Below are positions 1-64,000 of a DNA stretch of 64,000 bases, piece after piece. The notes below the pieces were generated by a model that did no database searches, had not been told where the DNA came from, and saw only the letters and a list, made by a program, of their open reading frames with translations. This stretch comes from Oscillospiraceae bacterium (GTDB lineage Bacteria > Bacillota > Clostridia > Oscillospirales > Oscillospiraceae): NCBI GenBank assembly GCA_015067725.1, contig SVLX01000004.1, forward strand, positions 1 to 64,000. Direction: 5' to 3'. Both the position numbers and the translations under genes were made by a program. Within the stretch, counting starts at the first letter, position 1. Each line of letters starts with the position of its first letter.

Positions 1-1
1 G

Positions 2-121
2 AATGCCATGGCCTGGGCTGTGGAGAATGGCATTGTCAATGGTCTGACCGAGACCACTCTGGCTCCCCGTGGCACCGCCACCAGAGCCCAGATTGCCACC
101 ATCCTCATGCGGCTGGCTTAA
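2..121 (+). CDS. C-terminal end of an SLH-domain surface protein (partial)
   Basis: Only the last 39 codons lie in the window; the gene starts upstream. The reading frame gives a typical end of an SLH repeat, with AWAVENGIVNG followed by TRAQIATILMRLA and a TAA stop. SLH repeats bind pyruvylated secondary cell-wall polymers and hold proteins on the cell surface. The same ending occurs in the S8 protease that follows and in the one at 45.5-54 kb, so this is probably another exoprotein of that kind. Nothing can be said about its catalytic part. Confidence 0.85.
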   Translation, partial: NAMAWAVENGIVNGLTETTLAPRGTATRAQIATILMRLA

Positions 122-194
122 GGCAGGATGCAACCTGTAAAACGCAAGTTCATGTAACCGTGAAGTTTCTTCGTGGTTAACCTCCTTTCTGTGT

Positions 195-226
195 GCCGAC
201 CCCCTTCGGGGGGTCGGTCATTTTTG
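195..226 (+). terminator. Rho-independent terminator
   Basis: A near-perfect GC stem (CCGACCCCC / GGGGGTCGG) with a short TTC-containing loop is followed by a T-rich stretch. It ends the SLH-protein transcript. Confidence 0.85.
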
Positions 227-276
227 TGTTTGTGGGGGTGTTGGCTGATGATGTCCCCTATCGGTCAAGAAGCTTG

Positions 277-390
277 CCGCAAGATTGCTTTTGTTCAACT
301 TGTACAACCGCAAGATTGATAATTCGTGAATTGTGACGAACCGCAAATTTGATAATTATCCTTGCAAGTTTGCGGTTTTCGTGTTAAAAT
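277..390 (+). promoter_or_regulatory. Promoter with four CCGCAAG-type repeats upstream of the S8 protease gene
   Basis: A sigma-A promoter is visible: TTGCAA (362-367), 17-nt spacer, TAAAAT (385-390). Three direct copies of an 11-bp element lie upstream at 277-287 (CCGCAAGATTG), 308-318 (CCGCAAGATTG) and 341-351 (CCGCAAATTTG). A fourth, inverted copy at 365-375 (CAAGTTTGCGG) overlaps the -35 box. Start-to-start spacings of the direct copies are 31 and 33 bp, about three helical turns, so the sites face the same side of the DNA. The longer repeat at 306-324 and 339-357 also shares TTGATAATT or a close variant. This looks like a cooperative operator. The ArsR-type regulator encoded just after the protease is the obvious candidate ligand, by inference only. 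Confidence 0.6.
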
Positions 391-468
391 AAGTCCAACC
401 AAAGAGCAGCGCGGTTCTGGCGCCATATGCCGCATAGCTTGGAGGAAATACTTTTGGAGGTAACGATT

Positions 469-3400
469 ATGTTCACGAAGAAAAGGATTCTTGCGTGGTT
501 GCTCTGTCTGGCTATGGTGCTGACCATCGTCGGCCCAGCCAGTGTCCGGGCTCAGCAACCGGAACAGCCCGCCCAGACCCAGCCCAACAATTGGGGCGAG
601 TACGTCATCTATGGAGAAGCCGGAGAAACCACCTACGTCCCCGCTGGGTACACCTATGTGTACGAAGGTGAGGATGGGCAGTTCTACCAGCAGGAAGTTG
701 CCCAGGATGCCTATATCTCCACCCGGGTGCTGACAGCTGAAGAAGCCGAAGCCCTGGCCAATCTGGAGCATGGGGAAAGTCGCATGGTCAATGTGGACGG
801 TCAGAGCCTGTTGCGCAAGGAATTCAACGCGCAGGAAGCCGCCGCTTATTCCGCTGCTGTCCATGCCATTTTGGATGGGGTGGAACTGAAGGAGACGGAC
901 AATGTCAGTGTCCTTTGTGAAGCTTACACCGCTCAGACCCCTGTCCGGGCGCTCATCACCTTTGAGGACGCGCCTGTGATTCGGATGGAATCCATGTCCG
1001 TTTCTCTGGGAAAGCCCCTTGGGAAAGCCGAGTTGCAGGCATCCCGCACCATTGAGCACCAGCAGGTCAGCATCATGGCCAAGGCAGAAAAGCATTTGGG
1101 TTATGAGATTCAGGTACACAACCAGTTCTCCCTCCTGACCAATGCGGTTGCCGCCACCGTCAATTATGGCGACCTGGCGAAAATCAACCAGATGGAGGGC
1201 ATCAAGAGTGCCGTCCTCATGCCCAGCTATTCCGTCCCTGAGCTGGAGACGCAGGTGGTAGATGCAGACTTTGTTCTGACGCCCAATATGCAGTATGCCG
1301 CCCCCGGCATGGGTGCGGAGAATGCATGGGATTTGGGCTACAAGGGCGAGGGCATGAGTGTTGCCATTCTGGACACAGGCTTAAGCTTTGCCAATGTCTC
1401 TTTCTCCATTGAACCCAGCGACCCCAACAGAGTTGCCTATACCAAAGACGAAATTGCGGACATTCTGGCGACCGCAGAGCTGAATGCTGAGACCCTGTCC
1501 ACCGATACCGCCATTGATACGGTCTATTATAGCTCCAAAGTTCCCTTTGGCTTTGACTATGGCGATGGTGTGGCCAATTTTGGCGAGGACACCGCATGGC
1601 AGGGGCACGGCTCCCATGTGGCCGGTATTGTGGCGGGCAATCTGCCGGATGCCGCCAAGGAGCAATTCCAGATGGAGCACATGGGTATTGCCCCCGAAGC
1701 TCAGCTCATCATCATGAAGGTCTTTGACATGATGGGGCAGGGTCAACTGGACTATATCCTTGCCGCCATGGAGGATTGCCTTACTCTGGGCGTAGACTGC
1801 GCCAATCTGTCTCTGGGTTCTCCCTCCGGCCCCCATTATTTTGAAGGTGTGACCGAGATTTTTGATGCCGCTTATGAAGCCGGAATCAATGTGGTGGTCT
1901 CCGCTGGCAACGAAGCTCATTCTGGATTGAACTCCTTCTGGGGTGACAATATGGTCAAGTCCGATTCTGTGTCCACTGGTACGATAGGTATGCCCGGTAC
2001 GTTTGATTCTGTTTTGACGGTGGCCAGTGTGGAAAACAGTCATATTTTCAACCATCTCTCCAATTCTGGTGGTGCTTCTTTCTTCTTTGAAGATCGCTGG
2101 GGTGTCCGGGGTATGTTCTATTATTACGAGCTGCCTGGCGTACCAGAGGGCAAGGGTTTCCAGGAATCTCTTCTGGGTCAGCGTCTGGCTTACACCGATG
2201 ATCTGGAGGATGCGGAGGGTAAGCTGTTGTTTGTCCGCATCACCGATACCAATGCTGACGCAGCCATTGCGGAGGCTGCTACAACTGGTGCTGTGGGTCT
2301 GGTTTTGGTGAGCATGGACTATCGCAATGTAACAGCCACCCGTTTTGATCTTCCTGTTTGCACCGTCAGAGCAGGTGACTACGCAGAAGCAATCATCCGG
2401 GGTGTGCCAGAGACGCTGGTCATTGCCGATGCCTGGTATGATTCTGCTGTGGCCGGAGAAATATCATCTTTCTCTTCCTGGGGCCCCACAGAGGGTCTGA
2501 CTCTGAAGCCGGAAATCACCGGTATTGGTGGCAATGTGTTCTCCGCCCATATGATGGATCAGTTTGCCGTGATGTCCGGTACTTCCATGGCCTCTCCCAC
2601 CGTAGCCGCCTCCGCCGCCCTTCTGCGGCAGTATCTGCGGGAGAACGAACTGGTGGCAGAGGAAGACCTCCCCTATGTGGTCAACTGCCTCCTGATGTCC
2701 ACCGCCACGCCCATTTATGACGAGGATCATGGTACTTACTATTTTGTGCGCCGTCAGGGTGCGGGGCTGGCCAACATCGGCGCGGCCATGGCTTCCGGTG
2801 CTTACATTACGGTCGAGGGCACAAATAAAGCCAAGCTGGAATTGGGGGATGACCCTGAAAAGGTCGGTATCTACGAAATGACTTTTAATGTGGTCAACTT
2901 TGACGATGTGGACAAGTCCTATACCCTGGATGTCACCGCTCTGGGACAGAAGGCTGATGGTGGTCAAATCAAGCGCGGCGAGGTTACTTATCTGACCTAT
3001 GACTATGCCCAGGAGCTGGATTGTGAGGTTTCTTCCACTCTGGAAGGGAACACCGTCACTGTTCCCGCCGGGGCTACAGCAGAAATTACCGTAACGCTGG
3101 AGCTGACGCAGAGGCAGAGAGACTACTATAACGAGCGTTTTCCCGCCGGTGCCTATGTAGAGGGCTTCATCCAGCTTCTCAGCGACGAGACGCCCAGTCT
3201 GGTGGTTCCTTTCCTGGGTTTCTACGGCAATTTTGAAGATGGACCCATTCTGGAGCCCATGGGTATGGAAACTACCCTGTCCGGTGCCAACAGCTATACC
3301 ACTGCAGATCAGTTTACGAACGCTCTGTGGTCTTACACTACTGCAGAAATCAAGGACAGCTACGACCGCATTAACGTACGGGCCTGGCTGGGTGATTCCG

Positions 3401-4944
3401 CTTCCCCCGCCTTTGAAAAAATCGCCTGGGCAGATTATAATTACCACGGGAACAACACCACATACGGCGACAGATATACGCCGTATTGGTATGAGCACGC
3501 CGGTATTTCTCCCAATGGGGACAGATCCTATGACACCGCTTTCGTAGCATTCGCTCTGCGAAGAAATGCGGACAACATCCACTATACCATCCGCAACCGG
3601 GACACCGGAGAGGTTCTCTTCGAGGCAGACACCGGTTTTATGCCAAAAACCTTCAACAAGGAATACTTTGCGGGCGGTGAGCTCTGGGGCGAGCTGGGCA
3701 ATTACCTGAATGTAAACAATACCTGGATTGACATTGAGGCAGACATCACCCCAGAGGGACAGTCCGCCGCTACTGAGCGCATCAGCTACTCCCTCTACTG
3801 TGACACGGAAGCACCAATATCTGCTGCAAGCTATCAGATCAGCTACGAGCCCGATGATTGGGAGCCGGATTACTTCTATCATGTCTTTACCAGCAACTAT
3901 GAGGAACAGTGGTTCTTGGATTACGAGATGGACGTCACCCTCCAAACCAATCCGGAAGGTCTTGTATCTGGTTTTGCTTCTATGCTAACCTACGAACCCA
4001 ATGCTGAGCCTGCGCGCGGACAAGGTGGTGCCAGCAAAATGATGACCAGTTTCTACTCCAACTTTACCAGAATTCATGTGGCTCGTGATTACGCTGGAAA
4101 TGTCTTTGCCGTCAGAATTGATGGCGATGCCTTTGCTGACAATTACATGAGTCTGGCGGCAGAACGAACCACCATTCAGATAGGCGAGACGCTGACCATT
4201 TCGGATGTGGCGGTGAACAACTTCACCACCATTCTGGATTGGGCTGTTTCCAATCCCTCTGTTGTGGAAATCGTAGAATCCACAGACCATAGTGTCACCA
4301 TTCGTGGTCTTTCCAAAGGCAAGGCGGATGTGATTGGAAGTCTGGGCAGTTTTGCCAAAGCTCTGGAGATTACCGTCACCGACCCCGCCTTTGATGCCCT
4401 CAGAACCAAATTCGTGGATGTCCCTGACCACTGGGCGGAAGAAGACATTCTGGAGGCGGTCTACCGTGGCCTCTTTGAAGGCGTGGACGAGACCCACTTC
4501 GCCCCCAACGCCAACATCACCCGTGGCCAGCTTGTCACCGTCCTGCACCGGATGGAGGGCGAGCCCGAGGCCACCGAGACCGCTGCCTTTACAGATTTGA
4601 AGGCCGGCGCCTACTATGAAAAGGCTGTCCACTGGGCCGTTGAAAATGGAATCGTCAAGGGCATCACCGGCGACACCTTCCAGCCCGATGCCCCTGTGAC
4701 CCGGGAGCAGTTTGCCACCTTCCTGTATCGTTACGCCGAATACAAGGGCCTGGATGTCAGTGTCAGAGCCGACCTGAGCGGCTATACCGATGGGGACACG
4801 GTGAGCGAATATGCCGCAGATGCCATGAGCTGGGCCGTGGCCAATGGCCTCATCAAGGGCGTCACCGACACCACGCTGTCGCCTAAAACCACCGCCACCC
4901 GGGCTCAGGCTGCCACCATCCTGGTGCGCTATCTGACAAAATAA
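469..4944 (+). CDS. Secreted S8 (subtilisin-like) protease with C-terminal SLH domains
   Basis: This 1491-residue serine protease is secreted and probably cell-wall bound. The start at 469 is preferred over the in-frame ATG at 427 because GGAGG sits 8 nt upstream and a signal peptide (residues 1-28) begins there. The catalytic triad is visible: Asp302 (VAILDTG), His380 (GHGSHVAG) and Ser706 (GTSMASP). A PA-like insert lies at about 540-650 between His and Ser, as in the lactocepin/C5a-peptidase group. Fn3-like beta regions, a Big-like segment (about 1230-1310) and three SLH repeats (about 1312-1491) follow. It probably cleaves extracellular proteins or peptides. Its promoter carries phased repeats, a terminator follows, and an ArsR-type regulator gene lies downstream on its own promoter. 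The 45.5-54 kb protease is a larger paralogue. Confidence 0.9.
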   Translation: MFTKKRILAWLLCLAMVLTIVGPASVRAQQPEQPAQTQPNNWGEYVIYGEAGETTYVPAGYTYVYEGEDGQFYQQEVAQDAYISTRVLTAEEAEALANLEHGESRMVNVDGQSLLRKEFNAQEAAAYSAAVHAILDGVELKETDNVSVLCEAYTAQTPVRALITFEDAPVIRMESMSVSLGKPLGKAELQASRTIEHQQVSIMAKAEKHLGYEIQVHNQFSLLTNAVAATVNYGDLAKINQMEGIKSAVLMPSYSVPELETQVVDADFVLTPNMQYAAPGMGAENAWDLGYKGEGMSVAILDTGLSFANVSFSIEPSDPNRVAYTKDEIADILATAELNAETLSTDTAIDTVYYSSKVPFGFDYGDGVANFGEDTAWQGHGSHVAGIVAGNLPDAAKEQFQMEHMGIAPEAQLIIMKVFDMMGQGQLDYILAAMEDCLTLGVDCANLSLGSPSGPHYFEGVTEIFDAAYEAGINVVVSAGNEAHSGLNSFWGDNMVKSDSVSTGTIGMPGTFDSVLTVASVENSHIFNHLSNSGGASFFFEDRWGVRGMFYYYELPGVPEGKGFQESLLGQRLAYTDDLEDAEGKLLFVRITDTNADAAIAEAATTGAVGLVLVSMDYRNVTATRFDLPVCTVRAGDYAEAIIRGVPETLVIADAWYDSAVAGEISSFSSWGPTEGLTLKPEITGIGGNVFSAHMMDQFAVMSGTSMASPTVAASAALLRQYLRENELVAEEDLPYVVNCLLMSTATPIYDEDHGTYYFVRRQGAGLANIGAAMASGAYITVEGTNKAKLELGDDPEKVGIYEMTFNVVNFDDVDKSYTLDVTALGQKADGGQIKRGEVTYLTYDYAQELDCEVSSTLEGNTVTVPAGATAEITVTLELTQRQRDYYNERFPAGAYVEGFIQLLSDETPSLVVPFLGFYGNFEDGPILEPMGMETTLSGANSYTTADQFTNALWSYTTAEIKDSYDRINVRAWLGDSASPAFEKIAWADYNYHGNNTTYGDRYTPYWYEHAGISPNGDRSYDTAFVAFALRRNADNIHYTIRNRDTGEVLFEADTGFMPKTFNKEYFAGGELWGELGNYLNVNNTWIDIEADITPEGQSAATERISYSLYCDTEAPISAASYQISYEPDDWEPDYFYHVFTSNYEEQWFLDYEMDVTLQTNPEGLVSGFASMLTYEPNAEPARGQGGASKMMTSFYSNFTRIHVARDYAGNVFAVRIDGDAFADNYMSLAAERTTIQIGETLTISDVAVNNFTTILDWAVSNPSVVEIVESTDHSVTIRGLSKGKADVIGSLGSFAKALEITVTDPAFDALRTKFVDVPDHWAEEDILEAVYRGLFEGVDETHFAPNANITRGQLVTVLHRMEGEPEATETAAFTDLKAGAYYEKAVHWAVENGIVKGITGDTFQPDAPVTREQFATFLYRYAEYKGLDVSVRADLSGYTDGDTVSEYAADAMSWAVANGLIKGVTDTTLSPKTTATRAQAATILVRYLTK

Positions 4945-4969
4945 ACTTCTCATTGTTTTCCTTGTGCCA

Positions 4970-4996
4970 GGCGGCCCGCTTCGGTGGGCCGTTTGG
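4970..4996 (+). terminator. Rho-independent terminator after the S8 protease
   Basis: The stem CGGCCC/GGGCCG with a GCTTCGGT loop is followed by GTTTGGT. The T-tract is modest. Confidence 0.65.
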
Positions 4997-5008
4997 TCTG
5001 GGAAGCTC

Positions 5009-5037
5009 TTGAAATAAACGGAAAAACTTGTTATAAT
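5009..5037 (+). promoter_or_regulatory. Sigma-A promoter of the ArsR-type regulator gene
   Basis: TTGAAA (5009-5014), 17-nt spacer, perfect TATAAT (5032-5037). The expected transcript start is about 25 nt before the ATG at 5070, so the regulator has its own strong promoter. No CCGCAAG-type element is visible here. Confidence 0.75.
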
Positions 5038-5069
5038 ATTCCAGACAATGAACTGCGAGGGTAGATACA

Positions 5070-6155
5070 ATGAATTTTATCGTCAAGGATAACCCCTGTC
5101 TGCTTCTGGAAACCGCAGAGCTGGTTTATGCGCTGGTCAACGATATTGCCACGGAAAAAATGACCTGCGACGGACCCTATGCCATTGCGGTATCTGAACT
5201 GGAAACCATCCGACAGACAGTATGTGCCGGGCTAAGTTCTGCGGACGAAGAACTCCGCTTTTACTTTCATGGCGTTGCAATCGAGGGCGAGGCAGAGCGC
5301 AAATCCTGTCTTGCTTTTTGTATTCTGAATTTTGATATGATCATTGGATACTACGAGATTCGTGACGCGATCCAGGCGCTGAAATCTGAATGGCGTAGGC
5401 AAACCAAGCCCTTCTGGGTGACGGGCATCAGTCCTTTTGGGATTTGTTGTTCGGATGCTGTAGGCTTTACCAGCTTTGCTGCGGAGATGGACAAGCTTCC
5501 TGTCCCACAGCTTTATAAGAGCCAGTTGGTTGAAGTTTTTGTTGCCTTTGAACAGCATTTGGATCGGCTGGAGACACTGCTCAGCCCACTTGCAGAGAGA
5601 CTGAAGCCGCTTCTGGAGCCATGGGTTACGCAGGCGGCTCCCCGCAGGGAGGAGTGGCGCAGGTTTTTCCTTACAGAAAAGGCCGTGCCCTTTATGCTCA
5701 ACAAAAGCGGAATTGACAAAACCGAGGACATACCGGAACAGATTATTCTGTCTATGCGATATATTTCTCCTGGTTATGTTCCTTTGCGGTACAAATATGC
5801 GGAAAAACAGGTTCTGTATCATATGGGTGTGGTTGTTCCTCCTGGCAGTGACGCACCTCAGGACAAGGCTGTTTTGGAAAAGGATGAGTATACCGCCCTG
5901 CGCCTCCTGTCCAACCCCGACCGCATCACCATGCTGAATGCCATGCTCCACGAACCCATGAGCGGACCCGCCCTGATGCAGAAATACGGCTTCCACTCCG
6001 GCTCGGTATTCCGTGACCTGAACAGCCTGTACAACGCGGGACTGCTCTCCATCTGTGTGCAGGACGGCAAAAACACCTACCGCACCAATTTCCCGGTCAT
6101 CCAAAAACTGGCGACCCGGATGTTGCAAGCCATCGACCCGGATTATAAACCGTAA
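5070..6155 (+). CDS. Regulator with C-terminal ArsR-type winged helix and a long N-terminal domain
   Basis: This 361-residue protein has a winged helix at about 271-360 (LSNPDRITMLNAM, then a recognition-helix region with SGSVFRDLNSL, then a wing ending KNTYRTN). The N-terminal 270 residues match no family I can name. They are rich in aromatic and charged residues, without membrane segments or signal peptide. It resembles the regulator at 54.3-55.4 kb in length, layout and N-terminus (both have L-ET near residue 15). Each regulator sits next to an SLH-bearing S8 protease, so it probably controls that protease gene. The start has GAGGGT upstream. What the N-terminal domain senses is unknown. 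Confidence 0.75.
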   Translation: MNFIVKDNPCLLLETAELVYALVNDIATEKMTCDGPYAIAVSELETIRQTVCAGLSSADEELRFYFHGVAIEGEAERKSCLAFCILNFDMIIGYYEIRDAIQALKSEWRRQTKPFWVTGISPFGICCSDAVGFTSFAAEMDKLPVPQLYKSQLVEVFVAFEQHLDRLETLLSPLAERLKPLLEPWVTQAAPRREEWRRFFLTEKAVPFMLNKSGIDKTEDIPEQIILSMRYISPGYVPLRYKYAEKQVLYHMGVVVPPGSDAPQDKAVLEKDEYTALRLLSNPDRITMLNAMLHEPMSGPALMQKYGFHSGSVFRDLNSLYNAGLLSICVQDGKNTYRTNFPVIQKLATRMLQAIDPDYKP

Positions 6156-6160
6156 TTTTA

Positions 6161-6186
6161 ACCCCCGGCTTCGGTCGGGGGTTTTT
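6161..6186 (+). terminator. Rho-independent terminator after the ArsR-type regulator
   Basis: ACCCCCG/CGGGGGT stem with a GCTTCGGT loop, followed by TTTTTG. It begins 5 nt after the stop codon. Confidence 0.85.
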
Positions 6187-6195
6187 GTATGGAAA

Positions 6196-6224
6196 TCCCC
6201 GGAAGCCAGAAAGACCTCCGGGGA
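6196..6224. repeat. Hairpin resembling the rpsI terminator
   Basis: TCCCCGGA ... TCCGGGGA encloses a loop containing AGCCAGAAAGAC. The rpsI terminator 100 bp away has almost the same stem and loop (AGCCATAAAGAC). It looks like a duplicated terminator hairpin. It could act as a back-up stop for leftward transcription. Confidence 0.5.
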
Positions 6225-6303
6225 CTTATATCCTAATCTCGCTTATCATAAACCAACTTATCATCAGTTTGTTTATCTGATCGCCAAAGCCAGCCACGCC
6301 AAA

Positions 6304-6338
6304 CGAAAAATCCCGGAAGCCATAAAGACTTCCGGGAT
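6304..6338 (-). terminator. Rho-independent terminator of the rplM-rpsI operon
   Basis: Read on the minus strand, TCCCGGAAG ... CTTCCGGGA is followed by a TTTTTCG tract, 20-50 nt after the rpsI stop. Confidence 0.85.
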
Positions 6339-6358
6339 AAGAAAAACCAAATACAGGT

Positions 6359-6763
6359 TTAGCGCTTGGAGAACTGAGGAGCGCGACGGGCGGCCTTGAG
6401 ACCGTACTTCTTTCTCTCCTTCATTCTGGGGTCACGGGTCAGGAAACCAGCGGCCTTCAGCGTGGGGCGATACTCGGGGTTCACGCCCAGCAGAGCGCGG
6501 GAGATGCCGTGACGGATAGCGCCGGCCTGGCCGGTGACGCCGCCGCCAGCGACGGTGCAGATGATGTCGACCTTGCCGACGGTCTCGGTGGAGACCAGGG
6601 GCTGACGGACGATCAGCTTCAGGGTATCCAGACCGAAGTAATCGTCGATCTCACGGCCATTGATGATGATGGAACCAGTGCCATTCTCATAAACGCGGAC
6701 ACGGGCGACGGAGGACTTCCGGCGGCCGGTGCCATAAGCGTACTTCTTCTTGCTTTCGTACAT
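6359..6763 (-). CDS. rpsI: 30S ribosomal protein S9
   Basis: The 134-residue product is full length for bacterial uS9. It starts with a short basic lead and the [13 protein letters not shown] block, contains [14 protein letters not shown], and ends with the conserved [12 protein letters not shown] tail, whose terminal Arg reaches the ribosomal P site. AGGAGG lies 9 nt upstream of the ATG. The gene follows rplM by 17 nt, the classic L13-S9 operon order. Confidence 0.97.
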
Positions 6764-6780
6764 GATTCGTTACCTCCTGA

Positions 6781-7212
6781 TCATTCCTGAGTCCAGGCTT
6801 CGGGCTTCTGAGCGGCGTGGATGTGCTCGGCGCCCTTATACAGCTTCAGGCGGGTCAGAGCGGTGCGGCCGATGGTGTTCTTGGGCAGCATACCCTTGAC
6901 AGCCAGCTCCACGGCATAGTCGGAGCGCTTCTCCATCATGATGCGGGCCTTGGTTTCCTTCAGACCGCCGATCCAGCCGGAGTGCCGACGGTACATCTTC
7001 TGCTCGGCCTTGTTGCCGGTCAGGACAGCCTTATCGGTGTTGATGATGATGACAAAATCGCCGCAGTCAACGTTGGGGGTAAAGTCGACCTTGTGCTTGC
7101 CCCGCAGCAGGTTAGCAGCAATAACAGCGGTGCGGCCCAGGGGCTTGCCAGCTGCATCGAGAACGTACCACTTGCGCTGTACGGTCTCCTTCTTGGCTAA
7201 AGTAGTGGACAT
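6781..7212 (-). CDS. rplM: 50S ribosomal protein L13
   Basis: This 143-residue uL13 contains [27 protein letters not shown] and the C-terminal [16 protein letters not shown] block. The frame is open upstream to 7341, but the start at 7212 is chosen because GGAGG lies just before it and homology to L13 begins there. The longer reading would run over the leader and promoter. First gene of the rplM-rpsI operon. Confidence 0.97.
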
Positions 7213-7307
7213 GGTATTTTCCTCCATATTCAAAGGGATTTTGACCCCTTTGAGAAATAATTTTTGACAAATCGTCTGCTTGGGTTTACAATATCCCCAA
7301 GCACGCT
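7213..7307 (-). promoter_or_regulatory. Structured rplM 5' leader (L13-leader-like)
   Basis: On the transcribed minus strand two hairpins precede the L13 Shine-Dalgarno site: GCTTGGGG paired with ACCCAAGC (7278-7302), and CAAAGGG paired with CCCTTTG (7231-7252). The second lies about 10 nt upstream of GGAGG. Firmicutes rplM genes often carry an autoregulatory L13 leader. Position and two-hairpin layout fit, but I did not match the family consensus base by base. Confidence 0.5.
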
Positions 7308-7312
7308 TGACA

Positions 7313-7341
7313 TTTATACCACACCTCGAATCCAAAGTCAA
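7313..7341 (-). promoter_or_regulatory. Promoter of rplM-rpsI
   Basis: On the minus strand: TTGACT (7336-7341), 17-nt spacer, TATAAA (7313-7318). The expected leader is about 95 nt. Confidence 0.8.
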
Positions 7342-7350
7342 GAGGTTTTT

Positions 7351-7380
7351 TTGAAAATTTTGTGTTTCTCTGGATATACT
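7351..7380 (+). promoter_or_regulatory. Probable promoter of ttcA
   Basis: TTGAAA (7351-7356), 18-nt spacer, TATACT (7375-7380), back to back with the rplM promoter. Confidence 0.5.
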
Positions 7381-7454
7381 CTCGAAATCTCTTGTTTTCT
7401 CGCTTATGCTCTTGTTTTCTCATTTCTCATTTTTCACAGAAAGGGTTGATTCCT

Positions 7455-8207
7455 ATGCAAAAACTGGTTGGCCTGGTGCGCCGCTGTGTTGACGATTATC
7501 ACATGATTTCCCCGGGGGATAAGATTGCCGTTGGTGTCTCCGGTGGTAAAGACTCTCTGGCTCTGCTGGTCCTGCTTGCGGCGCTGCGGGAGTATCACCC
7601 CAGCGGATTCACCCTCCATGCCGTGACCATTGACATGGGTCTGGGGGACATGGATTTCGCCCCGGTGGAGGCGCTGTGCCGTCGGCTGGATGTGCCGTAT
7701 ACGGTCATCAAGACAGAGATTGGCCCCATCATTTTTGACTACCGCAAGGAGAAGAACCCCTGCTCCATGTGCGCCAAAATGCGGCGGGGTGCGCTGAATC
7801 AGGCGATTTTGGATTTGGGTTGCAATAAGGTGGCTCTGGGGCATCACTATGACGATGCCGTGGAGACCTTCTTCCTGTCTCTGTTTTATGAGGGGCGGCT
7901 CAGTTGTTTCCAGCCGGTGACCCTTCTGGACCGCTGTGGGGTAACCCAAATCCGCCCCATGCTGTATCTGTCGGAGAAGACTGTGGTGAACTTTGCCGAG
8001 CGGGAGGGTCTTCCGGTGGTGCATAACCGCTGCCCGGTGGATAAGCGCACCAAGCGGCAGGAGGTCAAAGATTTGGTGTATGAGCTCTCCGGGCGCTATC
8101 CCGACTTAAAAGAGCGGGTCTTCGGGGCGATGCAACGGCTGCCCCTGCCGGAGTGGGGGCCTCAGGGGCGGTATAAGCGGCCCAAAGCGCAACCCCCAGA
8201 GGAATAA
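7455..8207 (+). CDS. ttcA: TtcA-family tRNA thiolation enzyme (PP-loop ATPase)
   Basis: This 250-residue member of the TtcA group uses ATP to activate a tRNA cytidine (C32 in characterised members) for 2-thiolation, with a [4Fe-4S] cluster. The PP-loop is SGGKDS (29-34). The cluster ligands are probably Cys103 and Cys106 (CSMC) and Cys193 (NRCPVD), matching the TtcA pattern. GHHYDDAVETFF is also characteristic. The start at 7455 is chosen for the AAAGGG site upstream and the alignment with TtcA; the frame extends upstream without support. The C-terminal tail is short and basic. Substrate assignment is by family. Confidence 0.85.
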   Translation: MQKLVGLVRRCVDDYHMISPGDKIAVGVSGGKDSLALLVLLAALREYHPSGFTLHAVTIDMGLGDMDFAPVEALCRRLDVPYTVIKTEIGPIIFDYRKEKNPCSMCAKMRRGALNQAILDLGCNKVALGHHYDDAVETFFLSLFYEGRLSCFQPVTLLDRCGVTQIRPMLYLSEKTVVNFAEREGLPVVHNRCPVDKRTKRQEVKDLVYELSGRYPDLKERVFGAMQRLPLPEWGPQGRYKRPKAQPPEE

Positions 8208-8344
8208 GTGCCCCGGAAGAATAAGCACCAAGACACAGGGCGATCATTTCCCTCTTATATATAATCGTATAACCGCACACCGGGATGCTATTCCCCCTTA
8301 TCCCTGTACTTTATTCACATCTGTCACAAAAGAAAGGACTGGCC

Positions 8345-9424
8345 ATGAAAAAACTAACTGCATTTCTTCTGATTGTTCTCCTGCTCCTGACCGGCTGCAC
8401 CATCCATCTCCCCGCCGTCCCGCCCACCAATCCGGCCTCCCCCACCAGCACCGGTACCGCCACCCAGACAACCGCCCCGGAGGATGCCAACACACTGGAG
8501 GTACACTTCATCGATGTGGGGCAGGCTGACTGCGCCCTTCTGCGAAACGGGGAGCACAATATGCTCATTGACGGCGGCAATGTGGAGGATTCCTCTCTCG
8601 TCGTCTCATACCTGCTGAATCTGGGCATTGCGTCCCTGGATTGTGTGGTGGCGACCCACGCCCACGAGGACCACGCCGGGGCTCTGGCGGGTATTCTGGC
8701 GGTTTTCCCGGTGGAGACGGTCTATGTGACCACCACCACCTATGCCTCCACCTGCTATGATGATTTTATGAACTATGTGGATCAGCAGGACATCACCCCC
8801 AATATCCCCACCCCCGGTGACCGGTATATGCTGGGCGAAGCGGAAGTCACCTTTTTGGGCCCGGTCAAGTCCTATGCCGAAACCAACGATACCTCTCTGG
8901 TCTGCCGGGTGGACTATGGCGAGGTTTCCTTCCTCTTTACCGGCGACATGGAGACTCCCGCTGAGGGGGATATGCTGGATGCCGGCGCAAATGTAAAGGC
9001 CACTGTGCTGAAGGTGGGTCACCACGGCAGTTCCTCCTCCACCGGTTACCGCTTCTTGTATGAAGTTGACCCCCAATACGCGGTCATTTCCTGCGGCGAG
9101 GGCAATTCCTATGGCCACCCGGAGGACGAGGTGCTCTCCCGGTTGCAGGATGCAGGCGTGACCACTTACCGCACCGACCTGTCCGGCACGGTTGTCGCCA
9201 CCACCGACGGAGAGACCATCACCTTCTCCACCGGTAACCCCGTCCTGCCGGAATTTGGCAACACCCCGGAAGAAAGCGAAACCTTCATCGGCAACAAGAA
9301 CTCCCTGAAGTTCCATACCGAAGACTGCAAGAGCCTGCCCAAGGCGGAAAACCGGGTGATTTTTGACAGCTATGAGGCGGCTGTGGAGGCGGGATACTCG
9401 CCTTGCGGAAATTGTGTGGGTTAA
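8345..9424 (+). CDS. Lipoprotein with ComEC-like metallo-beta-lactamase domain and Cys-rich C-terminus
   Basis: The 359-residue product starts with a lipoprotein signal (LLLLTGC, Cys18) and a Pro/Thr-rich linker. An MBL-fold domain (about 50-290) follows with the HxHxDH metal motif in THAHEDHAG and downstream metal-site residues in FTGDM and KVGHHGS. This domain matches the soluble C-terminal domain of ComEC/Rec2 proteins, but no ComEC membrane part is encoded. The last 45 residues (GNKNS, HTEDC, YSPCGNC) resemble the Ada-type metal-binding motif often found after such domains. It is predicted to be a surface-anchored hydrolase, possibly acting on nucleic acid or phosphoesters; the substrate is unknown. 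The start at 8345 follows AAAGGA and begins the signal peptide. Confidence 0.8.
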   Translation: MKKLTAFLLIVLLLLTGCTIHLPAVPPTNPASPTSTGTATQTTAPEDANTLEVHFIDVGQADCALLRNGEHNMLIDGGNVEDSSLVVSYLLNLGIASLDCVVATHAHEDHAGALAGILAVFPVETVYVTTTTYASTCYDDFMNYVDQQDITPNIPTPGDRYMLGEAEVTFLGPVKSYAETNDTSLVCRVDYGEVSFLFTGDMETPAEGDMLDAGANVKATVLKVGHHGSSSSTGYRFLYEVDPQYAVISCGEGNSYGHPEDEVLSRLQDAGVTTYRTDLSGTVVATTDGETITFSTGNPVLPEFGNTPEESETFIGNKNSLKFHTEDCKSLPKAENRVIFDSYEAAVEAGYSPCGNCVG

Positions 9425-9475
9425 AGGTTTCCTTGAATTTAATTCTTAAAAACTTCAAAATTTAATGTTTACTTA

Positions 9476-9504
9476 TTGACATTTCTGAAATCTTCATTTA
9501 TAAT
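9476..9504 (+). promoter_or_regulatory. Strong sigma-A promoter of the SLH/lipoprotein operon
   Basis: Perfect consensus: TTGACA (9476-9481), 17-nt spacer, TATAAT (9499-9504), in an AT-rich stretch after the preceding lipoprotein gene. Confidence 0.9.
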
Positions 9505-9510
9505 AAGCTT

Positions 9511-9743
9511 AGTCTAAGTTGAAAGCGATCCTGTGTTATCCTCGTTTTGGTACAGGCATTCGTTTTCAAAACCAGAAGGAGGAATGTGCAGTCGTCTGGA
9601 TTGTCTCATGCTCACGGCGCATCTGACATCACCAGGGGAAAACAAGTATCGCAATAAAAGGAACAAGAGCACAAGCGAGAGGTTTCTGATCCGTCCAGAA
9701 ACCCAGAATTATCCCCCGGATAATTCACCAACAACAACACAAT
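9511..9743 (+). promoter_or_regulatory. Long structured 5' leader of the SLH/lipoprotein operon
   Basis: The transcript would carry about 240 nt before the start codon at 9755. Two adjacent hairpins lie just upstream of the Shine-Dalgarno site: GGTTTCTG/CAGAAACC (9681-9703) and the perfect 9-bp stem GAATTATCC/GGATAATTC (9706-9726). Neither is followed by a T-tract, so they are not simple terminators. I recognise no known riboswitch. An RNA-stability or translation-control element is possible. Confidence 0.45.
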
Positions 9744-9754
9744 GGAGGTTCAAG

Positions 9755-11854
9755 ATGAAACGTTCATTTTTCAAGCGCACTTCTGCCGCATTGATTGCCC
9801 TGGTTTTGCTGCTGACCCTGTTTCCATCCGCTTCAGCCGCTACCTCGCAATTCACGGACATCTCCCGGGCGGCATACCCCGATTATTTTGATGCCATCAA
9901 CTTTGTCGTGGATAACGGCTACATGAATGGTATGTCCACCACTAAGTTTGAACCCAACACCAGTCTTACCCGCGCCATGTTTATTACCCTGCTGTACCGC
10001 TATGATGGGTCCCCCACCCCCATCGGCTCTATGCCTTTTGAGGATGTATCCACCAGCGCATATTACTATGACGCGGTGCGGTGGGGCGCCAACGAGGGCA
10101 TTGTAACCGGTATTACGGACACCCTGTTCAATCCCAACGGCGCTGTAACCAGGGAACAGGTCATGACCTTCCTGTATCGGTACTCTTTCTCCTATCAGTA
10201 TGACCTGGTGGAGAATACCTATGCCACCATTACCGGCAAAGCAGACTACAGCTCTGTCAGCCAGTACGCCAGAACACCCATGCGGTGGGCTGTGAGCAAT
10301 GGTCTTACCACAACCGTTGGGAATCAGAGTTATCTCTATCCCAAGAACGTTGCCCAGCGTAAGGAAGTTGCGCTTTGGCTTTGCTTGTATGACCAGAATG
10401 TGGTTGGATTAAAAAGTTATTCGGACATCTTTTCGTTTCTAAACGATACCTATTCTTTTAAATCTTATGCTTCAAACACTTACGCCATTTGTACGCCGCA
10501 TTGGAGCAGGCTAACTTCCTATGCCACATACGACAATGAATGGAACCATCTGACAGAAGTGCGTGGTAAGAAATGGAACGGTTCATGCTTTGGTATGACC
10601 CTAACATGCCTTCTCGACCAAACTGGGCAGCTGGCACTTAACGAGATTTTCGTTGATGGTTGTAGCGATATGTATTCTATTCCCTCTCCTGCGGCAACAT
10701 ACAATCACCTCCACACTGTCACATCCTCTCTCGCTGATGATAATATTGAAATTACTCTTATAGAGAGCGCAATCAACTACTACATGCTTTCACAGTACCT
10801 AGATTGTGTCAAAGGAAGTGCCTGTAGTGATACGTGGGTACCCTGGGGCGACCAGCGTTATGTCTTAAGCGACATCATTGACGAGCAACGGGATGGTGGG
10901 ATACTCCAGTTGGGCATAGGATTCCCCAGATCCGATGGCTCTACCGCAGGTCATGCAATCCTCTTATTTGGACCACCGGTCTATGATTCGTCCAATGGCG
11001 ATGTGTACTATATTGATGCTTATGACCCAAATGAAGGAATCACCAACATTCGCATCGAGCTCACTGAAAATCGGGCTCAACTCCTTCAATATGGTGAGTA
11101 TAGCGAGCTTGATTTTATCTACTATTGGAAAGATAATTCCGTATTCAACGAAATCGACCTTGATGGCGAATATAACAACATGAATATCTTTGATGTTTTG
11201 TCAACAACCGAGGGTTCTGAACAAGTTAGCGAGAATAGGACTTGGCTGTATATGGATCCCAATATCCCCGCTACAATCACCAATGCCAGCGGAGAGACTC
11301 TCGAAATCCGCAACGGCGAATTGAAAGGCTCAATGCAAGTTTGGGATAGAAAACGTATCTTGACCGGGCTTAATGCGCCTCAGCTCTTTGGGATTCTGGT
11401 GGATACCAGCACAAACTTTACCTATGAGCGGCAAGATTGCTTGAATCATTATGCTGAATTTACAGTATGCGGACCGACACTATTTGGTGGTGCTTGTGGC
11501 GATGGTATCAACACCATTCATATATCGATGGAGGGTACACAAATCGAAGGAACCGATATGCACCTTACTGCCTATACCTCCCAAGGATGCCCTACCGATC
11601 GTTATGTACGGGCCACTATAGATGGAGAGTCTTTTCTCAACCTGTCTGCTCTTTTGTTTGCCAACGATGTATCTGTTTCATCAGTGGAAGGAACGTGCTT
11701 GGTCGAAGTCATTTCTAACATTACTGGCATGCCTATCGGCGAGTATGAACTACCTGCTGGACAAACTCTAAGACTGAGCAACACCCTCACCGATGCTGTG
11801 CTTATCCCCACCACGCAAGCTGGTATCGGCAGTTGCGCTGTCACTTTGCCATAA
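9755..11854 (+). CDS. SLH-domain surface protein with papain-like Cys/His/Asp signature and NAEG module
   Basis: The 699-residue product has a signal peptide (1-28) and three N-terminal SLH repeats (about 31-215). The central domain has features of a papain-like cysteine peptidase: Cys278 in WNGSCFGM, His400 in AGHAILLFG, and Asp421 or Asp424 in YIDAYDPN, in the right order. The C-terminal region (about 493-690) begins WLYMDPNIPATITNASG and matches both repeats of the lipoprotein at 13464-15035. GGAGG at 9744-9748 sets the start; the frame is open further upstream but lies within the leader. It is the first gene of a four-gene operon. Peptidase activity is inferred from motif order only; a non-catalytic or transglutaminase-like role is possible. 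Confidence 0.75.
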   Translation: MKRSFFKRTSAALIALVLLLTLFPSASAATSQFTDISRAAYPDYFDAINFVVDNGYMNGMSTTKFEPNTSLTRAMFITLLYRYDGSPTPIGSMPFEDVSTSAYYYDAVRWGANEGIVTGITDTLFNPNGAVTREQVMTFLYRYSFSYQYDLVENTYATITGKADYSSVSQYARTPMRWAVSNGLTTTVGNQSYLYPKNVAQRKEVALWLCLYDQNVVGLKSYSDIFSFLNDTYSFKSYASNTYAICTPHWSRLTSYATYDNEWNHLTEVRGKKWNGSCFGMTLTCLLDQTGQLALNEIFVDGCSDMYSIPSPAATYNHLHTVTSSLADDNIEITLIESAINYYMLSQYLDCVKGSACSDTWVPWGDQRYVLSDIIDEQRDGGILQLGIGFPRSDGSTAGHAILLFGPPVYDSSNGDVYYIDAYDPNEGITNIRIELTENRAQLLQYGEYSELDFIYYWKDNSVFNEIDLDGEYNNMNIFDVLSTTEGSEQVSENRTWLYMDPNIPATITNASGETLEIRNGELKGSMQVWDRKRILTGLNAPQLFGILVDTSTNFTYERQDCLNHYAEFTVCGPTLFGGACGDGINTIHISMEGTQIEGTDMHLTAYTSQGCPTDRYVRATIDGESFLNLSALLFANDVSVSSVEGTCLVEVISNITGMPIGEYELPAGQTLRLSNTLTDAVLIPTTQAGIGSCAVTLP

Positions 11855-11867
11855 GGGGAGCCCGCCC

Positions 11868-12647
11868 ATGAAACGTATCGCTACATTCATTTTGCTCCTG
11901 CCTCTGCTTGTGTCCCTCTGCGCCTGTACACAAGCACCATCACCGGAGGTTCTCTTTCCGGAGGGCGTTGCCGAAGTCACCCGCTCCCTTCGGGAGGGCG
12001 TAGAGTTGCCGGAAATCTCGGCCAGATATGTCTCATTACACTGCCCATTAAAGGTGGAATGGACACTCATCAATGCGGAAGGTAAAACCCTGCACCACAA
12101 AGGCGGCGGTAAATTCTCCGGGACTATGCGTGTTGCGGAAAAGTATCCTCCGGGATTGGAGGGTTTTCCGCCCATCAGCCAGTGTATCCGTATTCCTGCC
12201 AGCAGTAGCTTCGCTATCCTGTTGGATGCTTCTGCCCAAAGTCAGGATGTCAGATTTACCATCTACGATATGGTGGAAGGCTTTGCAGAAAACGAACTCC
12301 ACAGCACTGTGGATGGTTCTGGTATTTCCACCATTATCATTGATACATTGGGCATAGAAGTTCGGGGCACAAATCTGGAGTGCACTGTCCGCACACAGGA
12401 TCAGTCCGCGCACCGGAATATTTCCCTGAACGCCACCGAAGCCAGCTATATGTCTGTTTTCGTACACCCCAGCAACACTGAAGCCATTCTGGATACCGAT
12501 GGTCGTCAGGCTTATACCCGGATTTCTGACGAATTGGGCTTAGTTGTCGGTCAAAAAATCCACCTGACCGACGGTCAACCCCTAAAGCTGACCAACCTCC
12601 AAGCCGAAGACATGGCCCTGATTGAAGCTGTGCCCTACGAGGACTAA
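11868..12647 (+). CDS. NAEG-module lipoprotein (first of three)
   Basis: This 259-residue lipoprotein has signal peptide MKRIATFILLLPLLVSLCAC with the lipidated Cys at 20. The mature part carries one copy of the unrecognised module: INAEGKTL, SGTM, then an FTIYD strand region and GISTIIIDTLGIEVRG, ending DMALIEAVPYED. The start lies 13 nt after the previous stop, with AAGGGGAG upstream, so translation is probably coupled. It is clearly paralogous to the next gene. No catalytic residues stand out. Function unknown; it may be an extracellular partner or inhibitor of the SLH protein encoded upstream. Confidence 0.75.
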   Translation: MKRIATFILLLPLLVSLCACTQAPSPEVLFPEGVAEVTRSLREGVELPEISARYVSLHCPLKVEWTLINAEGKTLHHKGGGKFSGTMRVAEKYPPGLEGFPPISQCIRIPASSSFAILLDASAQSQDVRFTIYDMVEGFAENELHSTVDGSGISTIIIDTLGIEVRGTNLECTVRTQDQSAHRNISLNATEASYMSVFVHPSNTEAILDTDGRQAYTRISDELGLVVGQKIHLTDGQPLKLTNLQAEDMALIEAVPYED

Positions 12648-12685
12648 CCCCCAGAAAGGAGCCCGCCCATGAGACGTATCGCCGC
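12567..12685 (+). repeat. Direct repeat, copy 1
   Basis: This stretch covers the 3' end of one lipoprotein gene, the gap and the 5' end of the next. It is nearly identical to 13362-13480, exactly 795 bp further on. It marks a recent tandem duplication, or gene conversion, of a one-gene unit. Confidence 0.85.
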
Positions 12686-13442
12686 TTTTGTCTTGCTTTT
12701 GTCCCTGCTTTTCACCCTCTGTGCCTGCCGCAGCAGTACCCCCCAGAGCGACCATGACGACACCGCCATCCTCTCCGATACCCTGCGGGAAGGGCTGGAA
12801 GTACCGGAACTGGAAGCCATAGATATGATGCTGATGTACCCTGTGGGCAAGGTGTGGACCCTCACCAACGCCGAGGGCGAAACACTCCACTATAATGGTG
12901 CCTATCAGTTCTCCGGCGACATGGAAATTCTGGAGCAAGGAGACCCTCCTTATAGTGGCTATCCAGCAACGCACCTTCATATCCAGATTCCTGTCAGCAA
13001 GAGTCTAACCATTGTGCTGGATGAGCCCACTCAACCCAACGAGCCAGGGTTCACCATCTTTGCCAGCACCCCGGATAACAGCGACAGTGCATTTTACTTC
13101 CGCATTGAGGGTACCGGTGTCTCCACCATCATGATGGATACCCTCGGCGTAGAGGTTCGGGGAGAAAACATGGATTGCTCCCTTTCTGCTGAGGTGTATC
13201 CCGAAAACTGGACTGTTGCTCTGGAGGCCGAAAGCGCAAGCCATATGTCTATCTTTGCTCCCAGAAACGGTAGCGAAGCCATCTTGGATACTGACGGCAT
13301 CAACACCGCTGCCCACGTTAAAAAGCGGTATCCCATAATCGACCCCATTGTCTTTCCCATGACCGACGGTCAACCCCTAAAGCTGACCAACCTCCAGTCT
13401 GAAGACATGGCCCTGATTGAAGCTGTGCCCTACGAAGACTGA
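12669..13442 (+). CDS. NAEG-module lipoprotein (second of three)
   Basis: This 257-residue paralogue of the preceding protein has signal MRRIAAFVLLLSLLFTLCAC, Cys20 lipidated. The mature part has LTNAEGETL, FSGDM, GTGVSTIMMDTLGVEVRG and the same last 12 residues (DMALIEAVPYED) as its neighbour. Similarity is highest at both ends and lower in the middle, as expected for diversified duplicates with homogenised flanks. An AAAGGAG site lies 8 nt before the ATG. Function unknown. Confidence 0.75.
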   Translation: MRRIAAFVLLLSLLFTLCACRSSTPQSDHDDTAILSDTLREGLEVPELEAIDMMLMYPVGKVWTLTNAEGETLHYNGAYQFSGDMEILEQGDPPYSGYPATHLHIQIPVSKSLTIVLDEPTQPNEPGFTIFASTPDNSDSAFYFRIEGTGVSTIMMDTLGVEVRGENMDCSLSAEVYPENWTVALEAESASHMSIFAPRNGSEAILDTDGINTAAHVKKRYPIIDPIVFPMTDGQPLKLTNLQSEDMALIEAVPYED

Positions 13443-13480
13443 CCCCCGGAAAGGAGCCCGCCCATGAGACGTATTGCCAC
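13362..13480 (+). repeat. Direct repeat, copy 2
   Basis: Nearly identical to 12567-12685 at the same gene-junction position (offset 795 bp). Differences are a few substitutions, for example TAA versus TGA at the stop. Confidence 0.85.
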
Positions 13481-15035
13481 ATTCATTTTGCTCCTGCCTC
13501 TGCTTGTGTCCCTCTGTGCCTGTAGCCTTGCGATAAATCAGCCACAAGCTGGCACAATTCACAATGGCACTCTCCGGAGTCCGTTGGCTCTGCCGAAAAT
13601 TTCTTCTGCCGCAGTAGTCCTATCCCACGGCATCAGCAGCACCCGGTTTTCTGCAGAGACTCTCCCCTCCGCCTCGCAATCCAATGACACTACCTGTGTG
13701 CTGTATATCACACCCAATGTCCCCGCAACCATCACCAATGCCGAAGGACAGGTTTTGGAGCTTCGGCAAGGCAAGACCAGCGGCACCATGGAAGTTCTGG
13801 GATATATGCCAATCCTATCCGGACCCGATGCGCCGCCATTGTGCAAGTACGATGTAGAGCCCAGCAAGAGTTTTACCTACATTCGTCAGGATGGCGCTTT
13901 GGATTATACCGAGTTCACCGCATCTGGCCCTGATTTGTATGGCAGTGCATACGGCACAGGCATCCAGATGGCTCACATTTCGCCCCAAGGTGTCCAGGTA
14001 GAGGGAGAAGAAATGGACGCCACCGCCTGTACCTCCAGCGGTTGTCCGGATGAATACTATTTCCGTTCGGTCATCTCCGGCGAGTCCCGCTTCGATTTGG
14101 TGTCCCCTCTGGAAAATGGCGGTGCATCTGCCACCACAACCGATGGAACAGCCACCGTCTCTATCATTTCCAACAACACCGCCATGGCCGTTGCGGAATT
14201 TGGGATTGGCCCGGCACAGACCCGGGTGCTGTTCAACACCTGGGACGAAGCCCTTGACGGTACGCACGCCCCCACTGAGCCCACCATGACACCGGAAGAA
14301 ATGGAGGAGGCCAGAAAATCTGCCGTCTGGCTGTATCTTGATCCCAATGTCCCGGCAACCATCCACAATGCCGAGCATCAGTTCCTGCAAATTGATGCGG
14401 GCGAGCTCAGCGGCGACATGGTCATTTTGGATTACAAGCCGGAAGTCACTTACCGTGGCATTTCCGGGCTCTGCGGTGTACTGGTCGTAAACAGCGAGCG
14501 CTTTCTCTACTCCCGGCAGGACGATGTCTCTGGTCAGACCTGCTTCATGGTTGCTGGGCCGGCGCTGTATGCAGGGGCCTATGGACACGGTCTGGGTATG
14601 GTTTCGGTATTGCCGCAGGACATCCTGGTTATAGGCCCTGAGATGGAGGCCACCGTCTACACCTCTGACCGTTGCCCGGAAGGATTCTACCTGAACGCAG
14701 ATCTTTCCAAAGAGCAGTACTTCCTGCTGTCCTGCACAGAAGATGGCACTGTTACCGCAAAAACAGACGCAGGACAGGCAGAGGTCTGTGTCCGCAGTGA
14801 AAAGCTCCTTCTGCCGGTCGCAAAATACCAGTTATCTTCCAAAGAAACGCAAGAGCTGTTCTCTTCCTGGGACGGTATCCGCTCTGCGGCAGCATGGCAA
14901 GGCTGGCTTTCCGTGGCGGCACTTTTGGTGGTGCTCGTCTTGGTTGTCCTCCTGGTTCTCCGCTTTACCCGCCGGAAAAAGGCCATGATGCCCCAGCAGG
15001 ACACCACGACCCCGGATTGCTCTCATGGAATTTGA
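13464..15035 (+). CDS. Two-module NAEG lipoprotein with C-terminal membrane anchor
   Basis: The 523-residue product has a lipoprotein signal almost identical in DNA to that of the 11868 gene (LLVSLCAC, Cys20). Two module copies follow: about 75-265 (ITPNVPATITNAEG, SGTM, GPDLYGSAYGTGI) and about 280-465 (LDPNVPATIHNAEH, SGDM, GPALYAGAYGHGLGM). A transmembrane helix lies at about 477-500 with a basic cytoplasmic tail starting RFTRRKK. A protein with both a lipid anchor and a C-terminal TM helix is unusual. Its modules match the C-terminus of the SLH protein encoded by the first gene of the operon, suggesting shared ligand binding or co-assembly at the surface. Function unknown. Confidence 0.75.
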   Translation: MRRIATFILLLPLLVSLCACSLAINQPQAGTIHNGTLRSPLALPKISSAAVVLSHGISSTRFSAETLPSASQSNDTTCVLYITPNVPATITNAEGQVLELRQGKTSGTMEVLGYMPILSGPDAPPLCKYDVEPSKSFTYIRQDGALDYTEFTASGPDLYGSAYGTGIQMAHISPQGVQVEGEEMDATACTSSGCPDEYYFRSVISGESRFDLVSPLENGGASATTTDGTATVSIISNNTAMAVAEFGIGPAQTRVLFNTWDEALDGTHAPTEPTMTPEEMEEARKSAVWLYLDPNVPATIHNAEHQFLQIDAGELSGDMVILDYKPEVTYRGISGLCGVLVVNSERFLYSRQDDVSGQTCFMVAGPALYAGAYGHGLGMVSVLPQDILVIGPEMEATVYTSDRCPEGFYLNADLSKEQYFLLSCTEDGTVTAKTDAGQAEVCVRSEKLLLPVAKYQLSSKETQELFSSWDGIRSAAAWQGWLSVAALLVVLVLVVLLVLRFTRRKKAMMPQQDTTTPDCSHGI

Positions 15036-15041
15036 TTCTAT

Positions 15042-15076
15042 CCCCCAACCGGACACCCACCCGGTTGGGGTTTTCC
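15042..15076 (+). terminator. Rho-independent terminator of the SLH/lipoprotein operon
   Basis: Perfect 10-bp stem CCCCAACCGG/CCGGTTGGGG, 8-nt loop, then TTTTCC. Confidence 0.9.
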
Positions 15077-15201
15077 TGATCTCAGGCAGATTTCTTCCTT
15101 TTTTACAATTCTGTCATTCCTTTTCTGTGGGGGATATGGTATAATCTCCCTGACTGACTAAGTTCAGCCCCCTTGCCACAAGAAACAATTAGGAGGCACC
15201 C

Positions 15202-16092
15202 ATGAAAAAACTCTTCTTCCTGATGAACCCCCGGGCGGGCAAGCAGAAAGCCAACAAGCTCCTGCCGGATATCCTCGCCCTGTATAACCGCCATGGCTAT
15301 GAAGTCACCGTCCACATGACCGCCGGACCGGGCGACGGCATGGCAGTCTGTCAGCAAAAAGCCCCGGAGACCGACCTGATTGTGGCCGCCGGTGGAGACG
15401 GCACGCTGAACGAAGCCATGACCGGCATCCTCCGCAGTGGCGCTTCTGTCCCACTGGGCTATATTCCCTGCGGCAGTACCAATGACTTCGCCAATTCTCT
15501 GGGTCTGCCTACGGATATTCTGGCGGCGGCAAAACTGACCGTGGAGGGCGCGCCTGTTGCCTATGATGTGGGCAAGTTTCAGGACCGGGTCTTCTCCTAT
15601 GTGGCCTCCTTTGGCGCATTCACCAAGGCTTCCTATGCCACCTCCCAGAGTGTGAAGAATATGCTGGGGCATCTGGCTTATGTGCTGGCCGGGGCAAAGG
15701 AAATCTTCCATATTCCCAAAGAGCACGTTTCTTTCCATACCGATGCCGGGGACTTTGAGGGGGACTATATCTTCGGCGCAGTGAGCAATTCCACCTCCGT
15801 GGGCGGTATCCTGACCCTGAGCCGGGAGATTGTGGATATGCGGGACGGTGTCTTTGAACTGATGCTGGTGCGTCCGCCCAAAAATGCCGGGGAGCTGACC
15901 AAGCTGGTGGCCGATTTGAAGGCCTGCCGGTACGATTCCCCCATGCTCACTTTCCGCGCCGTCCGCAGTCTGCAGATCACCGCCAGAGCCGATATGCCCT
16001 GGAGTCTGGACGGGGAGAAGCACGACGGTTGCCCGGAAATCCACATTGAAAACCTCCACGAAGCCATCCGGCTGGTGAGTCCCCATGAATAA
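15202..16092 (+). CDS. YegS/BmrU-type lipid kinase
   Basis: This 296-residue DAGK-catalytic-domain protein is predicted to phosphorylate diacylglycerol or a related lipid at the inner face of the membrane. The nucleotide-binding GGDGTLN motif is at 64-70, with NPRAGKQK at the N-terminus and PCGSTNDFANSLG in the middle, as in DgkB/YegS proteins. The length is normal. AGGAGG lies 7 nt before the ATG, and a TATAAT at 15140-15145 may be its -10 box, though no good -35 is seen. It overlaps the next gene by 8 nt, giving a three-gene operon with the PPC and Nudix genes. Confidence 0.9.
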   Translation: MKKLFFLMNPRAGKQKANKLLPDILALYNRHGYEVTVHMTAGPGDGMAVCQQKAPETDLIVAAGGDGTLNEAMTGILRSGASVPLGYIPCGSTNDFANSLGLPTDILAAAKLTVEGAPVAYDVGKFQDRVFSYVASFGAFTKASYATSQSVKNMLGHLAYVLAGAKEIFHIPKEHVSFHTDAGDFEGDYIFGAVSNSTSVGGILTLSREIVDMRDGVFELMLVRPPKNAGELTKLVADLKACRYDSPMLTFRAVRSLQITARADMPWSLDGEKHDGCPEIHIENLHEAIRLVSPHE

Positions 16093-16486
16093 GATTGTCT
16101 GTCGCAGACTGCTTAGGGGGCAGGACTTATTGGCCGCAATCCAGACAATCGCCGAGGAAGAAAACCTGCTGGGTGCGGTGGTGCTGTCCGCTGTGGGCTG
16201 TCTCTCCCGGGCAAGACTGCGGGATGCCACCGGGGTCAACATTCAGGAGATTGACCGCCATCTGGAAATCGTCAGCCTCACCGGGACAGTGAGCAAAGCC
16301 CGGTGTCATCTCCACATCAGCCTCAGCGGGGAGGATTTGCAGACCATTGGCGGCCATCTCGTCCCCGGCTGTATGGTGAATACCACCTGCGAACTGGTGC
16401 TGATGGAGACCGGCTGGATCTATGGCAAGGAGGACGACCCGGAGACCGGTTACCGGGAAATTGTATTTATGGAGGCAAACCCATGA
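16085..16486 (+). CDS. PPC (DUF296) domain protein
   Basis: This 133-residue protein consists of one PPC domain, the fold of AT-hook-associated and stand-alone prokaryotic proteins. It shows the opening RLLRGQDLLAAIQTIAEEE, a central SAVGCLSRARLRD, the SLTGTV strand and LHISLSGEDLQTIGGHL. The family is often trimeric and may bind a small ligand or metal through conserved His residues (His-rich GGHLVPG region here). Its role is unknown. It overlaps the lipid-kinase gene by 8 nt and the Nudix gene by 4 nt (ATGA), so the three are translationally coupled. Confidence 0.8.
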   Translation: MNKIVCRRLLRGQDLLAAIQTIAEEENLLGAVVLSAVGCLSRARLRDATGVNIQEIDRHLEIVSLTGTVSKARCHLHISLSGEDLQTIGGHLVPGCMVNTTCELVLMETGWIYGKEDDPETGYREIVFMEANP

Positions 16487-16950
16487 GAAATACCACTCTA
16501 TGCTATATCACCCGGGGCAATGATGTGCTTATGCTCCACCGGGTCAAGAAGAAAAACGATGTCAACCAGGATAAATGGGTGGGCATCGGCGGCGGCTTTG
16601 AAGAAAACGAAAGCCCGGAAGACTGCCTCCTGCGGGAAGTGAAAGAAGAAACCGGGCTGACCCTGACCAGTTACCGCTATTGCGGAATCGTCACCTTTGT
16701 CTCTGACCGCTGGCCGGGGGAATATATGCATCTGTTTCAGGCGGACGGCTTCAGCGGCGAACCGCGGGACTGCGACGAGGGCGTTCTGGAATGGGTGAGC
16801 CGGGATTTTCTGGACCAACTGCCCCAGTGGGAGGGCGACCGGATTTTTCTGGACCTGATGTGGAGAAAAGTCCCATTCTTCTCCCTGAAGCTGCGCTATG
16901 CGGGAGAAACACTGGCTGAGGCCATCTTAAACGGCAAGCCTTTGCGCTGA
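16483..16950 (+). CDS. Nudix hydrolase (MutT/8-oxo-dGTP diphosphatase-like)
   Basis: The 155-residue protein has a Nudix box at about 38-60: a GGGFEENE start followed by REVKEETGL, matching GX5EX7REUXEEXGU. It hydrolyses a nucleoside diphosphate linked to another moiety. The flanking WVGIGGG and the later EWVSRDFLDQLP segment fit the group often annotated 8-oxo-dGTP diphosphatase. Exact substrate is not determined. The start ATG overlaps the stop of the PPC gene (ATGA), with GGAGG inside the upstream gene. The frame is open further upstream but overlaps the PPC gene and lacks homology there. Confidence 0.9.
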   Translation: MRNTTLCYITRGNDVLMLHRVKKKNDVNQDKWVGIGGGFEENESPEDCLLREVKEETGLTLTSYRYCGIVTFVSDRWPGEYMHLFQADGFSGEPRDCDEGVLEWVSRDFLDQLPQWEGDRIFLDLMWRKVPFFSLKLRYAGETLAEAILNGKPLR

Positions 16951-16963
16951 CCCAGTTTTACCC

Positions 16964-16992
16964 GGGGGTAGTCTGAGACTGCCCCCTTTTTT
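16964..16992 (+). terminator. Rho-independent terminator after the Nudix gene
   Basis: GGGGGTAGTC/GACTGCCCCC stem with one G-T pair and a TGA loop, then TTTTTTG. Confidence 0.9.
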
Positions 16993-17066
16993 GCCTCATT
17001 TCCCCGGAGTGACCGCATTTCTGTCGGCGTTTTTATCTTTTACAGGATGAAAATGATATAAAAACG

Positions 17067-17095
17067 TTGCATTTTTTCCCGTCATGTGCTATACT
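17067..17095 (+). promoter_or_regulatory. Promoter of typA
   Basis: TTGCAT (17067-17072), 17-nt spacer, TATACT (17090-17095), about 50 nt before the start codon. Confidence 0.75.
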
Positions 17096-17143
17096 TAACA
17101 GTTGTAAAAAAAGAATCAGCACGTTCGGAAGGAGCGACCTTTT

Positions 17144-18970
17144 ATGGCGCAGCAGGAAAATATTCGCAATATTGCCATCATCGCCCACGTTGACCACGGT
17201 AAAACCACCATGGTTGACCAGATGTTAAAGCAGGGCGGCATTTATCGGGAACATCAGGCTACGGTGGACCGGGTCATGGACTCCGGCGATCTGGAGCGGG
17301 AGCGCGGCATTACCATTCTCGCCAAGAATACCGCCGTACACTACAAGGGTACGAAAATCAACATCGTCGACACCCCGGGTCACGCCGACTTTGGCGGTGA
17401 GGTGGAGCGCATTTTGAAGATGGTCAATGGCGTTCTGCTGTTGGTCGATGCCGCTGAGGGTCCCATGCCCCAGACCCGTTTTGTGCTTCAGAAGGCGCTG
17501 GAGCTGGGTCACAAGGTCATTGTGGTGGTCAATAAGATCGATCGTCCCGATGCCCGGATTCACGAGGTCATGGACGAGGTTCTGGAGCTGTTGCTGGACC
17601 TGGATGCCACGGAAGAACAGTTCGACTCCCCCACCATCTTCTGCTCTGCCCGTCAGGGTACGGCTTCTTATGGCCCTGACCAGGCGGGTACGGATTTGAC
17701 CCCCCTCTTTGAGACCATCGTCAATTATATCCCCGCCCCCGAGGGCGACCGGGAAGGCCCGGCGCAGGTGCTGGTTTCCTCCATCGACTACAATGAGTAT
17801 GTGGGCAGAATCGGTATCGGGCGCATTGAGCGGGGCACCATCCGGGTCAATCAAGAGGTCATGGTCTGCGATTATCACCGCCCCGAGACGAAGCTCAAGG
17901 GTAAGATTGTCGCCCTGTATGAGTTTGACGGTCTGGGCAAAGCCCCGGTGCAGGAGGCCTCTGCCGGCGAGATTGTGGCATTCTCCGGCATTACGGACAT
18001 CACCATTGGACACACCCTTTGCGCCACCACCGCCCCCGAACCTCTGCCCTTTGTGAAGATTTCTGAGCCCACCATCGAGATGACCTTCCGGGTCAATGAC
18101 TCCCCCTTTGCCGGGCGGGAGGGTAAGTTCGTCACCTCCCGGAATCTCCGGGATCGGCTCATGCGTGAGCTGTTGAAGGATGTCTCCCTGAGAGTCACGG
18201 AAGAAGGTACGGATGCCTTTAATGTGGCGGGGCGTGGCGAGATGCACCTGTCCATCCTCATGGAGACCATGCGCCGTGAGGGCTTCGAGTTCGCCGTGTC
18301 CACCCCCAGAGTGCTGACGAGAGTCATTGATGGCGTAGTCTGCGAGCCCATCGAGCGGATGGTGGCTGACGTACCCGATGGAACCATGGGCGCAGTCATT
18401 GATAAGATTGGCCAGCGCAAGGGCGATCTGGTTTCCATGACCCCGGTGGGCAGTCGCTACCGTCTGGAGTTCTTAGTTCCTGCCCGTGGTCTGTTCGGCT
18501 ACCGGAACGAATTCCTCACCGATACCCGGGGCGAAGGCATCATGTCCAGCGTTTTGGACAGCTATGCCCCCATGAAGGGTGAGATTGCCCGCAGAGCCAC
18601 CGGTTCTCTGGTGTCCTTTGAGTCCGGTGAAGCCTGCTCCTATGGTCTGTTCAACGCCCAGGAGCGTGGTCAGCTCTTTATCGGACCCGGTACGCCGGTC
18701 TATGCCGGTATGGTCGTGGGTATTTGCAGCAGAAACGAGGACATGAATGTCAATGTCTGCAAGAAGAAGCAGCTCACCAATATGCGCGCCGCCGGCTCTG
18801 ACGAAGCCCTGCGGTTGACCACCCCCAGAGTCTTCTCCCTGGAGCAGTGTCTGGAATTCCTGGCCGATGACGAGCTGTTGGAGTGCACCCCCAAGAGCCT
18901 GCGCATCCGCAAGAGAGAGCTGGACCACAGCCAGCGTATGCGTGAACTGATGAAGAAGAGAAACGGCTAA
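17144..18970 (+). CDS. typA: Ribosome-associated GTPase TypA/BipA
   Basis: The 608-residue protein is full length for TypA/BipA, an EF-G-like GTPase that binds ribosomes and aids 50S assembly and stress adaptation. G motifs: AHVDHGKTT (G1), RGITI (G2), [15 protein letters not shown] (G3) and [11 protein letters not shown] (G4). Translation-factor beta-barrel and EF-G III/V-like domains follow, then the BipA C-terminal region ([29 protein letters not shown]). GGAGCG lies upstream of the ATG. Single-gene unit with its own promoter and terminator. Confidence 0.97.
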
Positions 18971-18983
18971 GTTAATAGAACAA

Positions 18984-19018
18984 ACCGCCTTCCGGTGTTG
19001 CATCGGAAGGCGGTTTTG
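18984..19018 (+). terminator. Terminator between convergent typA and lipoprotein operon
   Basis: ACCGCCTTCCG/CGGAAGGCGGT perfect 11-bp stem, then TTTTGG on the plus strand. On the minus strand it is followed by TTTGTT, so it may serve both convergent units. Confidence 0.85.
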
Positions 19019-19020
19019 GG

Positions 19021-19449
19021 TTATGGTTGCTGCACTGGGGCGGGTTGTATGGTGATTAGCTCTAGGTCTGGTAGCAGGCGGTTTTGTTTCTTGGGAAGAC
19101 CGTCATAGGTGCCATAGAAATTCACATACAGTTCCGCACCACCAGGCGGGATGGTCAGAACAACCTGATCTGGCTGCTCCGCCAGAACACCGGCAATGCG
19201 CCGCTCCTTCAGTAGCCCAGCTTTTTGATCCGCATTGAAGGTGGCAATCACAATGACCTGGACATCCTTGGGCGTAGGGTTCTCGATGCAAAGATAGCAT
19301 CGAATCTCCACCAGCTCTTCTTTGACAAAAAAGTCACTGAAGTACGACCTTTCCAGATTGAGATGAACTTGGTCCTCCTTGTTTTCGGTTCGGGTACAAC
19401 CGGACAGAAAAATGCTTAAAAGCATCAGCAGGCAAAGCAGTCGTTTCAT
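19021..19449 (-). CDS. Small lipoprotein of the GntR-controlled ABC operon
   Basis: The 142-residue product has a signal peptide with lipobox LSGC (Cys18) and a short charged linker. The compact beta-rich domain (about 30-130) resembles an Ig-like or FxLYD-like extracellular fold by pattern (IRCYLCIENPTPKDVQVIVIATF, later IPPGGAELYVNFYG). It is the last gene of the operon, 20 nt after the second permease gene. It may act as an extracytoplasmic partner of the transporter. No specific family recognised. Confidence 0.7.
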   Translation of the reverse strand: MKRLLCLLMLLSIFLSGCTRTENKEDQVHLNLERSYFSDFFVKEELVEIRCYLCIENPTPKDVQVIVIATFNADQKAGLLKERRIAGVLAEQPDQVVLTIPPGGAELYVNFYGTYDGLPKKQNRLLPDLELITIQPAPVQQP

Positions 19450-19469
19450 TGTTGTCTTTCTCCTTTCAT

Positions 19470-21218
19470 TCAGCCCGCAAGTATGCTTTTTATGATGTCG
19501 GCTGTGGCGCAGCCACTCAGGGGAACATACACGAAATTGGCGTTCTCGATCCGGTCTCCATTTTCGTTGTAGCCCTCAAACACGACGAAATTCAGGGAAT
19601 AATAACCATTACTGCACTCACCCAAATGTTTCGGACTCATAACAACCTTCCCGGACTCCAAGTCCTCCATAACTGCCACCAGCAGTTCTTTCATTGTCTC
19701 CTTGCTGTATATCGTCTGATCGACGTTGCCCTTGTACCACTGAAGGTCTGTCCGCTTGAGTTTCTCCAGAATCAGAGGTATCGCTTGCTCCTGGGGTACT
19801 CCCTCCATATCGAACTCACAGAGCATCCACTGGGGGCTGTTGTAGAACTGATAGACCTCATCCAGCAGCGGGTGATTCTCTTTTCCGGACTGGTAATTGT
19901 CCCAACCCTGATCCAGTCGGATGTCGTAGTAGCGTTTGATATACAGACCGTTGTTGAGGGTATAGGAAATAGAAATGCTGTTGCCCAGAAAGCTTGTTGC
20001 AAAAGCATAGTTTCGGGGAACCTTTCCATAAGGGATCACTGCCTGGTGTAGTGAAATGGCTGCATCTATACTCTCCGGCTCAGTCAGTGTAATCTCTGTG
20101 CCAAGATGAGGCCGACTCACTTCCACAGACACCACATCCTCCCGGCTCGGCACACATGTCTCAATGCCAAAGGGATCCAGATAGAGGATAAAAACTACAC
20201 TCACTGCAAGAACAGCACACAGGCCATAACTCAGCAGTTGCTTTTTCCGGAAAACCCGGGCGGTCTTCTCCACCACCATCTCCGATACTAGCCTGGCAAT
20301 CAGAATACCGGGCAGAAACCAGGAAAGGGTCGAGCCGGGATAACCAACAACTTTATTCAAACCAAAGATCTCCTTGAGAATTGAGCCCAGCAGGATTCCG
20401 CCCATGCAGGTACACAGCAATTTCATCACCGGCTTTAACCGGGGGAAGGCCAGGAAATCTCCGGTTCGCTCTGCCGCCCGCTTCCGATACAGGAGTAGCG
20501 CCAAGAACAGCATCAAGAGACTCAGCGCCCCAGAACTGACGGCTCCAATCCAGTTCGGAGCAGCCGCCATAATAACCGGCGACAGGTTCAGGGCATACCC
20601 AGATTCCCAGGTAATGCCCGCCAGCATGGACTCCACCACCTGCGCTGCCAGTAGCTCCAGCAGCGGTGCGCCAAAGGCCAGAATCAAGCTGGTGAGAATG
20701 GCCCCAAATACTGTTCCGGTCAGGGTCGCCGCCAACATACCCACAGCAAAACCAGCCAGCCAGAATACCACCATGATGAGAAGCCACAGGATGATCAGCA
20801 GATAATATTCCGCCATAAAGGACAGAAACAGCACCATGGATACCGCCAGCGGAATCAGAAACAGAACGAAACCAGAAAGGATTATCCCTACGAAACGTTC
20901 TTCCCTTGTCTGAGGAAAGCTACAGACAGCGTTGGCATATCGTCCCTTAAAGTTGTCACCCATCAGCAGAAATGCACACAGGCAGGCGTAAAAAGTCGCA
21001 TTGGCACCAGTTTCAACACCGATCCAGTGCATAACCTCGTCATACGCCAACAGGTTTTCTCCCAAAGTAGCCGACCACTCCTGAAGCGAGATCATATCCA
21101 TCGCTACAGACCATATGGACAGAGCCAGCCAAATACTCGCAACCACCATCGCCGGCCAAAATCTCCGCAGATTCCGGAGGATGGCCTGTCCTTTAGATTG
21201 CCAAGTTCCCAGTTTCAT
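19470..21218 (-). CDS. ABC-type permease with C-terminal soluble domain (second copy)
   Basis: The 582-residue protein starts MKLGTWQSKGQAILRNLRRFWP and has about eight hydrophobic segments up to residue ~340 (last one LLSYGLCAVLAVSVVFILYL). A roughly 230-residue soluble part follows, probably extracytoplasmic. It is paralogous to the upstream gene along its whole length, including the amphipathic N-terminal helix and the YNSPQWMLCEF / YNDPDWLYCAL block near the C-terminus. It is the membrane part of a YtrBCD-like ABC-2 exporter. Substrate unknown; cell-envelope stress or antimicrobial defence is common for such operons. It starts 19 nt after the preceding stop. Confidence 0.75.
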   Translation of the reverse strand: MKLGTWQSKGQAILRNLRRFWPAMVVASIWLALSIWSVAMDMISLQEWSATLGENLLAYDEVMHWIGVETGANATFYACLCAFLLMGDNFKGRYANAVCSFPQTREERFVGIILSGFVLFLIPLAVSMVLFLSFMAEYYLLIILWLLIMVVFWLAGFAVGMLAATLTGTVFGAILTSLILAFGAPLLELLAAQVVESMLAGITWESGYALNLSPVIMAAAPNWIGAVSSGALSLLMLFLALLLYRKRAAERTGDFLAFPRLKPVMKLLCTCMGGILLGSILKEIFGLNKVVGYPGSTLSWFLPGILIARLVSEMVVEKTARVFRKKQLLSYGLCAVLAVSVVFILYLDPFGIETCVPSREDVVSVEVSRPHLGTEITLTEPESIDAAISLHQAVIPYGKVPRNYAFATSFLGNSISISYTLNNGLYIKRYYDIRLDQGWDNYQSGKENHPLLDEVYQFYNSPQWMLCEFDMEGVPQEQAIPLILEKLKRTDLQWYKGNVDQTIYSKETMKELLVAVMEDLESGKVVMSPKHLGECSNGYYSLNFVVFEGYNENGDRIENANFVYVPLSGCATADIIKSILAG

Positions 21219-21237
21219 ATCAAATCCCTCCTAAGAA

Positions 21238-22956
21238 TTATGTATTGTCCAGCAGGTTGAGACTTCTGAGGAGTGTTGCCGTGGCACTGCCACGGCGGCT
21301 AACCCAGATGGTTAAATCCGGACCTCTGGCGATGTGCTCTTCATTGGGAATTTTCAATCTGATGTACAGTCGGAAGTGATCCTGCGAGTACTCATTAATG
21401 CCGCCGGGGTAGAGCCACAGCTTTCCTGCTGCCATATCTTCCTCCATAGCCTGAAGCAAAAGCAAGAGATTATTCTGTCCCTCCAGAGATTTGCTACTGT
21501 ACTCCGGACCTACGCTGGATATGTTCCCCGCTGCCAGCACCCTACGCAACTCCGGGTCCTCCTCCTCAGTCCCCAATGCGCAGTACAACCAATCCGGGTC
21601 ATTGTAGAGTGTGTACATGGTTTCATATATTGGGTGATTCTGGCCACCTGGTGCATAGCCCTCATGGCTTTCTTCCAGCATCAGGTTGTACCGGCGGTAG
21701 ACTTTTCGACCACTGTTCAGCGTGTAGCACAACTCAACGGAAGAATAATGGCGGTAATCTTCAAACAGAGCGCTTCGAGGATTGCTGGTATCTGCATCCA
21801 TGTAGTCAATATAGCACTGATGGAGTGCCATTACCTGTGCCACATTCTCCGGGTCAGACACTGTTGCTGTCGCATAGGCTGTTTTTAGCGACACACTGGA
21901 GATTTGCTCCGACTTCGGTACATAGGTTTCCAGCCCAAAAACATCCAGATGAAGCGCAAACACCAACCCGACAACAGCCGCCAGCGAAAGCCCCATGGAA
22001 AGGAGATTCTTTCGCCTGAAAACCCGCATTGTCTGCTCTGTAATCATCTCTGCAACAATCAAAGCAATGGCAAAGGACGGAATCACCCAAGCCAGAGTAG
22101 CGCCGGGATTTTCCACGCCATACAGTCCATCAAATTGCAGAATGAGCAGAATCAAACCCAAAACCAATCCGCCCATCAGGGTAGCGAGCACCTTGATTAC
22201 GGCCTTCATACCCGGAAATACCATAAACATTCCCGTGCGTTCCAGCGGGCGTTTCTTGTACAGGACCAATGCCAGCAATGTCAGCACCAAGCTGCCCAAT
22301 ATTACCCACCCCATGTACGCCCAGTTTGGGTCAAGGTAGTCACTCTCCCGCAGAGCAATCAAGGGACATAGAGCTCTTGCGCCGCGCAGATGATGGTTTG
22401 TGCCGGCAACCAAGCCTCTGACCAGTGTCCGCAAAAGCGTTTCCAGTAAATCCGGACCAACCAGCAGAATCACACCGGTCAGAATTGAGGCTACCACCGT
22501 ACCGCTGACACTACTGGCCAGCAACCCCAGAGAGAGCCCATAAAACCAGAATATAATCATTGCCCCGACCCAGAGCATCGATGTCCCGGTGGCGATATCA
22601 GTCCGCACCAGATTTACCACAAAGGCAGGAATTAGCGGCAACAGCACCATAACCAGTGCCGAGAGCAAAATGTCCAAAAAGCGAGCCTCCCGGGTTGACG
22701 GAAATCCTTGGCTCCCGTGGGCATACCGAGTATCAAAAAGATCACCCATCAACAACAGCGCGGAAAAGAAACCATAAATCGTCAGCCATACTCCTGCATC
22801 TCTGCCAGTTCGGTACAGCAGGCTGTCTGCACTGTAGAGGCTGTCGGTCATGCATCTCCAGGTCAATATGGCAGCCATGCCCAGAACAACCGGCCAAAAT
22901 CTCCGCAGATTCCGGAGTATGGCCTGCCCCTTAGAGCACCAGCTTCCGAATTTCAT
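21238..22956 (-). CDS. ABC-type permease with C-terminal soluble domain (first copy)
   Basis: This 572-residue paralogue of the next protein shares the N-terminal block SKGQAILRNLRRFWP, has about eight membrane segments and a roughly 220-residue C-terminal soluble part. The start at 22956 is preferred over the frame's first ATG (23070) because GGGAGGGG lies just upstream and the homology to its paralogue starts there. The longer form would overlap the ATPase gene by 140 nt. With this start the overlap with the ATPase gene is 26 nt. The two permeases probably form a heterodimer with the ATPase. Confidence 0.75.
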   Translation of the reverse strand: MKFGSWCSKGQAILRNLRRFWPVVLGMAAILTWRCMTDSLYSADSLLYRTGRDAGVWLTIYGFFSALLLMGDLFDTRYAHGSQGFPSTREARFLDILLSALVMVLLPLIPAFVVNLVRTDIATGTSMLWVGAMIIFWFYGLSLGLLASSVSGTVVASILTGVILLVGPDLLETLLRTLVRGLVAGTNHHLRGARALCPLIALRESDYLDPNWAYMGWVILGSLVLTLLALVLYKKRPLERTGMFMVFPGMKAVIKVLATLMGGLVLGLILLILQFDGLYGVENPGATLAWVIPSFAIALIVAEMITEQTMRVFRRKNLLSMGLSLAAVVGLVFALHLDVFGLETYVPKSEQISSVSLKTAYATATVSDPENVAQVMALHQCYIDYMDADTSNPRSALFEDYRHYSSVELCYTLNSGRKVYRRYNLMLEESHEGYAPGGQNHPIYETMYTLYNDPDWLYCALGTEEEDPELRRVLAAGNISSVGPEYSSKSLEGQNNLLLLLQAMEEDMAAGKLWLYPGGINEYSQDHFRLYIRLKIPNEEHIARGPDLTIWVSRRGSATATLLRSLNLLDNT

Positions 22957-23818
22957 CGCTGACCCCTCCCAATTCATAGATAAAGATTTCCTCCAAAGAC
23001 AGGGGCAGAATTTCATAATAGGGCGGTGCAACCATCCTGACCTTTGCCTCCACCATTTCCGCCGAGCCACGAATCACCAGTGTCTCCAGCTTGCCCACCT
23101 GCCCACGGTGGAGAATGTCCAGCCCCTGAGGCTCGCCCTTCTCTCCGGGGGAATACTGCAATTTCACCATATTCTCCTGCAAGCCGCTGAGATTCCGCTC
23201 CAGAAGCACCTTGCCCCGGTCCAGAATTCCCACATGGTCACAGACATCCTCCAGCTCCCGGAGATTGTGGGACGACACCAGCACCGTCAGTTTGTTCTTG
23301 GCCACACTGTCCAATAGAATCTGCCACACCTGCCGCCGCATCACCGGGTCAAGCCCATCCACAGGCTCGTCCAGAATCAGCATCTCCGGTCTGGTGGCAA
23401 TGGCCAGTTGAAAGGCCGCCTGCTTCTGCATACCCTTGGAGAATCTTCTGATTGCTCCTTTGGGGAGGCGGAAGACTTCATCCAACTGGGCATAAAGCGC
23501 CCGGTCAAAGGTGGGATACATCTGCCGGTAAAGCAGGGCCATATCCTTCATGGTGCTGTTGGGGTAGTAGAAAATGTCGTCAGGGATTTGGGTCATTCTG
23601 GCTTTGACCTTGGGATTCTCCCAGATTTGCTCTCCCTCCAGGGTAATTTCTCCACTGGTGGGTCGGTAAATGCCCATGGCGCACCGAAGCAGAGTGGATT
23701 TGCCCGCCCCATTGGGACCCACCAGCCCATAGACCGAGCCTTTGGGCACATGGAGACTCACCTGATCGAGGGCAACAAACTGGTCAAAGCATTTGGTCAC
23801 ATTCTTAAGTTCAAGCAT
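22931..23818 (-). CDS. ABC transporter ATP-binding protein (YtrB-like)
   Basis: This 295-residue ATPase energises the two adjacent permeases. Motifs: Walker A GPNGAGKST (about 36-44), signature FSKGMQKQ (FSKGM in place of LSGGQ, as in YtrB/CcmA-like exporters), Walker B LILDEPVDGLDP, and the switch His in SSHNLRELED. The start at 23818 has GGAGA upstream and lies 8 nt inside the GntR gene; a longer frame to 23845 has no support. Its C-terminal 60 residues are a regulatory tail typical of the ABC-2 exporter class. Confidence 0.9.
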   Translation of the reverse strand: MLELKNVTKCFDQFVALDQVSLHVPKGSVYGLVGPNGAGKSTLLRCAMGIYRPTSGEITLEGEQIWENPKVKARMTQIPDDIFYYPNSTMKDMALLYRQMYPTFDRALYAQLDEVFRLPKGAIRRFSKGMQKQAAFQLAIATRPEMLILDEPVDGLDPVMRRQVWQILLDSVAKNKLTVLVSSHNLRELEDVCDHVGILDRGKVLLERNLSGLQENMVKLQYSPGEKGEPQGLDILHRGQVGKLETLVIRGSAEMVEAKVRMVAPPYYEILPLSLEEIFIYELGGVSDEIRKLVL

Positions 23819-24173
23819 GGTCAATTTCTCCTTCCAATTGGGCAATGATTTCTTCCCGGGTCATGCCGGTGGATTTCAGCTCCCGGACGAGGGCGTGGAA
23901 TTTCTCCAACAGCTGATTCCGGTGCGCCATGCTGGCCACTTTCCCCTCCCGGACATACACGCCTTTGCCGGGAACAGAGACCAGCCAGCCGTCACGCTCC
24001 AGCTCCCGGTATGCTCTGCTGATGGTATTGGGGTTGACGGTCAGTTGTCCCGCCAGCTCCCGGACCGATGGCAGTTGCTCGCCTTCCGTCAGGACACCGG
24101 TCAGAATCTGGTTTCGCACCTGATCCATTAGCTGAACATAGATGGGCCGACCGTCCCGGTACGTATGTTGCAT
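23811..24173 (-). CDS. GntR-family regulator, YtrA subfamily
   Basis: The 120-residue protein has an N-terminal winged helix (PIYVQLMDQVRNQILTG, then LPSVRELAGQLTVNPNTISR) and the short two-helix tail of the YtrA subfamily. There is no large effector domain. Members usually repress their own ABC operon and are released by cell-wall antibiotics or other stress. It is the first gene of the operon and overlaps the ATPase gene by 8 nt. Upstream on the minus strand, after the -10 box, three GAACA repeats within about 27 nt could be its operator. Confidence 0.9.
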   Translation of the reverse strand: MQHTYRDGRPIYVQLMDQVRNQILTGVLTEGEQLPSVRELAGQLTVNPNTISRAYRELERDGWLVSVPGKGVYVREGKVASMAHRNQLLEKFHALVRELKSTGMTREEIIAQLEGEIDHA

Positions 24174-24248
24174 CCGTTTCCCTCCTTTACCGTTTCTCTC
24201 CTGAGTGGATTGTTCGTATTGCTGTTCTAGTTGTTCTCATACAGTTAT

Positions 24249-24275
24249 ATTATACCATTCTCTGCCACTTGTCAA
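24249..24275 (-). promoter_or_regulatory. Promoter of the GntR/ABC operon
   Basis: On the minus strand: TTGACA (24270-24275), 15-nt spacer, TATAAT (24249-24254) with an extended -10 TG one base before it. The short spacer with consensus hexamers suggests activity depends on regulation. GAACA repeats follow the -10. Confidence 0.7.
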
Positions 24276-24395
24276 GTCCGTATTTTTTCTGCTGATTTTG
24301 CTTTTTATCGTTCTCGTTTGTAGAATTTCTTAAATTTTCTTTATATTTACCAATCATGGGGAAAAATGTGATACAATATGCTGGGAGATGATAAC

Positions 24396-25085
24396 ATGAA
24401 TAGCAATATCCGCATTTTGGTTGTCGACGACGACCCCGACATCCGCCATCTTATCCGCATCGTCCTGGAAACCAACCACTACCGCGTCACCGAGGCACAT
24501 TCCGGTCTTGAGGCCCTGCAAATGCTCCGCGGACAGCCCAACTATGACCTGATTGTTCTGGATATTATGATGCCGGAGATGGATGGTATCGAGGCCTGCA
24601 AGTCCATGCGTCAGTTTTCTACCGTCCCCATATTGTTCCTCACCGCCAAAACCCAAATCGGGGACATGGCCGATGCCTATGGCAGCGGTGGTGATGACTT
24701 CTTACCTAAGCCCTTTTCCCCCACCACATTTTTAATGAAGGTAGAGTCGCTGTTGCGCCGTTACCGTACTTATAAAGGCAAGCGGGAACAGTATGACGAC
24801 ATTCCCTTCCAACTGGACACCGACCGCCGTTGTGTCATCAAGGATGGTCAAGTGGTGGATTTGACCGCAAAAGAGTATGAGATTATGCTCTATCTCTATT
24901 TGCGGCGTGGTTTTGTGGTCAGCGTCAAGGAGATTTATGAAGATGCCTGGGGGGACAAGTATATGCCTGCCTCCACCAATACGGTTATGGTTCACATTAT
25001 GAATCTGCGCAAAAAACTGGAGGTTGACCCCGCTGCTCCGCAGTACATCCGCACCATCTGGGGAAAGGGGTATCAGTTTGGCTAA
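24396..25085 (+). CDS. OmpR/PhoB-family response regulator
   Basis: The 229-residue DNA-binding response regulator has a receiver domain with acidic cluster VVDDDPD (9-15), phospho-acceptor Asp56 (LIVLDIMMPEMDG) and Lys105 (LPKPF). A winged-helix Trans_reg_C domain (about 132-229) follows with DLTAKEYEIMLYL and ending RTIWGKGYQFG. The start at 24396 has GGGAG about 9 nt upstream; an in-frame ATG at 24378 lacks a site. It is divergent from the GntR/ABC operon and pairs with the kinase 1 nt downstream. Confidence 0.95.
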   Translation: MNSNIRILVVDDDPDIRHLIRIVLETNHYRVTEAHSGLEALQMLRGQPNYDLIVLDIMMPEMDGIEACKSMRQFSTVPILFLTAKTQIGDMADAYGSGGDDFLPKPFSPTTFLMKVESLLRRYRTYKGKREQYDDIPFQLDTDRRCVIKDGQVVDLTAKEYEIMLYLYLRRGFVVSVKEIYEDAWGDKYMPASTNTVMVHIMNLRKKLEVDPAAPQYIRTIWGKGYQFG

Positions 25086-25086
25086 A

Positions 25087-26409
25087 ATGCGACCCTTTCG
25101 TCGGCTGACCATGAAATTGCTGGCGGTTATCCTGGTGGCGGGGGCACTGTCTCTGGTTCTCGGCTTCGCTTTTGTGGCTTTGGGCAATTATATGGTGGAG
25201 CAAGTCTACTGCAGTCCCAGCCGCACAGAATCCAGGTTAAAAGATGTGGCGGCTTCTTTCCGCCAATATATCGAGCACTATGGGGTAAATGTCAATGAAG
25301 CCGAAGTGATTGGGCTTTGGAATCAGGCTTACCCCTATGTAAAGCTGTCCATATCGGCCAATGGTGCTGTGGTCAATTCCGACCGGTATGGTGCGGAATT
25401 GATCCGTGTGGATAGCGGTCTCATTTTTCGCACTGAGGATGGCCGGCAGTCCAGTACTGTTGTTAATGTGAACTTCTCCGGTGGCTCTTACCCGGTGCAG
25501 ATTCAGGAGTTCTCCGAAGAGCGGCTTTACCGTCTGGTGGATGCCGGCGCTTTGATTGTGGGCAGCATTTTCTTCCTGCTCTTTGTGTTGATGTATCACA
25601 GGCGGGTAACGTTAGCGATCACCCGCCTTACCTCGCAGGTGGGTCAAGTCATCCACGGCGATTTAAATCTCTCCATTAAGCGGACATCCAACGACGAAAT
25701 CGGTGTTTTGGCCGAGGATGTCGAGGCGATGCGCCTGTCTGTACTGGAGCGACTCCGGAAAGAGGAGGAAGCATGGAATGCCAATTCTCAGCTCATCACC
25801 GCCATGTCCCATGATGTTCGCACCCCTCTGACCACTCTGATTGGGTTTCTTGAACTCTTGGACACCCAGCCGGGGCTGTCTGATGAGGAGCGCCGTGCCT
25901 ACCTGACGCTTTGCATCAATAAGGCCAGAATTCTCCGTGAGCTGACTGAGGAATTATTCTCTTATACCGTACTCTTTGGCAAACCGCAGCCGGATACAGA
26001 TTTGGTGCTGTACGATGCAGGTCCTCTGTTGGAACAGCTTTTGGGAGAACACAGCGCAGAACTGAACGCCGAGGGTTTTCAGGTGGATCTGCAGAATCAC
26101 TGCACAGATGGATACATTCGGGCCGATGCTCAACACCTGTACCGTGTTTTTGCCAATCTCTTCTCCAATATTCGCAAGTACGCTGACAACCGCGAACCGG
26201 TGAAAGTGAGCGCTTTTTGGGTGGACGATAATCTTTTTGTGGAACTTTCCAACGCTATACGGGATGACGCCGGTCTGGTGGAAAGCAACAAAATTGGACT
26301 AAGAACCTGTGAAAAACTACTCACTGCAATGGGTGGAAGTTTCACCCGGCTCACCGACGGAAAACGCTTCATTGCAAGGGTAGTCCTCCGCGGTGACTCT
26401 GCGTGTTGA
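25087..26409 (+). CDS. Sensor histidine kinase
   Basis: This 440-residue membrane kinase has TM1 at about 10-32, an extracytoplasmic sensor loop of about 120 residues (33-151), TM2 at about 152-170, HAMP at about 172-225, and phospho-acceptor His242 in SHDVRTPL. The HATPase N-box is NLFSNIRKYA. The G1 box lacks a clear DxGxG, while the GLRTCEKLL region fits G2, a degenerate pattern common in Firmicutes. The ATG lies 1 nt after the regulator's stop, implying translational coupling. The signal is unknown; the nearby exporter operon makes cell-envelope stress a reasonable guess. Confidence 0.92.
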   Translation: MRPFRRLTMKLLAVILVAGALSLVLGFAFVALGNYMVEQVYCSPSRTESRLKDVAASFRQYIEHYGVNVNEAEVIGLWNQAYPYVKLSISANGAVVNSDRYGAELIRVDSGLIFRTEDGRQSSTVVNVNFSGGSYPVQIQEFSEERLYRLVDAGALIVGSIFFLLFVLMYHRRVTLAITRLTSQVGQVIHGDLNLSIKRTSNDEIGVLAEDVEAMRLSVLERLRKEEEAWNANSQLITAMSHDVRTPLTTLIGFLELLDTQPGLSDEERRAYLTLCINKARILRELTEELFSYTVLFGKPQPDTDLVLYDAGPLLEQLLGEHSAELNAEGFQVDLQNHCTDGYIRADAQHLYRVFANLFSNIRKYADNREPVKVSAFWVDDNLFVELSNAIRDDAGLVESNKIGLRTCEKLLTAMGGSFTRLTDGKRFIARVVLRGDSAC

Positions 26410-26483
26410 CCATTTTCTCCATTTCGGTGTTGCTTTTCTCGTTCATAACTGGTATGATGGTTAAAAAACCAGGGGGTATTGTG

Positions 26484-27284
26484 ATGTATAAATTCGGTTT
26501 TATCGGTGTCGGGAATATGGGCGGTGCTATTGCCATGGCGGTGGCGAAAGCCATTGACCCCAATGAAATTCTGGTTTGTGGCAAGGGTAAGTCCCGTGCC
26601 GCATCCTTCGCAGAGAGCTACGGCGTAGTTGCCAGCGATATGCAAACCATAGCAAAAGACGCCAAGTTCGTTGTTCTTGGCGTGAAGCCGCAATACATGG
26701 AGGAAGTGCTGACCACAATTGCCCCCATTCTCGCAAATCGTACTGGCTTCCTTCTGGTTACCATGGCGGCGGGACTGACCATGGAGAATATCGCAACCAT
26801 GGCTGGCGGTAACTATCCCGTTATCCGCATTATGCCCAACACCCCAGCGAGAGTTGGAGAGGGTGTAGTGCAGTTCTGCGCCAATCCCCTGGTCTCTGCC
26901 GGTGATTTGCAGGAATTCCTTGCCGCCATGAAGCCCGCCGGACTTTTGGACGAACTGCCAGAGAATCTCATCGATGCCGGCAGTGCCGTTGCCGGTTGCG
27001 GACCGGCCTTCACTTGTATGTTTATGGAGGCTCTGGCGGACGGTGGTGTTGCCTGCGGTCTTCCCCGGGCGAAGGCATTGGAATATGCGGCGCAGATGGT
27101 TCTGGGCACGGCGCAGCTTCTATTGTCTACCGGCGAGCATCCCGGTGTGCTAAAGGATCAGGTCTGCTCCCCCGGCGGCTCCACCATTCAGGGTGTCCGG
27201 GCGTTGGAAGTTGGCGGGCTTCGTGGTACCGTTATGGAGGCTGTGATTGCGGCTTTTGAGAAAAATAAGGAGTTTATCCGGTAA
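26484..27284 (+). CDS. proC: Pyrroline-5-carboxylate reductase
   Basis: This 266-residue enzyme reduces pyrroline-5-carboxylate to L-proline with NAD(P)H. The Rossmann motif is FIGVGNMGGAIA at the N-terminus. Family blocks include VIRIMPNTPARVGEG, SAVAGCGPAFTCMFMEALADGG and DQVCSPGGSTIQGVRALE. AGGGGG lies upstream of the ATG at 26484; a GTG 3 nt earlier is possible, and the longer open frame to 26403 is not supported. It follows the kinase gene by 74 nt. Confidence 0.95.
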   Translation: MYKFGFIGVGNMGGAIAMAVAKAIDPNEILVCGKGKSRAASFAESYGVVASDMQTIAKDAKFVVLGVKPQYMEEVLTTIAPILANRTGFLLVTMAAGLTMENIATMAGGNYPVIRIMPNTPARVGEGVVQFCANPLVSAGDLQEFLAAMKPAGLLDELPENLIDAGSAVAGCGPAFTCMFMEALADGGVACGLPRAKALEYAAQMVLGTAQLLLSTGEHPGVLKDQVCSPGGSTIQGVRALEVGGLRGTVMEAVIAAFEKNKEFIR

Positions 27285-27369
27285 TTTTCCTGGCAAATTG
27301 CTCTACTCACCGTTTGCTTTCTTTCGCGCAGTCTGGTGTTTTTTGTTCGTGTACTTACTTAGCATTCTG

Positions 27370-27405
27370 AATGAGCCCCTGCATATTGCAGAGGGCTCAT
27401 TTTCT
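27370..27405 (+). terminator. Rho-independent terminator downstream of proC
   Basis: ATGAGCCC/GGGCTCAT stem, then TTTTCTCC. Confidence 0.8.
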
Positions 27406-27493
27406 CCTTCATCTGTTCTGCTTATATATTGTTGCAGTTACGCAAGTGGCTCTATAATAAAGGTTCTGTAACAAATGGGTTCTACAATGAATG

Positions 27494-27521
27494 TTGGGGT
27501 TGTGTGCAGATCCAACCCCAA
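27494..27521. repeat. Isolated hairpin in decayed region
   Basis: Perfect 9-bp inverted repeat TTGGGGTTG/CAACCCCAA with a 10-nt loop and no T-tract on either side. Confidence 0.5.
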
Positions 27522-27534
27522 TATCACAATAAAA

Positions 27535-27627
27535 TTAGTTGAGCATCGAGACAAAATCCCTTAGATTGAAGGCTGCAACAACAAGACCAAAGTCCTCAAA
27601 CGTGTCTGCTTCGGTATGCCTAATTTT
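27535..27627 (-). pseudogene. Possible transposase C-terminal remnant
   Basis: A 30-codon minus-strand frame encodes HTEADTFEDFGLVVAAFNL and ends RDFVSMLN before TAA. It is interrupted upstream by an in-frame TAG. The FGLVVAAFNLR pattern resembles the end of IS1182/IS4-type DDE transposases (FG...HNLRK). It lies beside palindromic repeats in a gene-free AT-rich region. The match is to a short pattern, so this is tentative. Confidence 0.35.
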
Positions 27628-27691
27628 CTAAACTTCAGAAGCAGAATCCTCTATTCTCATACATAGTATCAGCAGCTCGATAGTTCCGCAA

Positions 27692-27721
27692 ATTCCCCTG
27701 GGGGTTAACCCTCAGGGGAAT
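27692..27721. repeat. 30-bp palindrome, copy 1 of a repeated element
   Basis: ATTCCCCTG, a GGGGTTAACCC core and CAGGGGAAT form a nearly perfect palindrome. It is preceded by CCGCAA and followed by GGAA. The same pattern recurs at 27804-27837 with compensatory changes in the arms. Confidence 0.75.
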
Positions 27722-27731
27722 CGGAAATCGT

Positions 27732-27801
27732 TAATTTGTCTCTACCCCAACTATTGACATAGAGCCTAATTTGTCTCTACCCCAACTATTGACATAGAGC
27801 C
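27732..27801. repeat. Perfect 35-bp tandem duplication
   Basis: Two identical adjacent copies (27732-27766 and 27767-27801) run from TAATTTGTCTC to CATAGAGCC. Each contains CAACTATTGACA, which recurs once more near 27860. Confidence 0.9.
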
Positions 27802-27803
27802 GC

Positions 27804-27837
27804 AAAATACCCTGAGGGCCAACCCCCAGGGTATTTT
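27804..27837. repeat. 34-bp palindrome, copy 2 of a repeated element
   Basis: AAAATACCCTG and CAGGGTATTTT arms enclose AGGGCCAACCCC. The arms differ from copy 1 but pairing is kept, and the flanks CCGCAAA and GGAACCGATAG resemble those of copy 1. The 27285-27906 interval holds no intact gene. Confidence 0.75.
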
Positions 27838-27906
27838 GGAACCGATAGTTTGGATCTAGTCAACTATTGACAAAGCGTCAAAATTAGAGCTAACGGAGTC
27901 CACGAG

Positions 27907-28173
27907 CTAAAACAGTCCTGCAAATAAGAAAATCAGCAGTGCAAAAACCAGCAAAACAACAACACAAGCGGGGAAGATTGTCATGAATCCAGCAATAATC
28001 ATTGCTTTCATATCACCTTTTTCAAATTCCAGCTTTTGTCCTTCAGCCCGTAATTCTGCATCGCTAGGTAGGTTCTCCTCAGTGAGATCACAACTAGGAA
28101 TGTCTACGCCGTCTTCCCTCATGCGCTGTTCTTTGGCCCATAAACGGGCACGCTCAACCTTACTCCTGAACAT
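27907..28173 (-). CDS. Small membrane protein downstream of oppF
   Basis: The 88-residue protein has a charged, soluble N-terminal half (1-50) with KVERARLWAKEQRMREDG and an acidic stretch. The hydrophobic C-terminal half (55-88) can form one long or two short membrane helices. No signal peptide, no recognised family. It starts 16 nt after the oppF stop with AAGGCGG upstream, so it is the last gene of the opp operon. An accessory subunit of this unusual transporter is plausible but unproven. Confidence 0.6.
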   Translation of the reverse strand: MFRSKVERARLWAKEQRMREDGVDIPSCDLTEENLPSDAELRAEGQKLEFEKGDMKAMIIAGFMTIFPACVVVLLVFALLIFLFAGLF

Positions 28174-28189
28174 CTCAAAACCGCCTTAA

Positions 28190-29731
28190 TTAGCCTTCAC
28201 CAAGAACATGGTGACAGGCAACAAAGTGGTTAGGACGCAGCTCACGCCAGTCAGGGACGACCTGGGTGCAGATCTCGGTGCAGAACTTACAACGAGTGTG
28301 GAACTTACAGCCCTTGGGAGGACGAACAGGACTGGGAATATCACCCTCAAGAATCTCAGGATTCTTGTTGGCGTCAGGATCTGTAGTGGGAATTGCCTTC
28401 AATAGTGCATCGGTATAGGGATGCAGAGGATGGGCAAAGATATCATCCGCAGGAGCCAGCTCAACCATGTTGCCCAGATACATAACGCCGATACGGTCGG
28501 AGATGTACTTAACAACAGACAGGTCGTGGGTAATAAACATGTAGGTCAGATTCTGCTTTTCCTTCAGCTCCAGCAGCAGGTTGATAACCTGAGCCTGAAT
28601 AGATACGTCCAGAGCAGAAACAGCCTCGTCACAAACCACAAACTTGGGCCGCAGAGCAAGAGAGCGAGCAATACCAATTCTCTGACGTTGACCACCGGAG
28701 AACTGATGGGGGTAACGATGGAGGAAGTAAGGTGCAAGGCCACACTCTTCCATAACGCGAATGACATCCTCCTGCATACGGGGACCATTCTTACGGAAGA
28801 ACTTATGAGCAATCATGCCCTCGCCGATGATCTGACCAACAGTCATTCTGGGATTCAGAGAAGAGTAGGGATCCTGGAAGATCAGCTGCAGATCGCTACG
28901 GAGTAAACGCATCTCATCATAAGTAAGACGAGCAAGGTCGATACCCGTGCTCAGATAAGCATCGTACTTATCGAAATCGGGATCATTTCTGTGCTGATTC
29001 CGAAGCTGCTCAATGCGAACATTGACTTCCTGAATACGAGCACGAATAGCCGCAATCTTGGTATCGCACTTCTTCAGCTTATCATTGGACTTCTCGATTG
29101 CAGTCTTCTTAGATGCGATAGGCTTGCCATCCTGCTCAGCCTGCTTGCAATCAAAAGCAGCGTCATCAGCATCAAGCTGAGCATCCTCGCGCTCAAGAAT
29201 AGCCAGATGCAACTCACGAGAAATCTTGTACTTTTCCGCAAATACCTTGGAAATGGGGGACATATCGGGAGCTGCGAGAAGACCGCCAATCAAGGTAGCC
29301 ATGTCCAGCACAGCATCATTGGCTTCCTTCTTCATGCGAGTCAGCTCAGCATGCTTAGCATACTGATCGGTCTCAGAGAGTCTTTCATATTCAGCCTTAA
29401 ATTCATCGTACTTCTGCTGCAGGACGAACATCTTCTCCTTGCGCTTAGCCAGGGAGCAGTAGGTCTTGTACGCATAGGAAGGGGCGACCTCTTCAATGGA
29501 GCGGCCAAAATACATAGTACGACCATCGGTCTGCTTATAGAGCTGCAGAATAGAGCGACCAAGGGTGGACTTACCACAGCCAGACTCACCGACGAGACCA
29601 AAGGTTTCGCCCTCGTAAATGTCGATGGAGATGCCGTCGTTGGCCTTAACAGAAAGGCCCTTCTTGCCGGTGGGGAAATACTGCTTCAGGTTGGAAATCT
29701 GGAGCAAAACCTTCTTTTCTTTATTTTCCAT
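28190..29731 (-). CDS. oppF: Oligopeptide ABC transporter ATPase OppF with a large helical insertion
   Basis: At 513 residues this is far longer than a usual OppF (about 310-340). Walker A is GESGCGKST (48-56). Then a roughly 190-residue charged helical insert (about 78-268, coding 28928-29494) precedes the Q-loop region RSDLQLIFQDPYSSLNP. Signature FSGGQRQRIGIAR, Walker B VVCDEAVSALDVS and switch THDLSVV follow. The C-terminus has the OppD/F Cys motif (CKFHTRCKFC). The insert is rich in Lys, Glu, Asp and Ala, with heptad-like stretches that suggest a coiled-coil hairpin. The start at 29731 has GGAGG upstream and overlaps oppD by 11 nt. Core residues are intact, so it should be active. Confidence 0.88.
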   Translation of the reverse strand: MENKEKKVLLQISNLKQYFPTGKKGLSVKANDGISIDIYEGETFGLVGESGCGKSTLGRSILQLYKQTDGRTMYFGRSIEEVAPSYAYKTYCSLAKRKEKMFVLQQKYDEFKAEYERLSETDQYAKHAELTRMKKEANDAVLDMATLIGGLLAAPDMSPISKVFAEKYKISRELHLAILEREDAQLDADDAAFDCKQAEQDGKPIASKKTAIEKSNDKLKKCDTKIAAIRARIQEVNVRIEQLRNQHRNDPDFDKYDAYLSTGIDLARLTYDEMRLLRSDLQLIFQDPYSSLNPRMTVGQIIGEGMIAHKFFRKNGPRMQEDVIRVMEECGLAPYFLHRYPHQFSGGQRQRIGIARSLALRPKFVVCDEAVSALDVSIQAQVINLLLELKEKQNLTYMFITHDLSVVKYISDRIGVMYLGNMVELAPADDIFAHPLHPYTDALLKAIPTTDPDANKNPEILEGDIPSPVRPPKGCKFHTRCKFCTEICTQVVPDWRELRPNHFVACHHVLGEG

Positions 29732-30713
29732 TGCGACGAGCCTCCTTATCAGGATAGAAGCAACGAACTTCCTGGCCATCTGCTACGGGAACAAGTTCAG
29801 GTTCTTCCTCTTCGCAACGCTTGGTGCAATATTTGCAACGCGGGGCGAACTTACATCCCTTGGGCAGTGCAAGAGGATGAGGAACAGCACCGGGAATCGC
29901 ATCGAGGCGCTCCTCAGTGGTATCCAGGCGAGGAACAGAGGCAAGCAAGCCCTCAGTGTACGGGTGAGAGAACTTGGGATTCTTGGAGAACAGCACTTCA
30001 GCGGGTACATGCTCAACAACCTGACCGCAGTACATAACAGCAACGTCATCTGCCATCTGATTAATAACACCCAAGTCGTGAGTAATGAACATAATGGCCG
30101 TGCCGTGGCGATGCTTAAGGTCGTTCATCAGGTACAAAATCTGAGCCTGAATGGTAACGTCCAGAGCGGTGGTGGGTTCGTCGGCAATCAGCAGCTTAGG
30201 CTCGCAGGCCAGGGCAATAGCAATCATAACACGCTGACGCATACCGCCGGAGAGCTGGTGGGGGTACTGGTTAATTACGACCTCGGGATTGGGAATCTTG
30301 ACGTCTTCCAGCATCTTCAGAGCAGCAGCAGCAGCCTCTTTCTTGCCCATATGACGATGGATAATGAAGGGCTCAGAAAGCTGACGCTTGACAGAGAAGA
30401 CGGGGTTTAGCGCAGTCATGGGCTCCTGGAAAATGACGGAGATGTCATTACCGCGGATAGCATACATTTCCTCACGGCTGCACTTGGTCAGATCCTTGTC
30501 GCCAAAGAGAATCTCGCCGGAATCGATATAGCCATTACCGTCAAGGAGCTGCAAAATGCTCATGGCGGAAACAGACTTGCCGGAGCCAGACTCACCAACA
30601 ACGCCGAGGGTCTTACCTTCGTCAACAGAGTAAGAGACGCCGTTGACAGCCTTAATGATACCTTTCTTCGTACGGAAGAAGGTATGAAGGTCTCTCAATT
30701 CAAGTAATGCCAT
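29721..30713 (-). CDS. oppD: Oligopeptide ABC transporter ATPase OppD
   Basis: This 330-residue ATPase has normal length. Walker A GESGSGKS (about 40-47), Q-loop IFQEPMTALNP, signature LSGGMRQRVMIA, Walker B LLIADEPTTALDV, switch THDLGVI. The C-terminal oligopeptide-transporter motif has Cys residues (CKFAPRCKYC). Unlike its partner OppF it has no insertion. It should pair with OppF to drive peptide uptake through OppB/OppC. It starts 12 nt after oppC. Confidence 0.95.
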   Translation of the reverse strand: MALLELRDLHTFFRTKKGIIKAVNGVSYSVDEGKTLGVVGESGSGKSVSAMSILQLLDGNGYIDSGEILFGDKDLTKCSREEMYAIRGNDISVIFQEPMTALNPVFSVKRQLSEPFIIHRHMGKKEAAAAALKMLEDVKIPNPEVVINQYPHQLSGGMRQRVMIAIALACEPKLLIADEPTTALDVTIQAQILYLMNDLKHRHGTAIMFITHDLGVINQMADDVAVMYCGQVVEHVPAEVLFSKNPKFSHPYTEGLLASVPRLDTTEERLDAIPGAVPHPLALPKGCKFAPRCKYCTKRCEEEEPELVPVADGQEVRCFYPDKEARRNGK

Positions 30714-30725
30714 TCTTCTTCCTCC

Positions 30726-32687
30726 TTACTTATCGCGGTTGGACTTGGGGTCCATAACGTCACGCAGGTTATCACCAACAATATTGATGCAGATGGTGCA
30801 AATGGACAGCAGAGCTGCGGGGAATACCCACTGCCACCAGAAGTTACGAATAACGATGGAGTCATTTGCAGCAGTCAGCATGTTGCCCCAAGTGGGCCGG
30901 GGATACTGAACACCAAAGCCCAAGTAGGACAGAGAGGACTCAGTCAACAGGCAGGAGGCAAAGCTCAGCGTCAGGTTAACCAGAACAACGGACATGACGT
31001 TGGGCAGAATGTGCTTGAAAGCAATTCTACGCTCTGCAATGCCAAGGGACTTGGCAGCGGTAACGAATTCCTTCTCACGTTCAGCCAGAATCTGAGCACG
31101 AATCATCTTAGCCAGACCAGTCCAAGAGAGAACACCGAGGACGACCATGATCAAGAAAATCTTCTGGTTCTCAGACAGGGAGGAACGAATCAAAATGGCA
31201 GAGAGAATCATAGCAAAGGGCAGGAAGGGAATAGATCCGAACACTTCAGTAATACGCATCAGCAGCATATCGACCTTACCACCAGCATAACCAGAGATAC
31301 AGCCAATGATGATTGCAATGACAGAGGAAATGATAACGGCAATCGCACCAACAGACATTGTCATCTTACCGCCATGTACGCAACGCGCAAAGACATCAAC
31401 ACCATAGCCGTCAGTGCCGAAGATATAGCCCTTAAGGCCCCACTTGGCCTGAAGCTGGTTGTTCTCATCCAGAGCGTAGTTCTGGAAAGAGGTGGTGATG
31501 ATGCGGGCAGCACCATTGGCATCGTCGTCAACGTTCAGCTGATTGCGGTGGTTGGAGCCCCATGCATAGACATTGCCCTTATTGGTGATACCAACATAAT
31601 GATTGGCGCCACCCTGGATGTCAACATAGTACTCATCACTGGGCAGAGCAGGAATATCTTTCTCACCAAAGCCAAAGTTACCGGAGAAGACAACTTCTCT
31701 GGCGGCTGCACGCTCAGCATCGGTGGTAGCGGCTGCATCTGCTTCTTCATCCACGATGAGGATAGCAACAGTCTTACCTGTGGAGGCAATCTGAGAAACT
31801 GTTCTCTTGCCGATATATCTAGCCAAGCTCAGGTTGGGGTCGCCGTTGACGGTATCATAGACACCTCTCATGTTACCAACGCCAACAGTACCATCAGCTC
31901 TAAGAGCGAAGATGTAGTTATTGGTGTAGGTGATGTCAACGATGTCGGTATAGTTAGTAACGTTGGTCATGTTCAGACAGGCATTGGAGTTACCGAAGGT
32001 AATCAGGGTGCCGTCATTCATGACAATAGCGGTGGACTGATAGCCACACTTGACATCAACAACCTTGTCAATATCGACCATGGCATCGGGAAGAACAGTG
32101 TTGGCATCGGTGCCTCTGTTGTCCTTATACTCAGTACCGGGATACTGACCCAGACGGTTGTTGCCCCAGCCAATGACCTTACCTTCTTCGGTAATTGCGA
32201 TAGCATGGTCAAAGCCGGCTGCAGCAAAGGCGATCTTGGAATTCAAGACTTCCTCAGGAATGTCCTTCATGTCGTAACCGGTGGTACCCAGCTTGGTGGA
32301 ACCCCAAACATAAACCTTACCGGCATTGGAAAGACCAACAGAGAAATGGGAATAGCTGGAAATGGACTTAACATCATCGGCCAGCTCGGAAGGAACGCTC
32401 ATCAGGCTGAACGTAGGAGCCAAATTTTTCTGGTTAACCTCGGTATAGGTCAGATCCAGAGGGACAAAGCTGGGTGCAACGAAGGACAGCAAGAACATGA
32501 TGATGATGACCACGCATGCGCCAACAGCCAGCTTCCGTTCCATAAAGTTGCGGAATATCTGCTTGGACGGGCTAACAATTTCCTCTACACTCATGGCATC
32601 CATTTCCTTGGAAGAACCAAAGAACGCACGCTTGAACCAACCGCCAATAGTGGAGAAGAAGCCCTTCTTCTTGGTTTTGTTCTTCAT
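30726..32687 (-). CDS. oppC: Oligopeptide ABC permease OppC with an inserted RCC1-like beta-propeller
   Basis: At 653 residues it is twice the length of OppC. TM1 is at about 53-72. Instead of the usual short external loop there is a roughly 300-residue domain (about 105-400, coding 31488-32375) with six RCC1/BLIP-II-like repeats, each ending near WG (KVYVWGS, KVIGWGN, NVYAWGSNH). The normal OppC sequence resumes at FGTDGYGVDVFARCVHGG (423-440), followed by five TM helices and the EAA loop AAKSLGIAERRIAFKHILPN. The propeller is therefore placed outside the cell between TM1 and TM2. It may bind substrate, the OppA lipoprotein or another surface partner. One continuous frame, no sign of an artefactual join. 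It starts 11 nt after oppB. Confidence 0.9.
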   Translation of the reverse strand: MKNKTKKKGFFSTIGGWFKRAFFGSSKEMDAMSVEEIVSPSKQIFRNFMERKLAVGACVVIIIMFLLSFVAPSFVPLDLTYTEVNQKNLAPTFSLMSVPSELADDVKSISSYSHFSVGLSNAGKVYVWGSTKLGTTGYDMKDIPEEVLNSKIAFAAAGFDHAIAITEEGKVIGWGNNRLGQYPGTEYKDNRGTDANTVLPDAMVDIDKVVDVKCGYQSTAIVMNDGTLITFGNSNACLNMTNVTNYTDIVDITYTNNYIFALRADGTVGVGNMRGVYDTVNGDPNLSLARYIGKRTVSQIASTGKTVAILIVDEEADAAATTDAERAAAREVVFSGNFGFGEKDIPALPSDEYYVDIQGGANHYVGITNKGNVYAWGSNHRNQLNVDDDANGAARIITTSFQNYALDENNQLQAKWGLKGYIFGTDGYGVDVFARCVHGGKMTMSVGAIAVIISSVIAIIIGCISGYAGGKVDMLLMRITEVFGSIPFLPFAMILSAILIRSSLSENQKIFLIMVVLGVLSWTGLAKMIRAQILAEREKEFVTAAKSLGIAERRIAFKHILPNVMSVVLVNLTLSFASCLLTESSLSYLGFGVQYPRPTWGNMLTAANDSIVIRNFWWQWVFPAALLSICTICINIVGDNLRDVMDPKSNRDK

Positions 32688-32698
32688 GTAAACCCTCC

Positions 32699-33745
32699 TT
32701 ACTTATTGACGCGGATACGAGGATCGACAAAGCCATAGACCAGGTCCGTAATCAGGTTACCGGCAAGGCTAATCAGAACATAGAACATCTGCAGGGCCAG
32801 GACAACCTCAAAGTCATTGCCCTGAAGCGCAAGGATGTAAGTTCTGCCGATACCGTTAATCGCGAAGATGTTCTCGATCATGATGGAGCCGGAGAAAATA
32901 CCCAGGAACCAACCAATAACCAGAGTAACAATAGGAATCAAAGCATTGCGGAAGGCGTGGGAGTAAATGACAGCCTTCTCACGGACACCCTTAGCACGGG
33001 CGGTACGGATGCAGTCCATTGACAGAGCGTCAACCATGGATGCACGGACGTATCTGGTCATACCGCCAAGAGAAGTAAATGTCATGACGATCAGAGGCAG
33101 AGCCAAGTGATACATCTTGTCAAGGAAGAGCCGGAATCCGGTATAGTCAGCATTTAGCGTCTTCATACCGCTCAGCGGGAACCAGCCAAGCAAGACGGCG
33201 AAGACAAAAATGAACAGAATTGCGGTGATAAACGCCGGTAGCGAGTAACCAATAATGGTACCAATCTGAACGGCAGTATCACGTTTACTTCCCTTTTTAA
33301 CAGCGCAGAAAATGCCGAGGGGAATAGTAATACCAAGAGCAAGAACAGTTGCGAAAATGTTTATGAAGACCGTATTTTTCAGCGGCGTAATCAGCACATC
33401 CACAACGGGCTTTGCCTCTTTGTAAGAATAGCCTAAGTAACCAGTGAGCAGACCCTTCCAAACCTGAGGATCGCCCTCGTGAACAGGGGTATAGGGGTAC
33501 AGACCCATCCAGCGCAGGTAACGCTGAACAATGTTGCCATCGGTACCAAACTGTCTGGAGTATTGTTCGCGGAGTTCATCGTAAGAGATAATGTGAACCA
33601 TGTTCTTGTTGGCCTTCAGGTAGTTCTCTGCTTCTGCACCAGCACGATCGTTCGGAATCAAGTTATAGATACAGAACATCAAAAAGGTCAGAATGAGCGC
33701 TACCAAAAGCATATATCCCAGTCGCTTAAAAATATATTTGACCAT
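32699..33745 (-). CDS. oppB: Oligopeptide ABC permease OppB
   Basis: This 348-residue permease has six predicted TM helices, the N-terminal KYIFKRLGYMLLVALILTF segment and the EAA loop region IRTARAKGVREKAVIYSHAFRNALIP. It is a normal OppB/DppB, slightly long because of an external segment at about 33-85 between TM1 and TM2. The start at 33745 has GGAGG 8 nt upstream. Homology to permeases begins there, not at the frame's first ATG (33808). Confidence 0.93.
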   Translation of the reverse strand: MVKYIFKRLGYMLLVALILTFLMFCIYNLIPNDRAGAEAENYLKANKNMVHIISYDELREQYSRQFGTDGNIVQRYLRWMGLYPYTPVHEGDPQVWKGLLTGYLGYSYKEAKPVVDVLITPLKNTVFINIFATVLALGITIPLGIFCAVKKGSKRDTAVQIGTIIGYSLPAFITAILFIFVFAVLLGWFPLSGMKTLNADYTGFRLFLDKMYHLALPLIVMTFTSLGGMTRYVRASMVDALSMDCIRTARAKGVREKAVIYSHAFRNALIPIVTLVIGWFLGIFSGSIMIENIFAINGIGRTYILALQGNDFEVVLALQMFYVLISLAGNLITDLVYGFVDPRIRVNK

Positions 33746-33913
33746 ACAGGTAACCTCCATTTTTGTGGAATACTCGGGATTAAGCTTTGTACGGTAGTAA
33801 TTGCTCATAAAACAGCTAAAAAACGGCGACTTTGCCGAACATTTGGCAACTCTGTATATCGCAACAAAATCGCCATTATTTAACTGTTTTAAGGAGCAAC
33901 AGGTATAGTGTTA

Positions 33914-33949
33914 GTAAAAGCGGGGGCAATAGCTCGCTATTGCCCCCGC
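33914..33949 (-). terminator. Terminator/attenuator between oppA and oppB
   Basis: On the minus strand a perfect GCGGGGGCAATAG/CTATTGCCCCCGC stem (13 bp) with a short loop is followed by TTTTACT. It lies 60 nt after the oppA stop and about 170 nt before the oppB start. It probably gives high oppA and lower oppBCDF expression through partial read-through, a common plan for binding-protein genes. Confidence 0.8.
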
Positions 33950-34008
33950 AGCAATCATTAGATTACTTTTTTGTTGCGCTAGGGGTGAGTTTCAGTTGCT
34001 TTTACTGA

Positions 34009-36243
34009 TTAGTCGAACCAGTAGAAGTCGGCCTCATCCATGATGCAGAAGTAGGAATAGGAATCCCACAGCTCGGGGTCGATGGTCCAGTTCCAGGAGA
34101 AGTCATAGATGGTGGAGGTGAAGCCAGTAGCGAAGTTGAAAGCGGAGTACAGAGCGGGACCGGTGTAACCAGCGGACTCGTCCTGACCATACTCAGCCAG
34201 CAGGGTGTTGAAGTCGCCCTGAGTGTACTGGACGTTCATGCCGATAGCCTCGGTGATGGGAGAGCCAGCCCAAGCGGTCTTCAGCATCTCGGAGACGTTG
34301 TTATCGGTGGTGCAGAACCAGTTGACGACCAGAGGCATGTAGTACTCGCCGTTGACCTCGACGGTCTTGTAGGTGCCGTCCAGGGACTGGTAAGCCAGGT
34401 TGTCCTCGGTCTGCTCGGACTTAGCCAGCTTCTTGTAACGGATGCCCTCGGTGTACTCGCCACCCTCGGCGTTGTAGATCCAGCCGCCTTCCTCCAGGAC
34501 AGCAATAGCAGCAGCCTCAGAGGTAGCATACTGGTTCAGAACGATGGTGTCCTCGCAAGCGAGGTAGGGAGCCTGAGACAGGTAGTAAGCGCCATGGACA
34601 ACGGAACCGTAGCCGCCAGTGAACTGCTGAGCGAACTCGTTACGGTCGATGGAGTACATGATGGCCTGACGAACTTCGGTGAAGTAGACGGGGCCAAAGT
34701 CAGCACGGAAGCCCAGCTTGCCGTAGCCAGGACGGCTATAGTAGGTGGAGGCGAACTTGCCGGGGTTGTTGTCGATAACAGCCAGGGCAGCGTCGGTCTC
34801 AGCACCGCCGGTGATGTCACACAGGATGTCGATGCCGCCAGCGACCAGCAGGTCGTTCTGGGTTTCCTTAACCATCTTGATGTAAGCGATCTTCTCGATG
34901 GTGGGCTTGGTGCCGTACAGGGTGCCCTTGAACAGGGGGTTCAGGGTCAGGGTAGCGGTCAGAGCGGAGGAGTCCCACTCGGAGACAACGTAGGGACCGG
35001 AGTAGGGGTAGGTGTTGATGTCCATACGGGCTTCCTGGATGTGAGCGGCCATGACATAGGAGTCGCCGTCCTTAGCATACCAGTTGTCAGCCTCGGTCAG
35101 GCCCTTGATGTAGGCGCCTTCGCCATCGTCAACGACGTCGAAGTTCTCGCCCAGCCACATAGGCAGGTAGACGGGACCGAAGGAAGCGTAGGTGATGTCG
35201 TAGTAATAGGGCAGGTACTCGGGATCGATGGTGACGGAGAAGGTGTAGTCATCGATCAGATGCAGACCAGCAAAGGGAGTGGTCTCGGTAGCATCGTGGT
35301 AAGCCTGGAAGCCGACATAGTTCATACCGGCGTTGGCATCGCGGGAAGCAGCCTCGGTAGCAATGGGGGTACCGAAGACCAGAGTCTGAACCAGGTAGTT
35401 CTTAGCGGTGATGGGGCTGCCATCGGAGAAGACCATGTCTTCGTAAATCTTGATGGTGTAGGTCTTGGAGCCATCCTCGTTGTAAACCTGCTCCCAGGAT
35501 TCAACGACAGTGTCATTCCACTTGTATTCGCCGTACTTGTCGGCAGCAACAGTGGCCAGGCCACTGGTCAGACCTTCGATGTCCAGGTCGGAAGCGCCGG
35601 GGGAGGACTTACCGAAGCTGGAGTAACGGAAGGAACCGGACAGGTCAGTGGTAGAGCCCAGGATGACGCTGTTGGCGCCCAGGGTGGTGTCAACGGTGCA
35701 CTCCACGATAGCATCGGCAGCAGCCCAGAAAGGACCAACTTCGAAGCCCTGGATCTTAGCGTTGTAGACGAAGTAGTAGTCGTTGGAGTACAGAGGAACT
35801 TCAGCGGCCAGGTAGTTCCAGCGCTGCATGTACAGTCTCCACCACTCGTTGTAGATGTCGGTAGCGGTCTCGTAGTTGGTTCCTTCGGGCTCGCACTTGT
35901 AGACCATGGCCATGGAGAGGAAGTCAGCGCCGAGCTCATACTCTTCGCCTTCGTACTCGACATAAGCCTTGCCGTCGTACTCATAAACGTCGTCGATGGT
36001 GATGTACTCGCCGATGGCTTCGTACAGGGAGATGTAGTCGCCGTCTTCGCCATAGGTGTACTCAGACAGCAGACCGCGCTGAGGCTCGGTCTCTTCGGGT
36101 TCGGTGGGCTGGGTAGCCTCACCAGTGGGGTTCTCGGGGTTCTCGGTTGCGGGGGGATCGGTGGGGTCGTCGTTGCCAGTAGTGCAGGCGGCGAGGGCGA
36201 AGACCATCACCAGGGCCAGCAGCAGGGCCAACAGCTTTTTCAT
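34009..36243 (-). CDS. oppA: Peptide-binding lipoprotein OppA (SBP family 5)
   Basis: The 744-residue extracellular binding protein of the Opp system has lipobox ALAAC (Cys20) and a Thr/Pro/Glu-rich linker to about residue 55. A family-5 solute-binding fold follows, with the typical YTIKIYEDMVFSDGSPITA block and a C-terminal hinge region (RQAIMYSIDRNEFAQQF). Family members are commonly 520-600 residues; the extra length is mostly an N-terminal segment (about 60-160). AAGGAGG lies 7 nt before the ATG. Codon use is strongly biased to C/G-ending codons, more than in oppBCDF, consistent with very high expression. Confidence 0.92.
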   Translation of the reverse strand: MKKLLALLLALVMVFALAACTTGNDDPTDPPATENPENPTGEATQPTEPEETEPQRGLLSEYTYGEDGDYISLYEAIGEYITIDDVYEYDGKAYVEYEGEEYELGADFLSMAMVYKCEPEGTNYETATDIYNEWWRLYMQRWNYLAAEVPLYSNDYYFVYNAKIQGFEVGPFWAAADAIVECTVDTTLGANSVILGSTTDLSGSFRYSSFGKSSPGASDLDIEGLTSGLATVAADKYGEYKWNDTVVESWEQVYNEDGSKTYTIKIYEDMVFSDGSPITAKNYLVQTLVFGTPIATEAASRDANAGMNYVGFQAYHDATETTPFAGLHLIDDYTFSVTIDPEYLPYYYDITYASFGPVYLPMWLGENFDVVDDGEGAYIKGLTEADNWYAKDGDSYVMAAHIQEARMDINTYPYSGPYVVSEWDSSALTATLTLNPLFKGTLYGTKPTIEKIAYIKMVKETQNDLLVAGGIDILCDITGGAETDAALAVIDNNPGKFASTYYSRPGYGKLGFRADFGPVYFTEVRQAIMYSIDRNEFAQQFTGGYGSVVHGAYYLSQAPYLACEDTIVLNQYATSEAAAIAVLEEGGWIYNAEGGEYTEGIRYKKLAKSEQTEDNLAYQSLDGTYKTVEVNGEYYMPLVVNWFCTTDNNVSEMLKTAWAGSPITEAIGMNVQYTQGDFNTLLAEYGQDESAGYTGPALYSAFNFATGFTSTIYDFSWNWTIDPELWDSYSYFCIMDEADFYWFD

Positions 36244-36348
36244 TTTCTTTTCCTCCTTAAAATAATATTTGACTCTTTTCGAGCCTATAATACCCGCCGG
36301 AAAAATTGCGGGGTATTACCGAAACAAATTGCAACATGGGTTTTATTT

Positions 36349-36377
36349 ATTATAAACCCAAATGTCAAAAAACGCAA
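36349..36377 (-). promoter_or_regulatory. Promoter of the opp operon
   Basis: On the minus strand: TTGCGT (36372-36377), 17-nt spacer, TATAAT (36349-36354), giving a leader of about 100 nt. A TTGACA lies within the spacer but is only 8 nt from TATAAT, so it is not the matching -35. Confidence 0.7.
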
Positions 36378-37004
36378 GAGAAAATTCTCATTGCTTACGC
36401 AAAAAATCCACACCGGACCCACTTCGCTCCAAATGGGTCAGGCATTGACTATAGCTTATTTTGTAATATACCAGAAGACACCGCAGGAATCAACTGTTTT
36501 TTGCATTTTCTTTATGGAATTTTAAAAAATTGTACAATTCCCCGAAATCAGCGAGATATTTCAATCACTTGATTAAAGTTCGTCAAAACCTTGACCGATT
36601 TTTCGTGATAATCGACAATTTTCCGCCTTGTTTCCGCAGGTTTTTTGTATTATCTGCCGTTCCCCAAATTCTTTTGCCGCCGTCATTTCATTCTGGCTTA
36701 TTGCGTTTTCCACCGATCTCCTCAGTTTTTCCACAAATCTTGCATATTTTCTGTCATTTTGTCTTTTGTGCAGAGACGTTTATCTGCATATCTCCCAATC
36801 CCCCAGATTCTTGTGCAGGATTTCCTGCTTTTTGACATCCATTGGGCGATTGGTAGACAAAAACAGCTATTTGTCCCCCTCTGGTGGACACTCACCGCTT
36901 TTCCGGCAAATTGCAGGCATATTGCGGCGGTTATGTCTTCTGACTCCGGGACAATCAATGGCAGGCGTTGTGTCATTTTATCTCTTTCCGGTGAATTCCT
37001 CAGC
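36378..37004. other. AT-rich intergenic region without a recognised gene
   Basis: About 630 bp between the opp promoter and the end of the exonuclease gene. It is clearly more AT-rich than its surroundings, with T- and C-rich runs on the plus strand. The open frames here have no Shine-Dalgarno site and hydrophobic, low-complexity translations. I see no clear terminator, repeat or RNA. Confidence 0.5.
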
Positions 37005-38003
37005 TTAGTTCTGACCGTCTGCCAGACCTGCGCGCTTACTTCCGGTGCGGCGGCGACGGCGGCGATAGGTGGGTTTTGGTGCTTCTGCCACCTTCTCTGC
37101 CCGCTGAGCGTAGGCTCTGGCGGCTTCAGACTGGCCGTCATAGACCAGGCGGCTGACCTTCAGTGTGCCGTCTTCCTCTGCGGTCAGACGGACGCGGATC
37201 AGGAATTCCCCGTGCTCCGGACACTGGGCCATAGCCATATACCGGCGACCGGGCTGAGAAAACCACCGCCGGCAACTCATCTGCGCACCGCAGGTGGGGC
37301 AGAGATTATCCTGCTGCTCCATGCGGGAGAGGGCATTTTCCTTGGAGGTAAAGCCATAATAGACATGGCGGCTGAGACAGCCGGGCAGGTCCGCGCCGTG
37401 GAAGCCATTCTGATGCTCCCGCAGTGCAGTCTCATACTCCCGCAGGCCCCGGGACAAATCCAGCCTGGCGCAAATCAGCGCGGTATGGTAGGCATCGCCC
37501 AGCGCATCATGGGCGGGGCGGCAGGGTTCAATTTCAAAAGCAGCCATGGCGGTCTTCAGGGCTTTCTGGGCATTGGAGCCGTCAGTCTGGGCATTAAAAA
37601 TCATCTGGGCATTGTACCAGCGGTTGGTCCAGCTCTCGTCCAGTTGGAACAGGGCCAGATTCTCCCGCAAAATGGTGACGTCATCAAAACCCCAGGTCAA
37701 GAACACCGCATCCTCACCGCACCAGGCGCGAAACCGCTCCATGGCCTCAGGGAAAGAAATGCCCTCCTCTTTCAGCCGGGATTCCTTGATTCCGGTGAGT
37801 TTGGAGACACGCTTATTGAGGCGGCGGTAGTATTTGGGGCGGATCATTACCTGAAATTCGTCTGCGATGGTCTGGTCTTCCAGCACTCGCACTGCACCGA
37901 TCTGAATGATTTCCCCACGGATTTGCACCGGCAGGGGTTTACGGGCGGAAGGAGAACCCGGCCAGGGCTGATTCCATTCCATATCTAATATGATGTAATT
38001 CAT
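37005..38003 (-). CDS. DEDDh 3'-5' exonuclease with C-terminal zinc-ribbon-like region
   Basis: This 332-residue protein has an RNase T/DnaQ-type exonuclease domain (about 1-190): LDMEWN supplies the first Asp and Glu, FLTWGFDDVTIL the middle acidic residue, and HDALGDAYHTALI the catalytic His and last Asp, so all DEDDh residues seem present. It resembles KapD-like proteins. A Cys cluster (CPTCGAQMSCRRW, later CPEHGE) could bind zinc, and the basic tail PTYRRRRRRTG may contact nucleic acid. The start at 38003 has AGGAG upstream; the frame extends upstream into an unsupported region. Likely RNA or ssDNA processing. Confidence 0.85.
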   Translation of the reverse strand: MNYIILDMEWNQPWPGSPSARKPLPVQIRGEIIQIGAVRVLEDQTIADEFQVMIRPKYYRRLNKRVSKLTGIKESRLKEEGISFPEAMERFRAWCGEDAVFLTWGFDDVTILRENLALFQLDESWTNRWYNAQMIFNAQTDGSNAQKALKTAMAAFEIEPCRPAHDALGDAYHTALICARLDLSRGLREYETALREHQNGFHGADLPGCLSRHVYYGFTSKENALSRMEQQDNLCPTCGAQMSCRRWFSQPGRRYMAMAQCPEHGEFLIRVRLTAEEDGTLKVSRLVYDGQSEAARAYAQRAEKVAEAPKPTYRRRRRRTGSKRAGLADGQN

Positions 38004-38190
38004 GGATAAGACTCCTGTTTTCTCATAACTCAGTTTATGATACCACACCGGGGGGCATGCTGTAAACACCGAAGTTACGACTTTCTTTGTCTTTTTACCG
38101 GAAAATGGGATTTCTTTCCGGCAAGATGGCCGACGCGGTGCAAGAATTCCATGGGCAGCCCACAAAAAGCCCCACCGCCTCCTCTTTTGC

Positions 38191-38380
38191 CAATGCTGTC
38201 AACTTAACAGTACGCACGTCCAAAGTCTCCCTATTAAGAGGGAGGTGGCACGGCGAAGCCGTGACGGAGGGAGTCAATATGCTGGGCACTTCCGGTTTAC
38301 TCCCTCAGCCTCGCTCCGCTCGGCAGCTCCCTCTGAGAGGGAGCCTTGGGGCGCACTTTTTCACTAGGTTGACAGCATTG
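38191..38380. mobile_element. MITE-like element with terminal inverted repeats and 10-bp target duplication
   Basis: The 190-bp element begins CAATGCTGTCAACTTA (38191-38206) and ends TAGGTTGACAGCATTG (38365-38380), 15 of 16 matching as inverted repeats; weaker similarity extends to about 40 bp. It is flanked on both sides by CCTCTTTTGC (38181-38190 and 38381-38390), an exact 10-bp duplication. The interior has two hairpin-forming blocks around CTCCCT...AGGGAG. It encodes no protein, so it would be moved by a transposase elsewhere. It sits in the 590-bp gap between the exonuclease gene and recG; the rest of that gap (38391-38592) shows nothing I recognise. Confidence 0.8.
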
Positions 38381-38592
38381 CCTCTTTTGCATTAGGGATG
38401 TTCGCCCTTTATGGACACAGGAAGCGGCGGGCGTTCACCGGCTGTCCCCGACTGCGGGCACGGCAAATCATGACCGCCCCCGGAAATCACGGGAGAGGTT
38501 GCGCATTTTTATCCACGGTTCTGCTTGCGAAAACCCCCGGATGAATCCTGGTCCCTCCGCACGATAACAACATGGCATTGTCCGCAAAACAT

Positions 38593-40641
38593 TTAGTTCA
38601 TGGTCACATTTCCGTCGTCAAACAGTGCCCTCACCCGCTCCCGGATCGCTCCGGCGGCGGGGCTGTCCTCGTGACCGTGGGCTTCAATCCACTGGGCGGC
38701 GGCGGTCTGCGCCTCGGTGAGCAGCCCCATGTCCATGGAGAGGTCTGCCGCCTTGAAGGTGGGCAGACCATGTTGCCGCTGTCCGAAGAAGTCTCCCGGA
38801 CCTCTCAGCCGCAGGTCTTCCTCGGCAATACGGAAACCGTCTGTAGTCTTGCACAGGGCTTTCAGGCGGGCTCTGGTGTCCGGATTCAGGCTGTTGGATA
38901 CCAGTATGCAGTAGCTTTTGGCACTGCCTCTGCCCACTCTGCCCCGGAGCTGGTGAAGCTGACTCAGTCCAAACCGGTCCGCGTCCTCCACAATCATTAA
39001 CGTGGCATTGGGTACATCCACGCCTACCTCAATGACCGTAGTCGCCACCAGAATCTGGCTCTCCCCACGGCTGAAGGCGGCCATGATTTCCTCTTTCTGC
39101 TGTCCTTTCATCCGCCCATGGAGCAATGATACCTGCAAATCCGGGAAGACCACCCGGCGCAGTGTCTCTGCCCATACCTCAGCCGCCTTGCCGGACTCTC
39201 CTTCCCCTTCTTCCACGGCGGGGCAGACAATATAGCACTGATGTCCCGCCTCCACCTCTTTGCGCACGAAGCCATTGAGCCGGGTACGGTAAGACTCATT
39301 GACCAAAAATGTCTCAATCCCCTGCCGACCCGGAGGCAGCTCATCCAATACGGACACATCCAAATCCCCAAAGAGAATCAGGGACAAGGTCCGGGGGATG
39401 GGGGTGGCCGACATGACCAGCAGATGGGTATTCTCCCCCTTTTCTGCCAGCGCTGCCCGCTGGCCCACGCCGAAGCGGTGCTGTTCATCGGTAATGACCA
39501 ATCCCAGATTGCCAAACGCCGTCCCTTTGGAGAGAAGGGCATGGGTGCCAATGGCCAGCAATGGCTCTCCCGAGGCCATCTGCTCCCGGACATTGCGCTT
39601 CTTTGTGGCGGACATGGAGCCGGTCAGCAGGACACAGTTCACCCCCAGTGGTTCCAGCAAAGCCGTCAGCGAGCGGGCGTGCTGCTCGGCCAGAATCTCT
39701 GTGGGGGCCATCAATGCCACCTGATGACCGTTTTTTACGCTGCAATATGCCGCGGCGGCGGCAACCATGGTCTTGCCACTGCCCACATCGCCCTGCAGCA
39801 GTCGGTTCATGGGTCTGCCCTTGCCCAAATCTGCCACAATCTCCCCAATGGCCCGGCTCTGCGCTCCGGTGAGGGTAAAAGGCAGTGCAGAGAAGAATTC
39901 TCCCATATCCCGGTTAAGATAAGGCACAGTGGTCTTCTCTTTTCTTCTCGCCCGCATCAGGCTCAGACCGGCGGAGAAGATGAAAAACTCCTCAAAAACC
40001 AGACGCTTCCGGGCGGCGGCCAAATCCTCCTGACTCATGGGGGTATGGATGGCTTTATAGGCCACGTCCGCCGGGAGAATGTCATAGGTCTGCAAAATCT
40101 CCGGAGGCAGAATCTCCGGGGGTGCGCCACAGACCTCCAGCGCCTGCCGAACCGCCTGGGTGACGGCTTTGTTGCTGAGCCCTGCGGTCAGGGGATAGAC
40201 CGGCAGAATCCTTCTGGTCATCAGTGGCGGGTCATAAGGCGACTCCACCACCGGATTGGTCATGTTATAGCCCAGATAATCTCCGGTAATTGCGCCATAG
40301 AAGATATACTCCTCTCCCCTGCGCAACGCCTCCGCCACATAGCGGTTATTGAAGAAGGTCAGATTCAGCCGGGCAGTACTGTCTGCCACCACCACCTTGG
40401 TGATTTCCAGTCCCTTGCGAATCAGGTGTGTCTTGTCCACCCGCATGACCATGGCCTTGAAGCAGGCGGGGCAGTCCACCTCCAGCTCCGCAATGAAGAC
40501 CATGGTGGTTCTGTCCTCATAGCTCCGGGGGTAGTGATAAATCAGGTCGCCAATGGTCTCAATGCCCAGAGCGTTAAAGCGCTTCGCCTTAGCCGGACCG
40601 ATACCCTTAAGAAATTGGATGTTGTCTTTTGGGCTTGCCAT
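38593..40641 (-). CDS. recG: ATP-dependent DNA helicase RecG
   Basis: The 682-residue protein is full length for RecG, which remodels stalled replication forks and Holliday junctions. The N-terminal wedge/OB region opens with FLKGIGPAKAKRFNALGI. Helicase motifs: Walker A GDVGSGKT, box II ITDEQHRFG (DEQH), motif III MSATPIPRTL, motif VI QLRGRVGRG. It ends with the FGQRQHGLP block and short C-terminal segment. The start at 40641 has GGGAGG 8 nt upstream; an upstream open stretch to 40770 covers the promoter. Confidence 0.97.
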   Translation of the reverse strand: MASPKDNIQFLKGIGPAKAKRFNALGIETIGDLIYHYPRSYEDRTTMVFIAELEVDCPACFKAMVMRVDKTHLIRKGLEITKVVVADSTARLNLTFFNNRYVAEALRRGEEYIFYGAITGDYLGYNMTNPVVESPYDPPLMTRRILPVYPLTAGLSNKAVTQAVRQALEVCGAPPEILPPEILQTYDILPADVAYKAIHTPMSQEDLAAARKRLVFEEFFIFSAGLSLMRARRKEKTTVPYLNRDMGEFFSALPFTLTGAQSRAIGEIVADLGKGRPMNRLLQGDVGSGKTMVAAAAAYCSVKNGHQVALMAPTEILAEQHARSLTALLEPLGVNCVLLTGSMSATKKRNVREQMASGEPLLAIGTHALLSKGTAFGNLGLVITDEQHRFGVGQRAALAEKGENTHLLVMSATPIPRTLSLILFGDLDVSVLDELPPGRQGIETFLVNESYRTRLNGFVRKEVEAGHQCYIVCPAVEEGEGESGKAAEVWAETLRRVVFPDLQVSLLHGRMKGQQKEEIMAAFSRGESQILVATTVIEVGVDVPNATLMIVEDADRFGLSQLHQLRGRVGRGSAKSYCILVSNSLNPDTRARLKALCKTTDGFRIAEEDLRLRGPGDFFGQRQHGLPTFKAADLSMDMGLLTEAQTAAAQWIEAHGHEDSPAAGAIRERVRALFDDGNVTMN

Positions 40642-40669
40642 GGCATTTACCTCCCTTGTGTTTTGGTCT

Positions 40670-40698
40670 ATTATACTCTTTTTTGCGGAGGTCGGCAA
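40670..40698 (-). promoter_or_regulatory. Promoter of recG
   Basis: On the minus strand: TTGCCG (40693-40698), 17-nt spacer, TATAAT (40670-40675). Confidence 0.7.
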
Positions 40699-40864
40699 GG
40701 GGAAAGTCGCTTTTGCCTGCCGCTTCCCGCCGATTCCGGGAGACCGCCCCATGGAGAAGGCAGGAATCATTGCCTGCCCCGGTGCATATACTGTCCCAGA
40801 TACCAGAACTTACCGTGGTTACCTTCACCGGGTCCCGGGCAAACTTCCCCCGAGGTGAAGTGGA

Positions 40865-41089
40865 ATGAAGAAATACAATTGGCTTTTGCTCCTGACGCTG
40901 GCGGGATATCTTCTGGGGATCTCCCGGGGCTATGTGGCGGTATGGAAAGACGAAGACCCGGAACCCATGCTGGTGACCAGGATGCCGGTGGCTTTGCTGC
41001 CCAAAAAAGATGTGGAGGCACTGGAAAAAGGCATCCGGTTGCCTGACGATTATACCTTAGTTCAGGCTCTGGAAGACTTTTGTTCATAA
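40865..41089 (+). CDS. Small exported protein with BofC C-terminal-like domain
   Basis: The 74-residue protein has an N-terminal hydrophobic segment (5-19) that can act as signal or anchor. A short domain follows: GYVAVWKDED, then VALLPKKDVEALEKGIRL and a LVQALEDFCS end. This order (GY-AV, LP..D...L..GI, L...LED) resembles the C-terminal domain of BofC-type proteins that act in the intermembrane space during sporulation. The match is by pattern and moderate. GAGGTG lies before the ATG. Confidence 0.6.
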   Translation: MKKYNWLLLLTLAGYLLGISRGYVAVWKDEDPEPMLVTRMPVALLPKKDVEALEKGIRLPDDYTLVQALEDFCS

Positions 41090-41105
41090 TCTTGTTAATT
41101 TCCTC

Positions 41106-41134
41106 TTGATTTTTTCCAAAAAACAGGTTACAAT
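41106..41134 (+). promoter_or_regulatory. Promoter of the DUF1292 gene
   Basis: TTGATT (41106-41111), 17-nt spacer, TACAAT (41129-41134). The transcript would start about 40 nt before 41180 and may read into the 6S-like RNA. Confidence 0.65.
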
Positions 41135-41179
41135 ATTGGACGTAATCTCCCGATGGGAAATCAAGGAGCTTTGACGAGT

Positions 41180-41476
41180 ATGGAAGAATACGGTTCTGAT
41201 TTTATCACCATTACCGATGAAGACGGCGTAGAATACGAGCTGGAGATTCTCTCCCAGTTGGAGTACAATGGCAAGACCTATCTGGCTGTTGTCCCCGCTG
41301 TGTCCGGTGAGGACGAGGATGAGGAAGAAGAGCTGGAGGTCAGCTTGCTCCGCTCCGATGAGGAAGACGGCGAGTCCATCCTCTGCGCCATTACTGACGA
41401 GGCCGAGCTGGAGGCTGTCTATCAACTGATGATGGAGCAGCTCTATGCTGAGGACGAGGAAGAAGACGAGGAATGA
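41180..41476 (+). CDS. DUF1292 family protein
   Basis: This 98-residue, very acidic protein matches DUF1292: FITITDEDGVEYELEIL, then YNGKTYLAVVPA, and a Glu/Asp-rich C-terminal end. In other Firmicutes it is usually encoded near ruvX or Fur-type genes; function unknown. The start at 41180 has AAGGAG 11 nt upstream. The ATG at 41153 would place that site inside the gene and adds nine non-conserved residues. Confidence 0.85.
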   Translation: MEEYGSDFITITDEDGVEYELEILSQLEYNGKTYLAVVPAVSGEDEDEEEELEVSLLRSDEEDGESILCAITDEAELEAVYQLMMEQLYAEDEEEDEE

Positions 41477-41486
41477 GCTTTTTCCT

Positions 41487-41672
41487 GCTTGGCTCGTGAT
41501 GTTGCCCTTTTAGACCCACATCTTTTTTCAGGGATGTTTGACTTCTTCGTAGGATTGCAGGCCTCCCGCCCACGCTTTGACGAGGGGTGGATGTTGGAAG
41601 CAGAGAATACGCAGAGCGGCAACCCACCTGCCCTTTCGTGCAGGTTATAATCGGGCGCACACGACCAAAGCG
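41487..41672 (+). ncRNA. ssrS: Probable 6S RNA
   Basis: A 185-nt gene-free segment whose ends pair (GCTTGG.CTCGTG near 41487 with CACGACCAAAGC near 41672), followed at once by a strong terminator. Inside, long imperfect pairing arms flank a more open centre, and a small hairpin ACCTGC/GCAGGT sits on the 3' side, as in clostridial 6S RNAs. 6S RNA binds sigma-A RNA polymerase as a promoter mimic. The assignment rests on size, closing stem, and remembered sequence blocks (GGCAACCCACCTGC, CAGGTTATAATCGG), not on a model search. Confidence 0.6.
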
Positions 41673-41679
41673 GGACTGA

Positions 41680-41716
41680 CAAGAGACCACTGGTTTTCCG
41701 GTGGTCTCTTGCTTTT
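41680..41716 (+). terminator. Terminator of the 6S-like RNA
   Basis: CAAGAGACCAC/GTGGTCTCTTG perfect 11-bp stem, then CTTTTTG. Confidence 0.92.
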
Positions 41717-41736
41717 TGTGTCCCAAAAGCCAAATG

Positions 41737-41775
41737 ATCCCCCTTCCGGCATCAAAACAGCACCGGAAGGGGGAT
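41737..41775 (-). terminator. Terminator of the NAEG lipoprotein gene
   Basis: ATCCCCCTTCCGG/CCGGAAGGGGGAT perfect 13-bp stem, 26-60 nt after the stop on the minus strand. The T-tract is weak (ATCATTT). Confidence 0.7.
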
Positions 41776-41800
41776 TGTTCAACTTGTTATTACCCTTTTC

Positions 41801-42535
41801 TCAAGAGAAGAAGATATGATACTCCGTCCGGGTGCCATCTTCCGCAATTACGGCAATTTCGTCCGCAATCATGGAGCTGACATCCAGAGTGCCACTGCCG
41901 CTGGGAATCGTTATGGCGCAACGTTTGGACGTTCCAAAGCCCCGGGTCAGGGTGATTTCCAATTCTTCCTCCACACCCTCGACATACAGCAAATCGCCGT
42001 CAGGAACGAGGCTGATTTGGTCGCCTTTGCAGTACAGGGTGATGCTGTGATCCAACTCTCCAAAGACAAAGGCATCCAACCGGCAGTCTGCGGACTCGCC
42101 CACAACAAACAGCCCGTCAATGCCCATGGTGACTTCCTGAATCCCGGTGCCTTCCACCCGGTAGTGGTAGTTTTCGCCGTCTTCACGCCAGGTGCGGATA
42201 AGCAGAGAAACCTTCTTCTGGGGGCTTGCGTGGAAAACAAAGTAATCGCTGGCATCGGTAAGAATGCACACATCCGCCGGAACGCCCAGGCCATAAGCAA
42301 CATCGTAGGTATTCATATCCCCCCGCTCGCTGTCGTCGACACGGTGAATATACACCTCTCCCTCCGCGTTATCCAGGGTAAAGGGGGTTGCATGGCTGAG
42401 AATTGATGCGGTCGCCTGCTCCTTTGAACCGGGAGTTCCCACAGTTTCAAGGGTTTCGCTTGAATCCGGCGAACCGCAGGCACAGAACATCAGGCACAGC
42501 AGCAAAAGCAGGACGCCAATACATCTTCTTTTCAT
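41801..42535 (-). CDS. NAEG-module lipoprotein, separate locus
   Basis: The 244-residue lipoprotein has lipobox MFCAC (Cys20). Its mature part shares features with the lipoproteins at 11.9-15.0 kb: LDNAEGEVYI, GDM, an FVFHASPQKKVSLL strand pair, and YRVEGTGIQEVTMGIDGLFVVGES, which parallels their GTGVSTIMMDTLGVEVRGE. It ends DEIAVIAEDGTRTEYHIFFS. It stands alone with its own promoter and terminator, so the family is not confined to the one operon. AAGGA lies just before the ATG. Function unknown. Confidence 0.7.
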   Translation of the reverse strand: MKRRCIGVLLLLLCLMFCACGSPDSSETLETVGTPGSKEQATASILSHATPFTLDNAEGEVYIHRVDDSERGDMNTYDVAYGLGVPADVCILTDASDYFVFHASPQKKVSLLIRTWREDGENYHYRVEGTGIQEVTMGIDGLFVVGESADCRLDAFVFGELDHSITLYCKGDQISLVPDGDLLYVEGVEEELEITLTRGFGTSKRCAITIPSGSGTLDVSSMIADEIAVIAEDGTRTEYHIFFS

Positions 42536-42661
42536 TCCTTATCCCTCATTTCTCTGTATTTTCCGGGTGGTTGCGGGGGGCTTAACGGTCTTTCTGCCGT
42601 CTTGAGGCAAAAATTCCTGCCGCTGAATGTGCACCCCTTTGATTTTTCAGCTTCTACATCA

Positions 42662-42689
42662 ATTATATCATATATTTGTCCATTGTCAA
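42662..42689 (-). promoter_or_regulatory. Promoter and 120-nt leader of the NAEG lipoprotein gene
   Basis: On the minus strand: TTGACA (42684-42689), 16-nt spacer, TATAAT (42662-42667) with extended TG. The leader (about 42536-42655) is GC-rich with a small ACGG/CCGT hairpin and a CCCCCCGC stretch. I could not match it to a known riboswitch. Confidence 0.75.
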
Positions 42690-42702
42690 CCCCACTTTTC
42701 AC

Positions 42703-42742
42703 CAAAAATCCGGCCTTCTCCCACAACAGGAAAAGGCCGGAT
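42703..42742 (-). terminator. Terminator of metG
   Basis: On the minus strand AATCCGGCCTT/AAGGCCGGATT stem followed by TTTTGG, 20-60 nt after the metG stop. Confidence 0.88.
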
Positions 42743-42761
42743 TATTCTTATCCGCTTAATC

Positions 42762-44711
42762 TTACACCAGTCTGCTGCCCACCTGAACGCCGTCGTCCAG
42801 CATGACCAGATTCAGCTTCTCGCCCCGCTCCGCAGACAGGAGCATACCACAGCTAAGCTGACCCATCATCTTCCGGGGGGCCAGATTGGTCACCGCCACC
42901 AAGGTCTTCCCCACCAGCTCCTCGGGCTGGTAGTACTTGGCGATGCCGGAGAGAATCTGCCGGGGGGTGCCGGTGCCGTCGTCCAGGGTGAACTTCAGGA
43001 GCTTCTCGCTCTTCTTCACCTTCTCGCAGGCCAGAACCTTGACCACGGTCATCTCCACCTTCTGGAAATCGTCAAAGGTAATCTCCGGCAGAGGTTCGGG
43101 CAGGGGATCTTCCTCGGGCTTCTGGGGCGCGGCGGTCAGCTCTTCCAGCGTCTTCAGTTCTGCCTCCAGATCAATCCGGGGGAACAGGGCACCCCCGCCC
43201 ACAACAGCCACATCCTGCGGCAGATTGCCCCAAGTGTTCAAGCTCTCCCAACGGCTGTCCGCACCGCCCAGACGGGTCATAATCTCGTCGGTGGTGGCAG
43301 GCATGAAGGGACGCAGGAGACCGGCGCAAATCCGCACAGACTCCAGCAGGTTATACAGCACTCTGGCCAGTCTGGGCTTCAGGCTCTCGTCCTTAGCCAG
43401 ACGCCAGGGCTCGTTCTCGTCAATATACTTATTGGCTCTGCCAATGACCTTGAAGACCTCAGCCAGCGCATTCTGGAAGGCGTATTTCTCCATCTGCTCC
43501 TCATAGCGGTCACGGAGTCCACCGGCCAGCTCCAGAAGCTGAGCATCCTTCTCCTCGTTGCCCTCCTGCTCCATGGGCAGCTTGCCGCCGAAGTACTTCT
43601 GTGCCATAGCCACAGTACGGGAGACCAGATTGCCCAAATCGTTGGCCAGATCGGTATTGATGCAGGAAATCAGGGCCTCATTGGAGAAATTGCCGTCAGA
43701 GCCAAAGGGGAAGGTGCGCATCAGGAAGAAGCGCAGAGCATCCGTACCATACCGCTGAGCCAGCAGATAGGGGTCAACCACATTGCCCTTGGACTTGGAC
43801 ATCTTGCCGCCATCCAGCAGAAGCCAGCCATGACCAAAGACCTTCTTGGGCAGGGGCATCTCCATGCTCATGAGCATAGCGGGCCAAATGATGGAATGGA
43901 AGCGGACAATCTCCTTGCCCACAAAATGGACATTGGCGGGCCAGTACCGCTGGAACTCGTCGAAGCGGTCATTCATAAAGCCCAGCGCCGTGGTATAGTT
44001 GAACAGGGCATCCACCCAGACATAAACCACATGACCGGGGTCAAAGTCCACCGGCACGCCCCAGGTGAAAGAGGTACGGGAGACACATAAATCCTCCAGA
44101 CCGGGGTCGATGAAGTTATTGACCATCTCATGGACTCTGCTCCGGGGCTCCAGGAAGTCGGTATTCACCAGCAAATCCCGTACCCGGTCGGCATACTTGG
44201 ACAGACGGAAGAAGTAGGCTTCTTCCTCAGCGGGCTGGACTTCACGTCCACAGTCGGGGCACTTGCCATCCTTGAGCTGGCTGGCAGTCCAGAAGGATTC
44301 ACAGGGGGTGCAGTACATTCCCTTGTATGCGTCCTTGTAGATGTCGCCCTTGTCGTACATCTGCTTAAAAATCTTCTGCACCGCAGAGACATGATAGTCA
44401 TCCGTGGTACGAATCAGCCGGTCATAGCTGATGTTCATCAGTTTCCACAGGTCCTTGACGCCGTGCTCGCCTTCCACGATGGCATCCACAAACTGCTGGG
44501 GAGAGACACCGGCTTCTTTTGCCTTGGTCTCAATCTTCTGACCGTGCTCATCGGTGCCGGTCAGGAAGAAGACATCCGCACCTTTCATCCGCTTATACCG
44601 GGCCATGGCATCGGTAGCCACGGTGCAGTAGGTGTGGCCGATATGAAGCTTATCCGAGGGATAATAGATGGGGGTAGTGATATAGAAGGATTCTCTGCAT
44701 TTCTCGCACAT
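42762..44711 (-). CDS. metG: Methionyl-tRNA synthetase
   Basis: This 649-residue class I aminoacyl-tRNA synthetase charges tRNA-Met. HIGH motif at 23-26 (KLHIGHTYCT), KMSKS loop in GGKMSKSKGNVVDPY, and the zinc-binding insert with CTPCESFW and CPDCGREV. The C-terminal EMAP/Trbp111-like tRNA-binding domain (about 545-649) is present (DDFQKVEMTVVKVL to the end), giving the long dimeric form common in Firmicutes. GGAGG lies 11 nt upstream. I looked for a T-box leader and found none; the leader is only about 65 nt. Confidence 0.97.
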   Translation of the reverse strand: MCEKCRESFYITTPIYYPSDKLHIGHTYCTVATDAMARYKRMKGADVFFLTGTDEHGQKIETKAKEAGVSPQQFVDAIVEGEHGVKDLWKLMNISYDRLIRTTDDYHVSAVQKIFKQMYDKGDIYKDAYKGMYCTPCESFWTASQLKDGKCPDCGREVQPAEEEAYFFRLSKYADRVRDLLVNTDFLEPRSRVHEMVNNFIDPGLEDLCVSRTSFTWGVPVDFDPGHVVYVWVDALFNYTTALGFMNDRFDEFQRYWPANVHFVGKEIVRFHSIIWPAMLMSMEMPLPKKVFGHGWLLLDGGKMSKSKGNVVDPYLLAQRYGTDALRFFLMRTFPFGSDGNFSNEALISCINTDLANDLGNLVSRTVAMAQKYFGGKLPMEQEGNEEKDAQLLELAGGLRDRYEEQMEKYAFQNALAEVFKVIGRANKYIDENEPWRLAKDESLKPRLARVLYNLLESVRICAGLLRPFMPATTDEIMTRLGGADSRWESLNTWGNLPQDVAVVGGGALFPRIDLEAELKTLEELTAAPQKPEEDPLPEPLPEITFDDFQKVEMTVVKVLACEKVKKSEKLLKFTLDDGTGTPRQILSGIAKYYQPEELVGKTLVAVTNLAPRKMMGQLSCGMLLSAERGEKLNLVMLDDGVQVGSRLV

Positions 44712-44780
44712 GGGTTATAACCTCCAAACAGGACTCCGGCAAATACTTTAGAGCCCATGGTATTCCAGAATAATAGTTAG

Positions 44781-44809
44781 ATAGTACCACTTTGGCCCGG
44801 ATTTGTCAA
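44781..44809 (-). promoter_or_regulatory. Promoter of metG
   Basis: On the minus strand: TTGACA (44804-44809), 17-nt spacer, TACTAT (44781-44786). Confidence 0.8.
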
Positions 44810-44845
44810 TAAAAACGCGCTGCCAAGAGACACTTTCGTCTCTCA

Positions 44846-45382
44846 TTAGCCATCATTCACCCCCGAACAGCAACCCTCCGAATCTCTCTCCACCACAAAT
44901 CCCAAACACCGGTGCACGCTTCCCCGGTAAGCAATCTCCTCCTGCCCGCCCGTGGCCCGCATACCGCTTTTCTCCATCACCCGGAGACTGGCCGGATTAT
45001 TGGCAAACGCAGCCGCCCGCACCTGTTGCCAGCCGTGGTCAAAGAGCCATCGGATTGTCCCGGTCAGGGCTTCCGTGGCGTAGCCAAAGCCGTGATACCG
45101 GGGCAGGAGGGCATATCCCAATTCCATCCAGTCCTCCCCGGATTCCGTCTCGTGGATTAACCCAATCAGCGTTTCCCCCAGATAGATTCCGGCCATATGG
45201 CGGTCTTCCTGCCCGGAGAGCCGGCACAGTCGCTCCGCCAATTGCTCTGCCGCCTGCAGCGTGGGGAAATCCGGCACCATGTAAGTCTTGCCCACCGTCT
45301 CATCGGTCAGCAGTTCCAGCAGTATATCCCGGTCCGCCAAGTCCATGGGCTTCAGGGTCAGTCGTTTTGTCTTCAGTTCCAT
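44846..45382 (-). CDS. GNAT-family N-acetyltransferase (RimJ/RimL-like)
   Basis: The 178-residue protein opens with MELKTKRLTLKPMDLADRD as RimJ/RimL proteins do. It has the beta4/beta5 region ELGYALLPRYHGFGYATEAL, in which the GFGYATEA stretch forms the acetyl-CoA pyrophosphate loop, and the late ASLRVMEKSGM motif. It transfers an acetyl group to an unknown amine. The start at 45382 has GGGAGG 8 nt upstream; the ATG at 45400 would leave no such spacing. The tail contains adjacent Cys residues (EGCCSG). Confidence 0.88.
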   Translation of the reverse strand: MELKTKRLTLKPMDLADRDILLELLTDETVGKTYMVPDFPTLQAAEQLAERLCRLSGQEDRHMAGIYLGETLIGLIHETESGEDWMELGYALLPRYHGFGYATEALTGTIRWLFDHGWQQVRAAAFANNPASLRVMEKSGMRATGGQEEIAYRGSVHRCLGFVVERDSEGCCSGVNDG

Positions 45383-45459
45383 GGTTTCATCCTCCCGCAC
45401 TTACGATTTCGGCTTGATTATAGCCCCGGTTTCCCCGTTCTGTCAACTGTCCCAAACCC

Positions 45460-45493
45460 AAAATGGCCACGGCAAATTGCTCTGCCGTGGCCA
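45460..45493 (-). terminator. Terminator of the large S8 protease gene
   Basis: On the minus strand GGCCACGGCA/TGCCGTGGCC, a perfect 10-bp stem, followed by ATTTTGG. Confidence 0.82.
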
Positions 45494-45544
45494 AAATGGA
45501 TTATGGGTTATCGGTTAAAGGAAGTCTCTGGGGAAAATCCGGGA

Positions 45545-48500
45545 TTACTGTCCCAGCTCCATAAACCGCATCAGGATGGCCGCAATCTGCGCCCGGATAC
45601 AAGTACCTCCGGGGGCGAGGGTGGTCTCATCCATACCGGTGATGATGCCCTTTTCTACAGCCCAGCCCATGGCGGGGACAGCATAGGCACTGACGCTATC
45701 GGCATCGGCAAAGGTGCTGAGGTCTGCCTCAATGCTCACATCCATGCCGGTCGCCTTGGCATAGCGGTAGAAGAAGGTCACCACCTGCTCACGGGTAACG
45801 GGTGCTTCAGGCGCAAACAGGGTATCGGTCACGCCGGTGGTCATTTCCACAGCATAGGCCCAGGACACAGCCTCGGCGTACCATGCGGACTCCGCCACAT
45901 CGGTGAACTGGGTGGTCAGTTCCACCTCAGGCTCGCCAGCCAGACGGTACAGCACGGTGACAAGCTGGGCTCTGGTGGTGATGCCGTTGGGGTTGAACGT
46001 ATTTTCGCTGACGCCGTTCATGATGCCGCCTGCAACCACATAGTCCACGGCTTCGTGATACCATGCGCTCAGGGGAACATCGGTATAGTTGGCAGTGGGG
46101 CAGTAGGCGGGGATGGCTCTGGTCTCGGTCTCGCCGCAATCGCACATCCGGGTTTCTTCGCCCTCGGTGGTGCAGGTGGCGGGAACGGTAACGAACCATT
46201 CACCAAAGCTGTGACCGGTGGGAGCGGTGTAGTCGCTGATGTAGCTGTCACCGCAGACGGTACAGGTATGCTGGGTATAGCCGGGTTCGGTGCAGGTGGG
46301 CGCAACCACAGTCGTCTCGTAATTATGCTCTGTGGGGTCGGTCACATCATCCACATAGCTGTCTCCGCAGACCGTGCAGGTATAGGTGGTATAACCGGCA
46401 GTGGTGCAGGTGGGTGCAGTGACCACAGCTTCATAGCTGTGACCAACGGGGGCAATATCCCGATATTCCACAGCGCCACATTCACAGACCCGCTGCTCCT
46501 GACCCTCGGTATCACAGCCGGGTTCAGTGACGGTTTCCCAATCGCCAAAGCTGTGCTCCACAGGCGCAACATAGTCGGACACATAGCTGTCGTCACAGAC
46601 CTGACAGGTATAGGTGGTATAGCCATACTCGGTGCAGGTAGGTGCGGTAACCACGGCTTCATACGCGTGACCCAGGGCGTCAATCAGGTCGGAGACATAG
46701 CTGTCCTGACATCCGGTGCAGGTGTAAGTGGTGTAGCCCATGGTGGTACAGGTGGGGTTGGTGACTTCCGCTTCGTAGAAGTGACCCAGGGCAGGCAGTT
46801 CCTCACGATAGCTGCTGCCGCACTTGGTGCAGGTATAGACCTTGTAGCCACCCTCGGTACAGGTGGGCTCAACGCTGTCGGTGACCCGGTAGCCGTGTCC
46901 GCCCACTTCATAGGTCAGGTTGAAGACGGTATCGTCTTCCGTGACGGTCTCATCATTCAGCTCCAGTGCCTTGAAGCTGACGGTGGTATTCAGGTAGTCT
47001 GCCTGGTAAGAGAAGTTCACCACAGCCACTGCATCCCCGGCAGCAATGGACTTCTTGCCGGCAAAGGCGAAGGTGATGATCCCATTCTCACTGTCCACCT
47101 TGACCGCAGTCAGGTCAGAAACAGAGGAAACAGCGGTATAGTGCATCACCTTGGGGTCATAGCCAATCTGATACACGCCGTTGGTCACAGCCGTATCTTC
47201 GGTGATGGTCAGGCTTACGGCATAATCCTTCACCTCAGCGCCGGAGTCCTCAGCCTCAACAACAGGTGCTTTCTCCATATTGGGCTCGGCATAGGAGACC
47301 TTCCGGAGTTCCTCGCTCATGTGACGGACGGAGGAAGCTCTGGTGGCCGTGCCATCCCAGATGGCGAAGCTGGCGTTGGCTTCCAGGGTGTCGCCGGCAA
47401 TGTTCATGTCATTGTCGGAGTACAGGGCGGTCAGATTCACTGCGCCGGGCACACGACCAACGATGTCGGTGCGCATGGTGCCGCCGGAGATATCCACGAA
47501 GTAAACGATGCTGTCGCCGCTGACGCCGGAGTCCGCAATCAGGTAGCCCTCCTGGGTCTGGGTTTTCACATAGGTCATGGTCAGCTTACTGCGGTCAGCA
47601 AAGGTCAGGCCAATGTTGCCAATCAGGTTACAGCTACCGGCATACATGGTGGACTCGCCCTGTTCATTCCAGACCATGGGGGAGCAAGCAAATTTGTAGA
47701 TATTGCCATCGGTGCCCAGAGCCACGAATGCATGGGCGGGGGCAGTGTTCAGGGTCGTCTCACCGACATAGCAGATGGCGGCAAGGCAGTTGTTGGTGTT
47801 ACCGGCATACTGGCTGAAGTTCCAGGCGGCGAAAGTCTCATCCTCCAGGAAGATGCCGAAGGTATAGTTCTCGCCCACAAACACGGGGTAACCGAAGGAC
47901 AGGGCGGGAGTCGCCCCAATGCCGGGGACATAAGCGCCCTCATAATACATCCTGGGTGCGGTGGCCATGTCGAAGAAATTCTCTCCGATGCTCTCTGCCA
48001 CGGGGGTGGTGGCGGTATAGTTGTTCTTGGGGTCGATCTTCACCAGACCGTTTTCGGTCTCTGCGTAAATCAGACCATTGTGGCCGGTACCGGCGGTGAC
48101 CTTCTGGTCGGTGGTGGCTTCCACCTTCACCTCGGCAACGTTGGCGGTGTTGAAGCCAACCCACTGATACTTGCCGTCAGCAGTCTCCATCTGGGCATGG
48201 ACATCCAAATCCACGGGAACCAGAGGCTTGACGGTGAGGACGCAGGTGCCCACGGCGGGGTTACCTTCCTCATCCACTTCCTTGCTGGTGGCGGTGATGT
48301 TCACCATGCCGTCAGAAACGGCGGTCACCAGACCATTCTGGTCAACGGTGGCAATGGATTCATCGGAGGAGGCCCAGGTGACGGTCTTGTCTGCATCCCA
48401 GGGCTTCACGTCGGCGGTGAGCTGGAGCTGTTCCTTCTCATAGATGGCGGCTTCGTAGGTGTTCAGCAGGACGGTTAACTCGGCAATGCGCTCAAACTGA

Positions 48501-51500
48501 TACAGGCTGACCACGGGATAGTTGCCCTGACCAAAGTTGCCCAAATCGATAACATCCAGCGTTTCGGGGTCAATGGCATACAGGTTGGCATAGTCGCCCT
48601 CGGTGTAGGCAGACAACAGATAATAGCCGCTGTCGGCATCATAAATCATGGAGGCATACTGACCGGCACCCACGGAAGCCACGCCGGTCAGGTCAAGCCC
48701 GGTATCGCCCAGATAGGTCACGCTGGACTGGACAAAGATGGCGACCACCCAGATTTCAATCTGGTACAGCTTGCCGCTCTCGGTCATGATGCGGAAAATC
48801 TGAGATTCCCGGGCGGCCTGTGTGCCCTCGCCCCAGTAGACGATGGTGGCCATGGGGTCGGTCTCAAAGTACTGGCTGAAGTCGAAATAGGAAAGTCCGC
48901 CGGTGTATGGGTCCAGCAGCTCCAGATACTGTCCGTCGCTGCAGATGGCACCCAGCATGGTCTTGCCCATCAGGTCGGGACTGCCGGGGACCTCAATGGC
49001 ATCGGACCAAATCCAGGAGGCGGCGATAGAACCCAGATTGGTGGTCTGGAAGGATTCGGGGTCGGTGGCATAGATGTACTTGCCGTCGTGGGTAATGAGC
49101 TTACCCTCCAGCATACCGCCGGCCTGATGCTTCACATCGGTCTCACCGGCGGCAGTCCACTGCTCCGTGGCGCTGGTGTCGAACTCTGCCCAGTAGCTCT
49201 TACCCTGTGCATCCCGGATAAGACCCTTGACCGCAATGCTCTCCAGCTCGTTCACGGTGACGGTGCAGGAGGCGGACAGTTCAGGGGAGGCATTGGAAGT
49301 AGCGGTGATGACCGCAGTACCCAGGCTCATGCCCTTGACGTTGCCTTCTTCATCCACAGTGGCAACACCGGGGTCAGTGGTGCTCCAGGTGACGGTGGCA
49401 TCTTCCAGCGTCCAGGGGTACAGGTAAGCCTTGAGCTGAGTGGTCTGACCACGGAAGATGGTCATTTCGGTCTTGCTGATGTCGATACCGGTGGCATCCT
49501 TGGCCGGAGGCACCAGCTCAGCCTCACCGGGAATGATGTACAGGCCCTCTGTGCGGTCATACATTCTGGCATCATAAGAGGTGCTGTTCAGGTAGTTTTT
49601 GTTGGAGTTGGCCTTGGTTGCTCTGCCGGTGGAGGTATTGACCACCAGGAGCCAGTTGCTGTTGTTTGCCTTATAGTCGGCGTTGGCCCAGTACAGCTTG
49701 TCGGTGTTGTGGTCCCAAGCCAGAGACTGGGCGGTATCATACTCGGAGTAGTAACCCAGGGGGCGGTCTTCGTCGACGGGCATCAGCTTGGTGATGGCGC
49801 CATTGACCACCTTGTCCTCGGTCCAGTGGTACAGGAAGACGGCATCGTCGTCGTCTTCACTGACATTGATGGCATAGAAGTTGCCCTCGCCGTCAATGGC
49901 CAGAGAATACAGGTCGGTATAATCGGAATCCTCAGGATTCCGGATGCCCACGGTATACTGCTTGGTGGCTTTACCAGTGTTGAGGTCAACGGTATAAATC
50001 ACATTGCCGTAACCCAGGGCATAGAGCTGGTTATCGCTGTAGTTGAACGCCATATCATAGATGGCCTTGTACTTGCCGGTCAGACCGGTAGTACCCACCT
50101 TGATGTAGTTGTTCCAGTCGTTGTGCTCAGCCACGAAGATGTTGCCATCGTCGTCTGCCATGAACACATAGCCGCCCACATACTCAGCGGCCTTCACCAC
50201 GAAGTCCATCCGGGTCATGCCGGTGGTACCGCCGTTGAAGTTCTTGTTTGCCCAGTATACCTTGTCGGGTTCAATCTCCATCCAGGAGTTCTTTTCGCAG
50301 CGGTTGCCGTCAGTGTTGAAGGCATACATCCGGCCGGAGAAGTCCTCAGGCTCGCCGCCGTACTCCACCACATAGGTGGACTTGTTGTTGGCATAGTCCG
50401 CCACAACCACCATGCACCGCTCCCGCAGGGTAATGCCGGTCAGGTCCACGGTGACATTCATGTCTTCGTTCTGTTCCTGCTGGTTGGGGTTGACGGAAGC
50501 CAGCAGTTCCGTTCCCGCCTCGTCATAGACCTGCACAGCGGACAGGTACTGGTTATCTTGTGCGCTGATGATCAGGTTGCCGGTTGTCAGATCCTTGGAG
50601 ATGAAAGCAACCTCGGGGGCGGTATTGTCCACGGTGACGGTGGTGGTCAGGAATGCACCCTCACCCAGAGTCCCGTCTTCCATCAGCTTCTGAATGGTCT
50701 CGGCATCCAGCGGTGTCTCGCCCCGGTAGTATTCAGGCACAGCCACCACGGTGATGTTCACCTTGTCGCCCTCCTGCACACCGGCAACGGACAGCTTCTT
50801 GCTGATGTTGATGTTCATGAACACATCGGACCACATGCCCCAGTTGGTGTAGTAGAAGGCACTGATCAAATCATTGGCCGCGCCGCAATTGTACAGCACA
50901 TTGCCTTCCTCATCGGTAAAGAGGACACTCAGGGCAGAGACATTGCGGATCAGGCTGAGCGTATACTGATGGATGGTGGTTCTGCTGCTGAGGGCCAGCC
51001 GCTCGGGGCGATAACCCTCCTCGGGGAAGTAGGGGTTACCGAACAGATGGAAGGTGGCGGCACTGCCGGGGTACTTGACCAACAGCGTGTTGATCTCATG
51101 CTGACCGGTGTGGCTGGTCACAGGTTCGCCATTCATGTACCGGGCATAGGAGTAGTCCTCATACATGGAGGAGTCACTCCAGTTGCCATAGAAGCCCAGC
51201 ACGGGGATGGAGTGGGTCACATCGCCCATTGCGCCCTCTGCGTTGGCCATGGGATTGACCTGAACGAAGCCCTCCACATAAGCACCGGCGGTATAGTAGG
51301 TATCCAGATACACCTTGGCGCTGTCGGTCAGCTTGAAGTTCACGGTAATCTGCACCTTGCCGCCCTGAGGCACAGTGAAAGCGGCCGTTTCCAGATTGGT
51401 CAACAACAGGTATGCGTCATAGGAGGTCACCTTGCCGCTACCATCCAAATCGGCCTTGGCATCAATTTCTTCCACCAGACCGGCGGCATAGTTGATGATG

Positions 51501-54010
51501 ATTTGTGCATCGTCGGCATCGGTGTCACCGTCGTTGTCCAGGTCGCAGTCATAGTCGGTGGTGGGAACAAAAGTCTTGCCGTCCACGGTGAAACTTACCT
51601 CACCGGGCAGAGACATGGTCAGGGTATCCAGATACAGCTCGTTATTGTAGCTGAACATATTCTGGGTGAAGAAGTCGGCGCTGAGGGTATATTCGCCGCC
51701 CTTGCCAGTCAGGTCATTGAGGGTGAAGGAGAAGCTGTACTCGCCGACTCTCTCGGGGTCATCGCCCAGCTCAGCCTTGACCTTGCCGTCAGCATAGCCA
51801 TAGGTGGCATTCTCGTCCATGAGGATGTAGGTATTGGCAGAGACGGCATTGCCCACATTGGCCAGACCAGCGCCCTGCCGCATGACGGAATAGTAGTTGC
51901 CACTTTCTTCCTCAAGCAGAGCCTCTGCCGTGGACATCAGCAAACTCTGTGCCAGAGCCCGGACAGTCAGACCGGTTTTTTCGTTCAGGTTGTTTTCCCG
52001 AATGTACTGGCTCATCAGGGCGACCATGCCGGCCACCTGAGGAGAAGCCATGGAAGTGCCGGACATAGTCTCATAAGCCGTGCCGGACTGGTCCAGACCA
52101 TTGACGGAGTAAATGCTGCCGCCGGGGGCAGTGATTTCCGGCTTCAGAATCAGACTGCCGGGGACACCCCAGGAGCTGAAGGAGCTGATGGTCTCATAAG
52201 GACGATTCCACATCCCGCTGGCCACGCCGGAGCTGATGGTCATCTTGCCGGTATAGTAGCGCACATTGCCCGCTTCATCGGTGACGGGGGTGGACAGGCT
52301 GCGCACCCGGGCGCCGTCTTCCTGGGTGATGGAGACAGCGGGGGCATAGTAGTGGTAGCCGGACATGTCCATGTTGATGATGCCGGGCTGGTTGTTGTAA
52401 ATGACGGTGGCGATTGCGCCATTGGCTACAGCAGCGTCAGCCTTCTGATAGAAGGAGTTGGTGCCACGGGAGCAGAAGGCAATCTTGCCCTCCAGCACAT
52501 CAGCCACGGCGGCAAAGTCTTCCTCAGAGCCAATGCCGTCAATGAAGATATACTCCTGCTCGCCGGCCAGTGTCAGAATGGACTGCACACCCCAGAGGGT
52601 CAGGTATTCGGTATAGAACACCATCTCATCGCCAAACTGGAAGTAATACCCGGTGGTACCGGCATTGTCCACAGAGGCGACAGCCAAGGTATTAAAGTAA
52701 GAGCCGGGAGAGCCCACGGTATTGAAGCTGACCTCGTCACCCCGGAGATAGCCGATGTTCATGTCGTTGGTGGCCCAGCCGGCGTTATTGCTGGCGGAGG
52801 TAACCACCACGGTATCGGTATTCTGCAGTTCCTCCAGCATCCCGGCATAGGTATCGGAGAAGCTGAAGCCGGGAGCGACAGAACCCAGAGACAGGTTTAC
52901 GCTGTCACAGCCCAGAATGATGGCATCTTCAATGGCGGCCATGTAGTCGGAGTCATATGCGCCGCCGTTCTTGCCGAAGACCTTCATGGAGATAATCTGG
53001 GCATCGGGAGCAACGCCCTGCACCAGCACGGAGGTCAGCGCCTTGGTAAACGTGCCGCCCTCCTGGGGGATATAGGCATTGGCGGCGGCGATACCGGTGA
53101 CGTGAGAGCCATGCTCGCCCTGATTGTCGTTGTCGTGGGTGATGTCATAGTCGGCATCGATGTAGTTATAGCCGAAGGGAATCTTGGTATTGACATAGAG
53201 AGACTCAGCATCCAGCCCCTGACGGTTCAGCTTGTCCAGAACGGAGGCAATTTCCTCTTTGTCCAGCAAATCCAGACCGGCCATATATTCTTCTGCTGTC
53301 ATATCTTCCAGACCGGCCTGATGCGCCAGAGAATACTGGAAGGCACTGGCGGAGAAGGACTGGTGATCCGTATCCACGCCGGTATCAATGACGGCAATCC
53401 GGCTGCCTGCGCCGGTATAGCCATTGGCCCAGGCCACCAGAGAGCCAATCTGCTCGCCGGAGGTGGCCATATTGGGGTCAGCGGTTTCTTCCTGCCGAAC
53501 CACGGCAGGCTCATAGCGGTTCTCCAGAATCACATCCCGGACACCGGGTACGGCCTTAATGCTCTCGATCTGACCATACATAACGTTGGCAGAGATCAGG
53601 TTGGCCGCAAGGGTCAGATTCCAGCGGACATCCAGTTCTTCCCCGATGGCAGACTGAATCCGGGCGGTAATCTGCTCCTGATTCAGCACGAGCTCCTCCC
53701 GGTAAGCCATGGCCATGGCATTGTCTGCCACATCCATGGTGGAGTAGCCCGCCTCAATGGTGGATGCACCATCGAGCAGGATGGAGACGCGGACCTGATC
53801 GGTATCCGCAAATTTCGGTTGGGTTTCGGTTTCTTCGGCCACACTCAGTGGCTGGGCGTCTGTTGCGCTGTTGTCCACTTGCTGGAAAGACAGCGCCTGT
53901 TCCCTGCCGGGGCTCTGGTCATGGGCGGCTGTAACGGGCACAGCAAAACCCAGCACCATGCACAGCACCAACAAAAGGGACAGCGTTCGCATTGTCAGGC
54001 TTTTTTTCAT
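45545..54010 (-). CDS. Giant multidomain S8 protease with dockerin-like, cohesin-like, Cys-repeat and SLH parts
   Basis: The 2821-residue secreted protein has a signal peptide (1-28), an I9-like propeptide (about 70-170) and an S8 domain with Asp209 (IAVIDTG), His300 (GEHGSHVTG) and Ser653 (GTSMASP), with a PA-like insert at about 470-590. Within the following beta region lies a two-loop dockerin-like segment (820-875: DLDNDGDTDADDAQ, DLDGSGKVTSYDA). Three propeller-like stretches (about 1226-1500, 1595-1840, 1940-2245) alternate with two Big2 domains (1504-1590, 1845-1935). A cohesin-like domain (2247-2369), seven 38-residue Cys repeats (2370-2636) and three SLH repeats (2637-2821) close it. 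AAGGAG lies 12 nt before the ATG. It is a larger paralogue of the 469-4944 protease and probably degrades proteins at the cell surface. Confidence 0.9.
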   Translation of the reverse strand: MKKSLTMRTLSLLLVLCMVLGFAVPVTAAHDQSPGREQALSFQQVDNSATDAQPLSVAEETETQPKFADTDQVRVSILLDGASTIEAGYSTMDVADNAMAMAYREELVLNQEQITARIQSAIGEELDVRWNLTLAANLISANVMYGQIESIKAVPGVRDVILENRYEPAVVRQEETADPNMATSGEQIGSLVAWANGYTGAGSRIAVIDTGVDTDHQSFSASAFQYSLAHQAGLEDMTAEEYMAGLDLLDKEEIASVLDKLNRQGLDAESLYVNTKIPFGYNYIDADYDITHDNDNQGEHGSHVTGIAAANAYIPQEGGTFTKALTSVLVQGVAPDAQIISMKVFGKNGGAYDSDYMAAIEDAIILGCDSVNLSLGSVAPGFSFSDTYAGMLEELQNTDTVVVTSASNNAGWATNDMNIGYLRGDEVSFNTVGSPGSYFNTLAVASVDNAGTTGYYFQFGDEMVFYTEYLTLWGVQSILTLAGEQEYIFIDGIGSEEDFAAVADVLEGKIAFCSRGTNSFYQKADAAVANGAIATVIYNNQPGIINMDMSGYHYYAPAVSITQEDGARVRSLSTPVTDEAGNVRYYTGKMTISSGVASGMWNRPYETISSFSSWGVPGSLILKPEITAPGGSIYSVNGLDQSGTAYETMSGTSMASPQVAGMVALMSQYIRENNLNEKTGLTVRALAQSLLMSTAEALLEEESGNYYSVMRQGAGLANVGNAVSANTYILMDENATYGYADGKVKAELGDDPERVGEYSFSFTLNDLTGKGGEYTLSADFFTQNMFSYNNELYLDTLTMSLPGEVSFTVDGKTFVPTTDYDCDLDNDGDTDADDAQIIINYAAGLVEEIDAKADLDGSGKVTSYDAYLLLTNLETAAFTVPQGGKVQITVNFKLTDSAKVYLDTYYTAGAYVEGFVQVNPMANAEGAMGDVTHSIPVLGFYGNWSDSSMYEDYSYARYMNGEPVTSHTGQHEINTLLVKYPGSAATFHLFGNPYFPEEGYRPERLALSSRTTIHQYTLSLIRNVSALSVLFTDEEGNVLYNCGAANDLISAFYYTNWGMWSDVFMNINISKKLSVAGVQEGDKVNITVVAVPEYYRGETPLDAETIQKLMEDGTLGEGAFLTTTVTVDNTAPEVAFISKDLTTGNLIISAQDNQYLSAVQVYDEAGTELLASVNPNQQEQNEDMNVTVDLTGITLRERCMVVVADYANNKSTYVVEYGGEPEDFSGRMYAFNTDGNRCEKNSWMEIEPDKVYWANKNFNGGTTGMTRMDFVVKAAEYVGGYVFMADDDGNIFVAEHNDWNNYIKVGTTGLTGKYKAIYDMAFNYSDNQLYALGYGNVIYTVDLNTGKATKQYTVGIRNPEDSDYTDLYSLAIDGEGNFYAINVSEDDDDAVFLYHWTEDKVVNGAITKLMPVDEDRPLGYYSEYDTAQSLAWDHNTDKLYWANADYKANNSNWLLVVNTSTGRATKANSNKNYLNSTSYDARMYDRTEGLYIIPGEAELVPPAKDATGIDISKTEMTIFRGQTTQLKAYLYPWTLEDATVTWSTTDPGVATVDEEGNVKGMSLGTAVITATSNASPELSASCTVTVNELESIAVKGLIRDAQGKSYWAEFDTSATEQWTAAGETDVKHQAGGMLEGKLITHDGKYIYATDPESFQTTNLGSIAASWIWSDAIEVPGSPDLMGKTMLGAICSDGQYLELLDPYTGGLSYFDFSQYFETDPMATIVYWGEGTQAARESQIFRIMTESGKLYQIEIWVVAIFVQSSVTYLGDTGLDLTGVASVGAGQYASMIYDADSGYYLLSAYTEGDYANLYAIDPETLDVIDLGNFGQGNYPVVSLYQFERIAELTVLLNTYEAAIYEKEQLQLTADVKPWDADKTVTWASSDESIATVDQNGLVTAVSDGMVNITATSKEVDEEGNPAVGTCVLTVKPLVPVDLDVHAQMETADGKYQWVGFNTANVAEVKVEATTDQKVTAGTGHNGLIYAETENGLVKIDPKNNYTATTPVAESIGENFFDMATAPRMYYEGAYVPGIGATPALSFGYPVFVGENYTFGIFLEDETFAAWNFSQYAGNTNNCLAAICYVGETTLNTAPAHAFVALGTDGNIYKFACSPMVWNEQGESTMYAGSCNLIGNIGLTFADRSKLTMTYVKTQTQEGYLIADSGVSGDSIVYFVDISGGTMRTDIVGRVPGAVNLTALYSDNDMNIAGDTLEANASFAIWDGTATRASSVRHMSEELRKVSYAEPNMEKAPVVEAEDSGAEVKDYAVSLTITEDTAVTNGVYQIGYDPKVMHYTAVSSVSDLTAVKVDSENGIITFAFAGKKSIAAGDAVAVVNFSYQADYLNTTVSFKALELNDETVTEDDTVFNLTYEVGGHGYRVTDSVEPTCTEGGYKVYTCTKCGSSYREELPALGHFYEAEVTNPTCTTMGYTTYTCTGCQDSYVSDLIDALGHAYEAVVTAPTCTEYGYTTYTCQVCDDSYVSDYVAPVEHSFGDWETVTEPGCDTEGQEQRVCECGAVEYRDIAPVGHSYEAVVTAPTCTTAGYTTYTCTVCGDSYVDDVTDPTEHNYETTVVAPTCTEPGYTQHTCTVCGDSYISDYTAPTGHSFGEWFVTVPATCTTEGEETRMCDCGETETRAIPAYCPTANYTDVPLSAWYHEAVDYVVAGGIMNGVSENTFNPNGITTRAQLVTVLYRLAGEPEVELTTQFTDVAESAWYAEAVSWAYAVEMTTGVTDTLFAPEAPVTREQVVTFFYRYAKATGMDVSIEADLSTFADADSVSAYAVPAMGWAVEKGIITGMDETTLAPGGTCIRAQIAAILMRFMELGQ
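46103..46903 (-). repeat. Seven tandem coding repeats (Cys-rich, ~38 residues each)
   Basis: Each repeat runs GH-Y, then APTCTxxGYTTYTC and VCGDSY or a variant (two use CECG or CDCG), with one Cys and a CxxC or CxC pair. The pattern could bind metal. The DNA copies are 110-115 bp long and partly diverged. It is a coding repeat, not a CRISPR array. Confidence 0.85.
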
Positions 54011-54065
54011 ATTGGGTACACTCCTTGTCTTAATTTATATCCAGAGCGGGTCGCTCCAAATACCA

Positions 54066-54112
54066 TGCACCTTTGGGCAACTCTCTTGCACATTGTTGCA
54101 CACCTATGCACA
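54066..54112 (-). promoter_or_regulatory. Phased TGCAC repeats in the leader of the large protease gene
   Basis: In plus-strand orientation TGCACA occurs at 54087-54092, 54097-54102 and 54107-54112, exactly 10 bp apart. A fourth TGCACC lies at 54066-54071, two turns further. The array lies between the -10 box and the start codon, so a bound protein would block elongation or initiation. The adjacent ArsR-type regulator is the natural candidate, by inference. Confidence 0.55.
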
Positions 54113-54131
54113 AAATATTGCTCATAAAAGC

Positions 54132-54160
54132 ATGATAACACAATCGCACCAAGATGTCAA
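54132..54160 (-). promoter_or_regulatory. Sigma-A promoter of the large protease gene
   Basis: On the minus strand: TTGACA (54155-54160), 17-nt spacer, TATCAT (54132-54137). The leader is about 115 nt and contains the TGCACA array. Confidence 0.85.
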
Positions 54161-54205
54161 GCACTGTTTCTCCCAAACTGTGTCCAACGTTAAACCCACC
54201 ACCCC

Positions 54206-54252
54206 CAAAAAAGAAGCGGGAACAAAGGCAACATCCTCCGTTCCCGCTTCTT
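54206..54252 (-). terminator. Terminator after the second ArsR-type regulator
   Basis: On the minus strand AAGAAGCGGGAAC/GTTCCCGCTTCTT (13 bp) followed by TTTTGGGGG. It separates the regulator from the protease gene downstream. Confidence 0.88.
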
Positions 54253-54256
54253 GGAT

Positions 54257-55360
54257 TCAAGACATGATGGTTGTCCCCACCAACTGCAAAAAGTCCAGCA
54301 GGGCATCTTTGTTTGTCTCATAATAGTTGATCATATGCTCCCGCTCCTGATGGAGCAGGCCATACTGGTTGAGTTGTGCCAAATGTCTGGACATATTACT
54401 GGCATCGATTCCCATGGCCTCCGCCAGCTCATAGCAATAGGAGCGCCCATGGCTCAGCCGGCAGAGAATCTCCAGCCTTCTGCGGTCGCTGATGGCTTTG
54501 AGAATGGAGGAAAGCCCATCGAGAATACTGCTCTGCTGTCTCAGGTGCGAGCCTGCGGTTGCGCCACTGCCCAGAATCAGCAGATTGAACTGCTCATGGT
54601 CATTCTGATCCTCACCGAAAGCCACAAAAGAGCCATTCATAAACATGGGCAGGACATAAGTCTTCCCCGAATGGCCCGGAATGGTCTCATAGCCCAGAAT
54701 CTCCTTTGCCACCTCTCTGGGTGGGGTCTTCTCAAAAATCTCCTGCCAGTAGCCCACTAAATCCGATTGAAGCCATGGCTCCGACAGCAGCCTCTCCTCC
54801 AGCTTTTCGGCAAAGGGCTCAAGGAACGTGACCAGTTCCTCCATGGTGCGGTCAACGTGCCGCAAAGCCCGATAGAGCCGAATCTGGAATTCCCGGGCAT
54901 AGGGCAAAGCAAACACCTGGTCAAACAAATCCTCCGGTGCGCCCTCATCCTTGGTCAAGAGCAGGGTATCCCCACAGTGAGGGCTGAGCCAGCTACCGGA
55001 TTGCACAGACTCATTCCAGAACCGGCAAATCCCTGCCGCATTCTCCCGCAGACCGGGATAACCGATCCGGCAGAACGAGAACGCCAGCAACTGGGCCACA
55101 CTGACACCGGGGTGGTTGGCATCCGCCCGCTCAAAGAACCAGCGCAACTGGGGGTCGGCGGGATTCACCTCAGCGCAAATCTCCTCCATCAGTTGTTGCA
55201 GTCTTTCCATGCGGCGAATGATTTCATCGGTCACTTCATTGCCCAGAAAGAATTTCTTCCGGGTGATGATGTCTTTGAAGCTGACCCCATTGGTGAAGTT
55301 AAAGAGCATCGCCACCGTCTCCTGCAACATATAGGGCTGACGGATGATCTCGTATTCCAT
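54257..55360 (-). CDS. Regulator with C-terminal ArsR-type winged helix, second copy
   Basis: The 367-residue protein has an ArsR winged helix at about 285-367 (KAISDRRRLEILCRLSHG, ELAEAMGIDASNMSRHLAQL, then MINYYETNK). The first ~280 residues are of unknown type and similar in plan to the regulator at 5070-6155 (both open with a short strand, P-LxET and a helical stretch). No Cys pair typical of metal-sensing ArsR is seen in the winged helix, so a metal is unlikely. It is encoded just upstream of the large protease, in the same direction but with its own promoter and terminator. Likely role: control of that protease gene through the phased TGCACA sites. Confidence 0.8.
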   Translation of the reverse strand: MEYEIIRQPYMLQETVAMLFNFTNGVSFKDIITRKKFFLGNEVTDEIIRRMERLQQLMEEICAEVNPADPQLRWFFERADANHPGVSVAQLLAFSFCRIGYPGLRENAAGICRFWNESVQSGSWLSPHCGDTLLLTKDEGAPEDLFDQVFALPYAREFQIRLYRALRHVDRTMEELVTFLEPFAEKLEERLLSEPWLQSDLVGYWQEIFEKTPPREVAKEILGYETIPGHSGKTYVLPMFMNGSFVAFGEDQNDHEQFNLLILGSGATAGSHLRQQSSILDGLSSILKAISDRRRLEILCRLSHGRSYCYELAEAMGIDASNMSRHLAQLNQYGLLHQEREHMINYYETNKDALLDFLQLVGTTIMS

Positions 55361-55396
55361 AACTGCGCCTCCTTCTTCGTGGGCTGTCTTTCTTTT

Positions 55397-55425
55397 ACTC
55401 TAATCCGTTTTTCCCGAATTGTCAA
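55397..55425 (-). promoter_or_regulatory. Promoter of the second ArsR-type regulator
   Basis: On the minus strand: TTGACA (55420-55425), 17-nt spacer, TAGAGT (55397-55402). AAGGAGG follows close to the ATG. Confidence 0.7.
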
Positions 55426-55447
55426 GGGGATTTCCCGCAGAAGCCAG

Positions 55448-55479
55448 GAAAACACCCGGAGCGGCGAACGCTCCGGGTG
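55448..55479 (-). terminator. Terminator of the lysine fermentation operon
   Basis: On the minus strand CACCCGGAGC/GCTCCGGGTG, a perfect 10-bp stem, followed by TTTTCC, 20-50 nt after the atoA stop. Confidence 0.9.
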
Positions 55480-55498
55480 AAAAATCGGGGAGAGTAAA

Positions 55499-56149
55499 TC
55501 AGAAGGTACCAACCGTCTCGGGGATAATCAGCTTAGCCCCGGTCTTGGCGACCACATCCTCAATGGTGGTCTCTGCGTTGACTTCCCGCAGAACCAGACC
55601 CTCGGGGGTGGACTCGATGACTGCCAGCTCAGAGATAATCCACTTGACCCGCTTGTAAGCGGTCAGAGGCAGCGTGCACTTGGCCACAATCTTGGGATTG
55701 CCCTTCTTGTCGGTGTGGGTGGTGATGACGATAACGTTTTCAGCGCCGGAGACCAAATCCATGGCACCGCCCATGCCGGGGACCATCTTGCCGGGGATAA
55801 TGTGGGAAGCCAGAGAGCCATCCTCATCCACCTGCAGTGCGCCCAGAATGGTGGCATCCACATGACCGCCACGAATCAGACCGAAGGAGAAGGCAGAGTC
55901 AAAGAACATGGCGCCGGGGATGGTGGTAACATACTTGCCACCGGCATTGGACACATTGAGGTCCTCTGTCTCGGCAGTAGCGGCGGCACCCATGCCCATA
56001 ATACCGTTCTCGGACTGGAAAATGACGTTCACGTCTTCCGGCAGGTAGTTGGCGACCATCTCGGGCATACCGATACCCAGATTCACCACGTCACCATGGT
56101 TCAAAAAGCGAGCCGTACGCTTCGCAATGACAACCTTTGCGTCTTCCAT
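55499..56149 (-). CDS. atoA: Butyrate-acetoacetate CoA-transferase, beta subunit
   Basis: This 216-residue subunit carries the catalytic Glu47 in FQSENGIMGMG. Other family blocks are NLGIGMPEMVANYLP and PGMGGAMDLV. In lysine fermentation the AtoD/AtoA enzyme moves CoA from butyryl-CoA to acetoacetate, releasing butyrate and giving acetoacetyl-CoA. Context supports this substrate pair over other CoA-transferase types. The start codon overlaps the atoD stop by 1 nt (TAATG). Last gene of the operon. Confidence 0.92.
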   Translation of the reverse strand: MEDAKVVIAKRTARFLNHGDVVNLGIGMPEMVANYLPEDVNVIFQSENGIMGMGAAATAETEDLNVSNAGGKYVTTIPGAMFFDSAFSFGLIRGGHVDATILGALQVDEDGSLASHIIPGKMVPGMGGAMDLVSGAENVIVITTHTDKKGNPKIVAKCTLPLTAYKRVKWIISELAVIESTPEGLVLREVNAETTIEDVVAKTGAKLIIPETVGTF

Positions 56150-56829
56150 TACTTGTTGCCTCCTTCCACGATATAGTCAACCAGGATAAAGGGGGTCATC
56201 ACATCTTCGGGGGGAATTTCACCGGGTTCAACAATCTTCTCCGCCTCCACAATGACGGTCTTGCAGGCCGCAGCCATCAGGGGGCAGAAATTCTTGGTGG
56301 TACCCTTATAGTAAACGTTACCCAGCTTGTCCACAACAGATCCCTTAATCAGGCAGACATCGCCCTTCAGGGCAGTCTCCAGCAGGTAGTCCTTGCCGTC
56401 GACCTGGATAATCTGCTTGCCCTCGGCCACATCGGTGCCGATGCCGGTGGGGGTCAGAACGCCGCCCAGACCGAAGCCGCCGGCACGGATCCGCTCGGCC
56501 AGAGTGCCCTGGGGAATGAGCTGCACATCCAGGGTTCCCTCGCTCATCTTCTTGCCGGTCTCGGGGTTGGTGCCAATATGGCTGACCAGCAGAGTCTTGA
56601 TCTTGTGCCGGGCAACCAGCTCACTGACACCACGGTGGCCGTGCTTCTCCGCGCCTTCGGGGAAGCCGGTGTCGTTGGCGGCGACAGTCAAATCCTTGAT
56701 GTCGCTGTCCGCCAGAGCCGCAATGATCTTATCGGGCGTGCCGTGGCCCAGGAAACCGCCGACCATCACGAAGTCGCCGTCTTTAACCATGGCGACAGCT
56801 TCTTTTACGGTGATAAACTTGTTCTTCAT
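56149..56829 (-). CDS. atoD: Butyrate-acetoacetate CoA-transferase, alpha subunit
   Basis: This 226-residue alpha subunit has the CoA-binding start with DFVMVGGFLGHGTPDKI, then GVSELVARHKIKTLL and the LIPQGTLAERIRAGGFGLGG block. It forms the heteromeric enzyme with AtoA. The start has GAGGAG 8 nt upstream. A 217-nt gap separates it from kamE; I see no convincing promoter or terminator there. Confidence 0.92.
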   Translation of the reverse strand: MKNKFITVKEAVAMVKDGDFVMVGGFLGHGTPDKIIAALADSDIKDLTVAANDTGFPEGAEKHGHRGVSELVARHKIKTLLVSHIGTNPETGKKMSEGTLDVQLIPQGTLAERIRAGGFGLGGVLTPTGIGTDVAEGKQIIQVDGKDYLLETALKGDVCLIKGSVVDKLGNVYYKGTTKNFCPLMAAACKTVIVEAEKIVEPGEIPPEDVMTPFILVDYIVEGGNK

Positions 56830-57046
56830 GTAACATACTCCTCAATACTTTTAATTCAGCCTGTCAAAAAGCTCAGGAGGCAGAAAGCGACTGAAACTAT
56901 CTTCCAACCAAATCTGCCACAGCGTACCATTCCGGATTGTTACTGACGCTCCCAAATGGTTTCACTGACGGCTTGATTCTGGTTCAACGGTTCTTTCAAG
57001 TTTGAGCGCTTATCCAGCAGGAGGGGGTCTTTTGACAGTTGCGCAC

Positions 57047-57835
57047 TTATTTCATGCCACGCTTGACCATCTCCGCGACAGCAAAGCTGGCCACATCATC
57101 GCCATAAGTACCTGCACCGAAACCGGCATCATAGCCCAGCTCCTTCGCCAGCTCATGGGTAATCCGGGGGCCGCCGCAAATCACGATGAACCTCTCACGC
57201 AGACCCTCAGCCTCCAGCAGCTCAATCAGCTCCGTCAGGTTCTGGATATGGATATCCTTCTGGGTGACGGTCTGGGAGACCAGAAGCACATCCGCATTTA
57301 CCTCAACGGCTTTGCGGATAAATTCCTCATTGGGAATCTGGCTGCCCAGGTTGTAGGCCTCAATCATCTCATAGCGCTCCACGCCATAGTGACCGGCGAA
57401 GCCCTTGCGGTTCATGATGGCATCAATGCCGACGGTGTGGGCATCCGTACCGGTGGATGCGCCCACCATAACCACCTTGCGGCCGATGTTCTTCTGGATA
57501 AATTCATTGGTCTCCTCCATGGTCATGACCTCAGATTCCACGGTCATGACATGGATCTCCTCATAATTGACGGTATGGACACAACTGCCATAGACCACGA
57601 AGAAGGTAAATTCCTTGTCCAGCGCCTGGTGGAAAGCTACATTGGGCTCTTCCAGTCCCATCTTCCGGGCAATCTGCCGGGCAGCTTCTTCGCCGCGGGC
57701 ATCGTCCTTGACGGGCAGCGTAAAGCTGAGCTGCACCTTGCCATCGTTCATGGTGTCGCCATAAGGCTTCAGCCGGGTCAAATCCAGGGTGGTATCAAAA
57801 TCATTTTTATGGGTATTGTACAGTCCGGAACTCAT
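57047..57835 (-). CDS. kamE: Lysine 5,6-aminomutase, beta subunit (cobalamin-binding)
   Basis: This 262-residue subunit binds adenosylcobalamin. The base-off motif is in GTDAHTVGID (DxHxxG), and the nearby Lys in NIGRKVVMVG is the likely PLP-linked lysine. The enzyme moves the terminal amino group of L-beta-lysine (or D-lysine) from C6 to C5, giving 3,5-diaminohexanoate. The start overlaps the kamD stop by 4 nt (ATGA), keeping subunits in balance. Confidence 0.95.
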   Translation of the reverse strand: MSSGLYNTHKNDFDTTLDLTRLKPYGDTMNDGKVQLSFTLPVKDDARGEEAARQIARKMGLEEPNVAFHQALDKEFTFFVVYGSCVHTVNYEEIHVMTVESEVMTMEETNEFIQKNIGRKVVMVGASTGTDAHTVGIDAIMNRKGFAGHYGVERYEMIEAYNLGSQIPNEEFIRKAVEVNADVLLVSQTVTQKDIHIQNLTELIELLEAEGLRERFIVICGGPRITHELAKELGYDAGFGAGTYGDDVASFAVAEMVKRGMK

Positions 57836-59394
57836 TGCCCTGCCACCTTTCCTTTCATCAGCTCAATGAAGGGGTTAAAATACTCGGCATTCTTAATCAC
57901 CACGCCGCCGAGACCCTTGCCGCCATCTTTCGGCCGCTTAACGTCTGCGAAGATACCCCGCTCCAGCGTGGTAAACAGACCCAGCTCCTCGATTTCCTCC
58001 AGCAGGTCGGTGGCCTTGGTCAGGACCTCGTTGGCTCTGGACTGGATAATACCGCCTTCCTTATAGGTCAGCTCACCGCCCAAATCCTGCATGGTGCGGA
58101 AGATGTACTGGGCATTCTCAATGGACAGCGCCCGGTCAGACATGAAGGGGGTATGAATAGCCTCGGTCATCATGCCCAGAAGCTGCAACTTCTGACCGGT
58201 GAGGATGCAGACCATGTTGAACAGGGCATCCTGAATGTGGCCACGGAAGATGTTGCCGGTCATGAACTTGGTGGGGGGCATATACTTTAAGGGTGCCTTG
58301 GGGAAGATTTCTCTTGCCATCTGGGCCTGCGCCAGCTCATAGAGGAAGGTATTCTCCACGGCAGGGTCCATCTCAAAGGCGTGACCCAAGCCCATCTGCT
58401 CCTCCCGCATACCGGCACGGAGCGCGAAAGCTTCGTTCAGGAACTGGGAAGCCAAAACGGTGTGGGCGCTGGTGATGGCATCATCGGTGGTCAGGTAGTT
58501 GTCCTCGCCGGTATTGATGATGACACCGGCATAGCCATTGATGACCCGGGAGAAATATTGGTCAATGATGGTGCGCTGCATATTGATGTCCCGGAACAGA
58601 ATGCCATAGAGGGCATCGTTGAGCATCACATCCAGCCGCTCCAGGGCACCCATGGCGGCGATTTCCGGCATACACAGACCGGAGCAGTAGTTACACAGCC
58701 GGATATACCGACCCTGCTCCCGACCAACCTCGTCCAATGCCTCACGCATCAGGCGGAAATTCTCCTGGGTGGCATAAGTGCCGCCGAAACCTTCGGTGGT
58801 TGCGCCGTAGGGCACATAGTCCAGCAGACTCTGGCCGGTGGTACGGATGACGGCAATGATGTCCGCACCCTGCTTGGCACCGGCTTTGGCCTGAATGATG
58901 TCTTCATAGATGTTGCCGGTAGCAACGATAATATACAGATAAGGGCCTTCTTTGTCGCCAAACTCACCCAGGAAGTCATTCCGGGCGGCGACATTCTTGT
59001 TGATGCGCTCCAGCGTGGCGTTGACCACAGGCATGATGGCACTGCGGATTTCTTCGGCGCTGTGGACGGGGACCTTGGTCAGGTCCAGCTCACCGGCGCT
59101 GATTTTCTCGGCCACTTCCTGCGGGGTGTAGCCGTACTCGGCCATGGCATTGCCGATATAGAAGGAGGCGCCACCGGGCAGAATACCCTTCTCCAGCAGA
59201 TGGTCCACCACGATATTGGGCAGAGGCGCATCCACCTCATTCACGCCGTCAATACCCAGCAGGCGGCAGACCGCCCGCTCCACGGTGACGGTGGTATGGT
59301 CATCGATAAAGGCCTGAACATCGTCAGCAACCTTGGCCGCGCTGGCTCTGGCTTTCGCCACCAGCTCCAGATTCAGATTCAGTTTGGATTCCAT
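57832..59394 (-). CDS. kamD: Lysine 5,6-aminomutase, alpha subunit
   Basis: The 520-residue large subunit forms the TIM-barrel part that holds PLP and substrate. Conserved stretches include YIGNAMAEYGYTPQEVAE, the YGATTEGFGGTYATQENFRLM block and MPPTKFMTGNIFRGH. It works with KamE and with the MutS-like reactivating proteins found in such clusters. GAGG lies upstream of the ATG; it starts 25 nt after kamA. Confidence 0.95.
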   Translation of the reverse strand: MESKLNLNLELVAKARASAAKVADDVQAFIDDHTTVTVERAVCRLLGIDGVNEVDAPLPNIVVDHLLEKGILPGGASFYIGNAMAEYGYTPQEVAEKISAGELDLTKVPVHSAEEIRSAIMPVVNATLERINKNVAARNDFLGEFGDKEGPYLYIIVATGNIYEDIIQAKAGAKQGADIIAVIRTTGQSLLDYVPYGATTEGFGGTYATQENFRLMREALDEVGREQGRYIRLCNYCSGLCMPEIAAMGALERLDVMLNDALYGILFRDINMQRTIIDQYFSRVINGYAGVIINTGEDNYLTTDDAITSAHTVLASQFLNEAFALRAGMREEQMGLGHAFEMDPAVENTFLYELAQAQMAREIFPKAPLKYMPPTKFMTGNIFRGHIQDALFNMVCILTGQKLQLLGMMTEAIHTPFMSDRALSIENAQYIFRTMQDLGGELTYKEGGIIQSRANEVLTKATDLLEEIEELGLFTTLERGIFADVKRPKDGGKGLGGVVIKNAEYFNPFIELMKGKVAGQ

Positions 59395-59419
59395 AGTTTA
59401 CCTCTTAACGTTCAGCATC

Positions 59420-60679
59420 TTAGTGATGGTGGCGGTCTCTGCGCAGAAGCTGAGTGGGCTCCATGTACTTCTGCTCCACGCCCTCCGCCAGAGCCGCAAC
59501 GCCGGTCTTGGGCAGCTTGGGCTTAGCCTTGCCGGTGCAGATGTCACAGTGGCACTTGTTCTCGTAGTAGTCGGGCTCGGTATAGGTGGTGATGACACCC
59601 TCAAAATTCCGCAGGATGATCTTGCGGGGGGTCTGGGAAACCACATAGTTGGGCATAACCGGGGTCTTGCCGCCGCCGCCGGGGGCATCCACCACGAAGG
59701 TGGGTACGCAGTAGCCGGAGGTATGGCCACGGAGAGCCTCAATAATTTCGATACCCTTGGACACAGGCGTCCGGAAATGGCTCAGACCCAGGGAGGGGTC
59801 ACAGCAGTAAATATAGTAAGGACGGACACGGATACGCACCAGCTCATTGACCAGCTTCAGCATGACATGGATGCAGTCATTGACACCGGCCAGCAGGACA
59901 CTCTGGTTGCCCAGAGGAATACCGGCATCGGCCAGCATAGCGGTAGCCCGGGCGGCCTCCTCGGTGATTTCGTTGGGGTGATTGAAGTGGGTATTGAGCC
60001 ACACGGGGTGATACTTCTTGAGCATATTGCACAGCTCGGGGGTCACACGCTGGGGCATGACCACGGGGGTACGGGAGCCCAGACGGATAATCTCCACATG
60101 GGGGATGGCACGGACACGGCTGATGATGTACTCCAGAAGTTCATCGGAGACCATCAGGCAGTCACCACCGGACAGCAGGACGTCACGGACTTCGGGGTGA
60201 TTGCGGATATACTCGATGCAGTTGTCAATCTGCTGCATGGGCACTTCCTGGTCGTGCTGACCGGCGAAACGGCGGCGGGTGCAGTGGCGGCAGTACATGG
60301 AGCACTGGTCGGTAATCAGGAACAGCACCCGGTCAGGGTAGCGGTGGGTCAGGCCGGGGCAGGAGGAGTCGGTATCCTCATGGAGGGGGTCGGCCTCCTC
60401 ATAAGCGGCAAAGTCCAGCTCAGCACTGGTGGGAATGGCCTGCTTACGGATGGGGTCATGGGGGTCATTCAGGTCAATGAGGGACAGGTAGTAGGGGGTA
60501 ATGGCCATGCGCAGTTTGCCCAGCGTGGCGGCAACGCCCTTCTCCTCTTCCTCGGTCAGGTTGATGTACTGTTTCAGTTCATCCAAAGTCTCGATTCTGT
60601 TCCGCACCTGCCAGCGCCAGTCATTCCACTGCTCAGCGGGGACATCCAGGAACAGACCGTTCTCACGGCTCTTTCTCAT
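59420..60679 (-). CDS. kamA: Lysine 2,3-aminomutase (radical SAM)
   Basis: The 419-residue enzyme converts L-lysine to L-beta-lysine, the first step of the pathway, with SAM, PLP and a [4Fe-4S] cluster. Cluster Cys126, Cys130 and Cys133 lie in DQCSMYCRHCTRRR. The PLP lysine is in PGGGGKTPVMPNY. Three further Cys near the C-terminus (CHCDICTG region) match the zinc-binding site of the clostridial enzyme. The length is normal. GGAG lies upstream; 41 nt separate it from kdd. Confidence 0.96.
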   Translation of the reverse strand: MRKSRENGLFLDVPAEQWNDWRWQVRNRIETLDELKQYINLTEEEEKGVAATLGKLRMAITPYYLSLIDLNDPHDPIRKQAIPTSAELDFAAYEEADPLHEDTDSSCPGLTHRYPDRVLFLITDQCSMYCRHCTRRRFAGQHDQEVPMQQIDNCIEYIRNHPEVRDVLLSGGDCLMVSDELLEYIISRVRAIPHVEIIRLGSRTPVVMPQRVTPELCNMLKKYHPVWLNTHFNHPNEITEEAARATAMLADAGIPLGNQSVLLAGVNDCIHVMLKLVNELVRIRVRPYYIYCCDPSLGLSHFRTPVSKGIEIIEALRGHTSGYCVPTFVVDAPGGGGKTPVMPNYVVSQTPRKIILRNFEGVITTYTEPDYYENKCHCDICTGKAKPKLPKTGVAALAEGVEQKYMEPTQLLRRDRHHH

Positions 60680-60720
60680 GTTGGTTACGCTCCTTTAACT
60701 GGTTTTTGGGTTTCGGTGGA

Positions 60721-61770
60721 TTAAACGTACTTCTCGTCGAAGAGCTTGCGCAGCTTCTCAGACTCCCGGAGCACATCCAGCGTAATCTTGGCGTGGTTCT
60801 TGGTGTAGCCGTTGCCGATGATCATTTCCACGTCTTTGCCAACACCCTCAGCACCCAGAGCGGCCTTGGTGAAGCTGGTGGCCATGGAGAAGAAATAGAC
60901 CTTGCCGCCGTCACGGACGGGCAGAATAGCGGACATTTCGCAGGACTCGATGTTGACACAGCAGATAGACAGGTCATACTCGTTGCCATCGTTGACGGCC
61001 AGAGCAGCCTCCATAACCTCAACGGGCTTGGTGCAGTCAGCCACCACCACATCGGTATAAACGCCCAGTTCCATCAGAGCGGGAACCTGCTTGGGGTTGC
61101 GGACAACGCCAACCACCTTACCATTGGGGCCGACCTTCTTCATGGCCTCAAAGCCACACAGCACGCCGGACTTGCCGTTGGCACCCAGAATCAGGACTTT
61201 ATCGCCCTCCTTGGGCAGCTTGCGGGCCTGAGCGGGAGCACCGGCCACGTCCAGAGCGGCCAGAGCCAGAGGCTCAGACATATCCTCGGGCATCTTCACA
61301 TACAGACCGGACTCGAACAGAACGGCCTGACCGACGATGTCCACCCGGTCAATTTCCTTGTGGATGGCCAGAATCTTGTCAATCTTCAGGGGAGTCATGG
61401 ACAGGGAGACCAGAGAGACGATCTTGTCGCCCACCTTCAGGTCGAAGTCGGGCTTGGCCAGCAGGTCTTCGCCGATGTAGGCGATTTCGCCCTTGAACAT
61501 ACCACCGGAACCGGTGACGGGGTTCTGCTGCTTGCCACGCTCGGCCACGATGTCCATAATCATCTGGCCAATCTTCTGCTCGTCGCCACCGCAGGCTTCT
61601 TCAATCTGGGTGAAGGAAGCGGAGTCGATGTTCAGGGAGGTGACGTTGCAAATAATCTCGTTGGAATAGCGCTTGGTCATATCGTTGTCAATCTTCCAGG
61701 CGGCCTGAGTCAGAACGCCCTTGGGCTCGATGACGCGGTGAGTGCCGTACTTGTTGCCTTTCATGGACAT
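60721..61770 (-). CDS. kdd: L-erythro-3,5-diaminohexanoate dehydrogenase
   Basis: This 349-residue enzyme oxidatively deaminates 3,5-diaminohexanoate to 3-keto-5-aminohexanoate with NAD(P)+. The nucleotide-binding loop is VLILGANGKSGVLCG (about 190-204), and MKGNKYGTHRVIEPKGVLTQAAW opens the protein as in characterised Kdd. GGAGG lies 8 nt upstream. The 94-nt gap before it holds only the leader of this gene. Confidence 0.95.
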   Translation of the reverse strand: MSMKGNKYGTHRVIEPKGVLTQAAWKIDNDMTKRYSNEIICNVTSLNIDSASFTQIEEACGGDEQKIGQMIMDIVAERGKQQNPVTGSGGMFKGEIAYIGEDLLAKPDFDLKVGDKIVSLVSLSMTPLKIDKILAIHKEIDRVDIVGQAVLFESGLYVKMPEDMSEPLALAALDVAGAPAQARKLPKEGDKVLILGANGKSGVLCGFEAMKKVGPNGKVVGVVRNPKQVPALMELGVYTDVVVADCTKPVEVMEAALAVNDGNEYDLSICCVNIESCEMSAILPVRDGGKVYFFSMATSFTKAALGAEGVGKDVEMIIGNGYTKNHAKITLDVLRESEKLRKLFDEKYV

Positions 61771-61864
61771 GGTAAATTCCTCCTAAATGTTGGTATAATG
61801 ATTGAAAAACCTTGATTTTTGTCTTTTTTGTCCCAAAATGGGATAGTTTGCGGGCGGTATGGGC

Positions 61865-62689
61865 TCAGTGCTTCTTCAGGCCCAGAATCTCTCTGGCTTC
61901 GTCGCAGGTGGCCACTTCACGACCCAATTCCTTGGCCAGGCGGACAACCTTCGCCACCAGTTCTCCATTGGAGGCGGCCTTGTGGCCTCTGGCCAGGTAG
62001 ATGTTGTCTTCAAAGCCCACACGGACATGACCGCCCATGATGATACCGGCGGCCGCCATGGGCCATGCGCCACGACCGACACCGGTCACCGTCCAGGTAG
62101 AGCCGGCGGGAATCTTGTTTACCAGGAAGGCCAGATTCTCCACGGTAGCGGGGGTACAGCCATTGACACCCAATACGAAGTTAAACTGCATGGGCGCGCC
62201 GGGGACAAGTCCCTTCTTCGCCATGGCCAGCACCGTATCCAGATGGCCAATCTCAAAGCATTCATACTCGGGCTTAATGCCGTTTTCCAGCATCCGCTTG
62301 CCGAAAGCCCGCATGGTGGGCATATCGTTGACGAAGATGTCATCGCCAAAATTGCAGGTGCCGCAGTCCAGGGTGGCCATCTCGGGCATCAGTTCCGTGG
62401 GCTGGAGGCGCTCCTCCGGGGTCATGCCGGTAGCGCCGCCGGTGGAGGGAATCAGGATTGCGCCGGGGCAGGCCTCCTGGATGGCGGGGAGAATCTCCGC
62501 AAACCGGGCCTTATCCTGGGTGGGGGTGCCATCATCCCAGCGGACATGGACATGAATGACGGCGGCACCGGCATCATAAGCGGCCTTAGCCTCCCGGACC
62601 ATTTCCTCCTTGGTGTAGGGAACGGCGGGGTTATGTTCTTTGGTGACTTCCGCACCGCATATGGCGGCGGTAATAATCAGTTTTTCCAT
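61865..62689 (-). CDS. kce: 3-keto-5-aminohexanoate cleavage enzyme
   Basis: The 274-residue zinc enzyme (BKACE family) condenses 3-keto-5-aminohexanoate with acetyl-CoA to give acetoacetate and 3-aminobutyryl-CoA. It shows the metal HxH in AVIHVHVRWDDG, the PSTGG block and TVTGVGRGAWPM near the C-terminus. The start at 62689 gives the usual family length; the frame is open to 62725 without support. The GGAGAAAGG site is rather far (about 12 nt), hinting at modest initiation or coupling to kal. Confidence 0.95.
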   Translation of the reverse strand: MEKLIITAAICGAEVTKEHNPAVPYTKEEMVREAKAAYDAGAAVIHVHVRWDDGTPTQDKARFAEILPAIQEACPGAILIPSTGGATGMTPEERLQPTELMPEMATLDCGTCNFGDDIFVNDMPTMRAFGKRMLENGIKPEYECFEIGHLDTVLAMAKKGLVPGAPMQFNFVLGVNGCTPATVENLAFLVNKIPAGSTWTVTGVGRGAWPMAAAGIIMGGHVRVGFEDNIYLARGHKAASNGELVAKVVRLAKELGREVATCDEAREILGLKKH

Positions 62690-62721
62690 AGAGCATTCAT
62701 TCCTTTCTCCTGGGGCCACAA

Positions 62722-63120
62722 TCATCCTCTGGGAACGTTCTGCTTGTCCTTGGGGGTGACGCAGGTACCGGTGGCCCGGCAGACCAGAATGGGCTCAGCC
62801 AGAACATCGGCGGCAGAGTCGTTGATGTCGGGGCGGGAGACGATGACCTTCCATGCCTCGAACTTCATCTTCCGGGAGGTGTTGCCCACCTTGGTGATCT
62901 CACCAACGGCCTCGATGTAGTCACCGGCATAGACGGGAGCCAGGAATTCGACGTTGTCATAGGCGCAGAACAAGCCCTCATCACCATCTTGCTGAATCAG
63001 CAGTTCCGTGGCCACGTCACCGAACAGGTGAACCATATGGGCGCCGTCCACCAGATTTCCGCCGTAATGGGCGTCCTTGGCGCTCATGCGCAGTCTCAGC
63101 ATTGATCTCTTGGTTTCCAT
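62722..63120 (-). CDS. kal: 3-aminobutyryl-CoA ammonia-lyase
   Basis: The 132-residue hot-dog-fold enzyme removes ammonia from 3-aminobutyryl-CoA to give crotonyl-CoA, which butyryl-CoA dehydrogenase (not in this window) reduces. Conserved parts are [19 protein letters not shown], a central [21 protein letters not shown] region and [10 protein letters not shown]. It is the first gene of the operon, directly after the riboswitch and terminator. AGGAGG lies 9 nt before the ATG. Confidence 0.94.
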
Positions 63121-63199
63121 GTTAATTTCCTCCTATGTATTGTTCTGAACATTTCTGTATTACTGGGATATCCGGATATTCACCGGGGCGCATACTCCG

Positions 63200-63252
63200 G
63201 AAAAATAAGCGCTATTGAACCGTAAAGTCGAGCTTCACGTTCAATAGCGCTT
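63200..63252 (-). terminator. Regulatory terminator of the lysine riboswitch
   Basis: On the minus strand a perfect 14-bp stem (AAGCGCTATTGAAC / GTTCAATAGCGCTT) continues into an inner GTGAAG/CTTTAC stem with a CTCGA loop. ATTTTTCC follows. The 5' arm (63239-63252) contains CTATTG (63242-63247), which is also the 3' strand of aptamer helix P1, so the terminator and the closed aptamer exclude each other. Confidence 0.92.
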
Positions 63253-63408
63253 CATGACGACATGACAGTAACTGTACTCTGGGCACAGCTACCAAGCAGG
63301 AGCGGCAGACCCCATCTTCTGCTTTCGGCGGTAAACCCATTGGGCGGCCGCCTCCGGGAGTCTGCCCGTTACCATCGACCGTCTACCTGATTTTCCGCAC
63401 CTCTATTG
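63242..63408 (-). promoter_or_regulatory. Lysine riboswitch aptamer
   Basis: The minus-strand RNA shows the lysine-aptamer core in order: P1 CAATAG (63403-63408) closing with CTATTG (63242-63247), AGAGGTGCGGAA, a GTAGA motif, GCCGAAAGC in the middle, GCTGTGCCC, and AUGAAGCG before the P1 3' strand. These blocks match those of the B. subtilis lysC leader. It lies between a consensus promoter and kal, the first gene of the lysine fermentation operon. Because P1 overlaps the terminator arm, lysine binding should turn expression on. Confidence 0.87.
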
Positions 63409-63459
63409 CCGGAATATGTACTTTGGGTTAAGATGGGGAAAACGCCATCTTATAGTATA

Positions 63460-63488
63460 ATTATATGCGCTCATCCGGGAGATGTCAA
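63460..63488 (-). promoter_or_regulatory. Promoter of the lysine fermentation operon
   Basis: On the minus strand: TTGACA (63483-63488), 17-nt spacer, TATAAT (63460-63465), a full consensus. It lies 12-41 nt downstream of the stop of the MutS-like gene. Transcription should start near 63453, about 45 nt before the aptamer. Confidence 0.92.
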
Positions 63489-63500
63489 CAAATATTCCGT

Positions 63501-64000
63501 TTAAATGTTGTAGTTTTTTTCCACCATATCCAAAATTTCCTGCTTCATCCCCAGCAACCGGCAGATATTTAAGGCATCTCTGGGGCAATCCTGCTTCCCC
63601 TCCACCCGGTACAGGCCATAATTCATGTGGCGGCTGATGCGCTCCACCCCGGCATGACCATCCAGCGCGGCAATCTCCCTGCGCAGTGCATCCACATCCA
63701 ATGCTTTGAGCCCAATGACCTGATAATGGGCGTTGCCAAATGTAGCCACATTGTCATAGTGAGTCGCCAAAACGGTGATGGCATTCTGGCGGTTTAAGTA
63801 GCCGGTGACTGCCTGAACAATGGCCGCACCCTCATCGGGATTGGTTCCCCGGGCAAATTCGTCCAGCAAAATAAAGGCAAACTGACCGGGAAGACGCTCC
63901 ACCACCTGATTAAACCGCACCATCTCCCCGCCAAAGCTGGACAATCCCCGGTCAACAGACTCCAAATCCTCAGAAATGATGTACATGGCATCAAAGAGAG
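63501..64000 (-). CDS. MutS-like ATPase of the lysine aminomutase cluster (partial)
   Basis: The last 165 codons lie in the window; the start is beyond 64000. The piece has the MutS C-terminal ATPase signature: a SSFGGEMVRFN region, Walker B FILLDEFARGTNPDEG and THYDNV. The DNA-mismatch-recognition part of true MutS cannot be seen here. Two MutS-related proteins (KamB and KamC) are known from lysine fermentation clusters and are thought to reactivate the B12-dependent 5,6-aminomutase. The position just upstream of kal supports that over mismatch repair. It ends 12 nt before the -35 of the operon promoter. Confidence 0.8.
   Translation of the reverse strand, partial: LFDAMYIISEDLESVDRGLSSFGGEMVRFNQVVERLPGQFAFILLDEFARGTNPDEGAAIVQAVTGYLNRQNAITVLATHYDNVATFGNAHYQVIGLKALDVDALRREIAALDGHAGVERISRHMNYGLYRVEGKQDCPRDALNICRLLGMKQEILDMVEKNYNI

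Follow-up and report, generated by a model that had tools for sequence, protein, structure and literature searches.

The window, a 64,000-nt stretch of DNA, encodes an OppC permease in which an RCC1-like β-propeller is built into the chain between TM1 and the FGTD motif, an architecture that we regard as solid and virtually certain. The oppC gene (30726–32687, 653 aa) had been given exactly these coordinates in an earlier note made from the letters of the sequence; its strand is corrected here to minus. Translation and inspection of the start revealed an ATG preceded by AGGAGG. OppA, OppB, OppD and OppF are encoded beside OppC on the same strand, forming a complete oppABCDF operon that specifies a full type I peptide importer with OppC as permease subunit. 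The neighbouring genes are oppA (34009–36243, minus), encoding a family-5 substrate-binding lipoprotein of 744 aa; oppB (32699–33808, minus), with a TM1–TM2 (scoop-region) loop at about residues 46–130; and the ATPase genes oppD (29721–30713, minus) and oppF (28190–29779, minus), the latter of which contains an additional segment spanning roughly residues 95–275 (28955–29497). No ribosome-binding site is visible at the first ATG of oppB, and the alignments with homologs begin at residue 22; the gene therefore probably starts at Met22 (33745), and the stretch 33746–33808 (minus) would lie upstream of it.

Domain organization and predicted structure of OppC

Pfam analysis identified OppC_N with TM1 at residues 39–91 (32415–32573, minus; PF12911, E = 3.1e-9, helices 40–69 in the model described below) and the TM2–TM6 core, BPD_transp_1, at residues 458–648 (30744–31316, minus; E = 1e-32), with scores of 37.0 bits against a cut-off of 23.9 and 113.8 bits against a cut-off of 26.4, respectively. 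The NCBIfam equivalog Opp4C was the best of all NCBIfam models, although its score of 292 lies below the cut-off of 350. Approximately residues 92–417 (31437–32414, minus) form the propeller, which was matched by RCC1_2 in four stretches (9.8e-28, 95.7 bits against 22), by RCC1 (39.2 bits against 21.7) and by a WD40_RLD/RCC1-like model (7e-31). Sequence matches in the PDB divide in the same way, with E. coli OppC (8z21_B, 1.4e-48) covering residues 419–649, and UVR8, RCC1, HERC2 and BLIP-II covering approximately residues 97–400.

An AlphaFold2 model of OppC was built from 40 homologs (mean pLDDT 80.8, pTM 0.75). In this model TM1 is followed by seven blades and then by the TM2–TM6 core, and the blade strands lie at residues 106–129, 152–175, 209–233, 249–263, 296–336, 354–377 and 395–417. 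The predicted propeller is closed and seven-bladed, with pLDDT mostly above 80 over residues 100–420. Alignment of the model using VIA-align gave E. coli OppC (8z21_B) over residues 37–649 (Z 28.4, rmsd 2.7, 278 aligned) and BLIP-II over residues 94–407 (Z 25.8), with UVR8 at about 24 and UVR8/RCC1 matches in the range of Z 20–25. The earlier note had described six RCC1/BLIP-II-like repeats in the external TM1–TM2 loop and had named Pfam domain search and structure prediction beforehand as checks; both bear out the repeats and their position, while the count rises from six to the seven blades of the model.

The last blade runs straight into GYIFGTDGYGVDVFAR in the AlphaFold2 model. In the translation, the FGTDGYGVDVFAR motif occupies residues 423–435 (31383–31421, minus), directly after the propeller, in line with the claim that the FGTD motif resumes immediately after the repeats, and its F, G, T and D columns are highly conserved in the homolog alignment. 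The strand-connecting extracellular loops of the propeller are variable, and a loop in blade 5 (residues 313–329; 31701–31751, minus) is largely peculiar to the window protein, with conservation near zero over most positions of a 64-row alignment. Face-by-face analysis of propeller conservation in these 64 rows revealed no clear binding patch, since the conserved positions are mostly residues of the RCC1 fold. In OppC/DppC proteins the N-terminus and the coupling helix between TM4 and TM5 lie inside the cell (PMC12136057). By homology with this topology the propeller would be extracellular, as had been claimed.

Distribution and history of the propeller operons

Approximately 80 homologous loci, with about 34–66% identity, keep the same architecture and operon order, and chance or artefact can thus be dismissed; a find made in a single window is thereby recast as a long-conserved Clostridia clade instead of a one-off. 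A scan of genome contigs returned 43 loci, every one in Clostridia or unplaced Bacillota and most of them in rumen or gut MAGs, and the carriers include the isolate Lachnospiraceae bacterium YSD2013 and two single-contig genomes (G490 and G476). Carriers number approximately 10 among 60 close relatives. Sampling across the phylum gave full-length relatives in 14 of 398 genomes, and sampling across the class in 17 of 391 (two of them single-contig), the window's own genome being counted in both samples. Complete homologs consist of one frame of 600–710 residues, the sole exception being a frameshifted copy (L072), and the order oppA-oppB-oppC-oppD-oppF holds in every propeller locus with enough flank. 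No plasmid record matched over 80% of the query. A search of the window's own genome with Pfam RCC1 (PF00415) gave no matches, but the controls gave none either, which makes this negative uninformative.

A tree was constructed from the TM2–TM6 part only (101 rows, unrooted). A single branch with support of 99/98 separated all propeller-type OppCs (66/66) from the rest, and three OppCs that have long inserts other than the propeller were placed elsewhere. Because the non-propeller OppC is the general state and one branch holds all propeller types, the simplest reading of these sequences, on a tree that is unrooted, would be one ancient insertion. Judged from the sequences compared, the TM1–TM2 loop of OppC is generally variable in this lineage: the FGTD motif begins between ORF residues 76 and 193 in the ordinary non-propeller OppCs of the set, and at residue 292–456 in those of L012, L088 and L013. 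These last three (L012 628–2190, L088 649–2262, L013 139–2193) carry other TM1–TM2 inserts of approximately 200–370 aa, in which Pfam detected no domain above cut-off.

By sequence comparison and modelling, OppA in the window's subclade appears to be circularly permuted. An HMM of the C-termini of 12 unpermuted OppAs matched the window OppA over positions 4–104 of 105 (E = 6.5e-21), placing the segment that forms the C-terminus of unpermuted relatives at residues 73–185 (35689–36027, minus). The segment RWNxLxPxxPLYSNxYYDxYN, found at the end of unpermuted OppAs, is N-terminal in the window OppA, which also ends early, and its AlphaFold2 model matches solved OppAs from about residues 166–190 onward, falling short of their C-terminal part. 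Sister operons (L123–L125, L066, L068 and others) encode a standard, unpermuted OppA. On the TMD tree a single change accounts for the permuted OppA, whose operons sit within the propeller-type operons that have a standard OppA, with low support (50) at the fork of the permuted group; the permutation is thus most likely later than the propeller and not required by it. One further propeller-type oppBCDF set (L151 8922–13437) is preceded by two tandem oppA genes.

OppF is also modified in these operons. Pfam matched ABC_tran to the window OppF in two stretches, and a fast-evolving insert of about 180 residues between the ATPase motifs is present in every propeller operon with an intact OppF. The intact proteins are mostly about 510–590 aa long (474 in L149), compared with 344–433 aa in five non-propeller operons.

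Co-divergence with OppA and proposed function

If contact between the propeller and OppA is real, the two should diverge together beyond the history of the operon. Partial correlations of divergence were determined while controlling for the distances of every other subunit, and the strongest partner of the propeller was OppA in every set tested, with values of 0.79 (33 operons), 0.61 (62 operons) and 0.60 (40 non-redundant operons), versus −0.07, 0.07 and 0.03 for the propeller and its own OppC TMD. Within subsets the propeller–OppA value was 0.51 for permuted and 0.44 for unpermuted OppA, the latter set giving −0.21 for the propeller and its own TMD. For the 40 non-redundant operons, 60% subsamples gave 0.46–0.70 and a partial Mantel test gave 0.72 (0/5000). 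FastTree tree distances yielded 0.59 and log distances 0.57, and the value for the propeller and its own TMD rose to 0.21 with log tree distances. The second-best partner was the OppB external loop (0.30–0.38, non-redundant set). Pairs with known contacts, which behaved as positive controls, gave 0.75 (OppC TMD–OppB TM), 0.51 (OppD–OppF) and 0.24 (OppB loop–OppA), the first two ranking high. OppA–OppD, a pair without known contact, reached 0.38–0.47, and the background of such values is therefore not negligible. A contrast between propeller faces (0.70 versus 0.33) compares blocks unequal in size and rate. The blocks that co-diverge all lie outside the cell, where common selection could produce such a signal in proteins that never touch, and we take the sequence co-divergence as moderate support for docking or gating of OppA by the propeller, not as proof. 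It lends independent though indirect support to a likely role of the propeller next to OppA, whose docking it could gate according to the earlier note, the contact itself staying putative.

The most likely role of the propeller, in our estimate slightly better than an even bet, would be that of a docking or gating platform for OppA, a contact and a gating function that we infer from sequence. A seven-bladed RCC1-like propeller would have entered the loop between TM1 and the FGTD helix once, long ago. With the two termini of the ring brought together, the propeller would stand outside the membrane next to the translocation path, as a permanent platform that holds or orients the lipoprotein OppA above OppB/OppC. 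The OppB TM1–TM2 (scoop) loop would act on OppA jointly with the propeller, which could thereby influence peptide delivery or the sealing of the peptide cavity. More tentatively, and with somewhat less than even confidence, we suggest that the propeller, a remodelled OppA (permuted in one subclade) and the OppB scoop loop together define a separate class among the type I peptide importers, seen in gut and rumen Clostridia. Such a class would combine an extracellular docking/gating module with the OppF ATPase insert inside the cell, and OppA would bind to a platform that belongs to the permease itself.

Next in likelihood, though we consider it rather doubtful, is that the propeller binds a third party (a long peptide, a cell-wall or mucus ligand, a surface protease or, by analogy with BLIP-II, a target to be inhibited) and so brings a substrate or partner to the importer, with OppA co-diverging through the same ligands. 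Proteins and ligands are often bound by propeller scaffolds, BLIP-II (Z 25.8) ranks with the best structural matches, the extracellular strand-connecting loops are variable, and shared adaptation to a ligand would likewise yield co-divergence with OppA. However, no conserved ligand pocket was identified, and clustering of the neighbours of the 43 loci revealed no recurrent protease or surface gene, nor does an S-layer or ligand gene recur beside the operon. Nothing in these data favoured the earlier proposals that the propeller captures substrate or links the transporter to a protease of the surface or an S-layer partner.

Among the neighbours a single plausible candidate recurs, a small membrane protein of about 200–240 aa, which adjoins the propeller operon in 18 of the 43 loci, either upstream of oppA or downstream of oppF (L045 1576–2259, L046 8824–9417, L050 1633–2361 and 15 more loci); a search of the 64,000-nt window for it gave no significant match.

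It is improbable that the loop simply accepts domains freely and that the propeller merely shields or spaces OppA in the absence of specific contact. The wide variation of TM1–TM2 loop length in non-propeller OppCs, including the inserts of L012, L088 and L013, would fit such tolerance, but the propeller is retained in all members of a deep clade, its fold-defining residues are kept, and its divergence follows OppA and not its own permease. Finally, many carrier records are MAGs, which could leave room for an assembly chimera, frameshift fusion or misread ORF, but the approximately 80 independent loci, among them G490, G476 and Lachnospiraceae bacterium YSD2013, together with the constant operon and the gene's own ribosome-binding site, make such an origin scarcely conceivable.

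Comparison with known systems

A search of open-licence literature found no paper on an RCC1-like propeller in OppC, and domain databases probably list the RCC1–OppC combination without comment. How the binding protein docks and how the peptide is handed over are key questions for type I importers, and few receptor domains are carried by a permease (MalF-P2 and scoop loops). The propeller clade offers a large, natural and separable candidate docking domain that could be expressed alone, from abundant gut and rumen bacteria, and a natural experiment in which permuted and unpermuted OppA stand beside the same propeller.

The permeases compared were OppC/DppC from E. coli OppBCDF (8z21), DppABCDF (8z1v–8z1z) and M. 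tuberculosis OppABCD (8j5q–t). They share with the window protein the OppC_N domain, the FGTD motif, BPD_transp_1, the six-TM fold and the operon, whereas relative to E. coli OppC about 325 extra residues, the propeller, replace a loop of approximately 20–25 residues. GlnPQ and OpuA are importers with binding domains fused to the permease. In them, as here, an extracellular domain is covalently part of the permease, but the OppC insert does not have a substrate-binding-protein fold, and OppA is encoded by a separate gene. BLIP-II, UVR8, RPGR and RCC1 belong to the same repeat family and have the same fold as the OppC propeller; they are soluble or parts of other proteins, whereas the OppC propeller interrupts a loop of an ABC importer permease, and the likeness to BLIP-II is one of fold only, in a predicted model.

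In E. coli Dpp, the scoop motif of DppB, the equivalent of the OppB external loop, enters the cleft of DppA (PMC12136057). It resembles the propeller in being an external TM1–TM2 element of a permease that meets the binding protein in the same importer class, and differs in being a short helix-loop-helix of the B subunit; here the OppB loop exists besides the OppC propeller. In MalFGK2, MalF-P2 (residues 91–271) contacts the binding protein MalE (PMC3150292). Both MalF-P2 and the propeller are folded external domains of a permease subunit, the contact of the latter with OppA being one that we infer. MalF-P2 is formed from another loop and has another fold. By analogy, the OppC propeller may work like the MalF-P2 docking domain, for which the co-divergence with OppA is suggestive.
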